Shown here piece by piece: positions 1 to 64,000 of a stretch of DNA of 64,000 nucleotides. The stretch is from Spiribacter halobius (lineage in GTDB: Bacteria; Pseudomonadota; Gammaproteobacteria; Nitrococcales; Nitrococcaceae): contig NZ_CP086615.1 in assembly GCF_020883455.1 (NCBI RefSeq), forward strand, positions 1,364,001-1,428,000, in the 5' to 3' direction. The notes under the pieces are model-generated. The model was given only the letters and a program-made list of their open reading frames with translations, had not been told where the DNA came from and did no database searches. A program made the position numbers and the translations under genes. Within the stretch, counting starts at the first letter, position 1, and each line of letters opens with the position of its first letter.

Positions 1-2
1 AC

Positions 3-1763
3 GAATACCTGTTGCAGGAGCAGGAGGACGGGGAGGACATCCTGGACTGGCTGGAAGTCCAGCCCTGGTGCACCGGCAAGGTGGGGATGATCGGCATCTC
101 CTGGGGCGGCTTCAATGCCCTGCAGATCGCCGCCCGCCGGCCTCGTCAGCTCAAGGCCGTGGTTGCCGTGGCCGCCACGGACGACCGCTACAACGACGAC
201 GTGCACTACATGGGCGGCTGCCTGCTCAACGACAACCTCTCCTGGGCTGCGGTTATGTTCTCCCTGAACGCCCTGCCGCCGGATCCCAAGGTCGTGGGCC
301 AGCGATGGCGCAGGATGTGGCACGAGCGCCTGGACGGCAGTGGCCTGTGGCTGAGGCAATGGATGGCGCACCCGGTACGGGATGAATACTGGCGCCATGC
401 CTCGGTCTGCGAGGACTATGCCGCCATCGAGGCGCCGGTATTGATCGTCAGTGGCTGGGCCGACGGATACACCAATCCGGTCTTCCGGCTGCTGGAGCAT
501 CTCAAGAGCCCCGTTCGGGGCCTTGTGGGACCGTGGAGCCACGTCTATCCCCACCTCGGCCGCTCCGGCGCCAGCATCGGCTTTCTGCAGGAATGCCTTC
601 GCTGGTGGGACCAGTGGCTCAAGGGCGAGGAGACCGGCGTTATGGAAGACCCGGCCCTGCGGATCTGGATGCAGACGGCCAGCCCACCGCGGGCAAGCAG
701 CCGGACCGAGCGCCCGGGATACTGGCGCACCGAGCCCGCCTGGCCTTCCCCGAACGTCGCCGCTCAGGACTGGCGCCCGGCACCCGGCAAGGCCCTGCTG
801 CCGCCGGGTGCGGAAGCTCCGGCGGCGGCCCGGCCGCTGACCGTCCAGTCCCCACTTCGCGTGGGGCTTTTTGCTGGCAAGTGGTGCTCCTATGGCGCCG
901 CCCCGGATCATCCCTATGACCAGCGCGACGAGGACGGCGGGTCGCTGGTCTTCGATTCCGAGCCCCTGGAATCGGCTTTGGAGATTCTGGGCGCTCCGTC
1001 AGTGGAGCTGACGCTGGCTTCGGACCGGCCCGTGGCTATGGTGGCGCTGCGTCTGTCCGACATCGCCCCGGACGACAAGGCGACGCGCGTCAGCTACGGG
1101 CTGCTCAACCTCTGCCAGCGCTCCAGCCAGGCCGAACCGGACCCGCTGGAGGCCGGCAGGCGCTATCAGGTGCGCGTGCCGCTCAAGGTGTGTGCCCACG
1201 CCTTCCAGCCCGGCAACCGCATCCGTCTCTCCGTCTCCACCTCCTACTGGCCGCTGGCTTGGACGCCGCCGGAACCCGTGCGCCTTACCGTGTGGCCCGC
1301 CGACAGCCGCCTGCGGCTACCCGTGCGCAGCTCCCGCGGCGAGGAGGCCGAGGGCATTCGGGCCTTCGCCGGGCCCGAGAGCGCCCGCGCCCCGGCGCGC
1401 GAGGTCGTTGAGCCGGAGCACCACAACTGGTGGATCCACCACGATCTGGCCGGCGAGGAATCCACCCTGGAAGTCATCGCTGACGAGGGCACCTACCGGA
1501 TTCCCCGCATCGATCTGACCGTCACCCAGCGTGCCACCGAGCGATACCGCTCCCGCGGCGACGACTTCACCTCGCCGAGCGGCGAGGTGTGCACCACCAG
1601 AAAGCTGCGCCGCGGTGACTGGCAGATCACCGTGGAGACCCGGACGCTGCTCACCTGCGATACCGAGAATTTCTACATCAATGCCAGCCTGGACGCTTGG
1701 GAGGGCAAGAGCCGCGTGTTCAGCCGCATCTTCAACGAGACCATCCCGCGGCGTCTGCGGTAG
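3..1763 (+). CDS. CocE/NonD family serine hydrolase (5' truncated)
   Basis: Alpha/beta hydrolase of the X-Pro dipeptidyl-peptidase (S15)/cocaine esterase class, cleaving an ester or amide acyl bond; the natural substrate is unknown. The reading frame is open from the first bases of the window, so the true start lies upstream; the TTG at 12 is not a credible start. The nucleophile elbow GISWGG places the serine at codon 99-101, the acid lies in VSGWADGYTNP (Asp at 462-464) and the base in GPWSHVYPH (His at 540-542), so the Ser-Asp-His triad is complete. The C-terminal half is the beta-rich jelly-roll domain typical of the family. The visible length of about 586 residues covers most of a 600-680 residue protein. 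It converges on the phasin gene downstream. Confidence 0.85.
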   Translation, partial: EYLLQEQEDGEDILDWLEVQPWCTGKVGMIGISWGGFNALQIAARRPRQLKAVVAVAATDDRYNDDVHYMGGCLLNDNLSWAAVMFSLNALPPDPKVVGQRWRRMWHERLDGSGLWLRQWMAHPVRDEYWRHASVCEDYAAIEAPVLIVSGWADGYTNPVFRLLEHLKSPVRGLVGPWSHVYPHLGRSGASIGFLQECLRWWDQWLKGEETGVMEDPALRIWMQTASPPRASSRTERPGYWRTEPAWPSPNVAAQDWRPAPGKALLPPGAEAPAAARPLTVQSPLRVGLFAGKWCSYGAAPDHPYDQRDEDGGSLVFDSEPLESALEILGAPSVELTLASDRPVAMVALRLSDIAPDDKATRVSYGLLNLCQRSSQAEPDPLEAGRRYQVRVPLKVCAHAFQPGNRIRLSVSTSYWPLAWTPPEPVRLTVWPADSRLRLPVRSSRGEEAEGIRAFAGPESARAPAREVVEPEHHNWWIHHDLAGEESTLEVIADEGTYRIPRIDLTVTQRATERYRSRGDDFTSPSGEVCTTRKLRRGDWQITVETRTLLTCDTENFYINASLDAWEGKSRVFSRIFNETIPRRLR

Positions 1764-1843
1764 GGCCTCGCCGCCGGTCGCGGCCCGCGCCCGGCCTCGA
1801 TCCGCGCTGGCGGCTTCCCCACGACAGGTCCATGACTCGGTGC

Positions 1844-2242
1844 CTACTGACTCTTGGCGGCAGTCCGGGTCGCCTGCCTGGTACCTTCCTCCGCAGCCGT
1901 GGATGCCTTCCCGGCGCTGTCCTGCGTGAGCTTCTGAGCGTTCTGGGCAAAGGTCTGGTTCAAGGCCGCGACCTTTTCGACGTCGCCCTTGATGCGCTCG
2001 CTCAACACCCTGGCCACTTTCTGCTGATTTTCGACATAGGACTGGAGGTCTGCGGGGTTTGCTACCTCCAGTGCCGCACGGGCCTGCTGCAGACCGGCTT
2101 CGGTATAGGCCCTGGCGGCCTCGAGTTGCAGGCTGGCGAGCTGCTCGACGTGGTCCAGCACCAGGCTGGCGTAGGTCCGTGCCGGGCCGGCAACGGTGTC
2201 TTCGATCTGGCGGTTCATCTGGTCAACGGTATCGTTGGTCAT
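1844..2242 (-). CDS. Phasin family protein (copy 1)
   Basis: Small amphipathic protein of 132 residues of the Phasin_2 type, expected to coat polyhydroxyalkanoate granules in the cytoplasm. It is almost entirely helical, begins MTNDTVDQMNRQ, and has the family pattern of an AR-YTE-G helix around residues 45-55 followed by a second long helix with repeated QQKVAR-type heptads. I chose the ATG at 2240-2242 because GAGGAG lies just upstream; the longer frame adds a leader unlike phasins. It is a paralogue of the phasin at 9553-9948, sharing the AYTE-GL-Q-R-ALE motif and the same spacing. No PHA synthase is in the window. The C-terminal tail is Ala/Thr rich and low complexity. Confidence 0.8.
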   Translation of the reverse strand: MTNDTVDQMNRQIEDTVAGPARTYASLVLDHVEQLASLQLEAARAYTEAGLQQARAALEVANPADLQSYVENQQKVARVLSERIKGDVEKVAALNQTFAQNAQKLTQDSAGKASTAAEEGTRQATRTAAKSQ

Positions 2243-2677
2243 CACGGCTTCTCCTCGGTTTGAAGGCAGTGCCCCGAGCATTCCTGCGTTTGGAGCGCAG
2301 GTCGCGCTGGGCGGCACCAGAATCCCAGCGTGGGGGCTTGGCGACCGCCTTGTCGGTGCGGTGGCGCACCTGGCTGGACTCCGCAGTCTGCCGTGACCGC
2401 GCCGGCGTCCGACCTCGGGCGGGGCATGGCTGCAAGCGCGGGCATCGCCTCATCCGGTCGCGTTCGCACGCGCACAGACAGCGGGACACCGTCAAGGGCA
2501 GCATCAAGGCTGATCGGTTCCGGGGGTGAGGTGCGATGCGACGCACGGCCACGCGTAGAGGCAAGAAGGCAAGGCTTAACCGTTACTTCTGCTTCTCTCG
2601 GTGGCGAGCGCCTCGGGACGATGCCTTTGGAGGCAATGGCCGCCGTGGCCCAGGATTTGAGGAACGAGGACGACTCG
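2243..2677. other. Divergent intergenic region between phasin and small ORF
   Basis: This 435-base stretch separates two divergently transcribed genes and should carry both promoters. I see no convincing sigma-70 or sigma-54 core pair and no RNA gene. A short inverted repeat (GGTGCG at 2355-2360 with CGCACC at 2365-2370) is the only obvious structure. Open frames crossing it look like GC-rich shadows. Confidence 0.4.
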
Positions 2678-3046
2678 ATGAGCAACGTAGATGCGATCCG
2701 GGAAAGCATTGTGAGCACGATAACGAGGACCGCGCGGTTCCGGCGGGAAATGGCGGCTGCCCCGGCCAACCGGCAGGACGTATATATCTCTGCTGCGGCA
2801 GCAGCGTTGCTCGAGGCACTGGCCGACCACGTGCGCCGTTCCCCCGAGAACAGCGAGATCTCCTCTGCCCTTGCCGGACTGGAATCGGCAGACGGCGACC
2901 GCTGTCGTCAGGCCCTCAAGCAGGCCAGCGACTACGTGAACAGGGTCGGCTTCACGGAACTGGTGGATGCGCCGGGGGCCTGCAGGGGGCTGGCGAGAAC
3001 GATCCGAAGGAACCCGGGCGCCGCTGAACACGCGGAGCGAAACTGA
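2678..3046 (+). CDS. Hypothetical small helical protein
   Basis: Protein of 122 residues that I do not recognise. The frame is open much further upstream, but MSNVDAIRES at 2678 follows an AGGA-type ribosome binding site (GGAACGAGGA) and the upstream translation is low-complexity Arg/Ala/Ser, so the short form is preferred. The body is predicted mostly helical and alanine-rich, with no signal peptide or membrane segment. One cysteine lies mid-protein (DRCRQA) and another near the C-terminus (GACRGL). It stands alone between the phasin promoter region and the DUF2141 gene. Function unknown; coding status is likely but not certain. Confidence 0.5.
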   Translation: MSNVDAIRESIVSTITRTARFRREMAAAPANRQDVYISAAAAALLEALADHVRRSPENSEISSALAGLESADGDRCRQALKQASDYVNRVGFTELVDAPGACRGLARTIRRNPGAAEHAERN

Positions 3047-3227
3047 GACACGGACCCGATGGCCTTGCTTGCCACCGGGTCCCAGCCGCCAGCGGGCGTG
3101 GGTGCTCAGAGCGGTAGCCGCGTTGAGGGATCGGCGAAGAGCTTCGGCGGCATGTGCGGCAGCGAACGGACCTCGATGCTCTGCCTGCGGTTCCATCGCA
3201 GGAGGTCCGCCGTCGCGAGGGTAAGCC

Positions 3228-3677
3228 ATGGGAGTTCGGTCTATAGCGCTGTGCGCAATGTTGGTGTTTGCGAGTCTGCCCACTGCCGTTTTTGCCCAGT
3301 CGTCGTGCCGTGCAATTCACGTGGCGGTTCTGGATATCAGAAACAGTAGTGGAACTGTCGCCTGCGCGCTCTTCGACTCGCCAGAGGGTTTCCCTACGGA
3401 ATTCCTGCGCTCCGCGACGAAAGTCATGATAATGAAGATTCGCGACACGCAGGCGCGTTGCGACTTTATGGGCATTCCGCCGGGAACGTACGCGTTGGCT
3501 GTCATTCATGACGAGAACATGGACGGCAAGCTTGGCACCAACTGGCTGGGGGTGCCCCGGGAAGGTTATGGTTTCTCGAACGACGCAACCGCCTTTATGA
3601 GCGCACCTTCCTTTGATGCCGCCGGCTTTTCGTACGATGGGCGAAGCCTGGATCTGAGAATCAGCCTGAATTACTGA
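3228..3677 (+). CDS. DUF2141 domain-containing exported protein
   Basis: Secreted or periplasmic protein of 149 residues. The N-terminus is a standard signal peptide (MGVRSIALCAMLVFASL, cleavage after VFAQ near residue 24). The body matches the DUF2141 pattern: G-T-VACALFDSPEGFP, then AVIHDENMDGKLGTNWLGVPREGYGFSN around residues 95-120, ending in a beta-strand with terminal Tyr. Members are small beta-sandwich proteins of unknown function. The gene is visibly richer in A/T at third positions than its neighbours, hinting at horizontal acquisition. It stands alone and starts after a moderate GAGGG-like site. Confidence 0.8.
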   Translation: MGVRSIALCAMLVFASLPTAVFAQSSCRAIHVAVLDIRNSSGTVACALFDSPEGFPTEFLRSATKVMIMKIRDTQARCDFMGIPPGTYALAVIHDENMDGKLGTNWLGVPREGYGFSNDATAFMSAPSFDAAGFSYDGRSLDLRISLNY

Positions 3678-3865
3678 GCGGACTCTGCAGGAATAACAGG
3701 GAGTTGATCGACGCTTCCTTAATGGATTCGGTGAAAGCCACGGGGTGCTATCGGAGTTCCCCGCCACTGAGTAAACCAGTTGGGGCAGTGCGTGCGCCGG
3801 CGAACAGACTTGGGTGTGCCGACTGCGGTTTCATCCGCGCAGGTGCCACGTCTTGGATGCACGCC

Positions 3866-4831
3866 ATGAAAGCGCTTCGCCGTCGACAGCCAACATCGAA
3901 GTCCTCCGACCGCGGCGACGCGAGCGGCCCTGGCGCCCCGGAATCGAGCAACACCATCGCCGGCGAGGAAGGCCAGACCCTGATCCGAAACCTTCACCTC
4001 GGACCCACAGCGGCCGTCGCCATCGTGCGTCTGGCCGACTGGCGTCTTTCCGCCATCTCCCGTGGCCTGGAGATGGCACTGGGCTACCTGCCCGGGGAGC
4101 TCGATGACGCCTGTCTGCGGGACGTGCTGGCGGACGCGGACGACTCGGCCCGGGTTGCCGAGTCGGTGGCAGGCGAGGAGCGGCCCGGGAACATGGCGGT
4201 ATCTCTGCTCAACGCCGACGGGGAGCGCGCCCCGGCCATGGCCTGGGTGCTGCGTCTCGAGGCGGGTGACGCAGCCAATCTGCTCATGGTCTTCACGCCC
4301 TTGCCCAAGGGGGAGGGCACGGGTGCCGTGTCGGGAGAGGATCCGGTGACCGGCCTCGGCGCGCGCCGGTACTTCTCCAGGCGCCTCGCGGCAGCGCTGC
4401 GCACTGCAGACGCCCGGCAGGAGCTTGTCGGTTGCCTGATCGTGCAGCTTGACAACATCGGGACCGCTTATAGCGAAGATGGCGAATCCGTCGGCGAAGA
4501 GGCCATTGCCGTGATCGCGCGACGTCTACAGCACGGAGTGCGCAGCTATGACAGCGTGGCCCGCCTGGGGTCGGATCGCCTGGGGGTCGTGCTGGAGCGC
4601 CTGGAGTTGCCTGTCCACGCGTTGCGAGCTGCGCAGCACGTTAATCACGCGCTGGCCGAGGCGATCGCTTTCCCCGGTGCGTCCGTGCGACCGCGTGTGG
4701 TGATAGGCGTGGCCGTGTACCCGAGCGACGCGGATAGCGTCGGCCGGGTATTTCGGCGGGCCAGCGTCGCGATGCACACGGCGCGCAACCGTGACTCGGG
4801 CAACGTGGTCTGCGCGGTGACGCCCGCGTAG
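3866..4831 (+). CDS. PAS-like protein with degenerate GGDEF domain
   Basis: About 321 residues: a PAS-like N-terminal half (a VAIVRLADWRLSAISRGLEMALGY segment split by context) and a C-terminal GGDEF-fold domain beginning DPVTGLGARRYF. The signature GGDEF is replaced by GSDRL (in ARLGSDRLGVVLE), and the usual metal-binding DxDxFK segment reads QLDNIGTAYSEDG. Both the catalytic and metal residues are therefore missing and c-di-GMP synthesis is not expected; such domains usually act as GTP or partner sensors. The start is uncertain: ATG at 3866 or 3857, since the longer frame lacks a good ribosome binding site. The downstream neighbour is entericidin. Cytoplasmic; no membrane segment seen. Confidence 0.7.
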   Translation: MKALRRRQPTSKSSDRGDASGPGAPESSNTIAGEEGQTLIRNLHLGPTAAVAIVRLADWRLSAISRGLEMALGYLPGELDDACLRDVLADADDSARVAESVAGEERPGNMAVSLLNADGERAPAMAWVLRLEAGDAANLLMVFTPLPKGEGTGAVSGEDPVTGLGARRYFSRRLAAALRTADARQELVGCLIVQLDNIGTAYSEDGESVGEEAIAVIARRLQHGVRSYDSVARLGSDRLGVVLERLELPVHALRAAQHVNHALAEAIAFPGASVRPRVVIGVAVYPSDADSVGRVFRRASVAMHTARNRDSGNVVCAVTPA

Positions 4832-4865
4832 CCCAAGTTTTACATCAGACCAGGAGAACTGAATC

Positions 4866-5006
4866 ATGAGGAAGAATCTGCTCAGGGCATCGATAGCGTT
4901 CTTGATGCTGCTCATCGTGGCGATCCAGGGCTGCAACACCATGGAAGGCATGGGTAAGGACATCGAGAGTACAGGCCAGGCGATCGAGGAGGAGGCTAGC
5001 GATTAA
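4866..5006 (+). CDS. Entericidin EcnA/B family lipoprotein
   Basis: Tiny 46-residue lipoprotein. It starts MRKNLLRASIAFLML, has a hydrophobic signal segment and a lipobox ending AIQGC at residue 23, so the mature protein begins with a lipidated Cys. The mature part NTMEGMGKDIESTGQAIEEEAS is the classic entericidin sequence. Family members are small cell-envelope lipoproteins linked to stationary-phase or stress-induced lysis (EcnB) or its antagonism (EcnA); only one copy is present here. AGGAGAA lies about 8 nt before the ATG. It follows the degenerate GGDEF gene by 34 nt and could be co-transcribed. Confidence 0.85.
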   Translation: MRKNLLRASIAFLMLLIVAIQGCNTMEGMGKDIESTGQAIEEEASD

Positions 5007-5277
5007 CGACTGCTCGCAGGCTTCCCCGACCTCCGCCCGGGCTGATCGATTGCGGGCCGCTGTCGTGAGCGTGATCGCGAAGACGGCTCGGCAAACCCCG
5101 GACGTAGCCAACCGGGCCGGGGGAAGTGCCAGGCTTGCCGCCTGAAGCTCGCATATGCCTGCATCCGGCGGATTCCGGGACAAACCTCTAGACTGCCGGG
5201 ACGGGGGCGCGGGCGGCAGGCAGCCTGCGCGCGGACAGGGCGAGCCGGCGGCGATCCGGCAGTGGAGGCGCGGGCCT

Positions 5278-5661
5278 ATGAATCTCGAGAAGGTCATCTT
5301 CGGATTCTTCATCCTGCTGGCGCTGACACTCAACTTCGGATTCTTCCTCGGGGAGTTCGATAACCCCGATCATCACAACGTCTATGAGCTCTTTGCGGCG
5401 CTGCTGGTCAGCCTGATCGCCACCGTGCTCAAGTTCGGCGAGCGCACGCAGATCGGTGCTGTCCTGCTCGCGTCGAGCCTGGTGGCGGACCTGCAGCTGA
5501 TCGCCGCGGCCGTGCTCTGGGGCGCGGCCATGTCCCTCTCCGAGGTGGGCATGACCTCGGCGGTCATGGCCAGCATCGTGTCCCTGTCCGGCGGGGCACT
5601 GCTGGCCAACCTGGCCTCGGTGACCATACTCATCGTAGAGACCGTCGGCATGCACCGCTGA
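5278..5661 (+). CDS. DUF6394 family membrane protein
   Basis: Integral membrane protein of 127 residues with about four hydrophobic segments, starting MNLEKVIFGFFILLALTLNF. The conserved stretch NPDHHNVYELFAALLVSLIAT and the following LKFGERTQIGAVLLA fit DUF6394 as I remember it. Start chosen at ATG 5278 because GTGGAGG is upstream and the extra N-terminal extension is unlike a membrane protein. It ends 16 nt before a potassium-channel gene, so the two are likely one transcript and one functional unit. No biochemical function is known to me. Confidence 0.75.
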   Translation: MNLEKVIFGFFILLALTLNFGFFLGEFDNPDHHNVYELFAALLVSLIATVLKFGERTQIGAVLLASSLVADLQLIAAAVLWGAAMSLSEVGMTSAVMASIVSLSGGALLANLASVTILIVETVGMHR

Positions 5662-5677
5662 GGGGGCGCCCCGGGCC

Positions 5678-7420
5678 ATGGAACAACTGCTGCATTTGCG
5701 CCGGCACAGCGTTGTTCCCATGGTGCTGCGGCGCATGCGGGCGCCGCTCATCACGCTGATCGTCAGCTATTCGGTCTCGGTGCTCGGCCTGGTGCTCATT
5801 CCCGGCGCCAGCGCGGACGGCACGCCGTACCGGATGGACTTTCTGAATGCGTTCTATGTGGTGAGCTACACGGCCACCACCATCGGATTCGGCGAGATCC
5901 CCCATGCCTACTCCGGCGTCCAGCGCCTGTGGATGACGCTGAGCCTGTACCTCGTGGTGATTGCCTGGTTCTACGCCATCGGCACGATCGTCGGGCTGGT
6001 CCGGGACCCGGCCTTCCAGCAGGCGGTGACCTGGAACCGCTTCCGCCACCAGGTGCAGGGCCTTGCGGAACCGTTCCATCTGGTCTGTGGCTACGGCGAT
6101 ACCGGCGCCCAGCTCGTCCAGGAGATCACCGATGGCGACGGGCGTGCCGTGGTGCTGGAGCGGGTGGAGGGGCACACCTACGAGCTCGGGATCGAGGATC
6201 TGCGCTCCTACGTGCCGCGCTTCAGCGGCGACGACAGCAATGTGGACAACCTCCTGGCCGCCGGCATCACCCAGGCGCACTGCCGCTCGGTGCTGGCGGT
6301 CACCGATGACGATCATGCCAACCTGCAGATCGCCATTACGGCGAAGCTGCTCAACCCGTCGCTGCCGGTAATCGCGCGCTCGGGGAACGACGAGACCCAC
6401 GCCAACATGGCCTCCTTCGGAACGGATTACATCGTGAGCGCGTTCGACACGTTCGCCGGAGGCTTCGCCATGGCGATCGAGTCACCGCGCCTGCACCGTG
6501 TCTACGAGTGGATGAGTCCGCGACCGGAAATCCCGCTGACAAGCGAGCGCCTGCCGCCGCCGGGGCGCTGGATCGTGTGTGCACCCGGACGTCTCGGCAA
6601 GCGGCTGTGCCAGCGGCTGGCACCGACGGACACCGAGGTGGTGCTGGTGTCCGCGGAGAAGCCGGCATGGATGGCCGCCGACCAGCCGCATGTGCCGGGC
6701 AAGGGAACGGAGGCGGAGACCCTGAAGCAGGCGGGTATCGAGGGGCAGGATACGGTCGGGGTGATCGCCGGCACCGACGACGACGCCGACAATCTCTCCA
6801 TCGTAATGACGGCGCGGGAACTGCGTCCCGAGCTGTTCATCACGGCCCGCCTGAATGCCCGCGCCAACCGCCGCGTGTTCGAGGCCGCAGAGCTCGACAT
6901 GATCATGGAGCCGAGTGGGATCATCGCCCTGCGCATCATGCGGGTGCTCAGTACGCCACGCCTCCCCCAGTTCCTGCGGCGCCTGCGCGATTACGACGAC
7001 GCCCGCATCGGTGAGCTGCTGGAGCACTGGCAGCAGCTCATGGGCACCGAAACGCCGCGCATCCGCGCGTTCACCGTGGGGCCGCAGGAGATGCCGGCGG
7101 TGGCCGACGCACTGCCGCGCCGGCCGGTTACCCTGGAGGCCCTGCTGCGGGATCCCCGGCAGCGGGACGAGACGCTGCCGGCCGAGGTGCTGATGCTGGA
7201 GCGCGACGGCGAGCTCACGCTCCTGCCCGAGCCCGGCGTCCGACTGGAGATCGGGGATACCGTGCTGATCTGCGCCCGCGCGGATGCCCTTGGCCCGCTG
7301 TCGTGGACAGTCAATAACCTCGATGTCTTCCGCTACGTGATGACCGGCGAGCAACGCCCGGACGGCTGGCTCTGGCGCCGGCTCGCCGAGCGGCGCGTGC
7401 CGGAACACCGGCGTGCGTAG
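5678..7420 (+). CDS. RCK-domain potassium channel
   Basis: Inner-membrane K+ channel subunit of 580 residues. Residues about 20-45 and 85-110 are membrane helices flanking a pore loop with the filter TTIGFGEI near residue 70, a TxGFG variant of the K+ filter. Two cytoplasmic RCK/TrkA-N units follow: the first opens FHLVCGYGDTG with a Rossmann glycine motif, the second RWIVCAPGRLG, and a TrkA-C-like unit ends the protein (EVLMLERDGELTLL). The double RCK arrangement suggests gating by nucleotide or Ca2+. It lies just downstream of the DUF6394 gene, which may be an accessory subunit. The start ATG at 5678 follows a GGGGGCG stretch. Confidence 0.9.
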   Translation: MEQLLHLRRHSVVPMVLRRMRAPLITLIVSYSVSVLGLVLIPGASADGTPYRMDFLNAFYVVSYTATTIGFGEIPHAYSGVQRLWMTLSLYLVVIAWFYAIGTIVGLVRDPAFQQAVTWNRFRHQVQGLAEPFHLVCGYGDTGAQLVQEITDGDGRAVVLERVEGHTYELGIEDLRSYVPRFSGDDSNVDNLLAAGITQAHCRSVLAVTDDDHANLQIAITAKLLNPSLPVIARSGNDETHANMASFGTDYIVSAFDTFAGGFAMAIESPRLHRVYEWMSPRPEIPLTSERLPPPGRWIVCAPGRLGKRLCQRLAPTDTEVVLVSAEKPAWMAADQPHVPGKGTEAETLKQAGIEGQDTVGVIAGTDDDADNLSIVMTARELRPELFITARLNARANRRVFEAAELDMIMEPSGIIALRIMRVLSTPRLPQFLRRLRDYDDARIGELLEHWQQLMGTETPRIRAFTVGPQEMPAVADALPRRPVTLEALLRDPRQRDETLPAEVLMLERDGELTLLPEPGVRLEIGDTVLICARADALGPLSWTVNNLDVFRYVMTGEQRPDGWLWRRLAERRVPEHRRA

Positions 7421-7512
7421 CCATTGCGCCGTCGACTGGCATCTCCCGCAGGCACGGCGCTCGGTCGGTGTTTCATCGCGGCCGCTGCGAGCGTGCAGCA
7501 GCAGCCGCGGGG

Positions 7513-7540
7513 CACGGTGGCGTCGGATTCCGCCACCGTG
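7513..7540. repeat. Perfect inverted repeat in convergent gap
   Basis: Ten-base arms CACGGTGGCG (7513-7522) and CGCCACCGTG (7531-7540) with an 8-nt loop. They lie in the 295-base gap between the potassium-channel gene and the oppositely oriented cyclic-nucleotide-binding gene. No T-tract follows on either strand, so it may act as an mRNA-end stabiliser rather than an intrinsic terminator. Nothing else is recognisable in the gap. Confidence 0.5.
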
Positions 7541-7715
7541 GAGGGGTCCGGAAGCGTAAAGGTATCCCCTCGTGCGGTGCGCTCAAGGAGACCCGCCCGC
7601 AGATTCGGCTATGCCTGCGCGAGCGGCTGCCAGTGCTTAGGCTCGGGTGCCGCTGGCGGCGTCGGAGAATCCCCGGGAGTCCCGTGCGTCGGCCAGGTGC
7701 CCCTGCGACGGCGGT

Positions 7716-8189
7716 TCACGCGAATCCCGGCGGATTCCATTCCTCCATCATCTTGAGGCGTGCGGCCTCGAGTCGTTCGGACATCAGCGAGGAGAAGCGC
7801 TTGAGCACCCGGTACCCGAACACGGGGTCGCGCTCGCACTCCTCCCGCACTGCCTCCCCGTCGAACTCGATCAGCGCCGTCTCACCCTCGGCACGGGCCT
7901 GGAAGCTCCAGCGATAGGGCGGGATCAGCCAGGACCAGCCGAGCACATCACCCGGTCCAAGCCTCTGGACCTCGAGCGAGGGGCCGGAGATGGCCGGGAC
8001 CTCGATGACGATGGCGCCCTCGCAGAGCAGGAAGAAGCTGCCGGCGCGGTCGCCATGTTCGAAGACAATGCCGTTCGCCGGCACAGTCCGCCAGGTGGCG
8101 CGGCTGGCGAGGCGCGGCAGATCCTCCGGCTCCAGCCCGGCAAAGAAGGGATTGCTCCTGAGGCGCGATTCGATGGCATCGTCCGTCAT
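7716..8189 (-). CDS. Cyclic nucleotide-binding domain protein
   Basis: Cytoplasmic protein of 157 residues consisting of a single cNMP-binding fold. Residues about 10-110 match the domain: NPFFAGLEPEDLPRLA, then GIVFEHGDRAGSFFLLCEGAI and a phosphate-cassette-like LGPGDVLGWSWLIPPYRW. No helix-turn-helix is present, so it is unlike CRP; it could be a stand-alone sensor or membrane-associated effector. Start chosen at ATG 8187-8189, where GGAGA precedes; the longer frame is unlikely. The C-terminus is a helix (SSLMSERLEAARLKMMEEW). Neighbours give no pathway clue. Confidence 0.8.
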   Translation of the reverse strand: MTDDAIESRLRSNPFFAGLEPEDLPRLASRATWRTVPANGIVFEHGDRAGSFFLLCEGAIVIEVPAISGPSLEVQRLGPGDVLGWSWLIPPYRWSFQARAEGETALIEFDGEAVREECERDPVFGYRVLKRFSSLMSERLEAARLKMMEEWNPPGFA

Positions 8190-8330
8190 GGCCTGTCTCC
8201 CGTGGCTGAGGTCATCTCCGCACGCTACGCCCTTTCTCCGCGCGCTGCCGGTGCGGTTGGTGACCTCGGAAGACGCCGACATCACCGACAGCACCACCGT
8301 CCGGCGACCCTGCGATGACGTCGCCCTATT

Positions 8331-8447
8331 TTACCCGCCGCCGACGCTCGACGACGACAGCCTGCATGGGGCTGTACCCAGGCTCTCGGCCTGATCCAAC
8401 CAGCGCTGAAACAGCTGGGCGGGCTCGCCCTGAGTCTGTTGCGCCAT
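8331..8447 (-). other. Possible 38-residue ORF or gene remnant
   Basis: Short frame starting MAQQTQGEPAQLFQRWLDQA and ending in low-complexity serine and glycine. The first 24 residues look like the N-terminal helix of a larger protein and the remainder looks degraded. It begins 11 nt after the stop of the small ORF at 8459-8656 on the same strand. It may be a truncated PHA-associated or similar helical protein; I have no homologue in mind. Confidence 0.2.
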
Positions 8448-8458
8448 TGTGAGAGATC

Positions 8459-8656
8459 CTATTTACGGTTGCAGGGATGTTCACTGGATGGGGTGGTGCG
8501 CGGCGCTTTTCGATCCGCCTGATTTCCGGGCGCCGGTCGATTAGGAGATTCGCCGAAGATTGCGGCGAACTGCTTCTCGAAATCTTTGGGTACGCCGCGA
8601 TCCGGAAATCGTGGCGCAGCCGTTCTTTCAGGGTGTGACTGGCGGCGATTGGACAT
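8459..8656 (-). CDS. Possible small basic protein, unknown
   Basis: Frame of 65 residues starting MSNRRQSHPERT with GAGAGGG placed about 9 nt upstream. It is rich in Arg, Pro and Lys, with one plausible helix DFEKQFAAIFGE in the middle. Base composition is lower in GC than neighbouring genes. I do not recognise it. It precedes another tiny frame by 11 nt, so the two may be remnants of an older operon or real micro-proteins. Coding status is uncertain. Confidence 0.3.
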   Translation of the reverse strand: MSNRRQSHPERTAAPRFPDRGVPKDFEKQFAAIFGESPNRPAPGNQADRKAPRTTPSSEHPCNRK

Positions 8657-8889
8657 GGTCGGTAACCCTCTCGGCATCCGGCATTAAAAGTCGCACAGCC
8701 CACGTGTAACAGGGCCGCATGACGATTCGGTTGACGAACGTCAAAGCCGCCGACGGGATTCGATCAGGGCGACGGGCGGCAGTGCGCCATCCGCGAAGGA
8801 GGCGACGCGATCCCTCGTCCTCCGGCGGGGCGTGACGAGAGGCGAGGGGAGCGCCTACTCTGGAAGGGAGCCGGCAGAGGTGGTAGATC

Positions 8890-9438
8890 ATGGCCTACCG
8901 GTATGCGCTTCCCCAGCGGCTGCTGCACTGGACGGTGGCAGGGCTGGCGCTGATCTCGCTGACCACCGGGCTGCTGCTCGGCTGGCTCGGTTTCGAGGGG
9001 GCGCGTGACGCGCTCGGCCTGGCGGCCACCAACACCCTGTATACCGCTCACAAGAGCGTCGGTGTGCTGATTCTGCTGGCCATGCTCCTGCGCGTGCTGG
9101 CGCGGTTGGGCTATGGCAAGCCGGCCTACCAGCACCCGCTTGATCCGGCCAGGCGCGTTGCGAGCAGCGCCGTGCATGGCCTGCTCTACCTGCTGCTGAT
9201 CGTGCAGCCGGTGCTTGGCTGGCTGGCCACGGCGGCCGGGGACTTCCCGGTGGATTTCTTCGGGCTGAGGCTGCCGGGCCTGATCGGCGTCGACAAGGCG
9301 CTCTCGGAGACGCTGTACGGCTGGCACGGGCTTGTCGCCTGGACGATCCTCGGCCTGGTGATCTTGCACGTTGCCGCCGCACTGCATCACTGGCGCGTGC
9401 TGCAGGACGGGGTGATGCAGCGCATGTCCCTGCGCTGA
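8890..9438 (+). CDS. Cytochrome b561 family protein
   Basis: Di-haem b-type cytochrome of 182 residues in the inner membrane, with four hydrophobic segments. Candidate haem ligands are the paired histidines LLHWTV (near residue 13) and TAHKSVG, and YGWHG and LHVAAALHHW toward the C-terminus, matching the YodB/CybB-type prokaryotic b561 layout. The family moves electrons between the quinone pool and a periplasmic acceptor such as superoxide or a redox partner. AGAGGTGG precedes the ATG. It stands alone, converging on the phasin gene behind a shared short region with a terminator. Confidence 0.9.
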   Translation: MAYRYALPQRLLHWTVAGLALISLTTGLLLGWLGFEGARDALGLAATNTLYTAHKSVGVLILLAMLLRVLARLGYGKPAYQHPLDPARRVASSAVHGLLYLLLIVQPVLGWLATAAGDFPVDFFGLRLPGLIGVDKALSETLYGWHGLVAWTILGLVILHVAAALHHWRVLQDGVMQRMSLR

Positions 9439-9489
9439 TCGGCCGGTCACCCCGCCGACCGGCGCCTCTGGGGGTGCCTCGCCGAGGAC

Positions 9490-9523
9490 AAAAAAAGCCT
9501 CCGACCCGTTCGGGGCGGAGGCT
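9490..9523 (-). terminator. Intrinsic terminator of phasin 2
   Basis: Read on the minus strand, AGCCTCCG pairs with CGGAGGCT across a GC-rich loop and is followed by a run of seven T residues (A-tract at 9490-9496). It lies about 30 nt beyond the phasin stop at 9553. This is the best-formed terminator in the window. Confidence 0.85.
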
Positions 9524-9552
9524 GGGGTAGCAGTAACCGCCGCGGGCGGTGG

Positions 9553-9948
9553 TTACTTGGCCTGGGCGGCCTTGGCCGTCTCGGCCTGGGCGGTCTTCGC
9601 GGCCTCGGAGGCGCTCTTGACGTTGCTCTCGACGAGCTTGCGCGCCTCGTTGACGAACTCCTGGTTCATCGCGACCACGTTCTCGGCGTCGCCCTTGACG
9701 CGCTCGCCAAGATCCCGGGCCACCTTCTGCTGGCCCTCGGCATAGGCCTGGAGGTCCTTCTGGTCCTTGATCTCCAGCGCGGAGCGCAGCTGCCCGAGGC
9801 CGACCTCGGTGTAGGCACGCGTCGCCTCGATCTGGGCGTTGACCAGCTTCTCGGTATAGTCCGCCGCCAGCTTGGCATAGGCGCGGGCGGGACCGACGAA
9901 GAGCTTCTCGGCCTGCTCGGTGTAGTTGTTGAAGGTCTCGTTACTCAT
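9553..9948 (-). CDS. Phasin family protein (copy 2)
   Basis: Granule-associated phasin of 131 residues, wholly helical. It starts MSNETFNNYTEQAEKLF and contains GPARAYAKLAADYTEKL, then IEATRAYTEVGLGQLRSALE, and an Ala/Lys/Thr-rich tail reminiscent of basic phasin C-termini. Start at ATG 9946-9948 behind a GGAGAAAC site; the upstream extension is not phasin-like. It shares its domain layout with copy 1 (1844-2242), and both carry the QQKVAR-LGERVKGD-type segment, so they are paralogues. A strong terminator follows, suggesting a monocistronic, well-expressed gene. A PHA synthase must lie outside the window if PHA is made. Confidence 0.9.
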   Translation of the reverse strand: MSNETFNNYTEQAEKLFVGPARAYAKLAADYTEKLVNAQIEATRAYTEVGLGQLRSALEIKDQKDLQAYAEGQQKVARDLGERVKGDAENVVAMNQEFVNEARKLVESNVKSASEAAKTAQAETAKAAQAK

Positions 9949-10052
9949 ATCCGTTTCTCCTGGTTCGGTTGCGGATGGGCTTGCTGATGTTGTTGCAGTG
10001 CAATATAGCAGGGTGAATGCTGCATTGCAACAGGCCCGAACCGAACAGTCGC

Positions 10053-10805
10053 TCACCGGCCGGCGAGGAGCTGACCGGCGTCCGGCGCTACCGGCTCCAG
10101 ATCCAGCGCCCTCAGCATGCGCCAGGTCGTGCAGACCGCGGCCGACACCACGGGCAGACCGAGCTTCGCCTCCACGGCCGGGATGGCCGCAAGGGAGGGC
10201 ATCTGCACGCAGGCCGACAGCACCACCGCGTCGGCGCCACGGACGTCGAGGTCATCAACGATGTCGACCAGCGCCATGGGGTCCCGGTGGCCCACCGCGA
10301 TGTTGTCCGGGATCTCCAGGGAGATGCTGTCCAGTACCTGGATGTCCTCGGCCTCGATGTAGTCGACCACCATCTCCGTGAGCGGCCGCATGTAGGGCGT
10401 GACCACCGAGACCCGGCGTGCGCCGAGGGCCTGGATGCCCTCGACGAGCGCGCCGGCGCTGCTCACGACCGGTGTGGCGTGACCGTTGTCGGCACTTGCC
10501 CGGTGCAGGCGCTGCTCGGACTCACGGTGATAGCCACGGCCCCGGCTCATGATCGCCACCAGGCAGGCGTAGCCCATGACGTCCACGTGCGCGTCGGAGA
10601 GCTCGAGGGCGCAGCGGTCGGACTCGTCGTCCATGCGCGCGAGCTCCTCGCGGGTGACCTGCTTCATGCGCATGCGGCTCGAGTGAAAGGTAAAGCGCTC
10701 GGGCGCAACGGCCTCCCGGGCGCGGAGCATGGCCGGGATCTCCGTCTCCATGGTGGTGTTCGAGCTCGGGACGATCTGCCCGATGCGGTACGGCTTCTGG
10801 CTCAT
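10053..10805 (-). CDS. Maleate isomerase / Asp-Glu racemase family enzyme
   Basis: Cytoplasmic enzyme of 250 residues of the maleate cis-trans isomerase branch of the Asp/Glu racemase superfamily, cofactor-independent. Two catalytic cysteines stand in the expected positions, in GYACLVAIM (Cys81) and in LSACVQMPS (Cys199). The N-terminal RIGQIVPSSNTTMETEIP segment is the conserved substrate loop. Known members convert maleate to fumarate (nicotinate catabolism) or decarboxylate arylmalonates; the substrate here is not certain. It is followed by a phasin gene and preceded 53 nt upstream by a VOC dioxygenase-like gene, probably the same operon. Confidence 0.85.
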   Translation of the reverse strand: MSQKPYRIGQIVPSSNTTMETEIPAMLRAREAVAPERFTFHSSRMRMKQVTREELARMDDESDRCALELSDAHVDVMGYACLVAIMSRGRGYHRESEQRLHRASADNGHATPVVSSAGALVEGIQALGARRVSVVTPYMRPLTEMVVDYIEAEDIQVLDSISLEIPDNIAVGHRDPMALVDIVDDLDVRGADAVVLSACVQMPSLAAIPAVEAKLGLPVVSAAVCTTWRMLRALDLEPVAPDAGQLLAGR

Positions 10806-10858
10806 GACAGGCTCCTGGCTGGATGGCCTCGGCGGAGGGTGCCCCGCAGTATCGCAGC

Positions 10859-11410
10859 TCAGCCGCGCCCCGGTGCCGGCTCCGCCAGCAGCGAGTCGAA
10901 ATCCAGCGCGGCGTTGTACATGGCGAGGTTACCCGCAGCGTCCACCGGCCATTCCTCCGGCAGGCGGTCGCGGTAGAGCTCCACGCCGTTACCGTCCGGA
11001 TCTCTCAGGTAGAGCGCCTCGCTCACGCCATGGTCCGCCGCCCCGTCGAGCTCGATGCCGGCGGCGATGAGGCGGCGCAGCGCATCCGCGAGTGCCGGAC
11101 GGTCCGGATAGCGCAGGGCGACGTGAAACAGGCCGGTGGTACCCGGCGCCGGCGGCGGCCCACCGCGGCTCTGCCAGGTGTTCAGCCCGATGTGATGGTG
11201 GTAGGCGCCGGCCGCGAGGAAAGCGGCGCTGTCGCCCCAGCGCTGCCGGACCTGGAAGCCCAGCACGCCCTGATAGAAACCGATGGCACGCTCCAGATCG
11301 GCGACCTTCAGGTGCACGTGGCCCACATCCGCCCGCGCATCGACGGGGGCGGCCAGGTCCACCGGCTGGCCGCGGACAGTGGTCGATTTCGGGGAAGGCG
11401 GCTGGTTCAT
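10859..11410 (-). CDS. VOC family protein (catechol 2,3-dioxygenase-like)
   Basis: Cytoplasmic metalloprotein of 183 residues with two beta-alpha-beta-beta-beta modules. Metal ligands are visible as VGHVHLKV (His), HHHIGLNTW (His) and NGVELYRD (Glu), and the arrangement resembles CatE-type ring-cleavage dioxygenases, though shorter than two-domain extradiol enzymes. The C-terminal AMYNAALDFDSLL is typical of that subgroup. It is the first gene of a probable two-gene operon with the maleate isomerase-like enzyme, suggesting degradation of an aromatic or unsaturated diacid. It is divergent from the NADH dehydrogenase gene across a region with an inverted repeat. Confidence 0.8.
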   Translation of the reverse strand: MNQPPSPKSTTVRGQPVDLAAPVDARADVGHVHLKVADLERAIGFYQGVLGFQVRQRWGDSAAFLAAGAYHHHIGLNTWQSRGGPPPAPGTTGLFHVALRYPDRPALADALRRLIAAGIELDGAADHGVSEALYLRDPDGNGVELYRDRLPEEWPVDAAGNLAMYNAALDFDSLLAEPAPGRG

Positions 11411-11508
11411 GGAGAGTGATCCCGTGTTGTGCGGAAGCGGAAATCGATCCCTGCGTTAGCATGCGATTGCTCCGCGGCCTTGCGAAGACTCCCGAGCCGA
11501 AACGCTGG

Positions 11509-11525
11509 GTTACCGAAACGGTAAC
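11509..11525. promoter_or_regulatory. Candidate operator palindrome
   Basis: GTTACC-GAAAC-GGTAAC forms a perfect 6+6 inverted repeat in the 181-base region between the divergent VOC and NADH dehydrogenase genes. The octamer CCGAAACG also occurs twice around it. This geometry suits a dimeric repressor, but no regulator gene adjoins it. Confidence 0.35.
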
Positions 11526-11591
11526 GGTCTGCGCGAGGCGAGCGCCAAGCACGAATGTGCACCGGCAGACGGCAGTCTAGACTTGGCGGTT

Positions 11592-12911
11592 ATGGGCAGC
11601 GCAGCAGCAGACATCCCCCACGTGGTCGTGGTCGGCGGCGGGGCCGGCGGGCTCGAGCTGGCGAGCCGCCTCGGCCGCCGGGCCGGGCGCCGTGAGCGGA
11701 TCCGGGTGACGCTGGTGGATGCGAGCCTCACCCACCTCTGGAAGCCGCTCCTGCACGAGGTCGCGGCGGGGACGCTGGACAGCGGCGCAGATGCCCTGGA
11801 CTACCTCGCCCAGGCGCGCCAGCACGGCTTCACCTACCAGCTCGGACGCATGGTCGGCCTCGATCGCGGCCGGCGCCGTGTCCGCCTCGCCGCGATCACC
11901 GACGAGGCGGGCCGGGCGCTCGTGCCGGCACGGGAGCTCGACTACGACTGGCTCGTGCTGGCCGTCGGCAGCGTGAGCAACGACTTCGGCACTCCGGGCG
12001 TGGCCGAGCACTGCGTGTTCCTGGATGACGCCGCGGCCGCCGAGCGCTTTCAGCAGATGCTCATGCGCGCGCTGCTCGGGGCGCAGCTGCAGGAAACACC
12101 GCTCGCCCCGGAGCAGCTGTCCGTCGCCATCGTCGGTGGCGGGGCGACGGGCGTGGAGCTGGCGGCCGAGCTGCGCAGCGCCGCGCGCAAGGCAGCCGGC
12201 TATGGGCTCGATCGCATCGATCCCGAGCGCGACCTCACCCTCACGGTCATCGAGGCGGCGGAGCGCATCCTGCCGGCCCTCTCGCCGGGGCTCTCGGCGA
12301 AGACCCACGCCCGCCTCGAGGAGCTCGGCGTGCGCGTGCTCACCGGACGCCCGGTTACCGAGGTGACCGACCGTGGCATGCATGTCGAGGGCGGAGAGTT
12401 CGTCCCCGCGGAGCTGCGAGTGTGGTCCGCGGGCATTCGCGCACCCGCCTGGCTGCAGGAGCTGGAGGGCCTTGCCACGACGCGCAGCGGGCAGCTGGTG
12501 GTGGACGAATGCCTGCGCACGGCGGACCCCCGGGTTTTTGCCCTCGGCGACTGCGCCGCCCAGACACCGCCGGGGGCGGATCGCCCGCTGCCGCCGCGGG
12601 CGCAGACGGCGAGCCAGCAGGCGGAGTATCTCGCGCGCCACCTCCCGGCCCTGATCGCCGGGCGAACGCCGCCGCCCTTCGTCTACCGGGACTACGGCTC
12701 GCTCATTTCCCTCACCGAACGGCACGCCGTGGGCCGGCTGATGGGCAGCGTGTTCGGCAACTGGATGATCGAGGGGCTGCTCGCGCGGGCCGCCTACGCC
12801 TCGCTCTACCGCAAGCACCTGGCGGTGGTGCACGGCCTGCCGCGCATGCTGCTGATCAGCACGCTACAGTGGCTCGCGCGGCGCACCCGCCCGCGCCTCA
12901 AGCTGCATTGA
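11592..12911 (+). CDS. ndh: Type II NADH dehydrogenase (NDH-2)
   Basis: Membrane-associated FAD enzyme of 439 residues that oxidises NADH and reduces quinone without proton pumping. The FAD-binding motif VVVVGGGAGGLELA is at residues 11-24, the NADH-binding motif VAIVGGGATGVELAAEL near residue 180, and the FAD-closing motif FALGDCAAQ near residue 317. The C-terminal hydrophobic and basic region (LLARAAYASLYRKHLA) is the usual membrane anchor. Start at ATG 11592 rather than the TTG three codons upstream. It is divergent from the VOC gene and convergent with the TauE-like exporter gene. Confidence 0.85.
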   Translation: MGSAAADIPHVVVVGGGAGGLELASRLGRRAGRRERIRVTLVDASLTHLWKPLLHEVAAGTLDSGADALDYLAQARQHGFTYQLGRMVGLDRGRRRVRLAAITDEAGRALVPARELDYDWLVLAVGSVSNDFGTPGVAEHCVFLDDAAAAERFQQMLMRALLGAQLQETPLAPEQLSVAIVGGGATGVELAAELRSAARKAAGYGLDRIDPERDLTLTVIEAAERILPALSPGLSAKTHARLEELGVRVLTGRPVTEVTDRGMHVEGGEFVPAELRVWSAGIRAPAWLQELEGLATTRSGQLVVDECLRTADPRVFALGDCAAQTPPGADRPLPPRAQTASQQAEYLARHLPALIAGRTPPPFVYRDYGSLISLTERHAVGRLMGSVFGNWMIEGLLARAAYASLYRKHLAVVHGLPRMLLISTLQWLARRTRPRLKLH

Positions 12912-12927
12912 ATCGTCAAAGGGGGCA

Positions 12928-13653
12928 TCAGCCGACCAGGCCGTTGACCAGAGCGGTCAGCCCCGCGGCAGTGCACAGAATCAGCAGGCCGGGCCGGAAC
13001 CAGGCGGGGTTGATCAGCGGCAGCACCACCCGCGCCAGCAGAAACCCGAGGAAGGTGGGGAACAGCATGAGCGTGGAGACGCCGGCATGCGCCAGCGTGA
13101 AGCGACCCACGGCGATTAGCGCGACCAGCGAGCCGACGGTGCCGATCACCATGTAAGCGGCCAGGTTGGCCCGCACCGAGCGCCCTTCCGCGCTCTGGTA
13201 GAGCAGCGCCATGGGTGGGCCACCGACGGAGGTGGTGGTGGCCATGAAGGCCGACAGCACGCCGGCGCCAAAGAGCCGCGGCCGCGTGCGCCGGATGCGC
13301 GGCTGCCGCGCACTCAGCACCACGGCGAAGAGCACGCTCAGACCGAGCAGGACGGAGAGCAGTCGGGTGGAAGCGAAGGCGAGGAAACCCAGCCCCGCAA
13401 GCGTCCCCGGTATGCGGCCGATGATGGCCCAGGTGAGCTCGCCGAGGGCCAGTCCGGCGATGTCCCGCCAGACCGTGAGCGAGGCGAGGGGGAGGGCGAC
13501 GAAGAGGATCAGCCCCGGGATCAGCGCCGGCTCGATCATGACGATGAAGGGGGCGGCGATGATCCCGAGCCCAAAGCCGATCGCGCCCTGGATCAGCGCC
13601 CCCAGGAAGATCACCAGGGCCATGATCAGCGTCTCCAGCAGCGGGATTTCCAA
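12928..13653 (-). CDS. TauE/SafE family sulfite or organosulfonate exporter
   Basis: Inner-membrane anion exporter of 241 residues with about seven to eight hydrophobic segments. The conserved N-terminal QGAIGFGLGIIAAP and the second-half SVGGPPMALLYQ motifs mark the TauE/SafE family. I chose a TTG start at 13651-13653 because AAGGGG stands 7 nt upstream and translation begins just before the first helix; the longer ATG frame adds about 48 non-membrane residues. It follows the tau-like operon on the same strand after 277 nt, consistent with exporting sulfite released from a sulfonate, though TauE/SafE members also carry other anions. Confidence 0.75.
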   Translation of the reverse strand: MEIPLLETLIMALVIFLGALIQGAIGFGLGIIAAPFIVMIEPALIPGLILFVALPLASLTVWRDIAGLALGELTWAIIGRIPGTLAGLGFLAFASTRLLSVLLGLSVLFAVVLSARQPRIRRTRPRLFGAGVLSAFMATTTSVGGPPMALLYQSAEGRSVRANLAAYMVIGTVGSLVALIAVGRFTLAHAGVSTLMLFPTFLGFLLARVVLPLINPAWFRPGLLILCTAAGLTALVNGLVG

Positions 13654-13930
13654 GGCCGTGTCCCCTTTGGCTGCATTCTGGAATCTCGGCGCGGGCATCG
13701 CGCACGGCAATCCCGGCCATGGCTCCCCGGCTTCGGGAGGCTTCCCGGCGCCCATGTTGTCCGAAGCCTGCCGACAGGGCGGTTCGCTGGGTAGCACCAG
13801 TGCGGCGGAATCGCTGATCCGTCACGGTACCCGGTTGCCGGGTGGCGCGTCAGGCGGCCTGACGTCAGCCCCGGGCGTGATGAGTTTTCAGGCGGCCCCG
13901 CAGGGCGGCTGGCAGGGGCCGCAGGGGGCG

Positions 13931-15445
13931 TCAGTGGACGCCAGGCACCTCTGCGAGCCGGCGGATGCCTTCGTCGATGTCCTCGGCGCTGATGGATGAG
14001 TAGCCCATCCGCAGATAATTCCGTGGTGCGCGATCGTCGCTGAAAAAGACATGCCCCGGCTCGACAAGCACGCCCTGCTGTCTCGCCGCCGCGGCCACCT
14101 CATCTCCGTGCATGTTCGCGGGTCCCTGCACCCAGAGTGCGGAGCCACCCTCACGCTGCCTGAAACGCCAGGCGGGCAGATGACGGCGGATCGCCGCCTC
14201 CAGTGCCTGTGAGCGCTCCCGGTAGATGCCGTTGAGATAATTCACGTAGGCCTCGTGATAGCCATTGCGGATGAACTGCGCGGCAGTGAACTCGTTGTTG
14301 TTGGCTGGATGGCGCAGGCAGAGCCGGCGCACCTTGCGCAGCTCCCGGATCAGCGCCGCGGGGCCTGCGACGTACCCGAGGCGCATGCCGTGGGCGAGGG
14401 TCTTCGAGAGGCTGCCGATGTACACCACGTTGTGGGTCTGGTCGAGACTCTTGAGGGCGGGTGTGGGGTGACTTGCGAAATTCAGCTCGCTCTCATGGTC
14501 GTCCTCGATGATGACCACGCCGTGGGCATTGGCGAGCTCGATTAGCCGCTCCCGCCGATCGATGGGCAGGGTGACGCCGGTCGGACACTGGTGGCTTGGC
14601 GTGACGAACAGATAATCACATTCCCTGATGGCCTCGCCCACGACGATGCCGTGATCGTCCATGGGGATCGGCCGCACGGAGCCGCCGTGCATCTCAAAGA
14701 TGTTGCGCGCGTCCGGATATCCCGGATCCTCCACGCCGACGACCCTGCCGTCTTCCACCAGCAGCATGGCCAGCAGGAACAGCGCGTTCTGGGCGCCGGC
14801 AGTGACCAGTATCTCGTCTGTTCCCACCCACACGCCGCGGGCCGGGAGAAGCTGCGTCTGCAGCTGTCGGATCAGCGAGGGCTCGTCGCGATCGATAAGG
14901 TCCGGTGCCCAGGCCTTGATGCCGGCCAGAGACAGCGAGGCGCGAACGCAGTCGCGCCATTCGTGGCGGGGAAAGAGCCTGGCGTCGAACTGGCCGTAGA
15001 GGAACGGATAGCGATAGTCCTGCCAGTCCGGTGGCTTGGCGATGTTGCGCTGGCCGGAGAGATCCATCCGGAAGCGTTGTTCCCAGAACGCGTCCTGGGA
15101 CGGGGTACCCTCCTTGGGCACGGCGCCGCCATCCGCGAAGTGCCGTTGCACGCGCGGATGCACGTAGTAGCCGCTCCGCTCCCGCGACTCCACGTAGCCG
15201 AGATCCATCAGCCGCCGCAGCGCGGCGGTGACGGTGCTCCGGGCCACACCCAGCCGCCGCGCGAGGGTGCGCCCGGAGGGCAGGGCGTCGCCGGGCGCGA
15301 GGAACCTTTCCACCACTGCCTGCACGAGCAGGTTCTGGACCCTGGCGCGGGGGCTGCCGGCATCGGCGTCCAGGGTCTCGTAGAGCCGGTACCACATCGC
15401 GCTCGCAGCGCGTGCCTTGCGTCCCATCCCGTCTCCTCGTGCCAT
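13931..15445 (-). CDS. MocR-type GntR regulator with aminotransferase domain (TauR-like)
   Basis: Transcription factor of 504 residues: an N-terminal GntR winged helix (residues about 18-95, SGRTLARRLGVARSTVTAAL) fused to a fold-type I aminotransferase domain. The PLP lysine is in YIGSLSKTLAHGMR (Lys348), and the aspartate of IIEDDHESE and substrate-binding GAQNALF are in place. MocR proteins such as PdxR, GabR and TauR sense amines or PLP adducts. The gene lies 58 nt downstream of tauC and is last in that run, and the direct repeats upstream of the operon match the TauR-type motif, so a TauR role is likely. Start codon ATG at 15443-15445. Confidence 0.8.
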   Translation of the reverse strand: MARGDGMGRKARAASAMWYRLYETLDADAGSPRARVQNLLVQAVVERFLAPGDALPSGRTLARRLGVARSTVTAALRRLMDLGYVESRERSGYYVHPRVQRHFADGGAVPKEGTPSQDAFWEQRFRMDLSGQRNIAKPPDWQDYRYPFLYGQFDARLFPRHEWRDCVRASLSLAGIKAWAPDLIDRDEPSLIRQLQTQLLPARGVWVGTDEILVTAGAQNALFLLAMLLVEDGRVVGVEDPGYPDARNIFEMHGGSVRPIPMDDHGIVVGEAIRECDYLFVTPSHQCPTGVTLPIDRRERLIELANAHGVVIIEDDHESELNFASHPTPALKSLDQTHNVVYIGSLSKTLAHGMRLGYVAGPAALIRELRKVRRLCLRHPANNNEFTAAQFIRNGYHEAYVNYLNGIYRERSQALEAAIRRHLPAWRFRQREGGSALWVQGPANMHGDEVAAAARQQGVLVEPGHVFFSDDRAPRNYLRMGYSSISAEDIDEGIRRLAEVPGVH

Positions 15446-15503
15446 CCGCGCCCGGCGGCCGGCTCACCGAGTGATCGGGCGCGTCGGGACGATATCGCTG
15501 TGC

Positions 15504-16367
15504 CTACACGCGCCCCTTCCAGGGCACGAGTCTGCGCTCGATGCTGCGCATCACAAGGTCGAACGCGTAGGCGATGCATCCGATCACGATGATGCCGAGT
15601 ATGACGATGGACGTGCGCAGGAACTCGGCGGCCGTCAGCACCATGAAGCCGAGCCCGGAGCGGGCCGCCACCATCTCCGCGGCCACGAGCACGGTCCAGC
15701 CGAAGCCGATGCTGATGCGCATGCCGGTGAGGATCTCCGGCAGCGCGGACTTGAACACCACATGGCGCAGCACCTGCCAGCGACTCGCCCCGAAGCTGTA
15801 GGCGACGTGGATCTGTTCGATGGAGGACGAGCGCACCCCGGCCCTCGCGGCGAGCGCCAGCGGCGCGAAGATGCCGAGGAAGATCAGGAGCACCTTGCTG
15901 GTCTCGCCGATCCCGAACCAGACGATCATCAGCGGCAGGTAGGCGAGGGGCGGTACCGGGCGGTAGAACTCGATCGGCGGGTCAAGAATGCCCCGGACCA
16001 GCCGGTTCACACCCATGCCGATGCCAAGCGGAATCGCGGTGACGCAGGCAAGCGCAAACGCGCCGAATACCCGCCTCAGGCTCTCCAGCGTGTGCCCGAA
16101 CAGGGTCGAGCCCTGATAGCCCTCGGTACTGATGGACACCGCCTGCGCAATCACGGCCTCCGGGGAGGGCAGAAACAACGGTCGGATCAGCCCGGCGTTG
16201 GTGACGATCCACCAGAGCGCGAGGATGATCAGCGCACTCCAGACGCTCACGGCACGGCTCTCGCCGGCACCGAGCTCGCCGTATACGGCCGGCCCGCCAT
16301 TCCTGCGGGTGCCGTTGCCTGCCAGGCCCGTCATGCGCCTGATCGTGTCGGATACGGCAGGTTTCAT
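15504..16367 (-). CDS. tauC: Taurine-type ABC transporter permease TauC
   Basis: Inner-membrane permease of 287 residues with about six transmembrane helices and the coupling loop EAA-like segment VAYSFGASRWQVLRHVVFKSALPEI. This matches TauC/SsuC of sulfonate importers. Start at ATG 16365-16367, which overlaps the tauB stop by 4 nt (ATGA), giving translational coupling; the longer frame is an artefact of reading into tauB. The N-terminus MKPAVSDTIRRMTGLAG precedes the first helix, as in TauC. It works with TauB (ATPase) and TauA (binding protein). Confidence 0.9.
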   Translation of the reverse strand: MKPAVSDTIRRMTGLAGNGTRRNGGPAVYGELGAGESRAVSVWSALIILALWWIVTNAGLIRPLFLPSPEAVIAQAVSISTEGYQGSTLFGHTLESLRRVFGAFALACVTAIPLGIGMGVNRLVRGILDPPIEFYRPVPPLAYLPLMIVWFGIGETSKVLLIFLGIFAPLALAARAGVRSSSIEQIHVAYSFGASRWQVLRHVVFKSALPEILTGMRISIGFGWTVLVAAEMVAARSGLGFMVLTAAEFLRTSIVILGIIVIGCIAYAFDLVMRSIERRLVPWKGRV

Positions 16368-17140
16368 CCGGCGTCCCCCTGGATTCTCCGCATGATGTCC
16401 TCGCGCATGTCGATGAACTCCCGCGACGCCTTGATCTCTCGGGAGTTGCCGGTCTTCAGGTACTGCTTGGAGAACTCCGTCTCGTAGACATGGGTGATCC
16501 GCCCCGGCCGCGGCGACATCAGGATGATTCGGGTGGCAAGGAACAGCGCCTCCTCGACGCTGTGGGTGATGAAGAAGGCCATCTTCCCGCTCTCCGACCA
16601 GGCCTTGAGCAGGATCTCCTGCACCCGCTCGCGGGTGAGGGCGTCCAGTGCGGCCAGCGGCTCGTCCATAAGCAGCACCTCGGGATCGGCGGCGAGCGCC
16701 CGGGCGACGCCGACGCGCTGCTGCATGCCGCCGGAGAGCTCGTAGATGGCCTTGGACTCGAAGCCCTCGAGCCCCAGCGCCGAGATGAAATGGCGCGCCG
16801 TCGCATAGCGCTTGGCCTTCGGAACGCCCTGGAGCATGAGCCCGAAGGCGACGTTGTCGAGCACGTTCAGCCACGGCAGCAGGGCGTGCTTCTGGAATAC
16901 CACCGCCCGGTCGGCGCCGGGGCCGGTGATTTCGCGGTCACCGAAGGAGATGCGTCCCTGGGTTGGCTGCAGAAACCCCGCGAGTAGGTTGAGCAGGGTG
17001 GTCTTGCCGCAGCCGGACGCGCCCAGTGCGACCACGAACTCACCTTCCGAGATCGAGAGGTCGGCGTTGTCCAGGGCGTGTACTTCTCCGCTTTCGGAGG
17101 GGAACACCACCGAGACCTGTTCTGCGCGTAGTGCCGTCAC
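16364..17140 (-). CDS. tauB: Taurine-type ABC transporter ATP-binding protein TauB
   Basis: Cytoplasmic ATPase of 258 residues energising the TauC permease. All ABC motifs are intact: Walker A GASGCGKTT (residues 40-48), Q-loop FQKHALLPW (Gln83), signature LSGGMQQ (135-141), Walker B VLLMDEP (155-161) and the switch His in FFITHSVEEAL. A C-terminal extension of about 40 residues ends RRIQGDAG. Length fits TauB/SsuB. It sits 70 nt downstream of tauA and overlaps tauC by 4 nt. Confidence 0.93.
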   Translation of the reverse strand: MTALRAEQVSVVFPSESGEVHALDNADLSISEGEFVVALGASGCGKTTLLNLLAGFLQPTQGRISFGDREITGPGADRAVVFQKHALLPWLNVLDNVAFGLMLQGVPKAKRYATARHFISALGLEGFESKAIYELSGGMQQRVGVARALAADPEVLLMDEPLAALDALTRERVQEILLKAWSESGKMAFFITHSVEEALFLATRIILMSPRPGRITHVYETEFSKQYLKTGNSREIKASREFIDMREDIMRRIQGDAG

Positions 17141-17210
17141 GTTGCATCCTCCAGGCCCCCGACCTCCGGGATCGGAGGTCCGATACCGCAGGTCAGGGGC
17201 GGGCCAGGGC

Positions 17211-18224
17211 CTACTGGTCGTTGACGAGTGACTCGACCCAGCTGGCGTCGACGTAGCGGGAGTAGTCGTCCGCGACGCTGTCGATCTCGCCCTGGGCCTC
17301 GAGGAACTCCGCCGTGGCGCGCAGACCCTCGGCCACGCCGCCGCCGAGCCAGAGCGGGGAAGCCTGGCGCTCGAGCGAGGGGAACTCGATGCCGTTCAGT
17401 ACCGGCGGGACATCCTCGGCGTCGGCACCGGTGTTCTGCGCGATCAGCTGAACCTCGGCGGAGTCGGCAGTCCACGCGGCACGGTTGTCGGTATAGCGCG
17501 CCGCGTAGTCCGCCACAACGCTGATGAAGTCGCGCATGAACTCGGGGTTCGCCTCGGCGAATTCGGGGTCCACCACGAACGCATCAAACGTCGGTTTGCC
17601 CCAGTTGGCGAGCTGACCCGAGGAGATCAGCAGGCGGCCACTGTCGAGCAGCTCGGATAGCACCGGATTCCAGACGAAGGCCCCATCGATGTCGCCCCGC
17701 TCCCAGGCGGCTGCGATCTGGTTGGGGCTCATGTTGATGATGTCCACCTCGGCGCGCGGGATGTTGAACTGCTCCAGCGCCACCAGCAGGTGGAAATGCG
17801 TGGTGGAGGCATAGGGCGCCGCAATGGTCTTCCCGCGGAGATCCTGGGGCGCCACGATCCCGGAGTCCTCGTGCACCACCATCGCCTCGGCGGTGTCGAA
17901 GACCTTGTCCAGGTAGACGATCCGCAGGTCGACGTTGGCGCCGATCGCGGCGGCGGTCGGGCTCGACCCCAGCGCGGTAAGCTGGACGTCGCCCGAGGCC
18001 AGCGCCGAGATGACGCTGGATCCGGAGTCGAACTGGCGCCAGTCGATATCCCAGCCCGTTGCCTCGGCGAACGCGCCGTCCTCGACGGCTGCCTTCCACG
18101 GTGTGGGCACGCCGAAATGGCCCACCGTAACGCTGTTCTGCGCGATGGCCGCGCCGGTGGTGGAGACGAGCAGTACGAGGGTGGTCAGCGCGAGCAGCGC
18201 CATTCTGAGCTTGCGTGTAGCCAT
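17211..18224 (-). CDS. tauA: Taurine ABC transporter substrate-binding protein TauA
   Basis: Periplasmic binding protein of 337 residues. A signal peptide (MATRKLRMALLALTTLVLL, cleavage near AAIAQ at about residue 28) precedes the mature part. The body follows E. coli TauA closely: DWRQFDSGSSVISALASGDVQ, GSSPTAAAIGANV, GKTIAAPYASTTHFHLL, AAAWERGDIDGAFVW and the C-terminal VADDYSRYVDASWV. Start at ATG 18222-18224, with AGGAGG seven nt upstream. Family members bind taurine or short aliphatic sulfonates, so taurine is the leading but unproven ligand. It lies 28 nt after the aminotransferase gene. Confidence 0.9.
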   Translation of the reverse strand: MATRKLRMALLALTTLVLLVSTTGAAIAQNSVTVGHFGVPTPWKAAVEDGAFAEATGWDIDWRQFDSGSSVISALASGDVQLTALGSSPTAAAIGANVDLRIVYLDKVFDTAEAMVVHEDSGIVAPQDLRGKTIAAPYASTTHFHLLVALEQFNIPRAEVDIINMSPNQIAAAWERGDIDGAFVWNPVLSELLDSGRLLISSGQLANWGKPTFDAFVVDPEFAEANPEFMRDFISVVADYAARYTDNRAAWTADSAEVQLIAQNTGADAEDVPPVLNGIEFPSLERQASPLWLGGGVAEGLRATAEFLEAQGEIDSVADDYSRYVDASWVESLVNDQ

Positions 18225-18252
18225 TGTGTCGGCCTCCTGGGTCGTTGTTGGA

Positions 18253-19449
18253 CTATTCAGGCCGGGTGGCCTGCAGGGAGTCGTCGATGATCTCGCCAAT
18301 AAGCGCGCAATCCTCCTCGGTGAATGTCAGGGGGAGGCGGATGTCGCAGAGTCGGGACAGCACGTTCTGCGTCTTTGGAAGCGCCCGCTCCACGCTCAGG
18401 TACCGCCAGTGGCGGAAATTGGATGTGTAGCCACGTGCGCTCGGGTTGCCGAACCAGGCAACGGGTACGCCGCGGTCGGCACAGCGCGAGATGAAATCCG
18501 GGAACTGCTCCAGTGCGAGGCCCTCCGCCCAGAACTGCAACGAGCTGCCGACATATTCCGCGGCGGCGTGGCGCTGTGGCAGCGTGATGCCGTCCGCCTG
18601 CGCAAGGCGCCCCTCGAGCCTGCGGTAGAGCGCGTTCCAGTGCTCGCGGCGGGCCTCGAGCTCGCTCAGCTGTGGGCGCAGCAACGCCGCGCGCAGGCGG
18701 TCCATGCGGCCGCTGTAGTTCGGGATCTCGCCGCTCAGCTCGCCGACCCGCGCGCGCGGCGGAGCGGCGAGGTGGCTGTCATAGAACATGTACGAGCCGG
18801 TGTAGAGAACCGCCCGGGCGGCGAGCTCGGCATCGTCGGTGACCAGCAGGCCGCCCTCACCCGAGTTGATGTGCTTGTTCGACTGGGTGCTGAAGCAGGC
18901 GGCGGTACCGTGGGCGCCGCTAGGGCGGTTGCGCCAGTACGCACCCATGGTGTGGGCGCAGTCCTCGATCAGTGTGATCCCGAGCTCTGCGCAGAGCGCG
19001 GCGACGGCGTCCATGTCGGCGATATGGCCGCGCATGTGGGTGAGCACCAGGAAGCGCGCGTCATGGGTCTCGGCCGCCAGGCGCAGATCGTCACAGTCGA
19101 TGGTCAGGGACTCGTCCGTCTCCACGGGCACAGTGACGCCGCCGGCGTTGTGGATCGCCCCGGGCACGGGCGAGAGCGTGAAGGCATTGCAAAGCACAGG
19201 CGTGCCCCGCTCCGGGAGCAGTGCGCGCAGGGCAATGTGCAGCGCGAACCCGCCTGAGTTGCAGGCCACGCAGTAGCGCCGCCCCACGTACCCGGCGAAC
19301 TCCTGTTCGAGCAGCGCCGCGTCGTCGGTTTCACCGGGTCCGAGGTTGTAGCGATGCAGCTTCCCGCTCGCCATGACCTCGGTGGCGCGCTCGATCCCTG
19401 CCGCGGGGATCGGCTGCTGTTCGGTAAAGGATCTCGGGAACTCGCGCAT
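18253..19449 (-). CDS. DegT/DnrJ/EryC1/StrS family aminotransferase
   Basis: PLP enzyme of 398 residues, fold type I, first gene of the tau-like operon. The Schiff-base lysine is in CFSTQSNKHINSGEGG (Lys192), the PLP phosphate loop lies near CNSGGFALHIAL and the aspartate in LIEDCAHTMG. DegT enzymes usually make amino sugars from keto sugars; here the setting is a sulfonate importer, so an amino-sulfonate or similar amine may be the substrate by inference. It is not homologous to the class III taurine:pyruvate aminotransferase Tpa. Start at ATG 19447-19449; the longer frame is unsupported. Direct repeats matching a TauR-type site lie 153-184 nt upstream. Confidence 0.75.
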   Translation of the reverse strand: MREFPRSFTEQQPIPAAGIERATEVMASGKLHRYNLGPGETDDAALLEQEFAGYVGRRYCVACNSGGFALHIALRALLPERGTPVLCNAFTLSPVPGAIHNAGGVTVPVETDESLTIDCDDLRLAAETHDARFLVLTHMRGHIADMDAVAALCAELGITLIEDCAHTMGAYWRNRPSGAHGTAACFSTQSNKHINSGEGGLLVTDDAELAARAVLYTGSYMFYDSHLAAPPRARVGELSGEIPNYSGRMDRLRAALLRPQLSELEARREHWNALYRRLEGRLAQADGITLPQRHAAAEYVGSSLQFWAEGLALEQFPDFISRCADRGVPVAWFGNPSARGYTSNFRHWRYLSVERALPKTQNVLSRLCDIRLPLTFTEEDCALIGEIIDDSLQATRPE

Positions 19450-19601
19450 CGTCTCGCCCGGTACCTCTGGTCGTTGATTGCCACCGCCACAAAGCGCCGT
19501 GCCGCGGATGCCTTCAATGCGAAACGGCATGGCGCGAATCGGAATGGCCGCCCAGGACGGCCCCGGTTGTCGTGAGGCTAGAAGACGGTTGGGGCTAAAG
19601 C

Positions 19602-19633
19602 GCAGTCCAGATTTCGCCTTTCTGGCAGTCCAG
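19602..19633 (-). promoter_or_regulatory. CTGGACT direct repeats, candidate TauR-type operator
   Basis: On the minus strand, CTGGACTGC occurs twice with a 23-base period (forward positions 19602-19610 and 19625-19633), upstream of the aminotransferase start at 19449. One copy is also half of a TTCTGG-CAGT-CCAGAA inverted repeat (19620-19635). MocR regulators commonly bind direct repeats, and a CTGGAC core has been reported for TauR as I recall it. The gene for a MocR protein is in this operon. Confidence 0.55.
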
Positions 19634-19738
19634 AAAAGCGTCTGAACGGTGGGCAGGAGCGGGCAATGCCCGCTGCCGGTGCCGATATCCCTGGCGTTGC
19701 ACGACGGTCCCGGGCGGCGCCCGCCGACCCGGCCCGAG

Positions 19739-21265
19739 CTACCGCATCTCCCGCATCAACGCCCGGCGTGCACGGGCGAGCGCATCGGTGGGGGTGCCGG
19801 TGGCGGGTACGTCCGGCCAGCGCATGGCGCCGGTATCCAGGGACAGCTGCCGCTCCAGCACCGCGAGGTCGGCGTCCGAGGCGTCTGCGGCACGGGCCGC
19901 GACACGCTGGCGCAGCACGTCGGCCGGGGCGGTCAGCCACAGCCCCGTGAACGGAACGCGCAGGGAGTGACCGATGGCCTCGGCCCGCTGACGACTCTCC
20001 GGGCGGGTGAAGGTGGCGTCGAGGATGGCGGGCCAGCCGGCGAGGGCGGCCCGGCGGGCGTGGCGCTCGAGGCGCCGGTAGGTGCGGCGGGTGTGCTCGG
20101 GGCGGTAGGCCTGCTGTGGCAGCCGTGCCTCCGGGGCGACGCCGGCGAGGCGCTTGCGGATGCCGTCGCTGCGCAGCTGCACGGCACCGGGGCCGGGTGC
20201 GAGGTCCGATCTCAGGCCGCGGGCGACGGTGGACTTCCCCGTCCCGGACAGGCCGCCGATGGCGACGACCCGTGGTTCCGGCGCCCAGTCCAGCGCGCTG
20301 CGGGCGAGGTGGAAGTAGTCCCGCGCGCGGGACTGCCGCTCGGGGTCGTCGGTGAGGCCGTTGGCCATGGCGCGGACCAGGGCGCGCACCGAGACGAATA
20401 AGGGCAGGCAGGCGAGGCCGCTGTAGTCGCCGGTGGCTTCCAGATAGCGGTTGAGGAAATCGCCGGCGAGCGCGCGCTCCCCGTGCGCCAGCAGGTCCAT
20501 GACGGTGAAGGCGGCATCGTAGAGGGTATCCGTGCAGGCGAGTGCCTCGGAGAACTCGATGGCATCGAAGGGCGTCGCCCGGCCCTCGAACAGGCAGGCG
20601 TTGGCCAGGTGCAGGTCACCATGGCCGTGGCGCACACGGCCGTGGCGTCGCCGCGCCTCGAGCCGCGGGCCGAGCCGCCGCCAGCTGGCGTCAAGGGCAG
20701 CACCGAGCGCATCCAGCGCGGTACCTGCGAAGGGGCTCGTCTCGGCCTCGGCGAGCGTGTCCAGGGGGACCCGGTAGTGATGGCGCATGCCTTCGGCGCC
20801 GCCGTGGTCCCGGCGGATCCCGGCCTGCGCATGGAGGTCGGCGACGGCGTCGGCGAGATCAACCACGTGCTCCGTGCTCAGGCGGCCTTCCCGCGCCATG
20901 ACATGGAACAGGTCCGCCTGCTCGAAGCGGCGCATCACCACCAGCCAGTCCACTGGCTCGCCGTTGCCCTCGCCGAGGGTGAAGCCGCCGTCGTAACGCC
21001 GCACCGGGATCACGGCCTCGTAAAGGTGCGGCGCGGTGCGCCGGTTGACCGCGAGCTCGGTCTCGGCGGCGTGACGTCGCCGCTCGGGTGTGCCGTAGTC
21101 GAGGAATGCCGGGGCATCCGCCTTCTTCAGCTTGTAGACATGATCGCCCGCGAGGAAGACATGGCTGATCTGGGTCTCGACATGCTCCACCGCGGCGCCG
21201 CCGTGGGCGTCCGGGCGCTGGAGCCAGTCGACCAGGGCGCGCTGCATGCAGGGATTCTCGGGCAT
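19739..21265 (-). CDS. Bifunctional phosphotransferase-like / AAA kinase-like protein
   Basis: Cytoplasmic fusion of 508 residues. The N-terminal part (to about residue 330) is an aminoglycoside phosphotransferase-type kinase fold: HGHGDLHLANACLF carries the catalytic loop and the following DAIEFSEAL the metal Asp. The C-terminal part is a P-loop kinase domain: Walker A GGLSGTGKST near residue 347. The whole architecture is conserved as a fused family in proteobacteria; its substrate is unknown and no antibiotic-resistance role should be assumed. Start uncertain: ATG at 21263-21265 is used, with a GTG five codons upstream and an ATG six codons downstream as alternatives. It follows the Kef antiporter gene by 95 nt. 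Confidence 0.8.
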   Translation of the reverse strand: MPENPCMQRALVDWLQRPDAHGGAAVEHVETQISHVFLAGDHVYKLKKADAPAFLDYGTPERRRHAAETELAVNRRTAPHLYEAVIPVRRYDGGFTLGEGNGEPVDWLVVMRRFEQADLFHVMAREGRLSTEHVVDLADAVADLHAQAGIRRDHGGAEGMRHHYRVPLDTLAEAETSPFAGTALDALGAALDASWRRLGPRLEARRRHGRVRHGHGDLHLANACLFEGRATPFDAIEFSEALACTDTLYDAAFTVMDLLAHGERALAGDFLNRYLEATGDYSGLACLPLFVSVRALVRAMANGLTDDPERQSRARDYFHLARSALDWAPEPRVVAIGGLSGTGKSTVARGLRSDLAPGPGAVQLRSDGIRKRLAGVAPEARLPQQAYRPEHTRRTYRRLERHARRAALAGWPAILDATFTRPESRQRAEAIGHSLRVPFTGLWLTAPADVLRQRVAARAADASDADLAVLERQLSLDTGAMRWPDVPATGTPTDALARARRALMREMR

Positions 21266-21360
21266 GGCTGGTACCGCCACGGCGTCTCCGTCGATCCCAT
21301 CCTGAAGTGGGTATGGCTTCGGTGTACAGGGTCGATTGTGCAGCGCAATGCCGCGCTGTG

Positions 21361-22929
21361 TCAGGCCTTCTCCGTCGGTGTTGCCGGCTGCAGCGCGCTG
21401 CAGAGGTGCTCGCCCAGGCCGAAGCCCGCCTCGGTCATGGTGAGGTAGGTGTCATCGGCGCCCTGGGCGGTGACGCGGTCGGCCTCCTCCTGGTGCATGG
21501 CATGGCCCACGATGAGCCCGTGGTAGCCGCTCTGGCGCAGCTGGCGGACGGCGGTCTCCTTGGACTCCTGTCCGGCCAGGGCGAGGACCACCGCGCGGAC
21601 ATCGCTCAGGTCCAGGTTATGCCAGAAGAACGGGTCGTCGGCGTCGGCATAGGCCACCTTGCGGCCCTGCCCGGTGTGATGGCTGATGCGGCTCGGATCG
21701 GAATCGATACCGATGGGCCGCAGCCCGCGGTCCCGGATATAGTCATAGGTGGCCGTGCCGACACGTCCCATGCCGAGGATCAGCACGTCGGCATTGTCCA
21801 GCGCGATCGGTTGCTCGTCGGGGTGCTCCCAGGAGCGCTCGAACCGCTTGAGGCGGTGCTCCAGGCGCTCCACGATAAGGTTGCTGTTGCGGTTGAGCGG
21901 CGCCGAGACGATGAACGACAGCGCCACCGCCACGGCCAGCGGTACGACCCACTCCTCGAGCAGCACCGCCGCGACGATCAGGCCGAACTCGCTGTAGCAG
22001 GTGAGGGACAGGCTGCAGACCAGGGCGTTGCGCACCCGCAGGTGGAAGGCAATCAGCAGCGCGAAGAACAGCAGCGCCTTCAGCGGCAGGACAAGCGCCA
22101 GCGCCCCCGCGAACAGGAGCTCGCTGCTGCTCGGCAGCCCGGCGAGGCCGATCTGCAGAAAGAACCCGACCAGGAACACCTCCTTGAGGCTCCATAGCGC
22201 GTCGGCGAGTGCCTTGCTGCGGCCATGCTCGCCCAGCAGCACGCCCATGAGCAGCGCACCCAGCTCGCCGCTGAGGCCCACGGTCTCGAAGCCGAGGCCG
22301 CCGATCACCACGGCCATCAGCATGCCCACCAGAACCAGCAGCTCCTCCCGCCCCGCGGTCTCCAGAAGCCAGTAGAGCAACGGCCGCAGCAGAGGCAGGG
22401 CGAGCAGCAGCAGTGCCCAGGGCGAGGGCTTGTGTTCGCTGAACAGCGCCAGCGTGGCAATGGCGATGAGGTCCTGGATGATCAGGATGCCGATGGCCGA
22501 GCGGCCATGAAACGCGCGCAGCTCGCGCTTGGCGTCGAGCATCTTCGCGGCGAGCACGGTGCTGGAAAACGACAGCGCGATGGCCAGCAGCACCGCCTCG
22601 CGCCCGGCGAGGCCCGCGAGCAGGACGAGGGCGCCGGTGAACACGGCCGTCGTCACGGTGAAGTGGATGAGCGAGGTGCCCACCACATGGCGCTGGATGA
22701 GCTGGCGGAGCTTGAGCTTCAGGCCGACGGTGAACAGCAGCAGCAGGATGCCGACGTGGGCGATGTGATCGAGTACCGGGCCCGTGAACTCGGGCATCCC
22801 CAGGTCGGGTCCCCAGGCGCTCAGCGCAAAGCCGGCCAGCAGGAAGCCCACCAGCGGCGGGATGCGGATCTGCTGCATCAACAGGCCGAAGACCAGCGCG
22901 AAGCTGATCGTCAGAAGCTCGAGCATCAT
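21361..22929 (-). CDS. Kef-type monovalent cation:proton antiporter (CPA2)
   Basis: Inner-membrane antiporter of 522 residues with about twelve helices (residues 1-370) and a C-terminal RCK/TrkA-N domain (VLILGMGRVGTATYDYI, near residue 385) followed by a short tail. GILLLLFTVGLKLK and SFSSTVLAAKML match KefB/KefC and YbaL-type CPA2 transporters. It likely exchanges K+ or Na+ for H+ under control of a bound nucleotide or thiol signal; no KefF/KefG partner is adjacent. Start at 22929 (MMLEL, second Met at 22926 also possible). The neighbour upstream is the GH84-type glycosidase gene, 206 nt away. Confidence 0.9.
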   Translation of the reverse strand: MMLELLTISFALVFGLLMQQIRIPPLVGFLLAGFALSAWGPDLGMPEFTGPVLDHIAHVGILLLLFTVGLKLKLRQLIQRHVVGTSLIHFTVTTAVFTGALVLLAGLAGREAVLLAIALSFSSTVLAAKMLDAKRELRAFHGRSAIGILIIQDLIAIATLALFSEHKPSPWALLLLALPLLRPLLYWLLETAGREELLVLVGMLMAVVIGGLGFETVGLSGELGALLMGVLLGEHGRSKALADALWSLKEVFLVGFFLQIGLAGLPSSSELLFAGALALVLPLKALLFFALLIAFHLRVRNALVCSLSLTCYSEFGLIVAAVLLEEWVVPLAVAVALSFIVSAPLNRNSNLIVERLEHRLKRFERSWEHPDEQPIALDNADVLILGMGRVGTATYDYIRDRGLRPIGIDSDPSRISHHTGQGRKVAYADADDPFFWHNLDLSDVRAVVLALAGQESKETAVRQLRQSGYHGLIVGHAMHQEEADRVTAQGADDTYLTMTEAGFGLGEHLCSALQPATPTEKA

Positions 22930-23135
22930 GGCTTCTGGCTCCCGTGCTGCCGGTAGGGGGCGTCAGCGAGGCCCCGGGTAAGCTGCATCGCCCGACGATG
23001 CCGGACCGCGGCGCGATGGCCCTGCGGGCCGGCCCGCCTGGTCCAGTGGTTCGGGGCTGACGGCGGATTGTACCGGCGCCGAGCCCCCAGCCGTGAATCG
23101 GCCGGGGCCGTCGCGACTGCCGCGACCGCGGCGGC

Positions 23136-24218
23136 TCAGGCCGTGCCCGGGGCGGCCTGCTGCGGCCGGTAACCGCCATCGAGCCAGCGCACGACCTCCC
23201 GCGCCGCCGGATGATCGAAGGCGGCGTACCGGGCGCGCAGGCCGGTTGCCTGTGCGCCGAGGCGCTGCCGGCCGGCATCCTCCAGCAGGGTCAGATCCTC
23301 GGCCAGGGCTGCCGCCAGCGAATCTCCGAGGACGGCGCGGGCGGCGTCCCGGAATGCCCGACCGTAGGCGAAAGCCTCGCCCGCACGATAGCGCCAGGGC
23401 AGGGTCAGCGCGGGCAGCGCCGAGAGCGTCGGTTGCAGCGCCGGATTGATCGCGTGGGCGCTCAGTTGCGGCGCGAGGGTGGCCGGACGACCGGTAAACG
23501 GCCGCAGATGCAGGTGCTCGCAGGCGATCGTGCCGTCGTTGACCGGGTAGTTGTCCCACAGCCAGGGCCGCCGTCGCAGGCGCTCCGCAACGGCCTCGAG
23601 ATGGCCGGGGGAGATCTCACGCGGACAGATCTCCTCGCCGGCCCAGTACACCCCGATGCCCGGGTCCAGGGCGCGGCCCAGCGCTGCCAGGTAATCGGGC
23701 GGCCGCGCCCCGAACAGCCGATCCAGCAGCGGATCGTCGCTGTAGTACGTCGGGCAGACGAGCACCTGGCGGGCCCGGGTGCGCGCGGCGATCCACTCGG
23801 TGACGGCGGCCTGCCGGTGGGCCGGATCCGGCGTCGCGTCGGCGACGTCGTCGAAGCTGACCACCAGCTCGTCGATGCCGACGGCGTCCAGCTCGCCCAG
23901 GCGCTCGGCGAGCCGGGCATGTCCCGTGCCCGCCTCCGCGGGGTCGAAGCCGATGGGGGCGAGGCCGACGCCGAAGGCAAGCCCGAGTCTGCGGCAGCGC
24001 CCGGCGAAGGCTGCCATGGCCTCGGCCTGACCGGCGGGCCATGGCTCGCGCCAGCCCTCCCGCAGGCTGGCATCCAGCTTCGGCGCGTAGTGCCAGAAGC
24101 GGTAGCCGTGGTCCGCCAGAGTTGCGGCGAGCGCTTCCCGCTCTTCCCAGCGCCAGGCGGGGCCGTAGAAGCCCTCGATCACGCCGAGCCGGGGCAGCGT
24201 GGAGTCGGTCTCTGTCAC
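23136..24218 (-). CDS. GH84-type beta-N-acetylglucosaminidase domain protein
   Basis: Protein of 360 residues carrying the NAGidase (GH84) barrel. Landmarks are LGVIEGFYGPAWRWEER (residues 11-27), the adjacent catalytic aspartates in SFDDVADATPD (Asp123, Asp124) and the substrate-positioning WDNYPVND near residue 220. GH84 enzymes use substrate-assisted catalysis to remove terminal GlcNAc or O-GlcNAc. It is shorter than secreted GH84 proteins and has no signal peptide, so it is probably cytoplasmic, for instance in muropeptide or amino-sugar recycling. It starts 21 nt after the small zinc-ribbon gene and probably shares its transcript. Confidence 0.8.
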   Translation of the reverse strand: MTETDSTLPRLGVIEGFYGPAWRWEEREALAATLADHGYRFWHYAPKLDASLREGWREPWPAGQAEAMAAFAGRCRRLGLAFGVGLAPIGFDPAEAGTGHARLAERLGELDAVGIDELVVSFDDVADATPDPAHRQAAVTEWIAARTRARQVLVCPTYYSDDPLLDRLFGARPPDYLAALGRALDPGIGVYWAGEEICPREISPGHLEAVAERLRRRPWLWDNYPVNDGTIACEHLHLRPFTGRPATLAPQLSAHAINPALQPTLSALPALTLPWRYRAGEAFAYGRAFRDAARAVLGDSLAAALAEDLTLLEDAGRQRLGAQATGLRARYAAFDHPAAREVVRWLDGGYRPQQAAPGTA

Positions 24219-24239
24219 CGGTGCCCCATCGGCCCGGGG

Positions 24240-24485
24240 TCAGAAATCGAACAGCTCGCCGAGCAGGCTCTTGCGCTTCTGGGGCTTGTGGTAACCGCCT
24301 CGCTCGGGCTGGTTCGGCGCCCTCGCGTCCCGCGGGGGGCCGGCCTCGGCGGCGGAGCGCTCGATGATCTTGTCGAGCTCGCCGCGGTCCAGCCAGACGC
24401 CCCGGCACTGCGGGCAGTAGTCGATCTCGACGCCCCGCCGGTCGGTCATCTCAAGGCGCTGGTCGCGGCAGACCGGGCACTGCAT
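24240..24485 (-). CDS. Zinc-ribbon (zf-TFIIB) protein
   Basis: Small protein of 81 residues with a TFIIB-type zinc ribbon: CPVC at residues 3-6 and CPQC at 24-27, with the family tail RGVWLDRGELDKIIER. The C-terminal 35 residues are basic and disordered, ending LLGELFDF. Family members are common, short and of unknown function. GGAGGTG precedes the ATG. It is upstream of the GH84 gene by 21 nt on the same strand. Confidence 0.88.
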   Translation of the reverse strand: MQCPVCRDQRLEMTDRRGVEIDYCPQCRGVWLDRGELDKIIERSAAEAGPPRDARAPNQPERGGYHKPQKRKSLLGELFDF

Positions 24486-24616
24486 GGTTCACCTCCACGG
24501 GCTTGCGGGTATTCCGGGGCGCGTTGGCTGCGACGTCGGGGCGACGTCCGCTTCGGCTGAATCGTGCGGGCGTCCTGCGGCGGAATCAATAACCGCTGCA
24601 TCGCTAGCCCGCATGT

Positions 24617-24640
24617 CTCACCGATTCGCGGCTGCGGGCA
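24617..24640. repeat. Half-site of a dispersed palindromic repeat
   Basis: These 24 bases are identical to the reverse complement of the right part of the palindrome at 42508-42561. The copy lacks the second arm. It lies just before the katG terminator, in a 215-base intergenic gap. Confidence 0.55.
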
Positions 24641-24643
24641 AGC

Positions 24644-24681
24644 GAAAAAACGCCCGGGCGTCCGCGAGGGAGGCCCGGGCG
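24644..24681 (-). terminator. Intrinsic terminator of katG
   Basis: Read on the minus strand, CGCCCGGGC pairs with GCCCGGGCG (forward arms 24651-24659 and 24673-24681) and is followed by six T residues (A-tract 24645-24650). It begins about 20 nt after the katG stop. Well-formed and convincing. Confidence 0.85.
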
Positions 24682-24700
24682 CCTGGGGACGCTCGCCGGT

Positions 24701-27605
<2,905 letters not shown>

Positions 27606-27710
27606 GGTCGGCACTCCCCGTGTTCTGACTTCCCGAGTGTACTGAATCCCTTCGATGGGATGGGTGGCTCCCCGCCGTCTCGCGTTCAGCATTCGTCATC
27701 CGCGGGGTGA

Positions 27711-28946
27711 TCATCGGCAGCCCCTTGCCGTCGGTGGCGTGCCGGGCGCGTCGATCAGCCGGTGGATGGGCAGCAGGCAGAGCCCGACCAGCGCCCCGGC
27801 GGCGAAGAAGGCGGCACCGAAGCCCGCTGTGCCGGCGATGACGCCCACCAGCAGGGGCGCCAGGAACTGCATGGCCCGGTTGGCCGTCAGCCGCATGCCG
27901 AGGGCTCCGGCGCGCTGCGCGCTGGGTGCGTGCTCCGCCAGCACCACCATCGACAGCGGCTGCGAGAGCCCGCTGCCGATCCCGAGCAGGATCGCCAGCA
28001 GTCCGAGCAGCCAGACGTTCCCGGTGGTGCCGGTCAGCATAAGGCCTACCGCCACGGCCAGCACCGAGAGGGGGATGGCCCGGCGGCGCCCGCCGGCGAG
28101 ATCGATCAGGGTCGCCATGATGGGGCGCACGAGCATGGCGCACAGGGCCCGCAGGCTCAGCAGGGCGCCGATGGCGGTCGCCGAGAGCGCCAGCGTCTCC
28201 AGGTACACGGGCAGGAAGCTCGCCAGGGCTGCGAGGGCGAAGATCACCGCCACGGAAATCGCCAGCGAGAGCTGGACGCCGCGATTGTCCCCGAGCAGCC
28301 GCAGCTGCGCGATATAGCCGGTTTCCGCTGCGCTGGCCGGCGCCGCACGCTGGGCACTGCCCACCAGAAAGCCGCCGCTCGCCAGGCTCAAGAGGGAGAG
28401 TACGACCATGGCCTGAAAGGCACGCTCGAGCCCGTCGAGATCGATCAGCCAGCCCGCCAGGAGCGGGCCGACCAGCTGGCCCACGGAGACGAACATCGAG
28501 TACCAGCCGAAGGCGCGCTCCAGCGCCCGGCCCCGGCCGAGGCCGGATACTATGGCCTGCGCCGAGAGCACCATCAGCGTGTGCCCCAGGCCGAGCAGAA
28601 GCTGTGCCGCGACCAGGCCGCCGTAGCCCGGTGCCAGCAGCACGGCCGCCGGGCTGGCAGCCAGGGCCAGGCCGCCGAGCATCAGCACGCGCCTGGCCCC
28701 GAAGCGCGTCACCGCGCTGCCCATGGGGATCGCCAGCACCAGGGGCAGCACATAGGGCATCGCCAGGATGGCGCCGGTGAGCGTCGGCCCGGCACCGAGG
28801 CGCACCGCGTACAGGGGGGTGGCCACCAGCATCATCGTCTGCACGACGAAGGTCGCGCACAGCCCGAGGGAGACCCACAGCAGATTGCGCACGCGTTCGG
28901 CGCGGGGGTCGGGTGGCGGTTGCTCGGGCGGCTCGGAAGCGGGCAT
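27711..28946 (-). CDS. MFS transporter
   Basis: Inner-membrane major facilitator of 411 residues with twelve predicted helices and a short basic loop in the middle. The A-motif-like GSAVTRFGARRVLML follows helix 2 and a second copy DLAGGRRRAIPL is in the C-terminal half. The substrate is not evident; the best guess is drug or metabolite efflux. The last residues (TARGCR) are hydrophilic. Start at 28944-28946 (MPASEPPEQ), a proline-rich cytoplasmic tail. It is between TVP38 and the nuclease gene on the same strand. Confidence 0.85.
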   Translation of the reverse strand: MPASEPPEQPPPDPRAERVRNLLWVSLGLCATFVVQTMMLVATPLYAVRLGAGPTLTGAILAMPYVLPLVLAIPMGSAVTRFGARRVLMLGGLALAASPAAVLLAPGYGGLVAAQLLLGLGHTLMVLSAQAIVSGLGRGRALERAFGWYSMFVSVGQLVGPLLAGWLIDLDGLERAFQAMVVLSLLSLASGGFLVGSAQRAAPASAAETGYIAQLRLLGDNRGVQLSLAISVAVIFALAALASFLPVYLETLALSATAIGALLSLRALCAMLVRPIMATLIDLAGGRRRAIPLSVLAVAVGLMLTGTTGNVWLLGLLAILLGIGSGLSQPLSMVVLAEHAPSAQRAGALGMRLTANRAMQFLAPLLVGVIAGTAGFGAAFFAAGALVGLCLLPIHRLIDAPGTPPTARGCR

Positions 28947-29018
28947 GGCGTCGTGGCTGGTGGCGAGAGGGCGGGTGATTGTGGCGGTCCCGGTTGGGCG
29001 GGCGCTCCGGCGTGCAGG

Positions 29019-29756
29019 CTACCGCGCCCGTTCGCAGGCGTCGCGCTGACGCGCGGTGCGGGACCCCGTGGCGCTCCCCGGCGGCGGCTGGCGGCGGGCG
29101 AGCAGGTGCCGCAGCGCGACCAGGACGCCCAGTGCCAGCACGATCGCCGCGAGCGCGCCGAGGGCGACGTCCAGATTGTCCGCGAGCAGCAGCTGCGGCA
29201 GGCGGGCGCCGATCACGGTCATGGCGAAGAGCCCGGGCGTGAGGCCGATGAGCGATCCCGCGAGGTAGTCCCGCAGGCGGATGTGAAAGGCGCCGGCGGC
29301 CATGTTGGTGAGGGTGAACGGCGCGATGGGCACCACCGAGACGAACACCATGGTGCGGATGCCGCGTTCGGCGAGCAGCCGCGCCAGCCGGTTCAGGCGC
29401 TCGCCGCCGTGGTGCTGCAGGGTCTCGCGCCCGAGGCCCCAGCCAATGAGGTAGGTCACCAGGGCGGCCACGAGGGTCCCGAGCATGGCGTAGACGAAGC
29501 CCCACAGCTCGCCGTAGATAAGGCCGGTGGCGGCCACCAGCAGGCTCAGAGGAAACACCAGCAGCGAGGCCGCCACGTAGATGACCACCAGCGCGACCGG
29601 CAGCCATGACCGGTCGCCCAGCGCGGCGATCCGCTCCAGCCCGGCGCGCACCGCCTCCGCATTGATCAGGTCCTGGTACGCGAGCCACTGCCAGCCGCCG
29701 GCGAGCAGCGCCAGTACCGCCAGGGTGAGCAGGACGAGCCACAGCCGGCGCGGCAT
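29019..29756 (-). CDS. TVP38/TMEM64 family membrane protein
   Basis: Integral membrane protein of 245 residues with about six hydrophobic segments and the SNARE-associated core: FPLSLLVAATGLIYGELWGF and the conserved FVSVVPIAPFTLTNMAAGAF. Relatives of the DedA superfamily are implicated in lipid scrambling and membrane homeostasis. A basic disordered tail follows the last helix. The start codon is 3 nt after the stop of the lldD gene on the same strand, so the pair is translationally linked. Confidence 0.88.
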   Translation of the reverse strand: MPRRLWLVLLTLAVLALLAGGWQWLAYQDLINAEAVRAGLERIAALGDRSWLPVALVVIYVAASLLVFPLSLLVAATGLIYGELWGFVYAMLGTLVAALVTYLIGWGLGRETLQHHGGERLNRLARLLAERGIRTMVFVSVVPIAPFTLTNMAAGAFHIRLRDYLAGSLIGLTPGLFAMTVIGARLPQLLLADNLDVALGALAAIVLALGVLVALRHLLARRQPPPGSATGSRTARQRDACERAR

Positions 29757-29759
29757 GGG

Positions 29760-30923
29760 CTACGCCCAGCGGCCGGTGAAATCCTCCGGCACCAGCAGGA
29801 TGTCGCGGTCCACCTGGTTGATGTCGCGATGGCCGCAGAGCGCCATGGTCGTATCCAGCTCCTTGTGCAGGATGTCCAGGGATTTGGTCACCCCGGCCTC
29901 CCCCATGGCCCCGAGGCCGTAGACCCACGAGCGACCGATCATCACGCCCTTCGCGCCGAGGGCCAGGGCCTTGAGAATGTCCTGCCCGGAGCGGATGCCG
30001 CTGTCGAACAGGACCTCCACCCGGTCGCCCACGGCCTCGATGATGCCGGGCAGCGCGCGGATGGAGCTGAGCGCTCCGTCCAGCTGCCGGCCGCCGTGGT
30101 TGGAGACGACGATGGCATCCGCGCCGAGGTCGGCGGCGCGCTTCGCGTCCTCCGGGTCCATGATCCCCTTCAGGATGACCTTGCCGCCCCACATCTCCAT
30201 GAGCTCCTTGACCCGAGCCCAGTCCAGGGCATGGTCGAAGGCCTCCGCGGTCCAGGAGGAGAGCGAGGCCGGGTCGGTGACGCCCTTGGCGTGGCCGACC
30301 ACGTTGCCGAAGGTGCGGCGCTTCGTGCCGAGCATGCCGAGGCCCCAGGAGACCTTCGTGGCCATGTTGGCGATGGAGCTCGGTGTCAGCTTGGGCGGGG
30401 CGCTCAGGCCGTTCTTCAGGTCCTTGTGGCGCTGGCCCTGCACCTGCAGGTCCAGGGTGATGACGATGGCCGAGCAGCCCGCCTTGCGGGCGCGGTCCAT
30501 CAGCCGCTCCATGAAGTCGTCGTCCTTCAGCGTATAGACCTGGAACCAGAACGGCTTGCTGGTGTACTCGGCGACGTCCTCGATGGAGCAGATGGACAGC
30601 GTCGAAAGCGTGAACGGCACGCCGAAGCGCTCGGCGGCCCGCGCCGCGCGGATCTCGCCGTCGGCGTGCTGCATGCCCGTAAGGCCCACCGGCGCCAGCG
30701 CCACCGGCATGGCGACGTCCTGCCCGATCATCCGGCTCGCCGTGGTGCGGTTGGTCATGTCCACGGCCACGCGCTGGCGGAAATGGAGGTCATCGAAGTC
30801 CGAGGTGTTCTCGCGGAAGGTCTGCTCCGACCAGCTCCCGGTCTCGCAGTAGTCGTAGAACATCCGCGGCACCCGCCGGCGGTAGAGGGTCTTGAGGTCG
30901 TCGATGCAGGTGATCACGGGCAC
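29760..30923 (-). CDS. lldD: FMN-dependent L-lactate dehydrogenase
   Basis: Membrane-associated FMN enzyme of 387 residues oxidising L-lactate (or another L-2-hydroxy acid) to the keto acid with electrons to quinone. The N-terminal TCIDDLKTLYRRRVPRMFYDYCETG, flavin-binding APVGLTGMQHADGE, the catalytic histidine in VSNHGGRQLD and the phosphate-binding FDSGIRSGQDILKALALGA are all present. I chose a GTG start at 30921-30923 since AAGGAG lies 9 nt upstream; the longer frame is a shadow. It is followed at 3 nt by the TVP38 gene. No permease or regulator of lactate use is adjacent. Confidence 0.88.
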   Translation of the reverse strand: MPVITCIDDLKTLYRRRVPRMFYDYCETGSWSEQTFRENTSDFDDLHFRQRVAVDMTNRTTASRMIGQDVAMPVALAPVGLTGMQHADGEIRAARAAERFGVPFTLSTLSICSIEDVAEYTSKPFWFQVYTLKDDDFMERLMDRARKAGCSAIVITLDLQVQGQRHKDLKNGLSAPPKLTPSSIANMATKVSWGLGMLGTKRRTFGNVVGHAKGVTDPASLSSWTAEAFDHALDWARVKELMEMWGGKVILKGIMDPEDAKRAADLGADAIVVSNHGGRQLDGALSSIRALPGIIEAVGDRVEVLFDSGIRSGQDILKALALGAKGVMIGRSWVYGLGAMGEAGVTKSLDILHKELDTTMALCGHRDINQVDRDILLVPEDFTGRWA

Positions 30924-30970
30924 GTCTTCAGCTCCTTGCTGCGCGCCGCTGGGGCACGGGCAAACTTGGC

Positions 30971-31000
30971 GCGGGGCCGGCGGCGGCCCGCCGGCCCCGC
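30971..31000. repeat. GC-rich hairpin between sheath and lldD
   Basis: Arms GCGGGGCCGGCGG (30971-30983) and CCGCCGGCCCCGC (30988-31000) are perfectly complementary with a four-base loop. It lies in the 131-base gap between the tail sheath stop and the lldD start. There is no T-tract on either strand; it may stall transcription or protect an mRNA end. Confidence 0.5.
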
Positions 31001-31054
31001 GGGCCGCGCCCACGATGCCACAAATCCGGGGTCGGGTTGACCACGGCCGGCGCT

Positions 31055-32266
31055 TCAGGCGGAGGCGGTGGCCAGTACGACACGGAAGACGATGAACTCC
31101 GCCGGGCGCAGCGGGGCGACGCCGACCTCGCAGATCGCCCGGCCTGCGGCGATGTCGGCCGGGGTCATGGTGCTGCGGTCGCAGCGCACGAAGTAGGCTT
31201 CCTGCGGGGTGGCGGCGCGCAGGCGGCCGCGCTGCCATTCCTGGTAGAGGAAGGCGTCCACGGTGCTCCGAAGCCGCGTCCAGAGCGCTTCGCCGTTGGC
31301 CTCGTGGGCGACCCATTCCGCGGTGGTCTCGATGGACTGCTCGAGGTAGCTCAAGTACCGCCGGATGTTGACGTAGCGCCACTCCGGGCTGCTTGAGAGG
31401 GTGCGTGCGCCCCAGACGAGATGCCCGCGACTGGGAAAGCTGCGCAGGCAGTTGACGCCGGCGGGGTTCAGGAGTGCCTGGTCGTGACCGTCGATCTGGC
31501 GGGTGAAGCCGAGCGCGCCAATGACCGCCAGGCCCGCCGGCGGCTTGTGGACACCCCGGTGGTGGTCGTTGCGGGCATACACCCCGGCGATGAAGCCCGA
31601 CGGCGGCAACGGCAGCGTACGCCGCTGGCCCGTGGGGTCGGCCGCGACCACCCAGGGGAAATAGAGCGCGAGACGCGAGTCGTCGAGTCGGCGGGCGAGG
31701 CCCGGCAGGGTGCTGATCGAGTCGTCCTGGTGCGGGTCCACCAGGCCAATTCGATGGCGCATCCGCTGGCAGTGCTGTCGCACGGCCTCGATGACCCGCC
31801 GATGCTCGGCGGCGTCCGCCGCGGCGGCGGCGGGTGTCAGCACCACGGAGACCTCCGGCACCGCCTCCAGCGCTGCCAGCCCGGTGCTGCCCGAGCGTGG
31901 GTCGAGTCTCCCGGCGTAGTCGCTCGCCGTCGGCGTCCCCAGCGGCGCGTCGGCGGCGCTGGCCGGGTCATTGACGCCGGCCACGGTGCGCACCACGAAC
32001 AGACGCTTGCCGCCGTTGCGGAAGAACGCCTGCGTGGCGAGGGCGGTGTGATTCACCGTCGGCCTGCCATCGAGGACGAGGTCGCCGGCGTCGCCGAAGT
32101 GCTGCTCGAATTCCACGAAGCTGCTCAGCCCGAGCGGAGTCCCCCGCAGAGGCCCCTGGCGGGTCGGGCCCACCAGTCCGGCCACGGCGGTGGCCGCGCC
32201 GCGGATGGACGGTGGCAGCGATCCCGTCTCGCCCGCGAAAACGCCCGGCATGCGGTACTCCGGCAT
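31055..32266 (-). CDS. Contractile tail sheath protein (orphan, phage/eCIS type)
   Basis: Structural protein of 403 residues of the contractile-injection sheath family. The N-terminus MPEYRMPGVFAGE matches the PGVYVEE arm, GAATAVAGLVGPTRQGPL the next strand, and the C-terminal part RYLSYLEQSIETTAEWV through RAICEVGVAPLRPAEFIVFRV is the hallmark C-terminal sheath subdomain of extracellular injection systems. It is shorter than long phage sheaths but complete at both ends. No tube, baseplate, tail fibre or ATPase gene is nearby; the only possible partner is the divergent M15 peptidase gene. Whether it is expressed is unknown. Confidence 0.85.
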   Translation of the reverse strand: MPEYRMPGVFAGETGSLPPSIRGAATAVAGLVGPTRQGPLRGTPLGLSSFVEFEQHFGDAGDLVLDGRPTVNHTALATQAFFRNGGKRLFVVRTVAGVNDPASAADAPLGTPTASDYAGRLDPRSGSTGLAALEAVPEVSVVLTPAAAAADAAEHRRVIEAVRQHCQRMRHRIGLVDPHQDDSISTLPGLARRLDDSRLALYFPWVVAADPTGQRRTLPLPPSGFIAGVYARNDHHRGVHKPPAGLAVIGALGFTRQIDGHDQALLNPAGVNCLRSFPSRGHLVWGARTLSSSPEWRYVNIRRYLSYLEQSIETTAEWVAHEANGEALWTRLRSTVDAFLYQEWQRGRLRAATPQEAYFVRCDRSTMTPADIAAGRAICEVGVAPLRPAEFIVFRVVLATASA

Positions 32267-32522
32267 GGCTCGCCCTCCCTCAGTGGCCCAACCGGCTCAC
32301 CGGGCACGCACCGGGCCGGCCGGCAGCTGGCGGGGCAAGCGCCCATACGGATTGTCGTATAGCACCGGATTGCGGGGGCGTCCCGCGTCTGCCGACGGGA
32401 GCGCTGCCCCGGGCCAGCCGTCGCGCCATGCCTGCGGCCGTGGACCGCCGCCGGACGCGGACTACGCTCTTGGGAGCGGCGTCGCGGTGGCCGCGACGCG
32501 ATTCGGGAAGGGGTATGCAGCG

Positions 32523-33335
32523 ATGAATCGGACGAACCTGCGCGTGCTGCAGCGCGTACTGGCCCAAGAGGCGGGTTACGCGGACAGCATCGACGGCATC
32601 CATGGGCCGCGTACCACGGCCGCGGTGGAGCGCATGCTTGCGGCCAGGGCGGCGTCGCTGCCCGACGGTGCGGACCGCTGGTCGGCCCGTCGCCGGGCCG
32701 TCGCCTGCCTGCAGCTGGCCTGCCACGAGCACGAAATCGACGCCGGCGCCATCGACGGCCTCTGGGGCCCGCAGACGGACTTCGCCGCGGATGCCCTGGC
32801 CGAGCGCCTGCGCACCGGCGAGGCGCCCGTGCCCTGGCGGGAGGAGACGCCCGCGGACCACAACCCCAACGGCTGGCCCGCGGAGGAAGGGGTGCAGGCC
32901 GCCTTCGGGGCGCCCTGTGAGGTGTCGCGGGTTACGGTCCCCTGTCCGTGGCGCCTGCAGCTGGCCTGGGATATGCGGCAGTCGGTGAGCGGCATCAGCT
33001 GCCACGAGCGCGTGGTGGAGAGCCTCGCGCGGGTGCTGCAGCGGGTGCACGGGCTTTACGGCGAGGCGCGTCTGCGGGAGCTCGGCCTGCACCGCTACGG
33101 CGGCTGCTACAACTGCCGGCGCAAGCGCCGAGGCACCACCTGGTCCACCCACGCCTGGGCGGTGGCCATCGATTGGGATCCCGCCCACAACCGCCTGGCC
33201 TGGGGGCGGGATCGTGCCCGGCTGGCACGACCCGAGTACGAGGACTGGTGGCGCTGCTGGGAAGCGGAGGGCTGGGTCAGCCTCGGCCGCCATCGCAACT
33301 TCGACTGGATGCACGTGCAGGCGGTACGGATCTGA
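32523..33335 (+). CDS. Peptidoglycan-binding M15 metallopeptidase
   Basis: Protein of 270 residues resembling an endolysin-type D,D- or L,D-endopeptidase. The N-terminal 110 residues hold two peptidoglycan-binding-like units (DSIDGIHGPRTTAAVE and GAIDGLWGPQTDFAAD). The C-terminal domain has the M15 zinc pattern: WSTHAWAVAIDWDP supplies His and Asp, and FDWMHVQ the last His. Start at ATG 32523 behind a GGAAGGGG site; the in-frame ATG further upstream is unsupported. No signal peptide is visible. It is divergent from the tail sheath gene across 256 nt, with the same taxonomic flavour, suggesting a joint origin in a tail-like element. Confidence 0.85.
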   Translation: MNRTNLRVLQRVLAQEAGYADSIDGIHGPRTTAAVERMLAARAASLPDGADRWSARRRAVACLQLACHEHEIDAGAIDGLWGPQTDFAADALAERLRTGEAPVPWREETPADHNPNGWPAEEGVQAAFGAPCEVSRVTVPCPWRLQLAWDMRQSVSGISCHERVVESLARVLQRVHGLYGEARLRELGLHRYGGCYNCRRKRRGTTWSTHAWAVAIDWDPAHNRLAWGRDRARLARPEYEDWWRCWEAEGWVSLGRHRNFDWMHVQAVRI

Positions 33336-33494
33336 TGCTCTTTCTGATCACGAACGTTGCTCAGCCCTATCTCCCTCGCACGCATCTGCGGTGCCGGCCG
33401 CTCCCGCCCCAAGCCACCCTGCCGGCGCCTGTGCCGCCTCCGGCGGGTGGTGTTGCCGTAATGCTGGCTGGGGCACGTACGTAATCAGGATGTG

Positions 33495-34670
33495 TTATTG
33501 CCGCGCCGGCTCGGTGCGGCACTGCGTGCGCGGGAACAGGGGCAGGCAGGCCGCGGTGCCCACTGCGATGGCCGCGAATGCCAGGAAGGCCGTGGCGTGC
33601 CCGAAGCGGCTGATCAGCATGCCGGCGAGCGGCGAGCCGACGGCCTGGCCCACCGCCACGGCGAGGAAGGGCACCACCGGCCCGAGGGCCGCCCGGGTCG
33701 GCACCAGCCGGATGCCGGCGATCACGTAGATGGCCGTGAGCGACATGTAGGCGACGCCGAACAGCGCCGCCGAGGACAACGCCACGGCGAGCCTGCCCGG
33801 GAAGAGCGTCACGATGACCAGCGCCGCGGCCAGGACCAGCAGGGCCAGGCTCTGGGCCGGGCCCGCCCCGTAGCGGTCCGCGGCATCACCGGCCATGGCG
33901 CCGATCAGCCCGGCAAGCCCCAGGGTGAGCCAAAGCCAGCCCGACACGCCGCCGCCCATGCCGCCCTGAGCGACCACCATGTCCGGTGCGAAGACCCAGT
34001 ACACGGCGCTCGCCACGCCCATGCCGAAGGCGACCGTCGCGAGCCTTGCCAGCGCCACGAACTGGTCCCGCGCCAGCGGCACCTCCCGGCCCCCGTCGCT
34101 GCCTACCGGCGAGGCATGCCGCGGCAGGTAGCGCCAGGCGGCCACCAGGCAGGCCGCGGCCACGGCTGCGAAGGCCACGTAGGTGGAGCGCCAGGCGTTG
34201 GCGAGCGCGAAGGCCGTTGGCACCGAGACGGCGACGCCGAAGCTCGTGCCGGCGTTCATGACCGCGGTGACCCGCCCCTGCAGGGGCAGTGCCACGCTGG
34301 TGCCGAGCCCTGCCGAGAGCGCCGGCATCATCAGCCCGGTGCAGACGCCACAGGCAAAGACCCCAATGGCGAGGGGCAGGGCGCCGGCGGACTGGCTGAT
34401 GGTGGTCAGCCCGGCGATGCCGAGACCGCTGGCGAGCATGGCGGTGCCGCGCGGACCGAGCCAGTCGGCGAGGTGGGCGGCGACCAGGCTCGTCAGCGCG
34501 AAGCTCACAAATGCCATCGCGCCCACGGTGCCCATGACGTCGGCCGTGAGCCCGAGCTCGGCGCGGATGGGTGGCACGAACAGCCCGAAGGCGAAGCGCG
34601 CGACGCCGTAGCTCATGGCGATCAGGCCGGCGCCGAGGGCGGCATAGGCGGTGGCGGAGGGTGCCTTCAT
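33495..34670 (-). CDS. MFS transporter, TetR-linked
   Basis: Major facilitator of 391 residues with twelve predicted helices, of the YbfB/drug-exporter-like group (GVARFAFGLFVPPIRAELGL at the first helix and loop). ATG at 34668-34670 overlaps the upstream regulator stop by 4 nt (ATGA), so the pair is translationally coupled. The usual A-motif appears as ADWLGPRGTAML. The substrate is unknown, with export of a toxic small molecule likely given the TetR partner. It ends 160 nt from the M15 peptidase stop, to which it is convergent. Confidence 0.88.
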   Translation of the reverse strand: MKAPSATAYAALGAGLIAMSYGVARFAFGLFVPPIRAELGLTADVMGTVGAMAFVSFALTSLVAAHLADWLGPRGTAMLASGLGIAGLTTISQSAGALPLAIGVFACGVCTGLMMPALSAGLGTSVALPLQGRVTAVMNAGTSFGVAVSVPTAFALANAWRSTYVAFAAVAAACLVAAWRYLPRHASPVGSDGGREVPLARDQFVALARLATVAFGMGVASAVYWVFAPDMVVAQGGMGGGVSGWLWLTLGLAGLIGAMAGDAADRYGAGPAQSLALLVLAAALVIVTLFPGRLAVALSSAALFGVAYMSLTAIYVIAGIRLVPTRAALGPVVPFLAVAVGQAVGSPLAGMLISRFGHATAFLAFAAIAVGTAACLPLFPRTQCRTEPARQ

Positions 34671-35230
34671 GCCGGGCTTCCGTGCGTCGGGCCCGCGGCT
34701 GCGAGCATTTCCCACAGCCGCTGCATGACCCGCTCCGGCCCGAGCACCGGCACCAGCGCATTGGCGCCCTCGAGGAGCATGAGAATGCGCTCGGCCTCGG
34801 CTTCGCCGGCCGGGGCGCCGTCCCGCTCAAGCGCTGCCTGGATGACGCCGGTCAGCTCCTGCTTCAATGCCCGGCCCACGGTGGCGATGCCGCTGGCGTG
34901 GCGCTCGAACTCGGCGATGGCCTTGATCACCATGCAGCCGGCGCGGGCTTCGGTTCGCAGCCACCGGCCATGGCACTCGATCACTCCGGTGACTGCGGCC
35001 CCCGGTTGGGCGCCGTTGACGGCCTGGATGAGATCGTCGCGGTAGCGACCCTGCCGGCGTATCAGGGTGGCCTCGATCAGCGCTTCCTTGGACGGGAAAT
35101 GCTTGTACAGCGTCATCCGGGCGACACCGGCCTCCGCGATGACCCGGTCCACGCCGGTGGCGTGAAAGCCTTCCTCGTAAAACAGCCGCTCGGCGGTGGC
35201 GAGCAGCTGTTCGCGCTTCGTGGGTCGCAT
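34667..35230 (-). CDS. TetR/AcrR family transcriptional regulator
   Basis: Repressor of 187 residues. The N-terminal TetR helix-turn-helix spans residues about 5-50 (ATAERLFYEEGFHATGVDRVI and GVARMTLYKHFPSKEALIE), followed by an all-helical ligand pocket. It heads the operon with the MFS gene and should control it. Its likely operators are the palindromic TAGA/TCTA elements in the 270 nt upstream region shared with the ydbH gene. Confidence 0.9.
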   Translation of the reverse strand: MRPTKREQLLATAERLFYEEGFHATGVDRVIAEAGVARMTLYKHFPSKEALIEATLIRRQGRYRDDLIQAVNGAQPGAAVTGVIECHGRWLRTEARAGCMVIKAIAEFERHASGIATVGRALKQELTGVIQAALERDGAPAGEAEAERILMLLEGANALVPVLGPERVMQRLWEMLAAAGPTHGSPA

Positions 35231-35248
35231 ACCGGCTCCAAATCTGGA

Positions 35249-35296
35249 TAGAACGGTCAGTCTACTTCATCGATTGGGCAGTGGCTAGACTGTCTA
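35249..35296. promoter_or_regulatory. Candidate TetR operators
   Basis: Two related elements lie just upstream of the TetR start: TAGAACGGTCAGTCTA (35249-35264) and TAGACTGTCTA (35286-35296), the latter a perfect 5+5 inverted repeat about one central base. Their position is where an autoregulatory site would be expected; the pairing with this regulator is inferred. Confidence 0.4.
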
Positions 35297-35501
35297 TCTC
35301 GCCGATCCGCGCCCGGAGCCGCGAAACGGGACACTAGGTGCAGCGGGTGGCGGTGCACCGGCACAATCGGGGACCGGTAGGCCAGGCACGGCACCTGCCG
35401 GGGCATGGCGGGACGAGAGTGACCGAGGTCGCACGCGGGGGGACCAGGATGGGCGGAAAGGGGCGGTCACCGCGCGACCGGCGCGCGGGCGGCGGGCGCG
35501 C

Positions 35502-38342
35502 GTGATGCGAACGCTCCTGTGGCTGGGGCTGCTGGCCGGCTTCGCCCTTGCGGCCGCCGCCTTCTGGCGCACCGACCTGGCCGAGGCGGCGGTGCACCGC
35601 TGGCTTGCCAGCGCGGGATTCCCCGAGGCGGCCGTCAGCGTCGCCGAGCTCGGCTGGACGCGCACGGCGCTGGACGGGGTGGACCTCGGGCCGGGGGCAC
35701 CCGAGGCCGGGCGCGTGGTCATCACCTACCGGCCCGCCGGCCTCATCGCCGGGCAGCTGGTCGCCGTGGAGGTCCATGGGCTGCGCGTGCCGGTGCAACC
35801 GGGCGCGCGGCGGCCACTGCCCTGGCTGCCCTCGCGAACACGGGCGGCCGCCACGTCCCCCGGCACCGCCGCGGCGAGGCTGCCGCCGCTGCCCGTCGAC
35901 CGCGTCCGGATCGTTCAGGGCAGGCTCGATGTCACGGCCTACGGTGAGTCGATTCGGGTCGGGTTCGACGCCGACCTGGACGCCACGGACGGCTCGCCGC
36001 GCCTGAGCGCGGAGGGGGTGGCGAGGGCGGCGGGGGTGCGCCTGCGGTTCCAAGCGAACACCAACGGCCTCACGCGCGGTTCGACCCTGGCCATGACCAT
36101 CGACGGCGAGGTGAGCGCGACGGAACTGGCCTGGCCCGCGGAGCTGCCCGGCCGGCCGGATGCCGGTCGCGTTCGGCTCCGCGGCGAGTACCGGGGGCGT
36201 GTGCCCGAGGCGCTGTCGTCCCCAGTGGGGCTCGAGGCGCTGACGCAGGCCGAGCTGGATCTCGAGCTGGCCGTGGCTTCCTGGCGGGTGCGCGGTCTCG
36301 ATGCGTCGGCAAGCGGTCGCTTGGCGCTGCGCTCCGCCGCGGCCACCCCGGGGCTGGACGCTCACGTGCTGGAGCCCCTGGTGCTCACCGGGTCCCCGTC
36401 GGCGGATGTTCGGGCTTTTCTGCCCCTCCCGGACGGGCTGGCGAGCGCTCTGGCGGGCATGGAGCGGCTGGTGCTGCAGGAGCCGGCAGGCGCCGACGGC
36501 CCCCTGCTTGCCCTGCGTCCCTCCGCCGACGGGTGGCGCAGCGACTGGCGGGCACGGCTACGGGCGGAGCAGGGCGAGGGCCGGGTGTGGCTGTCCGGCC
36601 AGGGGGGCCTCGACCACGGCCGTGACGCATGGCTCGAGTCCGCCACCGCGGAGCGGCTGGAGATCGAGGCGCAGGGGCTGCGGCTCGGCGCAGCCCGCCT
36701 GGAGCGACTGCAGTTTGCGGGCAGCGGGGCCTGGAGCAGGGCGGACTTCCATGCCGACGCCGAGGTTCAGGGGCGGCTTTCACGGTCGGCGGAGGCGGGC
36801 GCCGGCATCGGTGGTGACTTCCAGCTCGCGCTCCGTGCCGAGCCCGGCGATGGCCCCGATACGGCTCGCGTGTTCATGCGGGAATCGGGACGCCTGAGGC
36901 TGACCTCGCTGCCGCCGATGGCCGGGCTGCGCCTGTCCACGCCCATCACGGTGGAGCTGCTCTCGGGCGAAGGGACTCTGCGGGAGGGCGTCTGGACCGG
37001 TCGCCTGCGCGTCGCGCCCGGCGCGGTGAGCGGGCTTGTCACCGCCGGCGAGGGGGACGGCCAGGCGTTCCGGTCGTCGCCGGGGGTGATCGAGCTGGTG
37101 GCGCATCATGCCGGCACCACGGCCCTGCGGCTGATCGCTGGGGAAGCCGCCGTGCAGCTGTCGGGGCCGGGAATCGAGCTGGGGGAGGTGGCCGTGGACG
37201 TTGCCCACGCCCCGCCGCGGGGGCTTTCCGGGAGCATCGAGCTCGGGCGCATCAGCCATCAGGTTTCGCCCCCGGCCTTTGCGCCGCTGCGGGTGGCGGC
37301 CCGACTCTCCGGAGACCTCGACCGCTTGCGCCTGGAGGGCGAGGCCGGCGCCCTGGGCCACGACGACGTCCGGGTACCGCTGCAGCTGCGCCACGACGCA
37401 GGGACAGGCGAGGGTGAGCTGGTGCTCGGCCCGGGCAGCCTCGTCTTCCGGCCCCGGGCACTCACGCCGGCCGATCTGGTGCCGCGGCTCGGGGTGATCG
37501 AGGAGGCAACCGGCGAGCTGCGCCTGGAGGGCCGCCTGGCCTGGGGCGCGGGCCCGCCGGAGAGCCGCCTGACGCTCGAGCTCAGCATGGCGGAGCTGCA
37601 GGCGGCCGGCGTCGGCGTGCAGGGTCTGGAGACCGCCCTCGAGCTGACCGGCCTGCCGCCGGTGCGCTCGGCGCCGGACCAGCGCCTGAGTATCCGCGAG
37701 CTGCGCGCGGGCGTGCCGGTTACGGACATCCGGGGCCGGTTCCGCCTGCTTGACGCGGGCACCGCCGACGGCGCGCCGGCGCTGGATGTCGCCGAGCTGG
37801 AGGCGGACTTCGCCGGGGGCAGCCTGCGTCTCGCCGATGCCCGGTTCCGGCTCGGGCAGCCGGCGCAGCGGGCGACCATCGAGGTGCGTGAGGTTGCGCT
37901 GGAGCGGCTGCTCCCGGCCCTCGGCCTGGGCGAGGATGTGCGCGGAGAGGGGCGGCTGTCCGGCCGCATCCCGGTGCGCCTCGACGCGGAGGGCGTGGCC
38001 ATAGCCGAGGGCGAGCTGCAGGCCCGCGAACCCGGGCGGCTGCAGGTGCGGCTGCGGGAGACCGGCCAGGCCCTGGCGCGCCAGGCGCAGGAGATGGAGC
38101 TCATGATCCGGGCGCTGGAGGACTTCCGCTACGAGGTGCTCGCCGCGGATCTCGAGCGGGACCCCGACGGCGAGCTGCGCCTGGGGCTGCAGCTCGAGGG
38201 CAGCAACCCGGACGTGCTCGAGGGGCATCCGTTTCGCTTCAATATCACCCTGAGCGGCAATCTGGACCCGGTGTTCCGGGCCTTGCGCCTCGGCGGCGAT
38301 ATCGGGGCGGGCTTCCTGCAGGAACACCTGCGCCTGCGATAG
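35502..38342 (+). CDS. ydbH: YdbH family intermembrane transport protein
   Basis: AsmA-like inner-membrane-anchored protein of 946 residues. A single N-terminal helix (LLWLGLLAGFALAAAAFWR) is followed by a very long repetitive beta-rich periplasmic domain, with the conserved C-terminal part GNLDPVFRALRLGGDIG. E. coli YdbH acts with TamB and YhdP in moving phospholipids toward the outer membrane. It is slightly longer than the E. coli protein. The start is GTG at 35502 or ATG at 35505. It is followed by ynbE and ydbL in the same order as in E. coli, an operon signature that gives high confidence. Confidence 0.9.
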   Translation: MMRTLLWLGLLAGFALAAAAFWRTDLAEAAVHRWLASAGFPEAAVSVAELGWTRTALDGVDLGPGAPEAGRVVITYRPAGLIAGQLVAVEVHGLRVPVQPGARRPLPWLPSRTRAAATSPGTAAARLPPLPVDRVRIVQGRLDVTAYGESIRVGFDADLDATDGSPRLSAEGVARAAGVRLRFQANTNGLTRGSTLAMTIDGEVSATELAWPAELPGRPDAGRVRLRGEYRGRVPEALSSPVGLEALTQAELDLELAVASWRVRGLDASASGRLALRSAAATPGLDAHVLEPLVLTGSPSADVRAFLPLPDGLASALAGMERLVLQEPAGADGPLLALRPSADGWRSDWRARLRAEQGEGRVWLSGQGGLDHGRDAWLESATAERLEIEAQGLRLGAARLERLQFAGSGAWSRADFHADAEVQGRLSRSAEAGAGIGGDFQLALRAEPGDGPDTARVFMRESGRLRLTSLPPMAGLRLSTPITVELLSGEGTLREGVWTGRLRVAPGAVSGLVTAGEGDGQAFRSSPGVIELVAHHAGTTALRLIAGEAAVQLSGPGIELGEVAVDVAHAPPRGLSGSIELGRISHQVSPPAFAPLRVAARLSGDLDRLRLEGEAGALGHDDVRVPLQLRHDAGTGEGELVLGPGSLVFRPRALTPADLVPRLGVIEEATGELRLEGRLAWGAGPPESRLTLELSMAELQAAGVGVQGLETALELTGLPPVRSAPDQRLSIRELRAGVPVTDIRGRFRLLDAGTADGAPALDVAELEADFAGGSLRLADARFRLGQPAQRATIEVREVALERLLPALGLGEDVRGEGRLSGRIPVRLDAEGVAIAEGELQAREPGRLQVRLRETGQALARQAQEMELMIRALEDFRYEVLAADLERDPDGELRLGLQLEGSNPDVLEGHPFRFNITLSGNLDPVFRALRLGGDIGAGFLQEHLRLR

Positions 38343-38476
38343 CGGGCGTGGACCGGGGGCAGCGCTTGCCCTTGGCCTCGCCGCCTCGCACACTGCGGAC
38401 AGCCTGCGTTGGGCGCCGAGCCATACCCGCCCCGCGGATCGTTGTGACACGCGGACCCAGCCGGAGGTCGTACACC

Positions 38477-38659
38477 ATGCGTTTTCCCCTGACCCTGGCC
38501 ATGCTGCTGCTGGCGGTGGGGTGCACGCCGACGGTGCGCATGGAGGCGCCGCGGGAGCCGATCACCATCAACCTCAATGTCCAGCTCGATGCCGACGTCC
38601 GTGTGCGCCTGGAAGAGCAGGCTCAGGAAGACGTGGCGAGCAATCCGGACATCTTCTAG
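38477..38659 (+). CDS. ynbE: YnbE family lipoprotein
   Basis: Outer-membrane lipoprotein of 60 residues. The signal peptide MRFPLTLAMLLLAVGC ends in a lipobox with Cys16; the mature part TPTVRMEAPREPITINLNVQLDADVRV includes the family motif ITINLNVQLDADV. In E. coli YnbE pairs with YdbH and YdbL to form a lipid conduit. Start at ATG 38477, 134 nt after the ydbH stop. It is too short to be called by size alone; the motif and position make the assignment secure. Confidence 0.92.
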   Translation: MRFPLTLAMLLLAVGCTPTVRMEAPREPITINLNVQLDADVRVRLEEQAQEDVASNPDIF

Positions 38660-38672
38660 CGCGGAGGCGCCG

Positions 38673-39011
38673 ATGAACGCGAACGTCCTGCTGCGTCGAC
38701 TTCTGTTCGCGCTGCTGCTTGCCCTCCCGCTGGCCGCCGCGGCCCAGTCCCTGGACGAGTTCCGGGCCGAGGGGATCATTGCCGAGCGCTTCGACGGGTA
38801 TGTGGAGGTGCGCACCGACGACGCCCCCGCGGCGGCGCGGCGGCTGGTGGAGGAGGTCAACGCGCAGCGCCGAGAGCTCTACCGGCAGCGCGCCGAGAGC
38901 CAGGGCGTGCCCGCGGACGAGGTCGGCAAGGTCTACGCCGAGACCATCATGGAGCGCGCCCCGGCGGGTACCTACTTCCGCATGCCTGGCGGGCACTACG
39001 TCCGTCGCTGA
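38673..39011 (+). CDS. ydbL: YdbL family DUF1318 periplasmic protein
   Basis: Periplasmic protein of 112 residues with a signal peptide (LLRRLLFALLLALPLAAAAQS, cleavage near residue 22). The mature part matches DUF1318: GIIAERFDGYVEV, VEEVNAQRRELYRQRAES, VPADEVGKVYAETI. YdbL modulates YdbH-YnbE assembly. Start at ATG 38673 with GGAGG nearby, 13 nt after the ynbE stop; the longer frame reads into ynbE. The operon ends here and is followed by a REP-type palindrome. Confidence 0.92.
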   Translation: MNANVLLRRLLFALLLALPLAAAAQSLDEFRAEGIIAERFDGYVEVRTDDAPAAARRLVEEVNAQRRELYRQRAESQGVPADEVGKVYAETIMERAPAGTYFRMPGGHYVRR

Positions 39012-39048
39012 GACGTGACAGTATTTCCCAAACGACGAGTAAGCCTGC

Positions 39049-39113
39049 AGGAGCGGCGCCCTCGCCGCGAATCTGGCCCGCGAGAGAAGATTCGCGGCGA
39101 GGGCGCCGCTCCT
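39049..39113. repeat. REP-type palindrome (GGAGCGGCG element)
   Basis: Two perfectly complementary 26-base arms, 39049-39074 and 39088-39113, separated by 13 bases. Beyond the arms the match continues imperfectly. The outer sequence AGGAGCGGCGCC with an adjoining CTGCAGG/CTACAG edge resembles intergenic REP elements widespread in gammaproteobacteria. It follows the ydbL stop and could end or stabilise that transcript. Confidence 0.85.
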
Positions 39114-39156
39114 ACAGTGCTTGATCGGGCGTTCGGCGGCTGATCACCGGCGTTGT

Positions 39157-39408
39157 TCAGCGCTTACCTAGCGCCCCACGCCGGCCCGGCCTCTCCGGCC
39201 TTGCCCCGATATCCTCCTGCAGGTGCTCGCCGAGGCGCTCCAGCTCGCGGCGGGCGCGTCGCTGGCGCCAGGCCCGGAACCAGCGGCCCACGGCCTGCCC
39301 GAGCTCCAGCGGCGGCATCGCCGGCATGTAGAAATAGTCCACGGGTGGCAGCGCGGGCTCGCGGTGGCGGGGCGTGCGCTGGCTGCACTGGCGGTTCTGC
39401 TCGGCCAT
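39157..39408 (-). CDS. DUF1127-like small basic protein
   Basis: Protein of 83 residues whose C-terminal part, WFRAWRQRRARRELERLGEHLQEDIGARPE, matches the DUF1127 consensus (arginine-rich helix then L-LxDIG). The N-terminal part is Pro-rich and variable. DUF1127 proteins are small RNA- or regulator-linked proteins in many proteobacteria. AAGGAGG lies about 6 nt from the ATG. It is divergent from the LysR-family gene, an arrangement often seen for this family. Confidence 0.75.
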   Translation of the reverse strand: MAEQNRQCSQRTPRHREPALPPVDYFYMPAMPPLELGQAVGRWFRAWRQRRARRELERLGEHLQEDIGARPERPGRRGALGKR

Positions 39409-39550
39409 GGCGACATCCTCCTTCGTCCGTAGTGGGCGCGGCGGGCGTGTGGTGCGCTTCGCCGACGCCAACAGAATGTGGTCGACGGGTAGTTGAATCA
39501 AACGAAAAGAATTAAATTGCGGGTTCAGCGAGATTGAACACGGAGGCGCC

Positions 39551-40453
39551 ATGAGTGTCCGCGCCGAGGCCGCCGTCGGCGGCAGCCTGCCGCTCCTCGA
39601 GCACGACGTGCTGCGCAGCTTCGTCGCCATCGCCGAGACCGGGAGCTTCACCCGGGCGGCGGAGCGGGTGTTCCGCTCGCCCTCGGCGGTGAGCATGCAG
39701 ATCAAGCGCCTCGAGGAGACCCTGGGCCGACCGGTGTTCGTGCGCGAGCCGCGCCAGGTCCGGCTTACCGCCGAGGGTGAGGCCCTGCTCGGCTATGCGC
39801 GGCGCCTGCTGGACCTGAACGAGGAGGCGGTGGCGCAGTTCCTGTCGCCGCCGGTGGGCGGCACGGTGCGGCTGGGCACCCCGGACGACGTCGGCACCCG
39901 CATCCTGCCAGGGGTGCTGGCCCGCTTTGCGCGGACCCATCCGGCAGTGCAGGTGAACGTGGGCGTGAGCCGCAGCCTCGAGCTGCGGGCCCGGCTCGAG
40001 GCCGGCGAGCTGGACCTGGCGCTGATCACCGCCGGCAACGAGGGGCAGGACGACAGCCAGGGCGAGCTGGTCTACAGCGAGCGCCTGGTCTGGGCGGGGC
40101 GGGAAGGCGGCGTCGCGGTCCAGCGCTCGCCGCTGCCGCTGGCACTGGCGGAGCGGGGCTGCGCCTGGCGCGGCATGGCGCTGGCGGCGCTGGATCACCA
40201 CGACCGCCCCTATCGCATCGCCTACACCAGCGAGCACTGCGCCGGCCAGGAGGCGGCCATGCTGGCGGACATCGCCATCGCGCCGTTTCCGCGCAGCCTG
40301 GTGCGCGCGCCGTTGCAGGTGCTTGGCGAGGAGGCGGAGCTGCCGCCGCTTGGCGCCTACCAGATCCTGCTGCTGCGTTCGCCGCGTCGAAGCGAGGCGG
40401 CGGACGTTCTGGCCGATCACGTCGTGGAGCGGTTCCAGGCCTTCTCGACTTAG
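39551..40453 (+). CDS. LysR family transcriptional regulator
   Basis: DNA-binding protein of 300 residues. The winged helix-turn-helix covers residues about 18-77 (FVAIAETGSFTRAAERVFRSPSAVSMQIKRLEETLG); the rest is the effector-binding domain starting GTVRLGTPDDVGTRILPG. The TRILPGVL and IAIAPFPRSLV segments resemble LrhA/PecT-type regulators. The target is most likely the divergent DUF1127 gene, 142 nt away. Effector unknown. Confidence 0.92.
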   Translation: MSVRAEAAVGGSLPLLEHDVLRSFVAIAETGSFTRAAERVFRSPSAVSMQIKRLEETLGRPVFVREPRQVRLTAEGEALLGYARRLLDLNEEAVAQFLSPPVGGTVRLGTPDDVGTRILPGVLARFARTHPAVQVNVGVSRSLELRARLEAGELDLALITAGNEGQDDSQGELVYSERLVWAGREGGVAVQRSPLPLALAERGCAWRGMALAALDHHDRPYRIAYTSEHCAGQEAAMLADIAIAPFPRSLVRAPLQVLGEEAELPPLGAYQILLLRSPRRSEAADVLADHVVERFQAFST

Positions 40454-40528
40454 TGCGGGCGGGCCCGCACCCCGTCCGGGGGAGGGGGAGCCTGCGCAGG
40501 CCTCCGCTCATCGGCATGGCTTGCTGCT

Positions 40529-40560
40529 ATGTCTGACATGAACTATAAAAAAGCAGACAT
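40529..40560. promoter_or_regulatory. Candidate FadR-type operator
   Basis: ATGTCTGACAT (40529-40539) is a 5+5 palindrome about one base, and its half CAGACAT recurs at 40554-40560, just before the GntR regulator start at 40582. The placement suggests autoregulation or control of the operon that follows. Confidence 0.45.
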
Positions 40561-40581
40561 GAGGAGGAGGGAGCACGACGG

Positions 40582-41361
40582 ATGAGCGAGAGCGCCCGTC
40601 GTCGAAACGGTCTCGATCGTGGCGAGCAGGTGGCGGAGAGTCTCGCCGCCCAGCTGTTCGGCGGTGACTATCCGCCCGGCAGCTATCTCCCCCGCGAGAC
40701 CGACCTCTGCACCCGCTTCGGCCTGAGCCGCGCGTCCGTGCGCACCGGCCTCCAGCAGCTCACCGCCCTCGGCATCATCACCCGCATCGCCGGCAGCGGC
40801 ACGTTGGTCAACGAGTATCGGGACTGGGACGTGCTGGACCCGGTGGTGACCCGCTGGATGGCGGATTACGCCATGCCCAACCCGGAGTTCGTGCGCGAGA
40901 TCTTCGAGTTCCGCCTGGCGGTGGAGCCGTTCATCGCCAGCGTCGCCGCGAGCCGCGCGACGGCGCACGATCTGGTGGGCATGGAGGAGGCGTTCCAGGG
41001 CATGGAGCGCAGCCTTGCCGGCGGCGATCTCAGCGCCGGCACCGAGCCCTTCAGCGAGTACGACGTCGCCTTTCACGAGGCCATCTACCGCGCCACGCAC
41101 AACGTCGTCTGGACGCAGCTCGCGCACATGCTGCGCCCCTCCATCAAGCTGGTGATCAGCCAGAGCAACGACACCGCCGACGAGCTGCAGGACAGCCTCG
41201 CGCGGCACCGGCACCTGATGGACTGCATCCGCCTGCGCCGCCCGCAGGCGGCCTATGACGCCGCGCTCAGCGTCATGAGCCGCACCGCCTACGATCTCAA
41301 TCTGGATGCTTCGGGCAACACCATGCCCGCGGCGGTGCCGGCGCGAGTGCCGGCGCGCTGA
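40582..41361 (+). CDS. FadR/GntR family transcriptional regulator
   Basis: Regulator of 259 residues with a GntR winged helix (ESLAAQLFGGDYPPGSYLPRETDLCTRFGLSRASVRTGL) at residues about 18-60 and an all-helical FCD ligand domain; RLAVEPFIASVAA, DVAFHEAIYRAT and ARHRHLMDCI supply metal-binding residues typical of that domain. It heads the sugar-acid operon, with the TRAP binding protein 65 nt downstream, so it probably represses it until an aldonate-type ligand binds. AGGAGGAGGGA provides an excellent ribosome binding site upstream. Confidence 0.9.
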   Translation: MSESARRRNGLDRGEQVAESLAAQLFGGDYPPGSYLPRETDLCTRFGLSRASVRTGLQQLTALGIITRIAGSGTLVNEYRDWDVLDPVVTRWMADYAMPNPEFVREIFEFRLAVEPFIASVAASRATAHDLVGMEEAFQGMERSLAGGDLSAGTEPFSEYDVAFHEAIYRATHNVVWTQLAHMLRPSIKLVISQSNDTADELQDSLARHRHLMDCIRLRRPQAAYDAALSVMSRTAYDLNLDASGNTMPAAVPARVPAR

Positions 41362-41426
41362 TTTCCCGAGCCCGGCCCGCCACCGTACGGTGGGCCATCT
41401 TTGACTGGACTGAGGAGGAGAGACCC

Positions 41427-42458
41427 ATGTCCGATCACAAGCCCCTGAAACCCCTGGCCCTTGGCATCGCCGCGGCCCTGGCCTTCGGCACCGCCGGCAG
41501 TGCCCTGGCCCAGACCTACGAGTGGACCTTCCAGACCTCGGAGACCAGCGGCGAGCCGCAGTTCGAGATCAAGAACGAGTGGGCCGAGAACATCGAGCGC
41601 ATGAGCGACGGCCGCATCTCCATCGAGATCCTGTCGGTGGGGGCGGTGGTGCCCTTCGATCAGACCCTGGATGCGGTATCCAGCGGCATCCTGCAGGGCC
41701 ATCTGACCGACCCGAGCTACTTTTCCGGCACCAATCCCGCCTTCGGCATGCTCGGCAACCTGGTAGGCGCCTGGGGCGACCCGCTGGAGTTCCTCGAGTA
41801 CATGCAGTACGGCGGCGGCGAGGAGATCTATAACAAGCTGGTGAACCCCTACGGCGTGCACCTCATCGGCGCTGCGGCCACCGGCCTCGAGGCCCTGCCG
41901 TCCAGCCGGCCGATCCGCAGCATCGACGACCTCGAAGGCCTGAAGATCCGCGCCCCCCAGGGCATGGTCTACAACATCTTCGAGAAGGCCGGTGCGGCAC
42001 CGGTGAACCTGCCCGGCTCCGAGGTCTACTCGGCGCTGGAGAAGGGCGTCATCGACGCCACCGACTATACGGTGTTCGCCACCAACCACGACCAGGGCCT
42101 GCACGAGTTCGCGCCGTACCCGAACTACCCGGGCTTCCATTCCCTGCCCATGGTCTCGGTCTCCATCAACAAGGAGATCTGGGACGGGCTGCCGGACGAC
42201 CTCAAGGCCATCGTCGAGACCGCCACCGACGCCCTGGCCTATGACCTGGTCTTCCGCCTCAAGGAGCGTGACCTCGAGGCCGTGGCCGAGGCGCGGCAGG
42301 ATCCGGACATCGAGATCATCGACCTGCCCGCCGAGGAGCGTGCCGAGTTCCGCCGCATCGCCCAGGAGGAGTGGGCCGAGTGGGCCGAGCGCAACGATCT
42401 CACCCGTGAGATCTACGACTCGGTGACGGCCTTCCTGGAGTCCCGCAACCTGATGTAG
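41427..42458 (+). CDS. TRAP transporter substrate-binding protein DctP
   Basis: Periplasmic TRAP-type solute receptor of 343 residues. A signal peptide (GIAAALAFGTAGSALAQ, cleavage near residue 29) precedes the mature chain. The conserved arginine lies in DDLEGLKIRAPQ and the DctP pattern continues SEVYSALEKGVIDATDY. The carboxylate ligand is inferred to be a sugar acid because the downstream genes process galactonate-type substrates. GAGGAGAG precedes the ATG. It is followed by a palindromic repeat and then dctQ. Confidence 0.93.
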   Translation: MSDHKPLKPLALGIAAALAFGTAGSALAQTYEWTFQTSETSGEPQFEIKNEWAENIERMSDGRISIEILSVGAVVPFDQTLDAVSSGILQGHLTDPSYFSGTNPAFGMLGNLVGAWGDPLEFLEYMQYGGGEEIYNKLVNPYGVHLIGAAATGLEALPSSRPIRSIDDLEGLKIRAPQGMVYNIFEKAGAAPVNLPGSEVYSALEKGVIDATDYTVFATNHDQGLHEFAPYPNYPGFHSLPMVSVSINKEIWDGLPDDLKAIVETATDALAYDLVFRLKERDLEAVAEARQDPDIEIIDLPAEERAEFRRIAQEEWAEWAERNDLTREIYDSVTAFLESRNLM

Positions 42459-42507
42459 GCCGCCCTGCGGCATCCGGCAAGGCGGGCCGCCAGGTGTGGC
42501 CCGCGAG

Positions 42508-42561
42508 CCCGGAAAGCTCACCGATTCGTGCCCGCAGCCGCGAATCGGTGAGCTATCCGGG
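42508..42561. repeat. Palindromic repeat between dctP and dctQ
   Basis: Arms 42508-42528 and 42541-42561 are complementary at 20 of 21 positions with a 12-base loop. The right part recurs as a 24-base exact half-site at 24617-24640 and as a degenerate relative near 58601. It may tune relative expression of the binding protein and membrane subunits, a known role for such hairpins in transport operons. Confidence 0.75.
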
Positions 42562-42584
42562 CTAGCCCGTGAGGGAGGCGCACT

Positions 42585-43193
42585 ATGGCCAACGAATCCG
42601 AGACCGAAGCAGGCCCCCAGGCCACCCACCTGGAGTCGGCCCTGGAGGGCACCCGGACAGCGCTGGACCGCGCGGTCTGCCGGGCGGGCCGCGGCATCGC
42701 GTGGCTGATCTTCATCGCCATGGCGATCAGTGTCGCGGAGGTGCTTGCCCGCTATGGCTTCAACAACCCCACCTCCTGGGTGCACGAGTCGGTGGTGTTC
42801 CTGGTGGCGGTGATTTTCGCCTTCGGCGGCCCGGCGGCGCTGGCCAAGAACCGCCACATCCGCGTACGCGTCATCTACGACTATGTCTCGCCGGCGCGGC
42901 GCCGCTGGATGGACGTGCTCAACGACGGCGTCACGCTGCTGTTCTGCGTGGCGATGAGCTACGCCGCCTACGTCATGTTCTGGCGCTCCACCCACGACCC
43001 CATGGGCAACTGGACCCTGGAGCGCTCCGGTACCAGCTGGAATCCGCCCATCCCCTCGCTGATCAAGGGGGCGATCCTGGTGGCGCTGGCGGTGATGACC
43101 GTCCAGGCCCTGCTGCACTTCATCCAGTCCCTGCGCGGGAACGGACCCGGCCAGCGCGAGCCCACCGCGCCGGCGCGGGATACGGCGATCTGA
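42585..43193 (+). CDS. TRAP transporter small permease DctQ
   Basis: Small membrane subunit of 202 residues with four predicted helices. LARYGFNNPTSWVHESVVFLVAVIFAFGGPAALAKNRHIRV is the DctQ signature. An N-terminal cytoplasmic region of about 45 residues precedes it. It pairs with the large permease that begins only 1 nt after its stop, so the subunits are co-translated. Confidence 0.9.
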   Translation: MANESETEAGPQATHLESALEGTRTALDRAVCRAGRGIAWLIFIAMAISVAEVLARYGFNNPTSWVHESVVFLVAVIFAFGGPAALAKNRHIRVRVIYDYVSPARRRWMDVLNDGVTLLFCVAMSYAAYVMFWRSTHDPMGNWTLERSGTSWNPPIPSLIKGAILVALAVMTVQALLHFIQSLRGNGPGQREPTAPARDTAI

Positions 43194-43194
43194 C

Positions 43195-44499
43195 ATGGAT
43201 ATCCAGACGGCAACGATTCTGCTGGTGGGGCTGATCTTCCTCGCCCTGCCCACGGGGCTGCCACTGGCCTTCATCACCGGTCTCGTGGCGCTCGGGTTCA
43301 CCTTCGGCTGGTTCGGCACCAACGCCCTGCCGCTGGTCACGGCCCGGGTCTACGGCTTCATCACCGAGTACTCGCTGGTGGCGGTGCCCATGTTCGTTTT
43401 CATGGCGGCGCTGCTGGACCGCTCGGGCATCGCCAAGGACCTGTTTAACGCCATGCGGGTGTTCGCCGGGCGTCTGCCCGGCGGGGTGGCGGTGCAGACG
43501 CTGGTGGTGGCGTTCTTCCTCGCCGCCATGTCCGGGATCATCGGCGGCGAGATCGTCCTGCTCGGCATCCTGGCGTTGCCGCAGATGCTGCGCCTCGGCT
43601 ACTCGCGGCAGATCGCCATCGGCGTGACCTGCGCCGGGGGCGCGCTGGGGACGATGATGCCGCCCTCCATCGTGCTCATCATCTACGGCCTGCTGGCGAG
43701 CGAGTCCATCGCCCAGCTGTTCACGGCGGCGATCACGCCGGCCGTGATCCTGATGCTCTCCTACATGACCTATGTGCTGGTGCGCTGCTACCTGAACCCG
43801 GCCATGGGGCCGCCGATGAGCGCCGAGGAGCAGGCTCGCGGGGCGATGAGCCGGCTGCAGGCGCTGAAGTCCATCGTGCTCCCGGCCGGTGTCGCCTTCA
43901 TGGTGCTCGGCACCATCTATGGCGGCATCGCATCGGTCACCGAGGCGGCGGCCATGGGCGTGTTCGGCGTGCTGGTGGTGGTGCTGATCCGCCGTGAGTT
44001 CTCCATCCGGCTGGTGCACGAGAGCGTGTTCCAGACCCTCACCACCTGCGGCATGATCGTGTGGATCGGTATCGGCGCGGCGACGCTGGTCGGCGTCTAC
44101 AACCTCATGGGCGGCAACCGGTTCGTCTCGTCGGCCATCCTCGGCATCGACGCGGCGCCGGTCGTGATCATCCTGGTGATGATGGCGATCCTGCTGGTGC
44201 TCGGGCTGTTCATGGACTGGATTGGCATCGCCATGCTGACGTTGCCGATCTTCGTGCCCATCGTCGAGCAGCTCGGCTACGACCCGGTCTGGTTCGGCAT
44301 CCTCTTTGCCGTGAACATGCAGGTGTCCTTTCTGAGCCCACCGTTCGGGCCGGCGGCGTTCTACCTGAAGGGCGTGGCGCCACCGGAGATCGAGCTGCAG
44401 GACATCTTCGTCTCGCTGCTGCCGTTCATCGCGATCCAGATCGTGGTGCTGGCGGCGCTGCTGTTCTTCCCCCAGCTGGCCATGTGGCCCCTGACCTGA
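43195..44499 (+). CDS. TRAP transporter large permease DctM
   Basis: Large permease of 434 residues with about twelve helices and the DctM family hallmarks: [35 protein letters not shown] near residue 155 and [20 protein letters not shown] near residue 375. It uses a Na+ or H+ gradient together with DctP and DctQ. It begins at ATG 43195, one base after the dctQ stop, and is followed at 10 nt by dgoD. Confidence 0.93.
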
Positions 44500-44509
44500 G
44501 GCGGAGACC

Positions 44510-45658
44510 ATGCGCATCACCCGGCTGCAAACCTGGCAGATCCCGCCGCGCTGGCTGTTCCTCAAGATCGAGACCGACGAGGGCGTTGCCGGCTGGGGCG
44601 AGCCGGTGCTGGAGGGCCGCGCCGCCACGGTGGAGGCCGCCGTGCACGAGCTCGCGGACTATCTGGTGGGGCAGGACCCGCGGCGCATCGAGCACCTCTG
44701 GCAGACGCTCTACCGGGGCGGCTTCTACCGTGGTGGCCCCGTGCTTATGAGTGCCATCGCCGGCATCGACCAGGCGCTCTGGGACCTGAAGGGCCGTGCG
44801 CTCGGCGTGCCGGTGCACGAGCTGCTGGGCGGCGCCTGCCGCGAGCGCATGCGCATGTACGCCTGGACCGGCGGCGACCGGCCGGGCGAGGTGGCCGCCG
44901 GGGCGAAGGCGCTGGTGGCGGAGGGCTTCACTGCCTTCAAGATGAACGGCACCGCCGAGCTCGCCATCGTCGACAGCCACGCCCGCATCGACGAGGCCGT
45001 GGCCCGCGTGGCCGAGGCGCGGGCGGCGGTGGGGCCGGAGGTCGGCATCGGCATCGACTTCCACGGCCGCGTGCACCGGCCGATGGCGAAGGCCCTGCTG
45101 CGGGAGCTCGAGCCCTTCCACCCGATGTTCGTGGAGGAGCCGGTGCTGCCGGAGCACCTGCACTGTCTGCCGCAGATCACGGCGGGGCTCGGCTACCCCA
45201 TCGCCACCGGCGAGCGCCTGCACAGCCGCTACGACTTCCGCCCGGTGCTGGAGGCCGGATGCGTGGACATCGTCCAGCCCGACCTCAGCCACTGCGGCGG
45301 CATCACCGAGGGGCGCAAGATCGCCGTGCTGGCCGAGACCTGGGACGTGGCACTGGCGCCGCACTGCCCCCTTGGGCCGTTGACGCTGGCGGCCTCCCTG
45401 CAGGTGGACGCCGTAAGCCACAACGCCTTCATCCAGGAGCAGAGCATGGGCATCCACTACAACGTCGGCAACGACGTGCTGGACTATCTGCTCGACCCCG
45501 CACCGCTGCGCATCGAGGGCGGCTACTGCGCCATCCCGCAGGGGCCCGGCCTCGGCGTGGAGATCAACGAGGCCTACGTGGCCGAGCGCGCGCGGGTGGG
45601 TCATCGCTGGCGCAACCCGGTCTGGCAGCACGCCGACGGCAGCGTGGCGGAGTGGTGA
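44510..45658 (+). CDS. dgoD: D-galactonate dehydratase
   Basis: Enolase-superfamily enzyme of 382 residues converting D-galactonate to 2-dehydro-3-deoxy-D-galactonate in the cytoplasm. It is a close match to E. coli DgoD over its whole length, with metal ligands Asp183, Glu209 and Glu235 and catalytic His185 and His285 (in [21 protein letters not shown] and APHCPLGP) at identical numbering. The ending NSVAEW-like (GSVAEW) is shared as well. It follows dctM after 10 nt and precedes dgoA, so the operon handles galactonate. Confidence 0.97.
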
Positions 45659-45663
45659 CGGCT

Positions 45664-46299
45664 ATGCACGCAGCGCTCGACAATGCCCTCGCCGAGCTGC
45701 CGCTGGTGGCCATCCTGCGCGGGGTAACGCCGCAGGCGGTGCTGCCGGTGGCCGACGCCCTGCTGGCCGAGGGCTTCCGGCTGATCGAGGTGCCGCTGAA
45801 CTCGCCTGATCCCTGGGCCAGCCTGGAGCGCCTGGCCGCACACTGCCCCGAGGGCGTGCTCGCCGGCGCCGGTACCGTGCTCACCGCCGATGATGCCCGC
45901 CGGCTGGCGGTCACCGGCTGCCGGCTGCTGGTGACGCCGAACACCGATGCCGAGGTCATCGCCGCTGCGCGGGCGGAGGGGCTCGCCACCCTGATCGGCT
46001 GCATGACGCCCACCGAGGCCCTGGCCGCGACGACGTCGGGCGCCGATGCCCTCAAGCTCTTCCCCGCGGCGAGCCTCGGCCCGGGCTACCTGCGGGATCT
46101 TCGCGCCGTGCTGCCGCCGGCGCTGCCGGTGCTCGCGGTCGGTGGCATCGATGCCGGCAATCTGGGGGACTTCCACGCTGCCGGGGCCCGCGGCTTCGGC
46201 CTCGGGTCCAATCTCTACAAGCCGGGCCGCCCGCCGGAGGAGGTGCGCGCGCGGGCGCGCGACCTGGTCGCCGCCTGGCGCGCGCTGCCTCCCGGTTGA
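45664..46299 (+). CDS. dgoA: 2-dehydro-3-deoxy-6-phosphogalactonate aldolase
   Basis: Class I aldolase of 211 residues splitting KDPGal to pyruvate and D-glyceraldehyde 3-phosphate. The Schiff-base lysine is Lys131 in SGADALKLFPA, the catalytic Glu42 in LIEVPLNSP and the arginine in AILRG. Start at ATG 45664, 5 nt after the dgoD stop; the longer frame is a shadow of dgoD. Length is typical. It completes the De Ley-Doudoroff route with dgoD and a kinase. Confidence 0.95.
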   Translation: MHAALDNALAELPLVAILRGVTPQAVLPVADALLAEGFRLIEVPLNSPDPWASLERLAAHCPEGVLAGAGTVLTADDARRLAVTGCRLLVTPNTDAEVIAAARAEGLATLIGCMTPTEALAATTSGADALKLFPAASLGPGYLRDLRAVLPPALPVLAVGGIDAGNLGDFHAAGARGFGLGSNLYKPGRPPEEVRARARDLVAAWRALPPG

Positions 46300-46330
46300 G
46301 CGCCGAGCGAGACTCTGACGGAGACCGATC

Positions 46331-48118
46331 ATGACCGACGCCTCTGACCGCCCCCGCCTGCGCAGCCAGGCCTGGTTCGACAACCCCGATGAGCCGGGGA
46401 TGACGGCGCTCTACCTCGAGCGCTATCTGAACTACGGGCTCACCGAATCGGAGCTGCGGTCGGGGCGGCCGATCATCGGCATCGCCCAGACCGGCAGCGA
46501 GCTCGCCCCCTGCAACCGTCATCACGTGGAGCTCGCCCAGCGGGTGAAGGACGGCATCCGCGATGCCGGCGGCGTGCCCATGGAGTTCCCGATCCACCCC
46601 ATTCAGGAGACCGGCAAGCGGCCCACCGCGGCGCTTGACCGCAACCTCGCCTATCTGAGCCTGGTGGAGGTGCTGCACGGCTACCCCATGGACGGCGTCG
46701 TGCTCACCACCGGCTGTGACAAGACCACGCCGGCCTGCCTGATGGGGGCGGCCACGGTGGATCTGCCTGCCATCGTGCTCTCCGGCGGCCCGATGCTGGA
46801 CGGCCAGTTCGCCGGCCGGCGGGTCGGCTCCGGTAGCGTGATCTGGGAGGCGCGCCGGCTCTACGCCGCCGGGGAGATCGACTACGAGCGCTTCATGCAG
46901 ATGGCCGCCGCCTCGGCGCCGAGCGCCGGGCACTGCAACACCATGGGCACCGCGCTCTCCATGAACTCGGTGGCGGAGGGGCTCGGCATGTCGCTGCCGG
47001 GCTGCGCGAGCATCCCTGCGCCCTACCGCGAGCGGGGGCAGATGGCCTACCGCACCGGCCGCCGGGCGGTGGAGCTGGTGCTGGAGGATATCCGCCCCTC
47101 TGCGATCCTCACCCGCGAGGCCTTCGAGAACGCGATCCGCCTGTGCTCGGCCATCGGCGGCTCCACCAACGTGCCGGTGCACCTGATCGCCATCGCCCGC
47201 CACATGGGCGTGCCCCTGGACATCGAGGACTGGCAGACCCTGGGTTACGAAATTCCGCTGCTGGTGAACTGCCAGCCTGCCGGCGAGCATCTGGGCGAAG
47301 GCTTTCACCGCGCCGGCGGCGTGCCCGCGGTGCTGCACGAGCTGCTGGGGCAGGGGCTGCTGCATGGCGAGGCGCTGACCGTGAACGGCCGTACCCTTGC
47401 CGACAACTGCCGCCAAGCCGGGTCCGGTGACCGCGACGTGATCCGACCGTTCGACGAGCCGCTCATCCACAACGCGGGCTTCCTGGTGATGTCCGGGAAT
47501 CTGTTCGACTCGGCGCTGATGAAGACCTCGGCCATCAGCCGCCACTTCCGCGACGCCTACCTGTCACGGCCGGGCGCCGAGGGCATCTTCGAGGGCCGTG
47601 CCATCGTCTTCGAGGGGCCGGAGGACTACCACGCCCGCATCAACGATCCGGCGCTTGGCATCGACGAGGACTGCGTGCTGTTCATCCGCAACTGCGGCCC
47701 GGTCGGGTACCCGGGCTCGGCCGAGGTGGTGAACATGCAGCCGCCGGACGCCCTCATCCGCAAGGGCGTGAAGGAGCTGCCCTGTATCGGTGACGGCCGC
47801 CAGAGCGGGACCTCCGGCAGCCCGTCGATCCTCAACGCCTCGCCGGAGGCGGTGCGCGGCAGCGGGCTTGCGGTGCTGCGCACCGGTGACCCGGTGCGCA
47901 TCGACCTCAACACCCGGCGGGTCGAGGTGTGCCTGGATGCCGACGAATACCAGCAGCGTCTCGCGGCCTGGGAGCCGCCGGCGCTCACCGACCAGACGCC
48001 CTGGCAGCAGCTCTACCGCGCCAACGTCGGGCAGCTCGCCCAGGGTGCCTGCCTGGAGCCGGCGGTCGCCTTCGTGCGCATCGACCAGACCCGCGGCCTG
48101 CCGCGCCACTCGCACTGA
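46331..48118 (+). CDS. IlvD/Edd family sugar-acid dehydratase (D-xylonate type)
   Basis: Iron-sulfur dehydratase of 595 residues. It tracks Caulobacter XylD closely, from RSQAWFDNPDEPGMTALYLERYLNYG to the ending LPRHSH. Cluster cysteines are Cys61 (APCNRHH), Cys129 (TTGCDKTTPA) and Cys202 (GHCNTMG), with Mg-carboxylated Lys131. XylD-type enzymes dehydrate D-xylonate, D-gluconate or related aldonates to 2-keto-3-deoxy acids. Its presence beside dgoD makes a second substrate likely. It lies 31 nt downstream of dgoA and 11 nt before the kinase. Confidence 0.92.
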   Translation: MTDASDRPRLRSQAWFDNPDEPGMTALYLERYLNYGLTESELRSGRPIIGIAQTGSELAPCNRHHVELAQRVKDGIRDAGGVPMEFPIHPIQETGKRPTAALDRNLAYLSLVEVLHGYPMDGVVLTTGCDKTTPACLMGAATVDLPAIVLSGGPMLDGQFAGRRVGSGSVIWEARRLYAAGEIDYERFMQMAAASAPSAGHCNTMGTALSMNSVAEGLGMSLPGCASIPAPYRERGQMAYRTGRRAVELVLEDIRPSAILTREAFENAIRLCSAIGGSTNVPVHLIAIARHMGVPLDIEDWQTLGYEIPLLVNCQPAGEHLGEGFHRAGGVPAVLHELLGQGLLHGEALTVNGRTLADNCRQAGSGDRDVIRPFDEPLIHNAGFLVMSGNLFDSALMKTSAISRHFRDAYLSRPGAEGIFEGRAIVFEGPEDYHARINDPALGIDEDCVLFIRNCGPVGYPGSAEVVNMQPPDALIRKGVKELPCIGDGRQSGTSGSPSILNASPEAVRGSGLAVLRTGDPVRIDLNTRRVEVCLDADEYQQRLAAWEPPALTDQTPWQQLYRANVGQLAQGACLEPAVAFVRIDQTRGLPRHSH

Positions 48119-48129
48119 AGGAGTTGGCC

Positions 48130-49074
48130 ATGAACCCCGTGGTGGTGACCGCCGGCGAGTCCATGATCCGGCTGATGGGGGCGGAGGCCACACGCCTGCG
48201 CCATGCCGACAGCCTCACCGTCGGCATCGCCGGCGCCGAGAGCAACCTCGCCATCGGCCTCAGCCGGCTCGGGCACGCCGTCGCGCTGATCACCCGCCTA
48301 GGCGACGACGAGCTCGGCGAGCTGGTGCTCCGCCGCATCGCCGCCGAGCGCGTCGACCTGCGCGGCGTGCGACGCGTCCACGGTGCGAGCACCGGGCTGC
48401 TGCTTCGGGAGCAGGCACCCGAGGGCCAGCGCGTCTACTACTACCGGCACGGCTCGGCCGCGTCCGGGCTGTCCCCGGATGACGTCGATCCCACCCTGCT
48501 GGCCGGGGCGCGGGTGCTGCATCTCACCGGCATTACGCCCTCGCTCTCCGCGAGTGCCCGGGCGTTCTGTGATGCCCTCATGGTCGAGGCGCGCGGTCAG
48601 GGGCTGATGGTGAGCCTGGACGTCAACTTCCGCTCGCGGCTGTGGCCGGCCGAGGCCTGTCGCGGCTGGATCGAGGCGGCGCTGCCGGCGGCGGACCTGC
48701 TGTTCATCTCGCGGGAGGAGGGCGAGGCACTCTGGGGGGCGGTGGACCAGGCCCTGCTGGAGCGGCTGGCCGCCGCGGGGCCGCGCGGCGTCATCCTCAA
48801 GGGCGATGGCGCCGACAGCCTGGCATGGGTCGAGGGCCAGCTGCATCGGGCGCCGCTGCATGCCGTCAGCGCCGTGGACCCGGTGGGCGCGGGGGATGCC
48901 TTCGCGGCGGGCTATCTCGATGGCTGGCTGGCGGGCCGGCCCCCGGAAGCCTGCCTGCGCCAGGCCAACGCCATGGGCGCGATCTGTGTCACCGGGCGGG
49001 GGGACTACGAGGGGCTGCCGGAGCGCGCGAGCCTGGAGCGGTTCATGGCCGGGAGCCACGAGTTGGGGCGCTGA
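48130..49074 (+). CDS. PfkB-family 2-dehydro-3-deoxygluconate-type kinase
   Basis: Sugar kinase of 314 residues phosphorylating a 2-keto-3-deoxy aldonate. The PfkB signatures are intact: AGAESNLAIGLSRLG (residues about 35-49) and the catalytic aspartate in DPVGAGDAFAAGY (Asp256). It resembles KdgK rather than DgoK, which is of another fold. It is the last gene of the operon and supplies the KDPGal substrate for dgoA. ATG at 48130 follows GGAGTTG; longer frames are shadows. Confidence 0.9.
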   Translation: MNPVVVTAGESMIRLMGAEATRLRHADSLTVGIAGAESNLAIGLSRLGHAVALITRLGDDELGELVLRRIAAERVDLRGVRRVHGASTGLLLREQAPEGQRVYYYRHGSAASGLSPDDVDPTLLAGARVLHLTGITPSLSASARAFCDALMVEARGQGLMVSLDVNFRSRLWPAEACRGWIEAALPAADLLFISREEGEALWGAVDQALLERLAAAGPRGVILKGDGADSLAWVEGQLHRAPLHAVSAVDPVGAGDAFAAGYLDGWLAGRPPEACLRQANAMGAICVTGRGDYEGLPERASLERFMAGSHELGR

Positions 49075-49131
49075 CGCGCATCGGTGAGCCGGCGGGAGGC
49101 CACGGGATCAACGCTGCACCGCAGGGCGGCG

Positions 49132-50298
49132 TTACGCTGATGCCTGGTCGCCGGCGGGTGCCGGCGGCGGCTGCGCCGGTATCGCCGCCACCACCCGGTT
49201 GCGTCCGCCGCGCTTTGCTTCGTAGAGGGCCCGGTCGGCGCGCCGGTAGAGCGCGTCGAACCGTGTTTCCGTGCCCGGCGTGCTGGTGGCGACGCCGATG
49301 CTGACCGTGACCCGCGGGAAGTGCGGCGCCCAGGGCTGCGCCTCGCCCTCGATCCGGGCGCGGATGCGCTCGCAAAGGGCCAGTGCCTCGGCCTCGCCGG
49401 TATCCGGCATCAGCAGACCGAACTCTTCGCCGCCGAGGCGCGCGACCATGTCCGCCGCCCGCACCGATGCCGTCAGACGCTCGGCGAGCTGGCGCAGGGC
49501 GCGGTCACCGGCCGGGTGGCCATCACGGTCGTTGATCGACTTGAAATGGTCGACGTCAATCAGCGCGACGCTTACCGGCCGGCCGTTGCGGCGATGCTGG
49601 GCCAGCACCCAGTCCGCCCGCTGGAGCAGCGCGCGGCGGTTGGGCAGCCCGGTGAGGGCATCGGTGATCGTTAGCCGCTCCAGGGCATCGCGCTGGCGGA
49701 GCATGCCGCTGACCGCCGCCACCAGCGCCCCGATGATGAGCAGCAGCAGGAAGCCGAGCCCGGTGACTACGGTGGCGAGGAGGGCGGCGAGCCGCTGCTG
49801 CGCGGCCGAGGCCTCGTGGTTCGCTGCGTGCAGGGTGCTGTAGGCATAGGCAAGCTGCGACTCCACCCGGCCCGCCACCTGAATGAAGTCGCTCAGCCGC
49901 TCCGGGGCCTCCAGCACGCGATAGGTCAGCAGCCGCAGCTCGGGCAGCTGTGCCAGCGCCTGGTCGAGCGCTTCCCGGGCCTCGGTGGTGTCGCCGGGGC
50001 GGAGGCCGAGCCGCTGCAGCCCGGCGCGCAGGGCCGTGGCCTGATTGTGTACGTTGTTCAGCGCCGCCGTCATCTCCCGCTGATGGAAGCGGCTCGGCGC
50101 TTCGCGCATGGCCTCCGCCGCGCGACGCAGCGCGGCCACCTGCTGCTGCCCGCGCACGATGTCGCTGGCCGCCGCCGTGTGGTCGGCGCCGAGCCGCTGG
50201 TCCACTTCGGTGGCGAAGACCCAGAGCGCCAGCCCCGTGCCCAATGCGATCAGCAGATAGGTCCCGACAAGCGCAGTGCGCAGGCGCCAGCGCGCCAT
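49132..50298 (-). CDS. Membrane-bound diguanylate cyclase
   Basis: Protein of 388 residues: an N-terminal helix (ALVGTYLLIALGTGLALWVF), a periplasmic four-helix-type sensor domain (to about 175), a second helix, and a GGDEF domain from TDALTGLPNRRAL. The signature reads GGEEF at residues 289-293, DxDxFKxxND appears as DVDHFKSINDRDGHPAGD, and an inhibitory I-site RAAD stands five residues upstream at 280-283, so synthesis of c-di-GMP is expected. Start at ATG 50296-50298, sharing one base with the stop of the upstream gene, giving strict coupling. Confidence 0.92.
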   Translation of the reverse strand: MARWRLRTALVGTYLLIALGTGLALWVFATEVDQRLGADHTAAASDIVRGQQQVAALRRAAEAMREAPSRFHQREMTAALNNVHNQATALRAGLQRLGLRPGDTTEAREALDQALAQLPELRLLTYRVLEAPERLSDFIQVAGRVESQLAYAYSTLHAANHEASAAQQRLAALLATVVTGLGFLLLLIIGALVAAVSGMLRQRDALERLTITDALTGLPNRRALLQRADWVLAQHRRNGRPVSVALIDVDHFKSINDRDGHPAGDRALRQLAERLTASVRAADMVARLGGEEFGLLMPDTGEAEALALCERIRARIEGEAQPWAPHFPRVTVSIGVATSTPGTETRFDALYRRADRALYEAKRGGRNRVVAAIPAQPPPAPAGDQASA

Positions 50299-50810
50299 CA
50301 GAGCGCCTGCAGCTCCACGATCCCCCAGATCCACTGGGTCATGCTGGGGTGCCCGTCCATTACCGCCTCGGCGTCTTCCGGGACCACCAGCATGAGCGGC
50401 CCGAAGGCATCCCGCGGGATGGGCTCGCCGTCCAGCCGCGTCACCAGCAGATAGGCCTTCTGCCGCAGCTCGTCGGGGTTCAGGAACACCGTGTAGCCGT
50501 CCTCGGCCACGAGGCGGACGCGCTGGAATCCGCTGATGTCGTGCTCATCCAGCAGCGACGTCAGCCGGACTCCCAGGAAACGACCCTCCGGCCCCTCGAA
50601 GTGCCGGAACCGCGATTCGTACAGACCCGCCGCCTCGATGTCGGCGAGCGACAGGCGCTGGCGCTCGCCGTGATCCCTGATCGTGAGCACGGGGGTGGTA
50701 TCGCTGGACGGGCTGGCGTCGCTCGGGCGCAACTCCGCCGCCTGGGCGCCGAAGAACAGGCTGAGCATGAGCAGGCCTGACGCCAGGCCAGGGATGTAGG
50801 CACTCCGCAC
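50298..50810 (-). CDS. Exported Moco-fold-like protein lacking cysteine
   Basis: Protein of about 170 residues. A GTG start at 50808-50810 is favoured because AGGAGG stands 10 nt upstream, giving a normal signal peptide (YIPGLASGLLMLSLFFGAQA). The body, VRLTSLLDE through GYTVFLNPDELRQKAYLLVT to RDAFGPLMLVVPEDAE, resembles the molybdopterin-binding oxidoreductase fold of sulfite oxidase relatives, but there is no cysteine anywhere, so Moco cannot be coordinated normally. It probably works as a periplasmic ligand-binding or accessory partner of the cyclase that it overlaps by one base. Longer alternative start at 50858. Confidence 0.7.
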   Translation of the reverse strand: MRSAYIPGLASGLLMLSLFFGAQAAELRPSDASPSSDTTPVLTIRDHGERQRLSLADIEAAGLYESRFRHFEGPEGRFLGVRLTSLLDEHDISGFQRVRLVAEDGYTVFLNPDELRQKAYLLVTRLDGEPIPRDAFGPLMLVVPEDAEAVMDGHPSMTQWIWGIVELQAL

Positions 50811-50920
50811 GGGCCGCGGGCCTCCTGAAGTCGCCGTGGAGAGCGCGGATTGTGGCATAGGGCACGCTTTGCGGGCAGTGCGCTCCGGACGGACGCGACG
50901 CTTCGGCGATGACCGGCAGG

Positions 50921-52375
50921 TCAGGGTGGCGATACGGAACCGGTGTAGACCGGCTCGCAGTCGTCCGGGGTCAGTGCCTCGACGCCGCGTTCCACCAGGC
51001 TGGTCAGCGGGCCGAGCAGCGAAGCCACCATGCTGGTCTCGGCGATACCCGGGTCGGCAAAGGTGCCGGTGATGGCCTGCTCCATCACCGCGCAGCCTCG
51101 CTCGTCCACCAGCAGTACACGGAAGTCCTGAAACCGCTGCTCGGGGATGTCCAGTGCGCCCAGCGCCGCCAGGCGGTTGCTCCCGGTGGCCAGGGCCACA
51201 TCTTCCACCGCCGCGATGCCGTCGGTGATCCGCCAGACCGAAGCCAGCTGCCGGATCTGCGTGCTGCCGTCGCCGCCTCGTAGCAGTCGCGTGTAGTCGT
51301 AGCCCTTGGTGACGGCGAGACCGGCGGGCCCGGCGAAGAGGAAGGCACCGACGTCCACCAGATTGAAGCGCTGGGTGGAACGGTATTCGGCGAGCCGCTG
51401 GTCAAGGTCCACCCCTTCCACGCGAAGCGACTCTCCACCCAGCCGGATTCGCCCGTTCAGGCTGCGGGTGAGCCCCGCCCGGTCGTGTCCCCGAGCCTCC
51501 AGGGTCACCTCCAGGTCCATGCGGCCGCTGGCCTCCGCCTCGCTGGCGAGGTTGTTGAGGAAGGCCTCCAGCGCAAAGCCGCGCAGGCGGTACGCGAGCT
51601 CGAAGGCGGGTGTGCCGCCGGTGACGTCCGCCCGGAGCTCACCGTCCAGCTCGCCGTCGAAGATCGCAGCGCGCAGCGGGGTGGCGGCGAGCTGACCACC
51701 GTCGGCTTGCAGGTTGGCGTGGAGCCCGGAGATGACGAGCGCTCCGCGCTGCACCCGAGCGCACTCGAGCGCGCCGTCAAGCCACAGGCGCTGCAGTGTT
51801 GCCCTGTCCGGCGCCGCGGCGAGACGGATCTGCGGCAGCGTCAGCTGACAGCCGTCGGCCTGAATCTCCGGACCCGTTGCCTCATCCCGATAGCGAAAGG
51901 AGGTGTCCTTCAGGCTGATTGCAGGGAGTGAGGGTGTCTCGCCCGCGGCATCGCCACCGCCTGCGGCGGGCCAGCTGCCCTCTTCGCCGCGGACCAGGTG
52001 GATCGCGGCACCACTCGCGTGCACGGCAGCGAGGCTCACCGTGCCCTGCAGCAGCTCCACGACCGATGGCCGCAGCCGCAGGCGCTCGGCGCGGAATAGC
52101 GGGGTTTCACCGTCGCCGACGCGGACTGCGTCGAGCGTCAGCGCAGGCCCGGCTAGCAGGTCCAGCCCGACAGCGCCTTCGATACGGACGTTCTGGCCGA
52201 GCGCCTCCGATGCGGTACGCTCGAGCCGCGGTCGCAGGAAACCCAGGTCCATTGCGGTCGCGGCGATCAGGGCGACTGCAACCAGCGCCAGGAGAGCCAC
52301 CGTTGCGAGGAGGGCGCGCCGGGAGCGCAGTGGGCCCGCGTGGCGGGTCGCCGATTCGGCCGGGCTGTGGGGCAT
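50921..52375 (-). CDS. AsmA family protein
   Basis: Inner-membrane-anchored protein of 484 residues with an N-terminal helix (ALLATVALLALVAVALIAATA) and an AsmA domain starting RLERTASEALGQNVRIEGAVGLDLLAGPALTLDAVRVG. The C-terminal AsmA-2 part includes LNNLASEAEASGRMDLEVTLEARG. It is compact by family standards. AsmA relatives act in lipid transport and outer-membrane integrity, complementing the YdbH operon elsewhere in this window. Start at ATG 52373-52375, near AAAGGA. It is divergent from the ppk2 gene. Confidence 0.88.
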   Translation of the reverse strand: MPHSPAESATRHAGPLRSRRALLATVALLALVAVALIAATAMDLGFLRPRLERTASEALGQNVRIEGAVGLDLLAGPALTLDAVRVGDGETPLFRAERLRLRPSVVELLQGTVSLAAVHASGAAIHLVRGEEGSWPAAGGGDAAGETPSLPAISLKDTSFRYRDEATGPEIQADGCQLTLPQIRLAAAPDRATLQRLWLDGALECARVQRGALVISGLHANLQADGGQLAATPLRAAIFDGELDGELRADVTGGTPAFELAYRLRGFALEAFLNNLASEAEASGRMDLEVTLEARGHDRAGLTRSLNGRIRLGGESLRVEGVDLDQRLAEYRSTQRFNLVDVGAFLFAGPAGLAVTKGYDYTRLLRGGDGSTQIRQLASVWRITDGIAAVEDVALATGSNRLAALGALDIPEQRFQDFRVLLVDERGCAVMEQAITGTFADPGIAETSMVASLLGPLTSLVERGVEALTPDDCEPVYTGSVSPP

Positions 52376-52483
52376 GGGGGAATCCTTTGCGAGCTCTGAC
52401 GGCCAGTATAGGGAAGCGCTGCGGCGGTACTCCGAAGCAGGGCAGGCAGGCTCCGAAGCAGTGAACAGGAGGCCATCAGGGCA

Positions 52484-53245
52484 ATGAAGGAAGCGCGACT
52501 GTCGCGGCTGCGCATGGGCGGTGCGGTTAGCAAGGCCGACTACCGGCGGCTGCTCAAGGCCTGGCAGCTGGATCTGCTCACCCTGCAACAGGGCTTCCTG
52601 CGTGATGGCGGGCGGGCGATCGTCAATATCGAGGGTATGGATGCTGCGGGCAAGGGCGGTGCCGTGCGCCGGCTGGTGGAGCGGCTGGATCCGCGCGGCT
52701 ACAAGGTCTACCGGATCGGTCCACCGGATCCGCGCGATCAAGCCAAGCACTACCTTTACCGCTTCTGGCAGCGTCTGCCGGCACCTGGCGAGCTGGTGAT
52801 CTTCGACCGCTCATGGTACGGGCGGGTGCTGGTCGAGCGTGTCGAGGGGCTCGCCCGGCCGGCCGAGTGGCGGCGCGCCTACCGTGAAATCAACGATCTC
52901 GAGCGGACCCTGGTGGACGACGGCGTGGTGCTGTGCAAGCTCTGGTTTCACATTGACCCTGACGAGCAGCTGCGCCGGTTCGAGGAGCGCCTGGAGGACC
53001 CGTTCAAGCGCTGGAAGATGTCTGAGGACGACTGGCGCAACCGGGCACGCTGGGACGACTACATCGCCGCGGCCGAAGAGATGTTTCGCGAAACCGACAC
53101 CACGCCGGCGCCCTGGAGCGTGATCGGCGCCAACCATAAGCGTTATGCGCGACTCGCCGCCCTACGCGTCGTGGTGGAGGCCCTGGCGTCCGCCGCAGGT
53201 CGCCAGGGCACGGAACCGGCGCTGTCCCGCCGGCGCCTGCCGTGA
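52484..53245 (+). CDS. Polyphosphate kinase 2 family protein
   Basis: Cytoplasmic P-loop enzyme of 253 residues transferring phosphate between polyphosphate and a nucleotide. Walker A is in IEGMDAAGKGGA (residues 50-59), Walker B and lid in VIFDRSWYGRVLVERV (107-114), and KRWKMSEDDW is family-specific. The class (ADP, AMP or GDP specificity) cannot be set from motifs alone. It is followed after 37 nt by a pyrophosphatase-like gene, which suggests that pyrophosphate or polyphosphate metabolism is coupled. ATG start is supported by a GGAGGC site. Confidence 0.9.
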   Translation: MKEARLSRLRMGGAVSKADYRRLLKAWQLDLLTLQQGFLRDGGRAIVNIEGMDAAGKGGAVRRLVERLDPRGYKVYRIGPPDPRDQAKHYLYRFWQRLPAPGELVIFDRSWYGRVLVERVEGLARPAEWRRAYREINDLERTLVDDGVVLCKLWFHIDPDEQLRRFEERLEDPFKRWKMSEDDWRNRARWDDYIAAAEEMFRETDTTPAPWSVIGANHKRYARLAALRVVVEALASAAGRQGTEPALSRRRLP

Positions 53246-53282
53246 TCCACGCAGGCTGCGGCCGGGCGGGTATGCTGCGCCC

Positions 53283-53780
53283 ATGGATGCCGTCACACGA
53301 GGCCATGCTTCGCAGTCCCCACCGCGGGTCGAGGTGGTGATCGAGATTCCGCGCGGGAGCTTCCTCAAGCGCGGATCCACGGGTCACGTCGACTTCGTCT
53401 CGCCGCTGCCGTGTCCGTTCAACTACGGCTCGGTGCCGGCCTGGCTGGGTGGGGAGGGGGATCTGCTGGATGCGGTGGTTCTGGGGCCTCGCCTTGCCAT
53501 CGGCACGCGTCTGACGGTGCCGGTCCGGGGGGCGGTGGGGCTCGCCGAGCGGCGGCTCTACGACGACAAGCTGATCTGCAGCGAGCAGCCGCTCGGGTGG
53601 CGGACACGTGCCGCCGTCGTCGGGTTCTTCCGCGTCTACATCTGCGCCAAGCGCGGGCTCAATCTCCTGCGCGGACTCCCCACGGACGGCCGCTGTACGG
53701 GATGGGGCGCGGCGCAGGCGGCGCTGCAGCGCGCGTCACCCCGCCCGAGCGACTGGCGCGGACCACCCGTACCGTTCTAA
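53283..53780 (+). CDS. Divergent inorganic pyrophosphatase-like protein
   Basis: Protein of 165 residues with the soluble family I inorganic pyrophosphatase layout: VEVVIEIPRGSFLK at the start, PLPCPFNYGSVP, then GEGDLLDAVVLG and ERRLYDDKLIC. Several catalytic residues differ: the DGDPLD box reads EGDLLD, and the following DE pair of the MxDE motif aligns with ER, while the last Asp and Lys persist. Activity may therefore be reduced or redirected. It starts at ATG 53283, right after the ppk2 gene. No signal peptide is present. Confidence 0.7.
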   Translation: MDAVTRGHASQSPPRVEVVIEIPRGSFLKRGSTGHVDFVSPLPCPFNYGSVPAWLGGEGDLLDAVVLGPRLAIGTRLTVPVRGAVGLAERRLYDDKLICSEQPLGWRTRAAVVGFFRVYICAKRGLNLLRGLPTDGRCTGWGAAQAALQRASPRPSDWRGPPVPF

Positions 53781-53847
53781 GGTCGTCGTCGCGATCCCAT
53801 TGCGGGCCCGGTGCGTCGCGGCCCGGCAGAGCACAAGGAACCCTTCC

Positions 53848-54882
53848 ATGAACCAGTCCGACCCCCAGGCAGGCGTGCCGCTGACCCGCCTCGGCCGCAG
53901 CGGTCTCCACGTATCCCGCATCGCCCTCGGCACCATGATGTTCGGTGACCGCACGGATCGCGAGGAGGCCGCCCGCATCGTCGACGACGCCCGCGAGCGT
54001 GGCGTCAACATGATCGACACTGCCAACGCCTACTCCCACGGCCGTTCGGAGACCATCACCGGCGAGCTGATCGCCGCCGACCGCGATCGCTGGATCCTGT
54101 CCACCAAGGCCGGCATGGCCATGGGCGAGGGGCCGAACGAGCGCGGCGTCTCCCGGCGGCACCTGGAGCGCGCCACGGCGGCGTCGCTGGGCCGTCTCGG
54201 GACCGACGTCATCGACGTGCTCTATCTGCACAAGGAGGATCATGGCACGCCGCTGGAGGAGACCGTGCGCGCGGTGGCCGACCTCATCCGTTCGGGCCGC
54301 ATCCGCTACTTCGGCGTCTCCAACTACCGCGCCTGGCGCGTCGCCCGGATCTGCGACCTCTGCGACCAGGAAGGCATCGATCGCCCGGTGGTGGCGCAGG
54401 TCTACTACCACGCCCTCTACCGCGCTGCCGAGCTCGAGCTGCTGCCGGCCTGTGCTGCCCTGGGTGTCGGCGTGATGGGCTACAGCCCGCTGGCCCGTGG
54501 CGTGCTCACGGGCAAGTACGTGCCCGGCGCCGAGCCGCCGGCGGACAGCCGCGCCGCCGCCGGCAACCGCCGCATGCTCGCCACCGAGTACCATCCGGAA
54601 AACATCGCGGCCGCGGCCCGTCTGCGGGAGCACGTGGAGGGCCGTGGCGGCGCGCTGGCGCCCTTCGCCGTGGCCTGGGCACTGGCCAACCCGCTGGTGC
54701 ATGGCATCGTGGCCGGTCCGCGCACGCTGGCCCAGTGGCAGGGCTATTTCGCCGGCCTCGATCACGCGCCGGACGCCGACGACGAGTCCGCCGTAGACGC
54801 ACTGGTCCCCCCCGGTACCAGTGCCATCGCCCAGTACGTGGACCCTTCCTACCCGCCTGAGGGCCGCCCCCGGGCGCCTTGA
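53848..54882 (+). CDS. Aldo/keto reductase
   Basis: NADP(H)-dependent (beta/alpha)8 barrel oxidoreductase of 344 residues. The catalytic tetrad is visible as Asp and Tyr in IDTANAYSHG, Lys in LSTKAGM and His in LYLHKEDHG. The coenzyme site ARGVLTGKYVPG and GIVAGPRT fit the yeast YajO-like group. AAGGAACC is the ribosome binding site. It begins 67 nt after the pyrophosphatase-like gene; no pathway is suggested by context. Confidence 0.88.
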   Translation: MNQSDPQAGVPLTRLGRSGLHVSRIALGTMMFGDRTDREEAARIVDDARERGVNMIDTANAYSHGRSETITGELIAADRDRWILSTKAGMAMGEGPNERGVSRRHLERATAASLGRLGTDVIDVLYLHKEDHGTPLEETVRAVADLIRSGRIRYFGVSNYRAWRVARICDLCDQEGIDRPVVAQVYYHALYRAAELELLPACAALGVGVMGYSPLARGVLTGKYVPGAEPPADSRAAAGNRRMLATEYHPENIAAAARLREHVEGRGGALAPFAVAWALANPLVHGIVAGPRTLAQWQGYFAGLDHAPDADDESAVDALVPPGTSAIAQYVDPSYPPEGRPRAP

Positions 54883-54962
54883 ATCAGCTACGCTGAGGGC
54901 AGTAGTGGGGGGCCGGTTTCGTCGGCCCCTGCAGCGGGCCGGGCAGGGGAAGCCGACAGCCA

Positions 54963-57900
54963 ATGACGGGATCCGACGACGAGCGGTGCCAGCGCCGGGT
55001 GCGGACTCAACCCGGCCTGGTGCTGCCGCTTAGGGTTCAGATCACCACCGCCTTCCTGATCCTGTTCGGCGTGATCGCCCTCGCCGCTGGCACGATGGCT
55101 GGTCGCAGCACCCAGGCACTGGTGGACGAGAGCGTGCGGGCCTCGTTCAGCGGCAGCGCCGAGCTGGCCCTGCAGGAGTTGCGCCGACTCGAGAACACGG
55201 CCCGGGGCGCGGCGGCGGCACTCGCCGCCACGCCACTGGCCGCCGCCACGGACAATCGTGCCCGGCGGGAGCACCTGTACGTGCTGGCCACGGTGCTGAG
55301 CGCGGTCCCCGGGGTCTCGGCGGCCTATGTCGGCTGGCCGGACGGCGACTTCCTGCTGCTGCGCCCAATGGGTCCCCATGCGGCGCGCCTCGCAGCGCCC
55401 GAGGGCGCCCGCTGGCTCGCCCAGTGGGTATTCGATAGCGGGCCGCGCTTCGACTTCCTCGACGCCCGGCTGAATACCCTGGAGGCGCGCGAAGGCGTCA
55501 CCTACGCGCTGGACCCGAGGACGCGTCCCTGGTTCCGACAGGCCGCAGCGACGTCACGGACCATCGTGACGGCGCCCTATATCTTCTACACCACTCGCGA
55601 ACCGGGCATTACGGCTGCTCGCCGCGGAGCGTCCGGGGCGATCGCGGGGATCGACGTGTCGCTGCGGGACATTTCGGCGCGCCTGCCCTCGCAGCAGCCG
55701 GCGAGCGGGACCGAGGCCGCGGTGCTGGGGCCCGACGATGCGGTGATCGCCTATTCCGAGCCGGAGCGCATCCTGCGGCTGCTGGGCGAGACGCGCCTCG
55801 CCGACCCGGCACGGGACGACGCGCGCCTGCCGGAGGTCGCCGCGCTGGGCGTGCCCGTGCTCACGGCGCTGGCGGCTTCCGAAGTCGGCGCGACGGCGGC
55901 GCCGCGGCGGCTGGCGGTCGGAGGCGCGGACTGGCTCGGCGTGGTCAGCCCGCTGGACGACCAGGGCATGCGGCTGGCCATGGCGGTGCCGGTCGCGGGC
56001 CTGGCCGCGGTACCGCAGGCCATGCGCACGCGTCTGCTGCAGCTGTTCGGCATCGTCGCCATGATAGCGGCGCCGCTGGTCTGGTGGGCGGGCCGGCTGC
56101 TGGCGCGGCCGGTGGAGCGTTTCACCGCCGAAGTCGAGCGGGTCGCCGCGCTGGAATTCAGCGAATCGCCAGCCGTGCGCACCCGGGTCAGCGAAATGGC
56201 CGACCTCGGCCGGGCGCTAGATACTGCCCGCATTGCCCTCGGGCGCTTTTCCGCCATCTGCCAGGCGGTATTCGCGGAAGATCATGACCAGCGGCTGCTG
56301 GCCGGCGTGGTCGATGCGCTGGTGGATCATGGCGGCGCGCGGCGGTGCGCCGCGTGGCTGCGTGACGGCGAATCCGGTTTCCGGCTGATTGCCGCCCGGC
56401 CCCCGGCCGACGAGGGCCCAATCGGCGAAGGGCTGGCCCGGCGGCTGGCCGGCAGCGATGACCTCACCGTGGTCACGCTGTCCGGCGATGCCGCGGAGGG
56501 CGGTCCGCTGGCCCCGGGCGGCGAAGCCGTCACCGTGCTTGGGGTGGTCCTGCGCGACGGCGCTGGCGAGGCCATGGGGGTGATTGCACTGGTGCCCGGC
56601 GACGATGGGGCCTCCGCAGCGCTCCGGTCCCTGGCCCGGTTCATCGCCCGCCACGTGTCGATGGTTCTCGAGCGCCAGCGTCTGGTATCGGAGCGCGCGG
56701 CTGCGCGGGAGGAGACCGAGATCGTCCTCGGTGCCATGGCAGAGGGCCTCTACGTGCTGGACGCCGAGGGCCGCATCCAGCGCCAGAACGCCGCAGCCCG
56801 GGCCCTTGCCGGCGCGGATGCGGCCACCGTGGCGGGCGAGCCCTTCACGGCCTGGATCCGGCCCTGCGAAGGAGAGGCGGACGCTGCCCTGCACACGCTC
56901 GCCGACGGCCGGCGGCGCAGCGTTCGCCACGCCTGGCTGCGGCGCGTGGCGGAGGCAGACCCATTGCCGGTGGCCTACGAATGCGCCGCCTTGGAGGCCG
57001 GGGATGGCACGATCCGCGGAGCGGTGGTCAGCTTCCGGGACGTGGGCGAGCAGCTGCGCGCCGAGTACGCGCTGCGCGAGCGGGTCAAGGAGCTCAACTG
57101 CCTTTACCGCGTGCTGGAGGCGACGGTGGAGCCAGACCGCGCGCTGGCGGAGGTCTGCGCCAGCGTGGTGGAGACCCTGCCGGCAGCGATGCTGCATGAC
57201 GCGGTGGCGGTGGCATGTGTCCGCGTCGGCCGTGAACGCTTTACCAGCCCGGGCTGGGACGACGCGGAGGAGACCTGCAGCGCGACGATCTGGGGCGATG
57301 ATGGGCCCATCGGGGAAGTGGCCGTCGGCTACCGGGAGCGGCGCCCGAGCCTGCTGGCGCGCGAGGCGACGTTCCTGCCCGAGGAGCGGGCGATGGTCGA
57401 GGCGGTGGCGGCCCACCTCGGGCGCTTCGTCAACGTCCAGCGCACCGCCGCACAGCTGCGCCAGTCCGAGCGCCTGAGCGCGGTGGGTGAGCTCACCGGG
57501 GGCGTGGCGCACGACTTCAACAACCTGCTGACGGTGATTCTCGGGGCGGCCGAGAACCTGGGCGCCTCGCTGCCCGAGGACGATTCCGGCCGCGCCCAGG
57601 CCATCATGATTCGCACGGCCGCCGAGCGGGGCGCGGATCTCACGCGCCATCTCATCGCCTTCGCGCGCCGCCAGTCGCTGGCGCCCCGGCCGACTCGTGT
57701 GGAGGAGGTGCTGGCGGGCATGTGCCCACTGCTCGAGCGCACGCTGGGTGACGACATCGGCGTCGAGCTGGTGGTCTGTGCGGCGCCGCGACCGGCGCTG
57801 GTGGACCCTGCCCAGCTGGAGAACGCGCTGCTGAACCTGTGTCTCAACGCCCGCGACGCCATGCCCGACGGGGGTGGCCTGCAGATCGAGCTGCGCGGCG

Positions 57901-58592
57901 TCGCGATGGACTCGGCGCATGCGGACTGGGGCGAGGACGCCTTGCCCGGCCACTACGTCTGCCTCTCGGTCACCGACACCGGTGCCGGCATGGACGAGGA
58001 AACGACGGCGCATGCCTTCGAGCCCTTCTTCACCACCAAGGAGGCCGGTGCCGGCAGTGGCCTCGGGCTCAGCATGGTGTACGGCTTCATGCGCCAGTCC
58101 GGCGGCTTCGCCCGCCTCGACTCCGCGCCCGGCGCCGGTACCACCGTGCGCCTGTATCTGCCCGAGGCCGCCGACGAGGCCGGCGACGGTGGCGCCGCGG
58201 CAAGCGCTGCCGGGGAAGGAGGCGGTGGCGAGCACATTCTGCTGGTGGAGGACGATGCCCTGGTTCGGGAGCACACGGCCGACGTCCTGCAGGGGCTGGG
58301 CTATCGGGTGACGAGCGCCCGCGACGGCCGGGAGGCGCTGGGCATGCTGCGCGGGGCGTCCGACTTCGATCTGCTGTTCAGTGACGTGGTCATGCCCGGC
58401 GGGCTGGACGGCTATGCGCTGGCGGAGGCGGTGGGCCGCGTCCGGCCCGGGCTGCCCGTTCTGCTCACCTCCGGCTACCCGGACCGGGTGCAGGCCCATG
58501 ACGATGCCGGGACCAGCGCGCATTTCCTGCGCAAGCCCTACCGCCGAGCCGAGCTGGCCGCCAAGCTGCGCGAGGTGTTGGTCAACGCCTGA
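54963..58592 (+). CDS. Multisensor hybrid histidine kinase
   Basis: Membrane hybrid kinase of 1209 residues. A first helix (FLILFGVIALAAG) and a second (LLQLFGIVAMIAAPLVWWAG, near residue 360) flank a periplasmic dCache-like sensor domain. Cytoplasmic parts are HAMP-like, GAF-like, a PAS domain (VLGAMAEGLYVLDAEGRI, near residue 585), another GAF-like segment, a HisKA domain with ELTGGVAHDFNNLL (His850), HATPase with DTGAGM and GSGLGLSMVYG, and a receiver with LLFSDVVMPGG (Asp1141). It is the NtrY/hybrid type. No response regulator with output domain adjoins; downstream partner unknown. Confidence 0.9.
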   Translation: MTGSDDERCQRRVRTQPGLVLPLRVQITTAFLILFGVIALAAGTMAGRSTQALVDESVRASFSGSAELALQELRRLENTARGAAAALAATPLAAATDNRARREHLYVLATVLSAVPGVSAAYVGWPDGDFLLLRPMGPHAARLAAPEGARWLAQWVFDSGPRFDFLDARLNTLEAREGVTYALDPRTRPWFRQAAATSRTIVTAPYIFYTTREPGITAARRGASGAIAGIDVSLRDISARLPSQQPASGTEAAVLGPDDAVIAYSEPERILRLLGETRLADPARDDARLPEVAALGVPVLTALAASEVGATAAPRRLAVGGADWLGVVSPLDDQGMRLAMAVPVAGLAAVPQAMRTRLLQLFGIVAMIAAPLVWWAGRLLARPVERFTAEVERVAALEFSESPAVRTRVSEMADLGRALDTARIALGRFSAICQAVFAEDHDQRLLAGVVDALVDHGGARRCAAWLRDGESGFRLIAARPPADEGPIGEGLARRLAGSDDLTVVTLSGDAAEGGPLAPGGEAVTVLGVVLRDGAGEAMGVIALVPGDDGASAALRSLARFIARHVSMVLERQRLVSERAAAREETEIVLGAMAEGLYVLDAEGRIQRQNAAARALAGADAATVAGEPFTAWIRPCEGEADAALHTLADGRRRSVRHAWLRRVAEADPLPVAYECAALEAGDGTIRGAVVSFRDVGEQLRAEYALRERVKELNCLYRVLEATVEPDRALAEVCASVVETLPAAMLHDAVAVACVRVGRERFTSPGWDDAEETCSATIWGDDGPIGEVAVGYRERRPSLLAREATFLPEERAMVEAVAAHLGRFVNVQRTAAQLRQSERLSAVGELTGGVAHDFNNLLTVILGAAENLGASLPEDDSGRAQAIMIRTAAERGADLTRHLIAFARRQSLAPRPTRVEEVLAGMCPLLERTLGDDIGVELVVCAAPRPALVDPAQLENALLNLCLNARDAMPDGGGLQIELRGVAMDSAHADWGEDALPGHYVCLSVTDTGAGMDEETTAHAFEPFFTTKEAGAGSGLGLSMVYGFMRQSGGFARLDSAPGAGTTVRLYLPEAADEAGDGGAAASAAGEGGGGEHILLVEDDALVREHTADVLQGLGYRVTSARDGREALGMLRGASDFDLLFSDVVMPGGLDGYALAEAVGRVRPGLPVLLTSGYPDRVQAHDDAGTSAHFLRKPYRRAELAAKLREVLVNA

Positions 58593-58600
58593 CCCGGAGT

Positions 58601-58621
58601 CTCATCGATTGGCGGCCGCGG
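58601..58621. repeat. Degenerate relative of the palindromic repeat
   Basis: The 21 bases agree at 18 positions with the start of the 24-base half-site at 24617. They lie right after the histidine kinase stop. The likeness could be chance; no second arm is evident. Confidence 0.3.
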
Positions 58622-58664
58622 ATCCAACAGCCGGTCCTGCGCCGCGCTTGGGCCCGCGGCGGTG

Positions 58665-59900
58665 TCATCGGGGCCGTGGCAGGCGCACTGCGCACAGGCT
58701 TGCGATGGCGCCGCCGATCCCCAGCACGACGAAGCTGCTGCCCCAGGCGAGCGCTGGCGCCGCGTGCACGCTGCGCACCATGTCCAGCACCGCGCCGAAG
58801 GCCACCGGCGCGGCGGCGCCGGCACCGAAGCCGGCGAGGCTTCGCCAGGCGAGCGTGGCGCCGAGATAGCCGGGGCGCACCTGCTCCGCCAGGGCGGTCG
58901 TGAGCACCGGGGAGTCCCCCAGGCAGACGAAGGCGTAGGCCAGCGCCAGGGGGATGAGCACCGCCGCCGGCGCCTGCACGAGCCAGCCAATCGCGCAGGA
59001 GAGCACCGTGCCCGCCAGCGCCAGGGTGACCAGCACCGGGCGCCGGCCGGTCCGGTCCGACAGGTGTCCCATGGAGAAGGCCGCTGTGGCGCCGAACAGA
59101 TGCAGCCCGCCGCCGAGCCAGGCGCCGGCCACCGTGGCGCCGGTGAGGGCGCCGCCGGAGAGCGCGAACCCGGTGGCGAGAAAGGCCGGCAGCCAGGCCC
59201 ACATGCCCAGCAGTTCCCAGTTGTGGGCGACGTAGCCGCCGATCAGCAGCCGCGCGCCGCGGTTGCCGACGACCTCCTCGGCCAGCCGCGCCCGCGGCGG
59301 GCGTTCGTGTATGCGGTTGGGCAACCCGCGCAGTGCGGCGAGGAGCACGGCGGCGCCGAGCGCGGGCAGCAGGCCGCTCACGATGAAGGCCACCTGCCAG
59401 CCGCCAAGGGCGATGCCGATGGCGGCCACACCGAGCGAGGTGGCATAGCCCACCGAGGTCGAGGCGATGAGCCAGCCCATGGCGTTGCCCCGGCGCTCCG
59501 GCGGCGCGTCGTCGGAGAACACCATGATCAGTGGCGTGTAGACCCCGCCCTGGGCGAGGCCCACGAGTCCGTACAGCAGCATTGCCGACCACCAGCCGTC
59601 GGCCAGGAGGCCGAACAGCGCACTGGTGACGGCAGCGGCCACGGCCGAGAGCTCGGTCATCCGGCGGGCGCCGAGATGGTCGGCAGCCCAGCCGAAGCCG
59701 AACAGCGACAGGGCGTAACCCACCGTGAAGCTGGACACGATGGCCCCGGCCGCCGCCGCGCTCAGGCGCCAGGCATCCACCAGCACCGGTATGCACGCGG
59801 CCACGGTCATGAACGTGGCGAACAGCAGGATCCGGGCGGCGCAGATTACCCGGATGCGTGCGGGGGTGAGCTGCGCTTCGGCAGCGGTACGTGAAGACAT
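58665..59900 (-). CDS. MFS transporter
   Basis: Major facilitator of 411 residues with twelve predicted helices. The A-motif is GWAADHLGARRMTEL near residue 75 and a weaker copy GHLSDRTGRRPVLV is in the second half. Family subgroup is the general cyanate/nitrate/metabolite type without a defined ligand. Start ATG at 59898-59900, without a strong regulator nearby. It is divergent from nothing: the small thiamine-binding gene lies upstream on the same strand 40 nt away, suggesting a joint transcript. Confidence 0.88.
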   Translation of the reverse strand: MSSRTAAEAQLTPARIRVICAARILLFATFMTVAACIPVLVDAWRLSAAAAGAIVSSFTVGYALSLFGFGWAADHLGARRMTELSAVAAAVTSALFGLLADGWWSAMLLYGLVGLAQGGVYTPLIMVFSDDAPPERRGNAMGWLIASTSVGYATSLGVAAIGIALGGWQVAFIVSGLLPALGAAVLLAALRGLPNRIHERPPRARLAEEVVGNRGARLLIGGYVAHNWELLGMWAWLPAFLATGFALSGGALTGATVAGAWLGGGLHLFGATAAFSMGHLSDRTGRRPVLVTLALAGTVLSCAIGWLVQAPAAVLIPLALAYAFVCLGDSPVLTTALAEQVRPGYLGATLAWRSLAGFGAGAAAPVAFGAVLDMVRSVHAAPALAWGSSFVVLGIGGAIASLCAVRLPRPR

Positions 59901-59940
59901 TGGCGGTTTTTCTGATGGTTGCCGGAGGCGTCGCCGGCGG

Positions 59941-60243
59941 TCAGCGCCGCCGGCGCTCGGCTACCGATCGCACCTTGTCATCCAGTGTCTGCTCGCGGTC
60001 GATGCGGGTGCCGGCCTTGATGCTCGTGAACAGGCGCGGCACGCCGTCGGCGTGCAGGCGCTCATGGCACTCGCGGATTGCGGCAAACACGGTGTCCCAG
60101 TCGCCCTCTACATTGGTGCCGTAGGCGTGGGGCCGGGTCTCGAGCCCGGCTGCCTCGAGAATGTCCTGGCATGTCGCGATCTGTTGCCCCAGCGAGGTGC
60201 CTACTCCGATCGGCACCACGCACAGCTCCACCTGAACCCGCAT
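59941..60243 (-). CDS. MTH1187 family thiamine-binding protein
   Basis: Cytoplasmic protein of 100 residues of the MTH1187/YkoF-like fold. It begins MRVQVELCVVPIGVGTSLGQQIATC and contains the conserved YGTNVEGDWDTVFAAIRECHERL and the basic ending SIKAGTRIDREQTLDDKV. Members bind thiamine or HMP as tetramers. It begins the small transcript that continues with an MFS gene 40 nt later, which hints that the transporter may carry a thiamine-related compound; this is inference. Confidence 0.85.
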   Translation of the reverse strand: MRVQVELCVVPIGVGTSLGQQIATCQDILEAAGLETRPHAYGTNVEGDWDTVFAAIRECHERLHADGVPRLFTSIKAGTRIDREQTLDDKVRSVAERRRR

Positions 60244-60325
60244 GGCATTCCTCCGCCTGTGCTGGATCGCATCGGCATGTCCTGCGGACCTGCCACGCCG
60301 CCCATCCTAGCCGAGCGCCGAGGTG

Positions 60326-61927
60326 TTACCCGACGGCTCGTAGCTTCGCCGGAATATCGGGCAGCACCTCCCCCGGGAGAATAGCCGGACCGAAATGCGC
60401 CGTCAGGAGGCGCGCCGGGCGGTCCATCAGTCGCTGACGCTGGATACGCCGGGGGAGCAGTCGTGCGGCGAGGTAATGATGCGCCAGCAGGGCGCCTCGT
60501 GCCCGCGGCGCGTCCAGACGGGCCAGCACAAGCTCCAACTCTGCCGAGCAGTCGATGCTGTCATCGGCGGCGTACAACAGGGGGAGCAGTGCGCGTGCCT
60601 GAGCATCGCAGCCGTATAGGAGCCCGGCGACGGTCCGGGCCTGCGCCTCCTCGCCGGCCGCCACCAGGGCTCGGCATTTCAGCATCAGAAGCACACTGCG
60701 ATACCGGCTTCGGGGGCGCGCCATCTCCAAGGCGCGATCGAACAGGGCGACGGCTTCTGCAACTTGCCCCTCGGCGAGGCGTAGCTGACCCAAAGTGCCA
60801 TAGGCCGCCCCCAGGGCGGTCCCGTTCTCGAATACTTCCTCTGCGAGGCGCACCGCGCGGTCTCGGGCCTCCGGGCATGCGAAGTGGAGTATGCGGGCAC
60901 CGGCCAGCACGAACAGGTCGCTGCCCTGCACATGGGGCAGGGCCGCCTCCGTGAGCGCCTGCATCTCGGCCTCGTCCGCCGGGCGCGGATCGCCAGCGGC
61001 AAGCAGCTCCGGCCCCTGCAGCACGTACTTCGTGTGCAGCGTGGTGGCCAGCATGAGTGCCGCTTCGGGGTCCTCCGGCGAGGCCGCGAGCCATGTCCGC
61101 AGCCGGCGCTCCGCCTCCCGCCAGGAAGTCGCCCAATCCGCTGCCAGCTCTCGCGCCGTGCCATGCAGGCGCAGTGCCAAGGGCTCGTCGTCGGCCGCTG
61201 GAGGGTAGCGGCGCGTGTAGTTCATGCTGAACCAGAGGCCGTCCAGCAGGGAGCGGGCGAGCTCCGCGCAGGGCGCTTCCGGCGCCGCATGCGCGTCTGC
61301 CGCCACGGTCAGCCTGCGATTGGCGAGCAGGCGTCGGCGAGGGAAGTCGCGGAGCATTGCGGTGCAGTCGAGCCGCCCGTCGTGACCGATCACGAAATGC
61401 AGCCCGACGGTGTAGTGAGGCGGTGTTCCGGGGAAAGCGTCCGCTTCAGGGCAGTCGGGATCAATCGCCACCGCTTTGCCGCGGACGGTGGCCTGGTCAA
61501 AGGCGCGGGCAAGGCCGTCGACGAAGTAACGCGCCGCCTCTGCCTCCCAGCCCGAAGAGCCGAACCCCGCGCGCACCGGGCCGATGGCGAGGAACGCGCC
61601 GCTGGCAGGCGAGGCGTCGACGGCGGCCGGGGCGATCCATGCGTAGCCCTCGCCGTACCGGGTCTCGATGTAGCGCGGTGCGCGCGCGCTGTCATCCAGC
61701 TTGCGTCGCAGTCGATTAATCAGGAAGTCGACGCTGCGGTCCGTGGCCTCGCTGCCGATCCCGGCCATGGCGTCGAGGAGCCGCTGCCGGTTCAGCACGC
61801 TGCCGGGGTGGTCCAGGAGCGCCCGCAGCAGGCGGCGCTCGGCCCGCGTGAAGCGAACCGAACGTCCGCTGCCGAGGTGCGTGGCACCCCCCAGATCGCT
61901 GCTCAGCTGCCAGTCGAGATAGCGCAT
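60326..61927 (-). CDS. OmpR-type winged-helix regulator with helical repeat domain
   Basis: Protein of 533 residues with an N-terminal OmpR-like DNA-binding domain (RAERRLLRALLDHPGSVLNRQRLLDAM and YIETRYGEGYAWI, residues about 18-95) and no receiver. The middle resembles the CadC/HilA-like beta-rich segment and the rest is TPR-like helices (LGQLRLAEGQVAEAVALFDRALE). This layout is typical of one-component regulators that sense through the C-terminal domain. The start is ATG 61925-61927, where GGGAGG directly abuts the ATG; a longer frame starts further upstream. Target genes unknown. Confidence 0.75.
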   Translation of the reverse strand: MRYLDWQLSSDLGGATHLGSGRSVRFTRAERRLLRALLDHPGSVLNRQRLLDAMAGIGSEATDRSVDFLINRLRRKLDDSARAPRYIETRYGEGYAWIAPAAVDASPASGAFLAIGPVRAGFGSSGWEAEAARYFVDGLARAFDQATVRGKAVAIDPDCPEADAFPGTPPHYTVGLHFVIGHDGRLDCTAMLRDFPRRRLLANRRLTVAADAHAAPEAPCAELARSLLDGLWFSMNYTRRYPPAADDEPLALRLHGTARELAADWATSWREAERRLRTWLAASPEDPEAALMLATTLHTKYVLQGPELLAAGDPRPADEAEMQALTEAALPHVQGSDLFVLAGARILHFACPEARDRAVRLAEEVFENGTALGAAYGTLGQLRLAEGQVAEAVALFDRALEMARPRSRYRSVLLMLKCRALVAAGEEAQARTVAGLLYGCDAQARALLPLLYAADDSIDCSAELELVLARLDAPRARGALLAHHYLAARLLPRRIQRQRLMDRPARLLTAHFGPAILPGEVLPDIPAKLRAVG

Positions 61928-62090
61928 CCTCCCTGCTCGAGCCCCAGTGCCCACCCCCCTAACGGCTTGCCGGACCCCTGTTCGACGGCAGCCCTGCTCG
62001 GTACTCGCGGCTCTCAGCGCCGTCCCGCCTGCAGTGTAGAGAGTGCAGGGCGCGATGCCACCCGACGCTGACCCGGCCACGGCCGCTGGT

Positions 62091-62294
62091 TCAGGATCGC
62101 CTGAGGCCTGCCAGAAGGGCACGGACTCCAAAGCGCGGAGGGGAAGGCGGCAGGCGCCGCGCAGCGATGCGCTGACAATCGGGACAGGTGGCCTCCGCGG
62201 CCCTGAACGCTGCGAGGGGGGCTTGGCGGAGGTGCTCGTAGAAATCGATGACGACGGGCCGCTGACAGGTGGAGCAGAGCGGATCTTTGAGCAT
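62091..62294 (-). CDS. Small zinc-ribbon-like protein
   Basis: Protein of 67 residues with two CxxC pairs: CSTC at residues 7-10 and CPDC at residues 37-40, a spacing suited to one structural zinc. The segment between is helical (VVIDFYEHLRQAPLAAFRAAEA). Start at ATG 62292-62294, since AGGAGA lies about 9 nt upstream; a second ATG six codons earlier is possible. The C-terminus is basic and Pro-rich. It stands alone between the winged-helix regulator and polX. Not recognised as a named family. Confidence 0.6.
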   Translation of the reverse strand: MLKDPLCSTCQRPVVIDFYEHLRQAPLAAFRAAEATCPDCQRIAARRLPPSPPRFGVRALLAGLRRS

Positions 62295-62551
62295 GGGACG
62301 GGTCTCCTGCATGGAGGTGCGGGATTGACCCTAGCGCCGGATTGTTTGCGAATTATTGTGGCGCGCCGCGGTGATCATGGGAACCGCGAGTCCATGGATC
62401 AGCGCCACCACCGCAGGGGTTGTGCCCTTTCGCAGATCGAAGCCGCTGGACTGCGGCGGCGATTACCGTTGACTATGCGCTCTGGCGTCAGTCACGAAGC
62501 GCGGCTTGGCGACCAGATTCCTGCCACTGGTCGCATTACTCTGCACCTGCC

Positions 62552-64000
62552 ATGACCCGACACCACGATAGCCGCCACGCCGTCTCCAACCAGGCTGTTG
62601 CCGCTGACTGTGCGCGGCTCGCGGACCTGCTGGAGATCGCCGGGGAAAACCCGTTCCGGGTGCGTGCCTGGCGGAATGCCGCGGAAACCATCGAGGGCCT
62701 GGGAGAGCGGCTCGCCGACGCGGTTGCCGAGGGCGCCGATCTCACCGCGTACCCCCACATCGGCAAGGACATCGCGGCCGCGCTGGAGAGCCGCGTGCGC
62801 GATGGTGTGCTCCCGCCGCTGGAGGAGATCGCCGTGCGGGTGCCGCCGGAGCTGGCAGACCTGATGGCCGTGAAGGGGCTCGGGCCGAAGGGGATCAAGG
62901 CCCTGTACGACGCCTTCCGCATTCGCGGCCTGGATGACCTTGCCGCGGCCGCCGAGGCGGGACGCGTGCGCGAGCTGCCCGGGTTCGGGCCGAAGAAGGA
63001 GCAGGCGCTGCTCGCCGGCATCCGCCAGCTGCGTGCCCGGGGCGAGCGGCGCACGCGGCTCGATGCCGCTGAGCGCCTGGCGGAGCCGCTGCGCGAGTGG
63101 CTGGCCGGGGGTAGCGGCGTCGGCGACGTGGTGATTGCCGGCAGCTATCGCCGGCGCAAGGAGACCGTGGGCGACCTGGATATCGTCGCGGTGAGCAGCG
63201 ACGGTGACAGCGTGATGGCGCGACTGTTCGCCTACGACGCCATCGAGCGCACCGTCTCCCACGGCACCACCCGTTCCACCGTGGTGCTCGAGGGCGGTCT
63301 GCAGGTGGACCTGCGGGCGGTGCCGGCAGAGAGTCTGGGCGCTGCGCTGGTCTACTTCACCGGCTCGAAGGCGCACAACGTGGTGCTGCGCCAGCGCGCC
63401 ATCGACCGCGGCTGGAAGCTCAACGAGTACGGCCTGTTCGAGGGTGGCCGGACCCTCGCCGGCGCGGACGAGGCCGGCGTCTACCGCGCCCTCGGGCTGG
63501 CGTGGATCCCGCCGGAGCTGCGCGAGGACCAGGGCGAGGTGGCCGCGGCCGAGACCGATGCGCTGCCGGCCCTGATCGAGCCCGGGGACCTGCGCGGCGA
63601 CCTCCACGCGCACACCGACTGGAGCGACGGCAAGGCGGGCCTGGAGGCAATGGCGCGGGCCGCCGCCGAGCGGGGCCTGGAGTACCTCGCCATTACCGAC
63701 CACGGCCCCCGGGTACGGGTGGCCAACGGCCTCGACGCGGAGCGCCTGCGCCGCCAGGGCGAGGCGATCGACGCGCTGCAGCCCGAGCTATCGGACATCA
63801 CCCTGCTCAAGGGCTGCGAGGTGGACATCCTCGAGGACGGGCGGCTGGATCTTCCGGACGAGGTCCTGGCGGCGCTGGATATCGTCGTCTGCTCGATCCA
63901 CTTCCACCTGGATCTGCCCCGGGACCGGCAGACCGAGCGCGTCCTGCGCGCCCTGGACAACCCGCACTGCATGATCTGGGGCCACCCCACGGCGCGGGAG
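62552..64000 (+). CDS. polX: DNA polymerase/3'-5' exonuclease PolX (3' truncated)
   Basis: Family X repair polymerase, cut by the window end after 483 codons. It begins MTRHHDSRHAVSNQAVA at ATG 62552. Helix-hairpin-helix segments LMAVKGLGPKGIKAL and ELPGFGPKKEQALL lead into the nucleotidyltransferase core, with the catalytic acidic motif GSYRRRKETVGDLDIVAV and HNVVLRQRAIDRGWKLNEYGLF. The C-terminal PHP exonuclease domain starts at RGDLHAHTDWSDG, with ITDHGP further on. Members fill short gaps in base-excision repair. The frame is open to the last base and no stop was reached. Confidence 0.95.
   Translation, partial: MTRHHDSRHAVSNQAVAADCARLADLLEIAGENPFRVRAWRNAAETIEGLGERLADAVAEGADLTAYPHIGKDIAAALESRVRDGVLPPLEEIAVRVPPELADLMAVKGLGPKGIKALYDAFRIRGLDDLAAAAEAGRVRELPGFGPKKEQALLAGIRQLRARGERRTRLDAAERLAEPLREWLAGGSGVGDVVIAGSYRRRKETVGDLDIVAVSSDGDSVMARLFAYDAIERTVSHGTTRSTVVLEGGLQVDLRAVPAESLGAALVYFTGSKAHNVVLRQRAIDRGWKLNEYGLFEGGRTLAGADEAGVYRALGLAWIPPELREDQGEVAAAETDALPALIEPGDLRGDLHAHTDWSDGKAGLEAMARAAAERGLEYLAITDHGPRVRVANGLDAERLRRQGEAIDALQPELSDITLLKGCEVDILEDGRLDLPDEVLAALDIVVCSIHFHLDLPRDRQTERVLRALDNPHCMIWGHPTARE

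Follow-up and report, generated by a model that had tools for sequence, protein, structure and literature searches.

Introduction

The closest described relatives of the site considered here are the operators of the MocR-type regulators, and above all those of TauR. In PMC5320631 and PMC4494728, from which the consensus used in this work was taken, TauR of Rhodobacter capsulatus is associated with direct repeats of CTGGACYTAA, and PMC5320631 also gives tauABC as a usual TauR target. Another arrangement among the MocR operators, the alternating three-box type, comprises 85 regulons in Table 2 of PMC5320631. PMC4494728 describes the MocR motifs known at that time as having no obvious similarities and as not comparable.

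The operon and its upstream repeats

In the window (the whole 64-kb stretch of DNA that was analysed), five genes follow one another on the minus strand, in the order DegT aminotransferase, TauA, TauB, TauC and MocR, with the boxes upstream of all of them:

18253-19530, minus strand: DegT/DnrJ/EryC1 aminotransferase, the operon's first gene (Pfam PF01041)
17211-18227, minus strand: TauA-like substrate-binding protein (NCBIfam TIGR01729, the model for taurine-binding proteins, 352.8 bits, above the cut-off of 304.25)
16364-17140, minus strand: TauB-like ABC ATPase (best model PRK11248, a taurine model, 317.2 bits, below the cut-off of 357)
15504-16397, minus strand: TauC-like permease (best model PRK10160, also a taurine model, 307.4 bits, below the cut-off of 342)
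13931-15445, minus strand: MocR-type regulator with a GntR wHTH and an aminotransferase domain, the operon's last gene (PF00392, PF00155)

The alignments of the DegT homologues begin at about residue 24-31, and for that reason the true start of the DegT protein is probably Met28, at 19449, which would place box 2 about 150 bases from the gene, as against 71 if the first ATG is taken. Between 19430 and 19760 no sigma-70-like promoter was found.

The first-pass annotation had reported a pair of repeats spaced 23 bases apart upstream of a tau-like operon, and this pair is indeed present on the minus strand, at 19602-19610 and 19625-19633, as two copies of the 9-base core CTGGACTGC whose identity extends to 10 bases (19634-19625 and 19611-19602, start-to-start distance 23):

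19625-19634, minus strand: box 1, the upstream copy, TCTGGACTGC, identical to box 2 at 10 of 10 bases
19602-19611, minus strand: box 2, the downstream copy closer to the operon, TCTGGACTGC, identical to box 1 at 10 of 10 bases

The exact pair occurs a single time in the 4.17-Mb genome. When the genome was scanned at spacing 23 with up to three mismatches, nine other pairs appeared, each of them with three mismatches (six in the backward control), and there was no near copy with two mismatches or fewer; a dispersed repeat element is thus ruled out, the genome containing no near copy of the pair. As for pairs of pure CTGGAC with CTGGAC, there are 32 genome-wide, vs 9 in the control, and as their spacings are nearly all multiples of 3, they are probably Leu-Asp codons.

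The spacing of TauR-type sites and the odds against chance

The spacing was surveyed at 41 loci, 40 of them round MocR homologues of other genomes and one round the paralogue of the present genome (L032 and L138-L177, where L177 carries an outgroup MocR); overlapping sites were left unmerged, both in this survey of 22/23 pairs and in the collection of sites for the matrix described below. Pairs matching CTGGACYTA at 15 or more of the 18 positions showed peaks at spacings of 22 (n=12) and 23 (n=14), every other spacing from 12 to 44 yielding at most two pairs, and the reversed control gave one pair at 22 and none at 23. The same scan round 96 loci with DegT homologues found two pairs at 22, one at 23 and no peak, so the 22/23 architecture goes with the regulator; with no motif peak round its homologues, DegT is ruled out as a general marker of the TauR regulon. 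The earlier proposal that the repeats are of the direct-repeat type used by MocR proteins agrees with the surveyed 22/23 spacing and with the direct repeats of CTGGACYTAA in PMC5320631.

How readily such a pair could arise was estimated from 5000 dinucleotide shuffles of 19531-19738. An exact direct repeat of 10 bases appeared in 91 of them at any spacing from 12 to 60, and in 8 at a spacing of 22-23; a CTGG pair at 22-23 appeared in 58, and a CTGG pair at 22-23 identical at 9 of 9 bases in none, figures to be read with the 22-23 criterion having been derived from the TauR survey and not from the window site, yet with the spacing and the word first spotted at the window site. That the repeat is a product of chance, or the site of an unrelated factor, with MocR uninvolved, is in our judgement unlikely, although it has its share of support: repeats of this length do arise in shuffles when the spacing is free, the finding was chosen from a scan of 64 kb, a second exact direct repeat in the window, GCGCCGAGAGC, of 11 bases and located at 38867, also has a spacing of 23, and the exact pair is found in one of the 369 genomes of the class, which is the present one. 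What speaks against chance is that CTGG, the spacing, the location and full identity come together here, a combination that none of the 5000 shuffles reproduced.

Palindrome and hairpin around the boxes

The palindrome TTCTGG-N4-CCAGAA, which had been noticed at one of the copies, was found in a slightly longer form, TTTCTGG-N4-CCAGAAA, with arms of 7 bases. It belongs to an inner palindrome at 19615-19640, with arms of 11 bases and one mismatch, and this in turn lies within a longer structure, which forms an imperfect hairpin of 18 pairs on the operon strand:

19605-19647, minus strand: imperfect palindrome or stem-loop of 43 nt, enclosing box 1 and the greater part of box 2 (its inner arms span 19615-19625 and 19630-19640)

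The RNA fold of 19560-19650 has -35.7 kcal/mol and a z of -4.1, equalled by none of 200 shuffles, and the hairpin folded as single-stranded DNA has a z of -3.7, equalled by one of 200. These folds, together with the long arms, favor the explanation that the element is an RNA or cruciform stem-loop (a boundary or a 5′ leader), or a palindromic dimer site, and that the repeat is a by-product of inner and outer arms that share TCTGGAC; the palindrome can indeed explain part of the self-similarity. We nevertheless consider this quite improbable: the hairpin is moderately unusual, given that among the 25,576 windows of sixty bases in the 64 kb there are 47 whose fold is as good for their G+C; the structure lacks a T run, no terminator was called around the boxes and there is no Rfam match in 13000-22000; and the stem-loop leaves unexplained the identity of the word at 10 of 10 bases at the TauR spacing. 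The palindrome was also considered as the main signal and was rejected, since it is not significant alone, arms of 7 bases arising in 376 of 3000 shuffles and arms of 11 bases that pair at 10 positions in 70 of 1500.

Other inverted repeats exist in the window. At 19658-19674, between the stop of the upstream gene and the boxes, there is a perfect 7-base inverted repeat, AGCGGGC-N3-GCCCGCT, without a T run; at 39050-39114 there is a long near-perfect palindrome, formed by GGAGCGGCGCCCTCGCCGCGAAT and its complement, which we take to resemble a REP-type extragenic element; and at 42506-42565 another long near-perfect inverted repeat is formed by AGCTCACCGATTCG and its complement.

Letters of the boxes and the paralogous TauR cluster

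When CTGG was the only requirement for both boxes, at 40 of these loci, CTA occupied positions 7-9 of box 2 in 28 of 153 pairs at spacings of 22/23, whereas pairs at other spacings had it in 17 of 2477; one of the 153 had TGC in these positions; no TauR-like relative using TGC there was seen in the survey. In other words, the conserved word near TauR-like genes is CTGG-N2-CTA, with AC variable. The matrix trained on the collected sites was seeded with CTGGACYTA, which inflates the frequency of CTA (the count just given required CTGG only), and it gave the window site 0.6 bits vs at least 15 for the collected sites, a score reached by 71 of the 127,914 positions of the window.

The window boxes thus resemble a TauR operator in that both start with CTGG, have a spacing of 23 and lie upstream and on the strand of the taurine genes, and depart from it in that both have TGC at positions 7-9, and not YTA/CTA. 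The likeness of the CTGGAC core to the TauR site, which had been suggested earlier, stands therefore with respect to CTGG, the spacing and the strand; it does not stand with respect to CTGGAC itself, which does not discriminate, nor to the CTA, replaced by TGC in both boxes.

The canonical form, CTGGNNNNA-N13/14-CTGGNNCTA, has two sites in the whole genome (backward control, one), at 1234445-1234476 and 1239588-1239619, both of them in a cluster (1234445-1239619) that surrounds a paralogue of the window MocR:

G000:C1:1226000-1244500: L032 cluster, with the MocR paralogue, Xsc, an FAD oxidoreductase and TRAP genes

The paralogous MocR (G000:C1:1234711-1236183) is 49% identical to that of the window, and the Xsc (sulfoacetaldehyde acetyltransferase) is above the cut-off of TIGR03457. 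This cluster looks like the TauR regulon of the genome, of which the window operon is no canonical part. Because TGC replaces CTA twice, and because the canonical sites belong to the paralogue elsewhere, the window pair is, strictly speaking, no TauR site. The alternative in which it serves as a degenerate site of the canonical paralogue, which would control both taurine clusters, has in its favor the CTGG boxes at spacing 23, as in TauR sites, and tauABC as a customary target (PMC5320631), but is very improbable in view of the matrix score and of the lack in both boxes of the CTA that both sites of the paralogue cluster have in box 2.

The MocR protein of the operon

The window MocR contains PF00392 and PF00155, the combination of the MocR subfamily, with SLSKTL in its translation, and its PLP lysine presumably lies in the SLSK motif. 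A quick tree built from 53 MocR proteins groups it with 46 TauR-like rows vs 6 outgroup rows (SH-aLRT 92), and there it forms a long branch of its own (length 1.24) that no starred set encloses. The place of a vertically inherited TauR is held in this tree by the paralogue L032, grouped with the order relatives L174 and L175 (98), and not by the window MocR. As the NCBIfam PdxR model fits the window protein above its cut-off (346.5 bits, cut-off 320), its TauR-like placement is one made by the tree, and not by a curated TauR model.

In the recognition helix, compared with rows L151 and L177 left out, the Arg that reads G is kept (Arg69, 42 of 42), and it is followed by a Ser70 that is found in the window MocR alone, the 42 others having Asn (33), Ile (8) or Gly (1). 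With the register to FadR aligned by eye, Ser70 falls at GntR-fold position 39, given in Table 1 of PMC4494728 as a base contact in both FadR and AraR. Further along, Leu76 of the window protein takes the place of a Tyr or Phe found in 41 of 42, and its Arg77 is shared by none of the others. Judged by the near-invariant columns, where it shows five departures and two other proteins show seven, the protein is not exceptionally damaged. The concordance between a changed helix and a changed box, in one genome (n=1), is suggestive.

Search for orthologous operons

No orthologous DegT-tauABC-MocR operon was found in the genomes searched. For MocR these were 59 relatives, 54 genomes of the order, 369 of the class and 398 of the phylum, as well as plasmids, with 49% as the best foreign identity. 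For DegT they were the 369 genomes of the class together with the genome_contigs collection, and the best identity among the matches listed (best 80 of 586) was 56%. Within these best 80 of 586 loci, matches to tauA, B and C lay near DegT in two (L064 and L119) and a match to MocR in five, and tauABC and MocR were found together in none; the flanks of 16 DegT loci (L042-L057) measure about 1.5 kb and are uninformative on neighbours. A related arrangement is that of L148, with tauABC, a TauR-like gene, three genes and then DegT, where sites of the TauR type lie at 8217 and 9767; the three intervening genes, named partly by sequence likeness, we take to encode a TauE-like exporter, an SDR and a class III aminotransferase.

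The DegT family and cysteate catabolism

At 90 DegT loci (including two duplicates, L179 = L073 and L181 = L104), the neighbours on the same strand and within 5 kb comprised a HisD/HpsN-like dehydrogenase in 40, CuyA in 26, CuyB in 17 and TRAP genes in 15. CuyA and CuyB were named by NF052482 and NF052483 above their cut-offs, from one representative each, and the HisD-family protein would be HpsN, to judge by its neighbours. In the class, CuyA above cut-off is present in 11 of 369 genomes, and a full-length relative of DegT with at least 48% identity in 11 of 369, six more distant or partial matches being left uncounted; the two are found together in 8 of 369 (hypergeometric 3e-12, with kinship ignored). 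The DegT family, then, tracks with cysteate catabolism. In the present genome a single CuyA exceeds the cut-off, located at 1619630 with a LysR gene and an ABC transporter as neighbours, and the one DegT relative of that grade is the window gene. A literature search gave no match joining DegT with taurine and sulfonate aminotransferases, and PMC11382572 treats the aminotransferase for the conversion of sulfopyruvate to cysteate in R. pomeroyi as unknown; on the strength of its gene neighbourhoods and of the genomes it shares with CuyA, the DegT family is a candidate for the sulfopyruvate-cysteate aminotransferase.

Discussion

The direct repeat is real and probably functional, with the geometry of TauR and letters that are not those of TauR. 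The reading that we prefer, and on which we would place about even confidence, is that the DegT-tauABC-MocR operon has its operator in this pair of repeats and that the protein binding there is the MocR which the operon itself encodes, a divergent representative of the TauR-like clade. It is read as an operator because the spacing of 23 and the CTGG match the survey peak, because the shuffles did not reproduce it and because it is unique in the genome; and its own MocR is proposed as the reader because the gene is in the same operon, belongs to the TauR-like clade and has Ser70 in its recognition helix. Against this reading count the single site in a single genome, the TGC at positions 7-9 with its low matrix score, the failure to find a sigma-70-like promoter in 19430-19760, the fit of the PdxR model to the MocR and the palindrome around the repeats.

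We infer protein binding at the boxes, the identity of the binder, its ligand and the direction of control, and the mechanism would be as follows: (i) upstream of the promoter, the two subunits of a head-to-tail MocR dimer would each set a winged helix on one of the CTGG boxes, which are separated by about two turns of the DNA helix; (ii) taurine, cysteate or a related amino-sulfonate would react with the PLP of MocR, and the operon would be turned on; (iii) of the features of TauR operators, CTGG in the 5′ half and the spacing of 22/23 bp would have been kept, and in both copies the 3′ half would have passed from CTA to TGC, together with a changed recognition helix; (iv) and finally, the altered box and helix would keep the window operon apart from the canonical TauR regulon of the genome.

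A more far-reaching proposal, which we offer tentatively and regard as rather unlikely, is that two TauR-like regulators in one genome have diverged by rewriting the same half-word. The native one would have kept CTGG-N2-CTA (Xsc/TRAP), and that of the window would have acquired CTGGACTGC at 23 bp with an Asn-to-Ser change in the helix, its operon serving an amino-sulfonate such as cysteate, and not taurine alone, with DegT as a cysteate/sulfopyruvate aminotransferase. If this were true, a single genome would offer a natural pair of regulator and paralogue, with operator and counter-operator, for mapping residues of the MocR helix to bases, and a regulator and an importer would be attached to an enzyme family, that of DegT, which tracks with cysteate catabolism.

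Compared with the known systems, the window site stands closest to the TauR operators (that of R. capsulatus TauR, and the TauR and TauR2 regulons of PMC5320631), with which it shares two direct CTGGAC boxes, the strand of tauABC, the 22/23 spacing according to the survey and the presence of a TauR-like MocR; it differs from them in the TGC at positions 7-9, in the position of the regulator gene, last in the operon, and in the DegT gene that leads it. With the cluster of the paralogue L032 it has in common a MocR that is 49% identical and CTGG boxes at spacing 23, although there the second box ends in the canonical CTA, transport is of the TRAP type and Xsc is present, whereas the window has TGC and ABC transport. 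The operators of other MocR proteins (GabR, PdxR and OapR, with two direct boxes and one inverted, or with alternating boxes) also resemble it in having direct boxes separated by about two turns of the helix, and the alternating three-box type finds a parallel in the inverted CCAGA between the direct boxes of the window, although this CCAGA lacks significance when taken alone. In its letters, however, the window word departs from GabR's ATACCA and from PdxR's AAAGTGGW(-/T)CTA, both given in PMC4494728.

Follow-up and report, generated by a model that had tools for sequence, protein, structure and literature searches.

A solitary short contractile sheath gene in Spiribacter halobius and its counterparts in several phyla

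We analyzed a 64-kb stretch (the window) of the complete 4.17-Mb chromosome of Spiribacter halobius. It contains a gene for a solitary, short, CIS-type contractile sheath of 403 aa on the reverse strand (31055..32266), which was recognized by Pfam, PHROG and an AlphaFold model. The protein matches both Pfam sheath domains, Phage_sheath_1 (PF04984; 55.8 bits, cut-off 31.4) and Phage_sheath_1C (PF17482; 49.9 bits, cut-off 26.9), as well as the PHROG tail sheath families with E-values of 1e-47 to 1e-51; no NCBIfam model matched it. Among chains of solved structure, the CIS sheath of Streptomyces coelicolor comes nearest (8bky, E 9e-86). A structure model, calculated by AlphaFold from an input of 32 sequences (the window and the fetched loci), reached a pLDDT of 91.8, with residues 1-14 unstructured in the monomer. 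When it was compared with known sheaths, as proposed in an earlier note on this DNA, it superposed well on the S. coelicolor CIS sheath (VIA Z 40.6 over 326 residues, rmsd 1.7 Å). The reading frame is uninterrupted and both Pfam domains pass, which bears out the description of the gene as intact, and the codon-position GC of 0.72/0.55/0.90 is the genome's own pattern. The note had further spoken of a full-length sheath with the eCIS/phage C-terminal subdomain. The C-terminal domain and the fold were confirmed, but the protein is without a domain of about 300 aa, which its nearest relatives of about 720 aa carry after residue ~111.

Divergently oriented to the sheath gene is a gene for an M15-type peptidoglycan peptidase of 270 aa on the forward strand (32523..33335). 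With 32523 as its likely start, the intergenic region between the starts of the two genes (32267..32522) comprises 256 nt, in agreement with the earlier description. The protein belongs to the endolysin family PHROG 17001 (E 3.5e-81 over 263 aa, residues 8-270). Its M15 zinc motif HxxxxxxD...H consists of H210, D217 and H264 and does not vary among six aligned relatives. Two PGB-like units had been proposed in addition to the zinc site; the first is a marginal match to PG_binding_3 (24.7 bits, cut-off 24.6), but the second is recognized by eye alone. No signal peptide or membrane helix was seen in the protein, no solved structure is related to it by sequence, and a single-protein scan of viral contigs found no close relative. 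Phage endolysins of PHROG 17001, like those of Paracoccus phage vB_PmaS-R3 and Roseobacter phage RDJL Phi 1, share the M15 zinc motif and match over the full length with about 39-45% identity. In contrast to these endolysins, the M15 gene of the window has no phage genes around it.

According to the gene calls, metabolic and transport genes are located on both sides of the sheath and M15 genes, among them genes for an FMN-dependent dehydrogenase, MFS, TetR and YdbH. No phage tail or head genes were called within ~30 kb of the sheath gene, as they would be for a prophage tail remnant, and none of the tube, baseplate, spike and gpD genes with which a CIS sheath is encoded was recognized at the locus. 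For a closer search, HMMs for the components were built from the collected CIS loci. Those for tube, gp25, baseplate J, spike and gpD comprise 57-153 sequences; few sequences went into the HMMs for tail protein I and for the cap, and a cap gene that Pfam found in a Hydrogenophaga locus escaped the cap HMM. By phmmer and HMMs, no tube, baseplate, spike, gp25, gpD, LysM or cap gene was recognized in the window, and tail protein I was likewise not detected there by HMM. The baseplate and spike searches covered the window, those for tube and sheath the whole genome. A tube was found in the genome neither by PF06841 nor with a profile built from six CIS tube sequences. This profile recovers the tubes of the CIS-bearing relatives G002, G031 and G180, where the match in G002 is not independent since some rows of the profile come from that genome. 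The search of the whole genome with Phage_sheath_1C returned the window gene and one sheath at 2.94 Mb that belongs to a Mu-like prophage, the sole contractile prophage detected via its sheath and 1.5 Mb away from the window. The absence of tube, baseplate and spike genes nearby, as described in the earlier note, was thus upheld and for the tube extended to the whole genome, which also contains no further CIS-type sheath; a contractile phage tail cluster close to the window, which would have contradicted the note, was not seen in the sheath search. We infer that spike and baseplate of this type are absent beyond the window as well. A sheath for which no tube, spike or baseplate of its type is encoded cannot work as an injector.

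The sheath shares its two Pfam domains, its fold (Z 31-41) and the motifs VWGARTLSS and FVRCDRSTMT with the CIS/eCIS sheaths of S. coelicolor (8bky/9gts), Pvc2-4 and Afp2-4. These sheaths are encoded beside tube, baseplate and spike genes, whereas the window sheath stands alone. Its best matches by identity (55-60%) are sheaths of ~720 aa from CIS clusters of Rhodocyclales and relatives. In blastp it aligns to them in two blocks, residues 1 to ~111 and ~111 to 403, which are separated by ~300 residues in the relatives (L063, L064, L084-L093 and others). The split matches place the missing insert approximately at residues 103-123 (aa ~111; 31898..31960, reverse strand). In trees computed on the shared sheath core, the window sheath nests within the Rhodocyclales-type CIS-sheath clade with a support of 99 (96 rows) or 100 (47 rows). 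As it lies inside a clade of long sheaths, and relative to that clade is without the ~300-aa domain, the short form is most simply explained by a loss of the inserted domain on the window branch. A single-protein scan of genome contigs found no close relative; with query A1, 42 viral contigs were matched.

Around 100 sheath loci were sorted by the CIS genes recognizable in the fetched DNA, mostly 10 kb on each side of the sheath gene. Sheaths borne by CIS clusters are mostly longer than 500 aa, whereas those without CIS genes nearly all comprise 363-409 aa. About 14 solitary short sheaths of this size with no CIS genes nearby, including the one in the window, were found in several phyla. Besides the window, they occur in G032, Pseudoxanthomonas daejeonensis and two Gammaproteobacteria/Proteobacteria genomes (G244, G089). 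Further ones belong to Methylophaga muralis, Polaromonas and Phenylobacterium, to Acidobacteriaceae, Holophagaceae, Geothrix and an Acidobacteria MAG, and to Nocardioides agariphilus and an Actinobacteria MAG. Three longer sheaths without recognized CIS core genes (L128, L135, L136) were left out of the count. The junction at which the inserted domain is missing is the same in all solitary short sheaths. Short sheaths also occur within CIS clusters (G002, G007, G009, G179, G388, L112), so that shortness alone does not exclude a use in a CIS. In a gammaproteobacterial sample of 369 species, 40 have a sheath match; the context was viewed for about half of these, and four proved solitary and short. 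The genomic contexts of the solitary sheaths are unrelated; examples are positions flanked by Fe-S cluster-assembly genes or by glycogen genes and one next to nitrate reductase. Apart from common enzymes or sensors and from the orthologous pair of loci in Holophagaceae, they have no neighbor family in common.

It was considered whether all solitary short sheaths belong to one horizontally spread family. This was rejected (p-AU 4.4e-5), as forcing them into one clade costs 117.5 log units. The label solitary/short changes 11 times on the full tree, with at least 6 changes forced by well-supported branches, and five of the solitary short sheaths do group with weak support (83). Judged from these trees, sheaths became solitary and short several times. 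The sheath of a Hydrogenophaga MAG (L108:9400-11134, forward strand) was rejected as solitary; a Pvc16_N cap gene lies directly upstream of this short sheath and the contig ends 1.2 kb downstream. It may represent a cut CIS cluster or a mini-locus, and stands outside the count of 14 although it is included in the tree rows and in the residue counts for arms and core given below. Two loci may be mentioned for their surroundings. In a genome of the same order as the window, a nitrate reductase operon follows closely downstream of a very divergent solitary sheath of 380 aa (L022:9665-10807, forward strand; 33% identity). In another locus (L107:9836-11185, forward strand), as read from the sequence, the solitary sheath lies between IscU-like and IscS-like genes on the opposite strand.

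The earlier note suggested that sheath and M15 peptidase might form a minimal two-component device and that their adjacency should be looked for in other genomes. The divergent adjacency in the window speaks for such a device, and so does one CIS operon in which both kinds of gene occur: the gene for the closest M15 relative (G031, 64% identity) heads this complete operon and immediately precedes the sheath gene. However, among nine other genomes with this M15, G031 is the only one in which it lies beside a sheath. Two have a CIS elsewhere (G190, G249), and six of the nine are without such a sheath. Of the M15 relatives, that of G583 lies in a Mu-like prophage and that of G878 in what is probably a gene-transfer-agent cluster; those of G754, G521, G629 and G023 stand alone. 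None of the other solitary sheaths examined has an M15 neighbor, and delivery of an enzyme would be impossible for a sheath without tube and spike. In these genomes the device lacks conserved pairing and is largely refuted; we regard it as very improbable. The M15 gene is selected, to judge from an omega of 0.21 against its G031 orthologue. Its product probably is a lysin of phage/CIS type that was acquired separately and has a role of its own, and its adjacency to the sheath gene may reflect a past shared island. By eye, an M15 relative in a genome of the same phylum lies beside an apparent gene-transfer-agent cluster (L250:342-10888).

Selection on a solitary sheath can be followed in the Holophagaceae. 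Three species keep a syntenic solitary sheath of 398 codons with an omega of 0.13-0.15 at dS 0.48-0.93, similar to the values of its neighbors (0.10-0.19), glycogen-enzyme genes among them; one pair of genomes is colinear over 4.2 kb around the gene. The Holophagaceae sheath is kept under purifying selection, as these rates indicate. In a fourth genome (G474) the solitary sheath is reduced to a piece of 83 aa, which may be what the loss of such a gene looks like. For the window sheath no close orthologue was found and hence no omega is available. It keeps 75% of the columns fixed family-wide, compared with 59% of those fixed in its clade only (Fisher p 0.049). In a neutral simulation carried to the divergence of the window gene, 3% of the runs were still free of stop codons, compared with 18% at 80% identity, so the open frame taken alone is weak evidence. 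Column retention, codon-position GC and the open frame together favor past or present selection on the window gene.

These data bear on the proposal of the earlier note that the two genes are relics of a tail-like element; a CIS island would have degraded and left only these two genes intact, with no present function. In favor of this proposal, the G031 M15 gene heads a CIS operon, and chance poorly explains two rare CIS/phage-type genes only 256 nt apart. The long branches of the solitary sheaths, 0.95-1.13 for the window compared with mostly <0.3 for its CIS siblings, and the real fragment in Holophagaceae G474 point in the same direction. However, the sheath of G031 sits in a different CIS clade of the tree from the window sheath, no other CIS remnant was recognized in the window, and the 403 codons are intact with preferential retention of fixed columns. 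Moreover, comparable solitary sheaths elsewhere are under selection, and several lineages have lost the inserted domain. A functionless relic is possible, but we hold it to be less likely than not.

A further explanation would be a split machine, in which the sheath cooperates in trans with components, such as a tube, whose genes lie elsewhere. Tail-tube genes (PF06841) that are themselves solitary were found in four genomes with a solitary sheath, far away from it, on the forward strand in L169:9694-10128, L170:10241-10675 and L167:9755-10276 and on the reverse strand in L168:2313-2756. In the Holophagaceae the same tube is present in 3/3 solitary-sheath genomes, compared with a solitary-type tube in at most ~4/74 others; it is syntenic with a gene of ~135 aa upstream and is under selection (omega 0.14). 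These carriers are, however, close kin, and no baseplate or spike was recognized near any of the tube carriers. The remaining 10 of the 14 solitary-sheath genomes searched (Hydrogenophaga counted), that of the window and nine others, have no tube anywhere. For these reasons a split machine appears unlikely. Orphan hcp/vgrG modules of the T6SS are also single genes of an injection machine located away from the main cluster. They carry tube and spike components and serve the T6SS of the same cell, whereas here a sheath is found for which there is no matching tube.

We therefore favor, with a probability of roughly 0.4, that the window gene encodes an exapted stand-alone sheath core, which became short by domain loss and probably forms oligomers without a tube, and that the M15 gene is separate from it. 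In this reading it descends from a Rhodocyclales-type CIS sheath of ~720 aa, the inserted outer domain having been lost along with all other machine parts and the conserved fold retained, and the gene represents one instance of a transition to solitary short sheaths that recurs across phyla. The lone sheath would most likely act in the cytoplasm and assemble into tube-less, polysheath-like rings or tubules, giving a polymer with a scaffolding, sequestering or structural role. It is known that sheath proteins can polymerize without other phage proteins, giving polysheaths (PMC6357053), and tube-less oligomers or tubules are for this reason proposed as the likeliest form. A C-terminal truncation by 200 aa does not prevent the formation of sheath tubes (PMC8618960), whereas some simple one-domain prophage sheaths stay unpolymerized when purified (PMC9230969). 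Laboratory-expressed gp053 of FV3 and 041 of RaK2 are likewise sheaths without a tube, and their additional regions are dispensable for tube formation (PMC6357053, PMC8618960); these polysheaths are laboratory products, whereas the lone sheath of the window is kept by nature. A continuing function of the window copy, the formation of a polymer and any cellular role are inferred. No neighbor gene common to the solitary sheaths points to a role.

The arms that link the subunits, whose position we take from established sheath structures, seem to be less well conserved than the core. Both arms can be recognized in the sequence of the window protein. Of the otherwise fixed residues, solitary sheaths keep 72% in the arms at the N- and C-terminus and 86% in the core, and the window sheath 62% and 80%, respectively; distant CIS sheaths show a smaller bias in the same direction, so that this difference is only a hint. 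The loss in the arms could mean poorer polymerization or plain relaxation. A conserved core with relaxed linking arms is also the make-up expected of a poisonous subunit. Such a truncated sheath would be built into the sheaths of invading phages or of a rival's CIS and act as a dominant negative, and its presence in genomes without a CIS tube would fit. On the other hand, PADLOC has no match for the sheath or the M15 protein, no defense genes were recognized among the neighbors, and CIS seldom invade cells. We consider interference of this kind quite unlikely.

On the wider scale, it appears to us an even chance that contractile sheaths, the window gene included, were domesticated many times independently in several phyla for a stand-alone, core-only function other than injection, in some cases with a solitary tube. 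Recurrent lone sheaths, at least one group of which is selected, hint at such a use of the sheath alone. That the outer domain was lost time and again suggests that it may be needed only together with tube and baseplate. If cells use lone sheaths, injection is not the only function of the contractile polymer. A recent large CIS survey drops candidates without tube, baseplate or sheath-initiator genes (PMC12210884), and lone sheaths would stay invisible to it by this filter. In a limited literature search, which is not a proof of novelty, no published account of solitary sheaths was found.

The Mu-like prophage with the second sheath of the genome carries in addition a diversity-generating retroelement (L003:5959-8818; about 2931958-2934817 of contig C1). 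It consists of a reverse transcriptase, bAvd and an Mtd-like variable protein, together with a pair of 131-nt repeats (template and variable repeat) of 91% identity.
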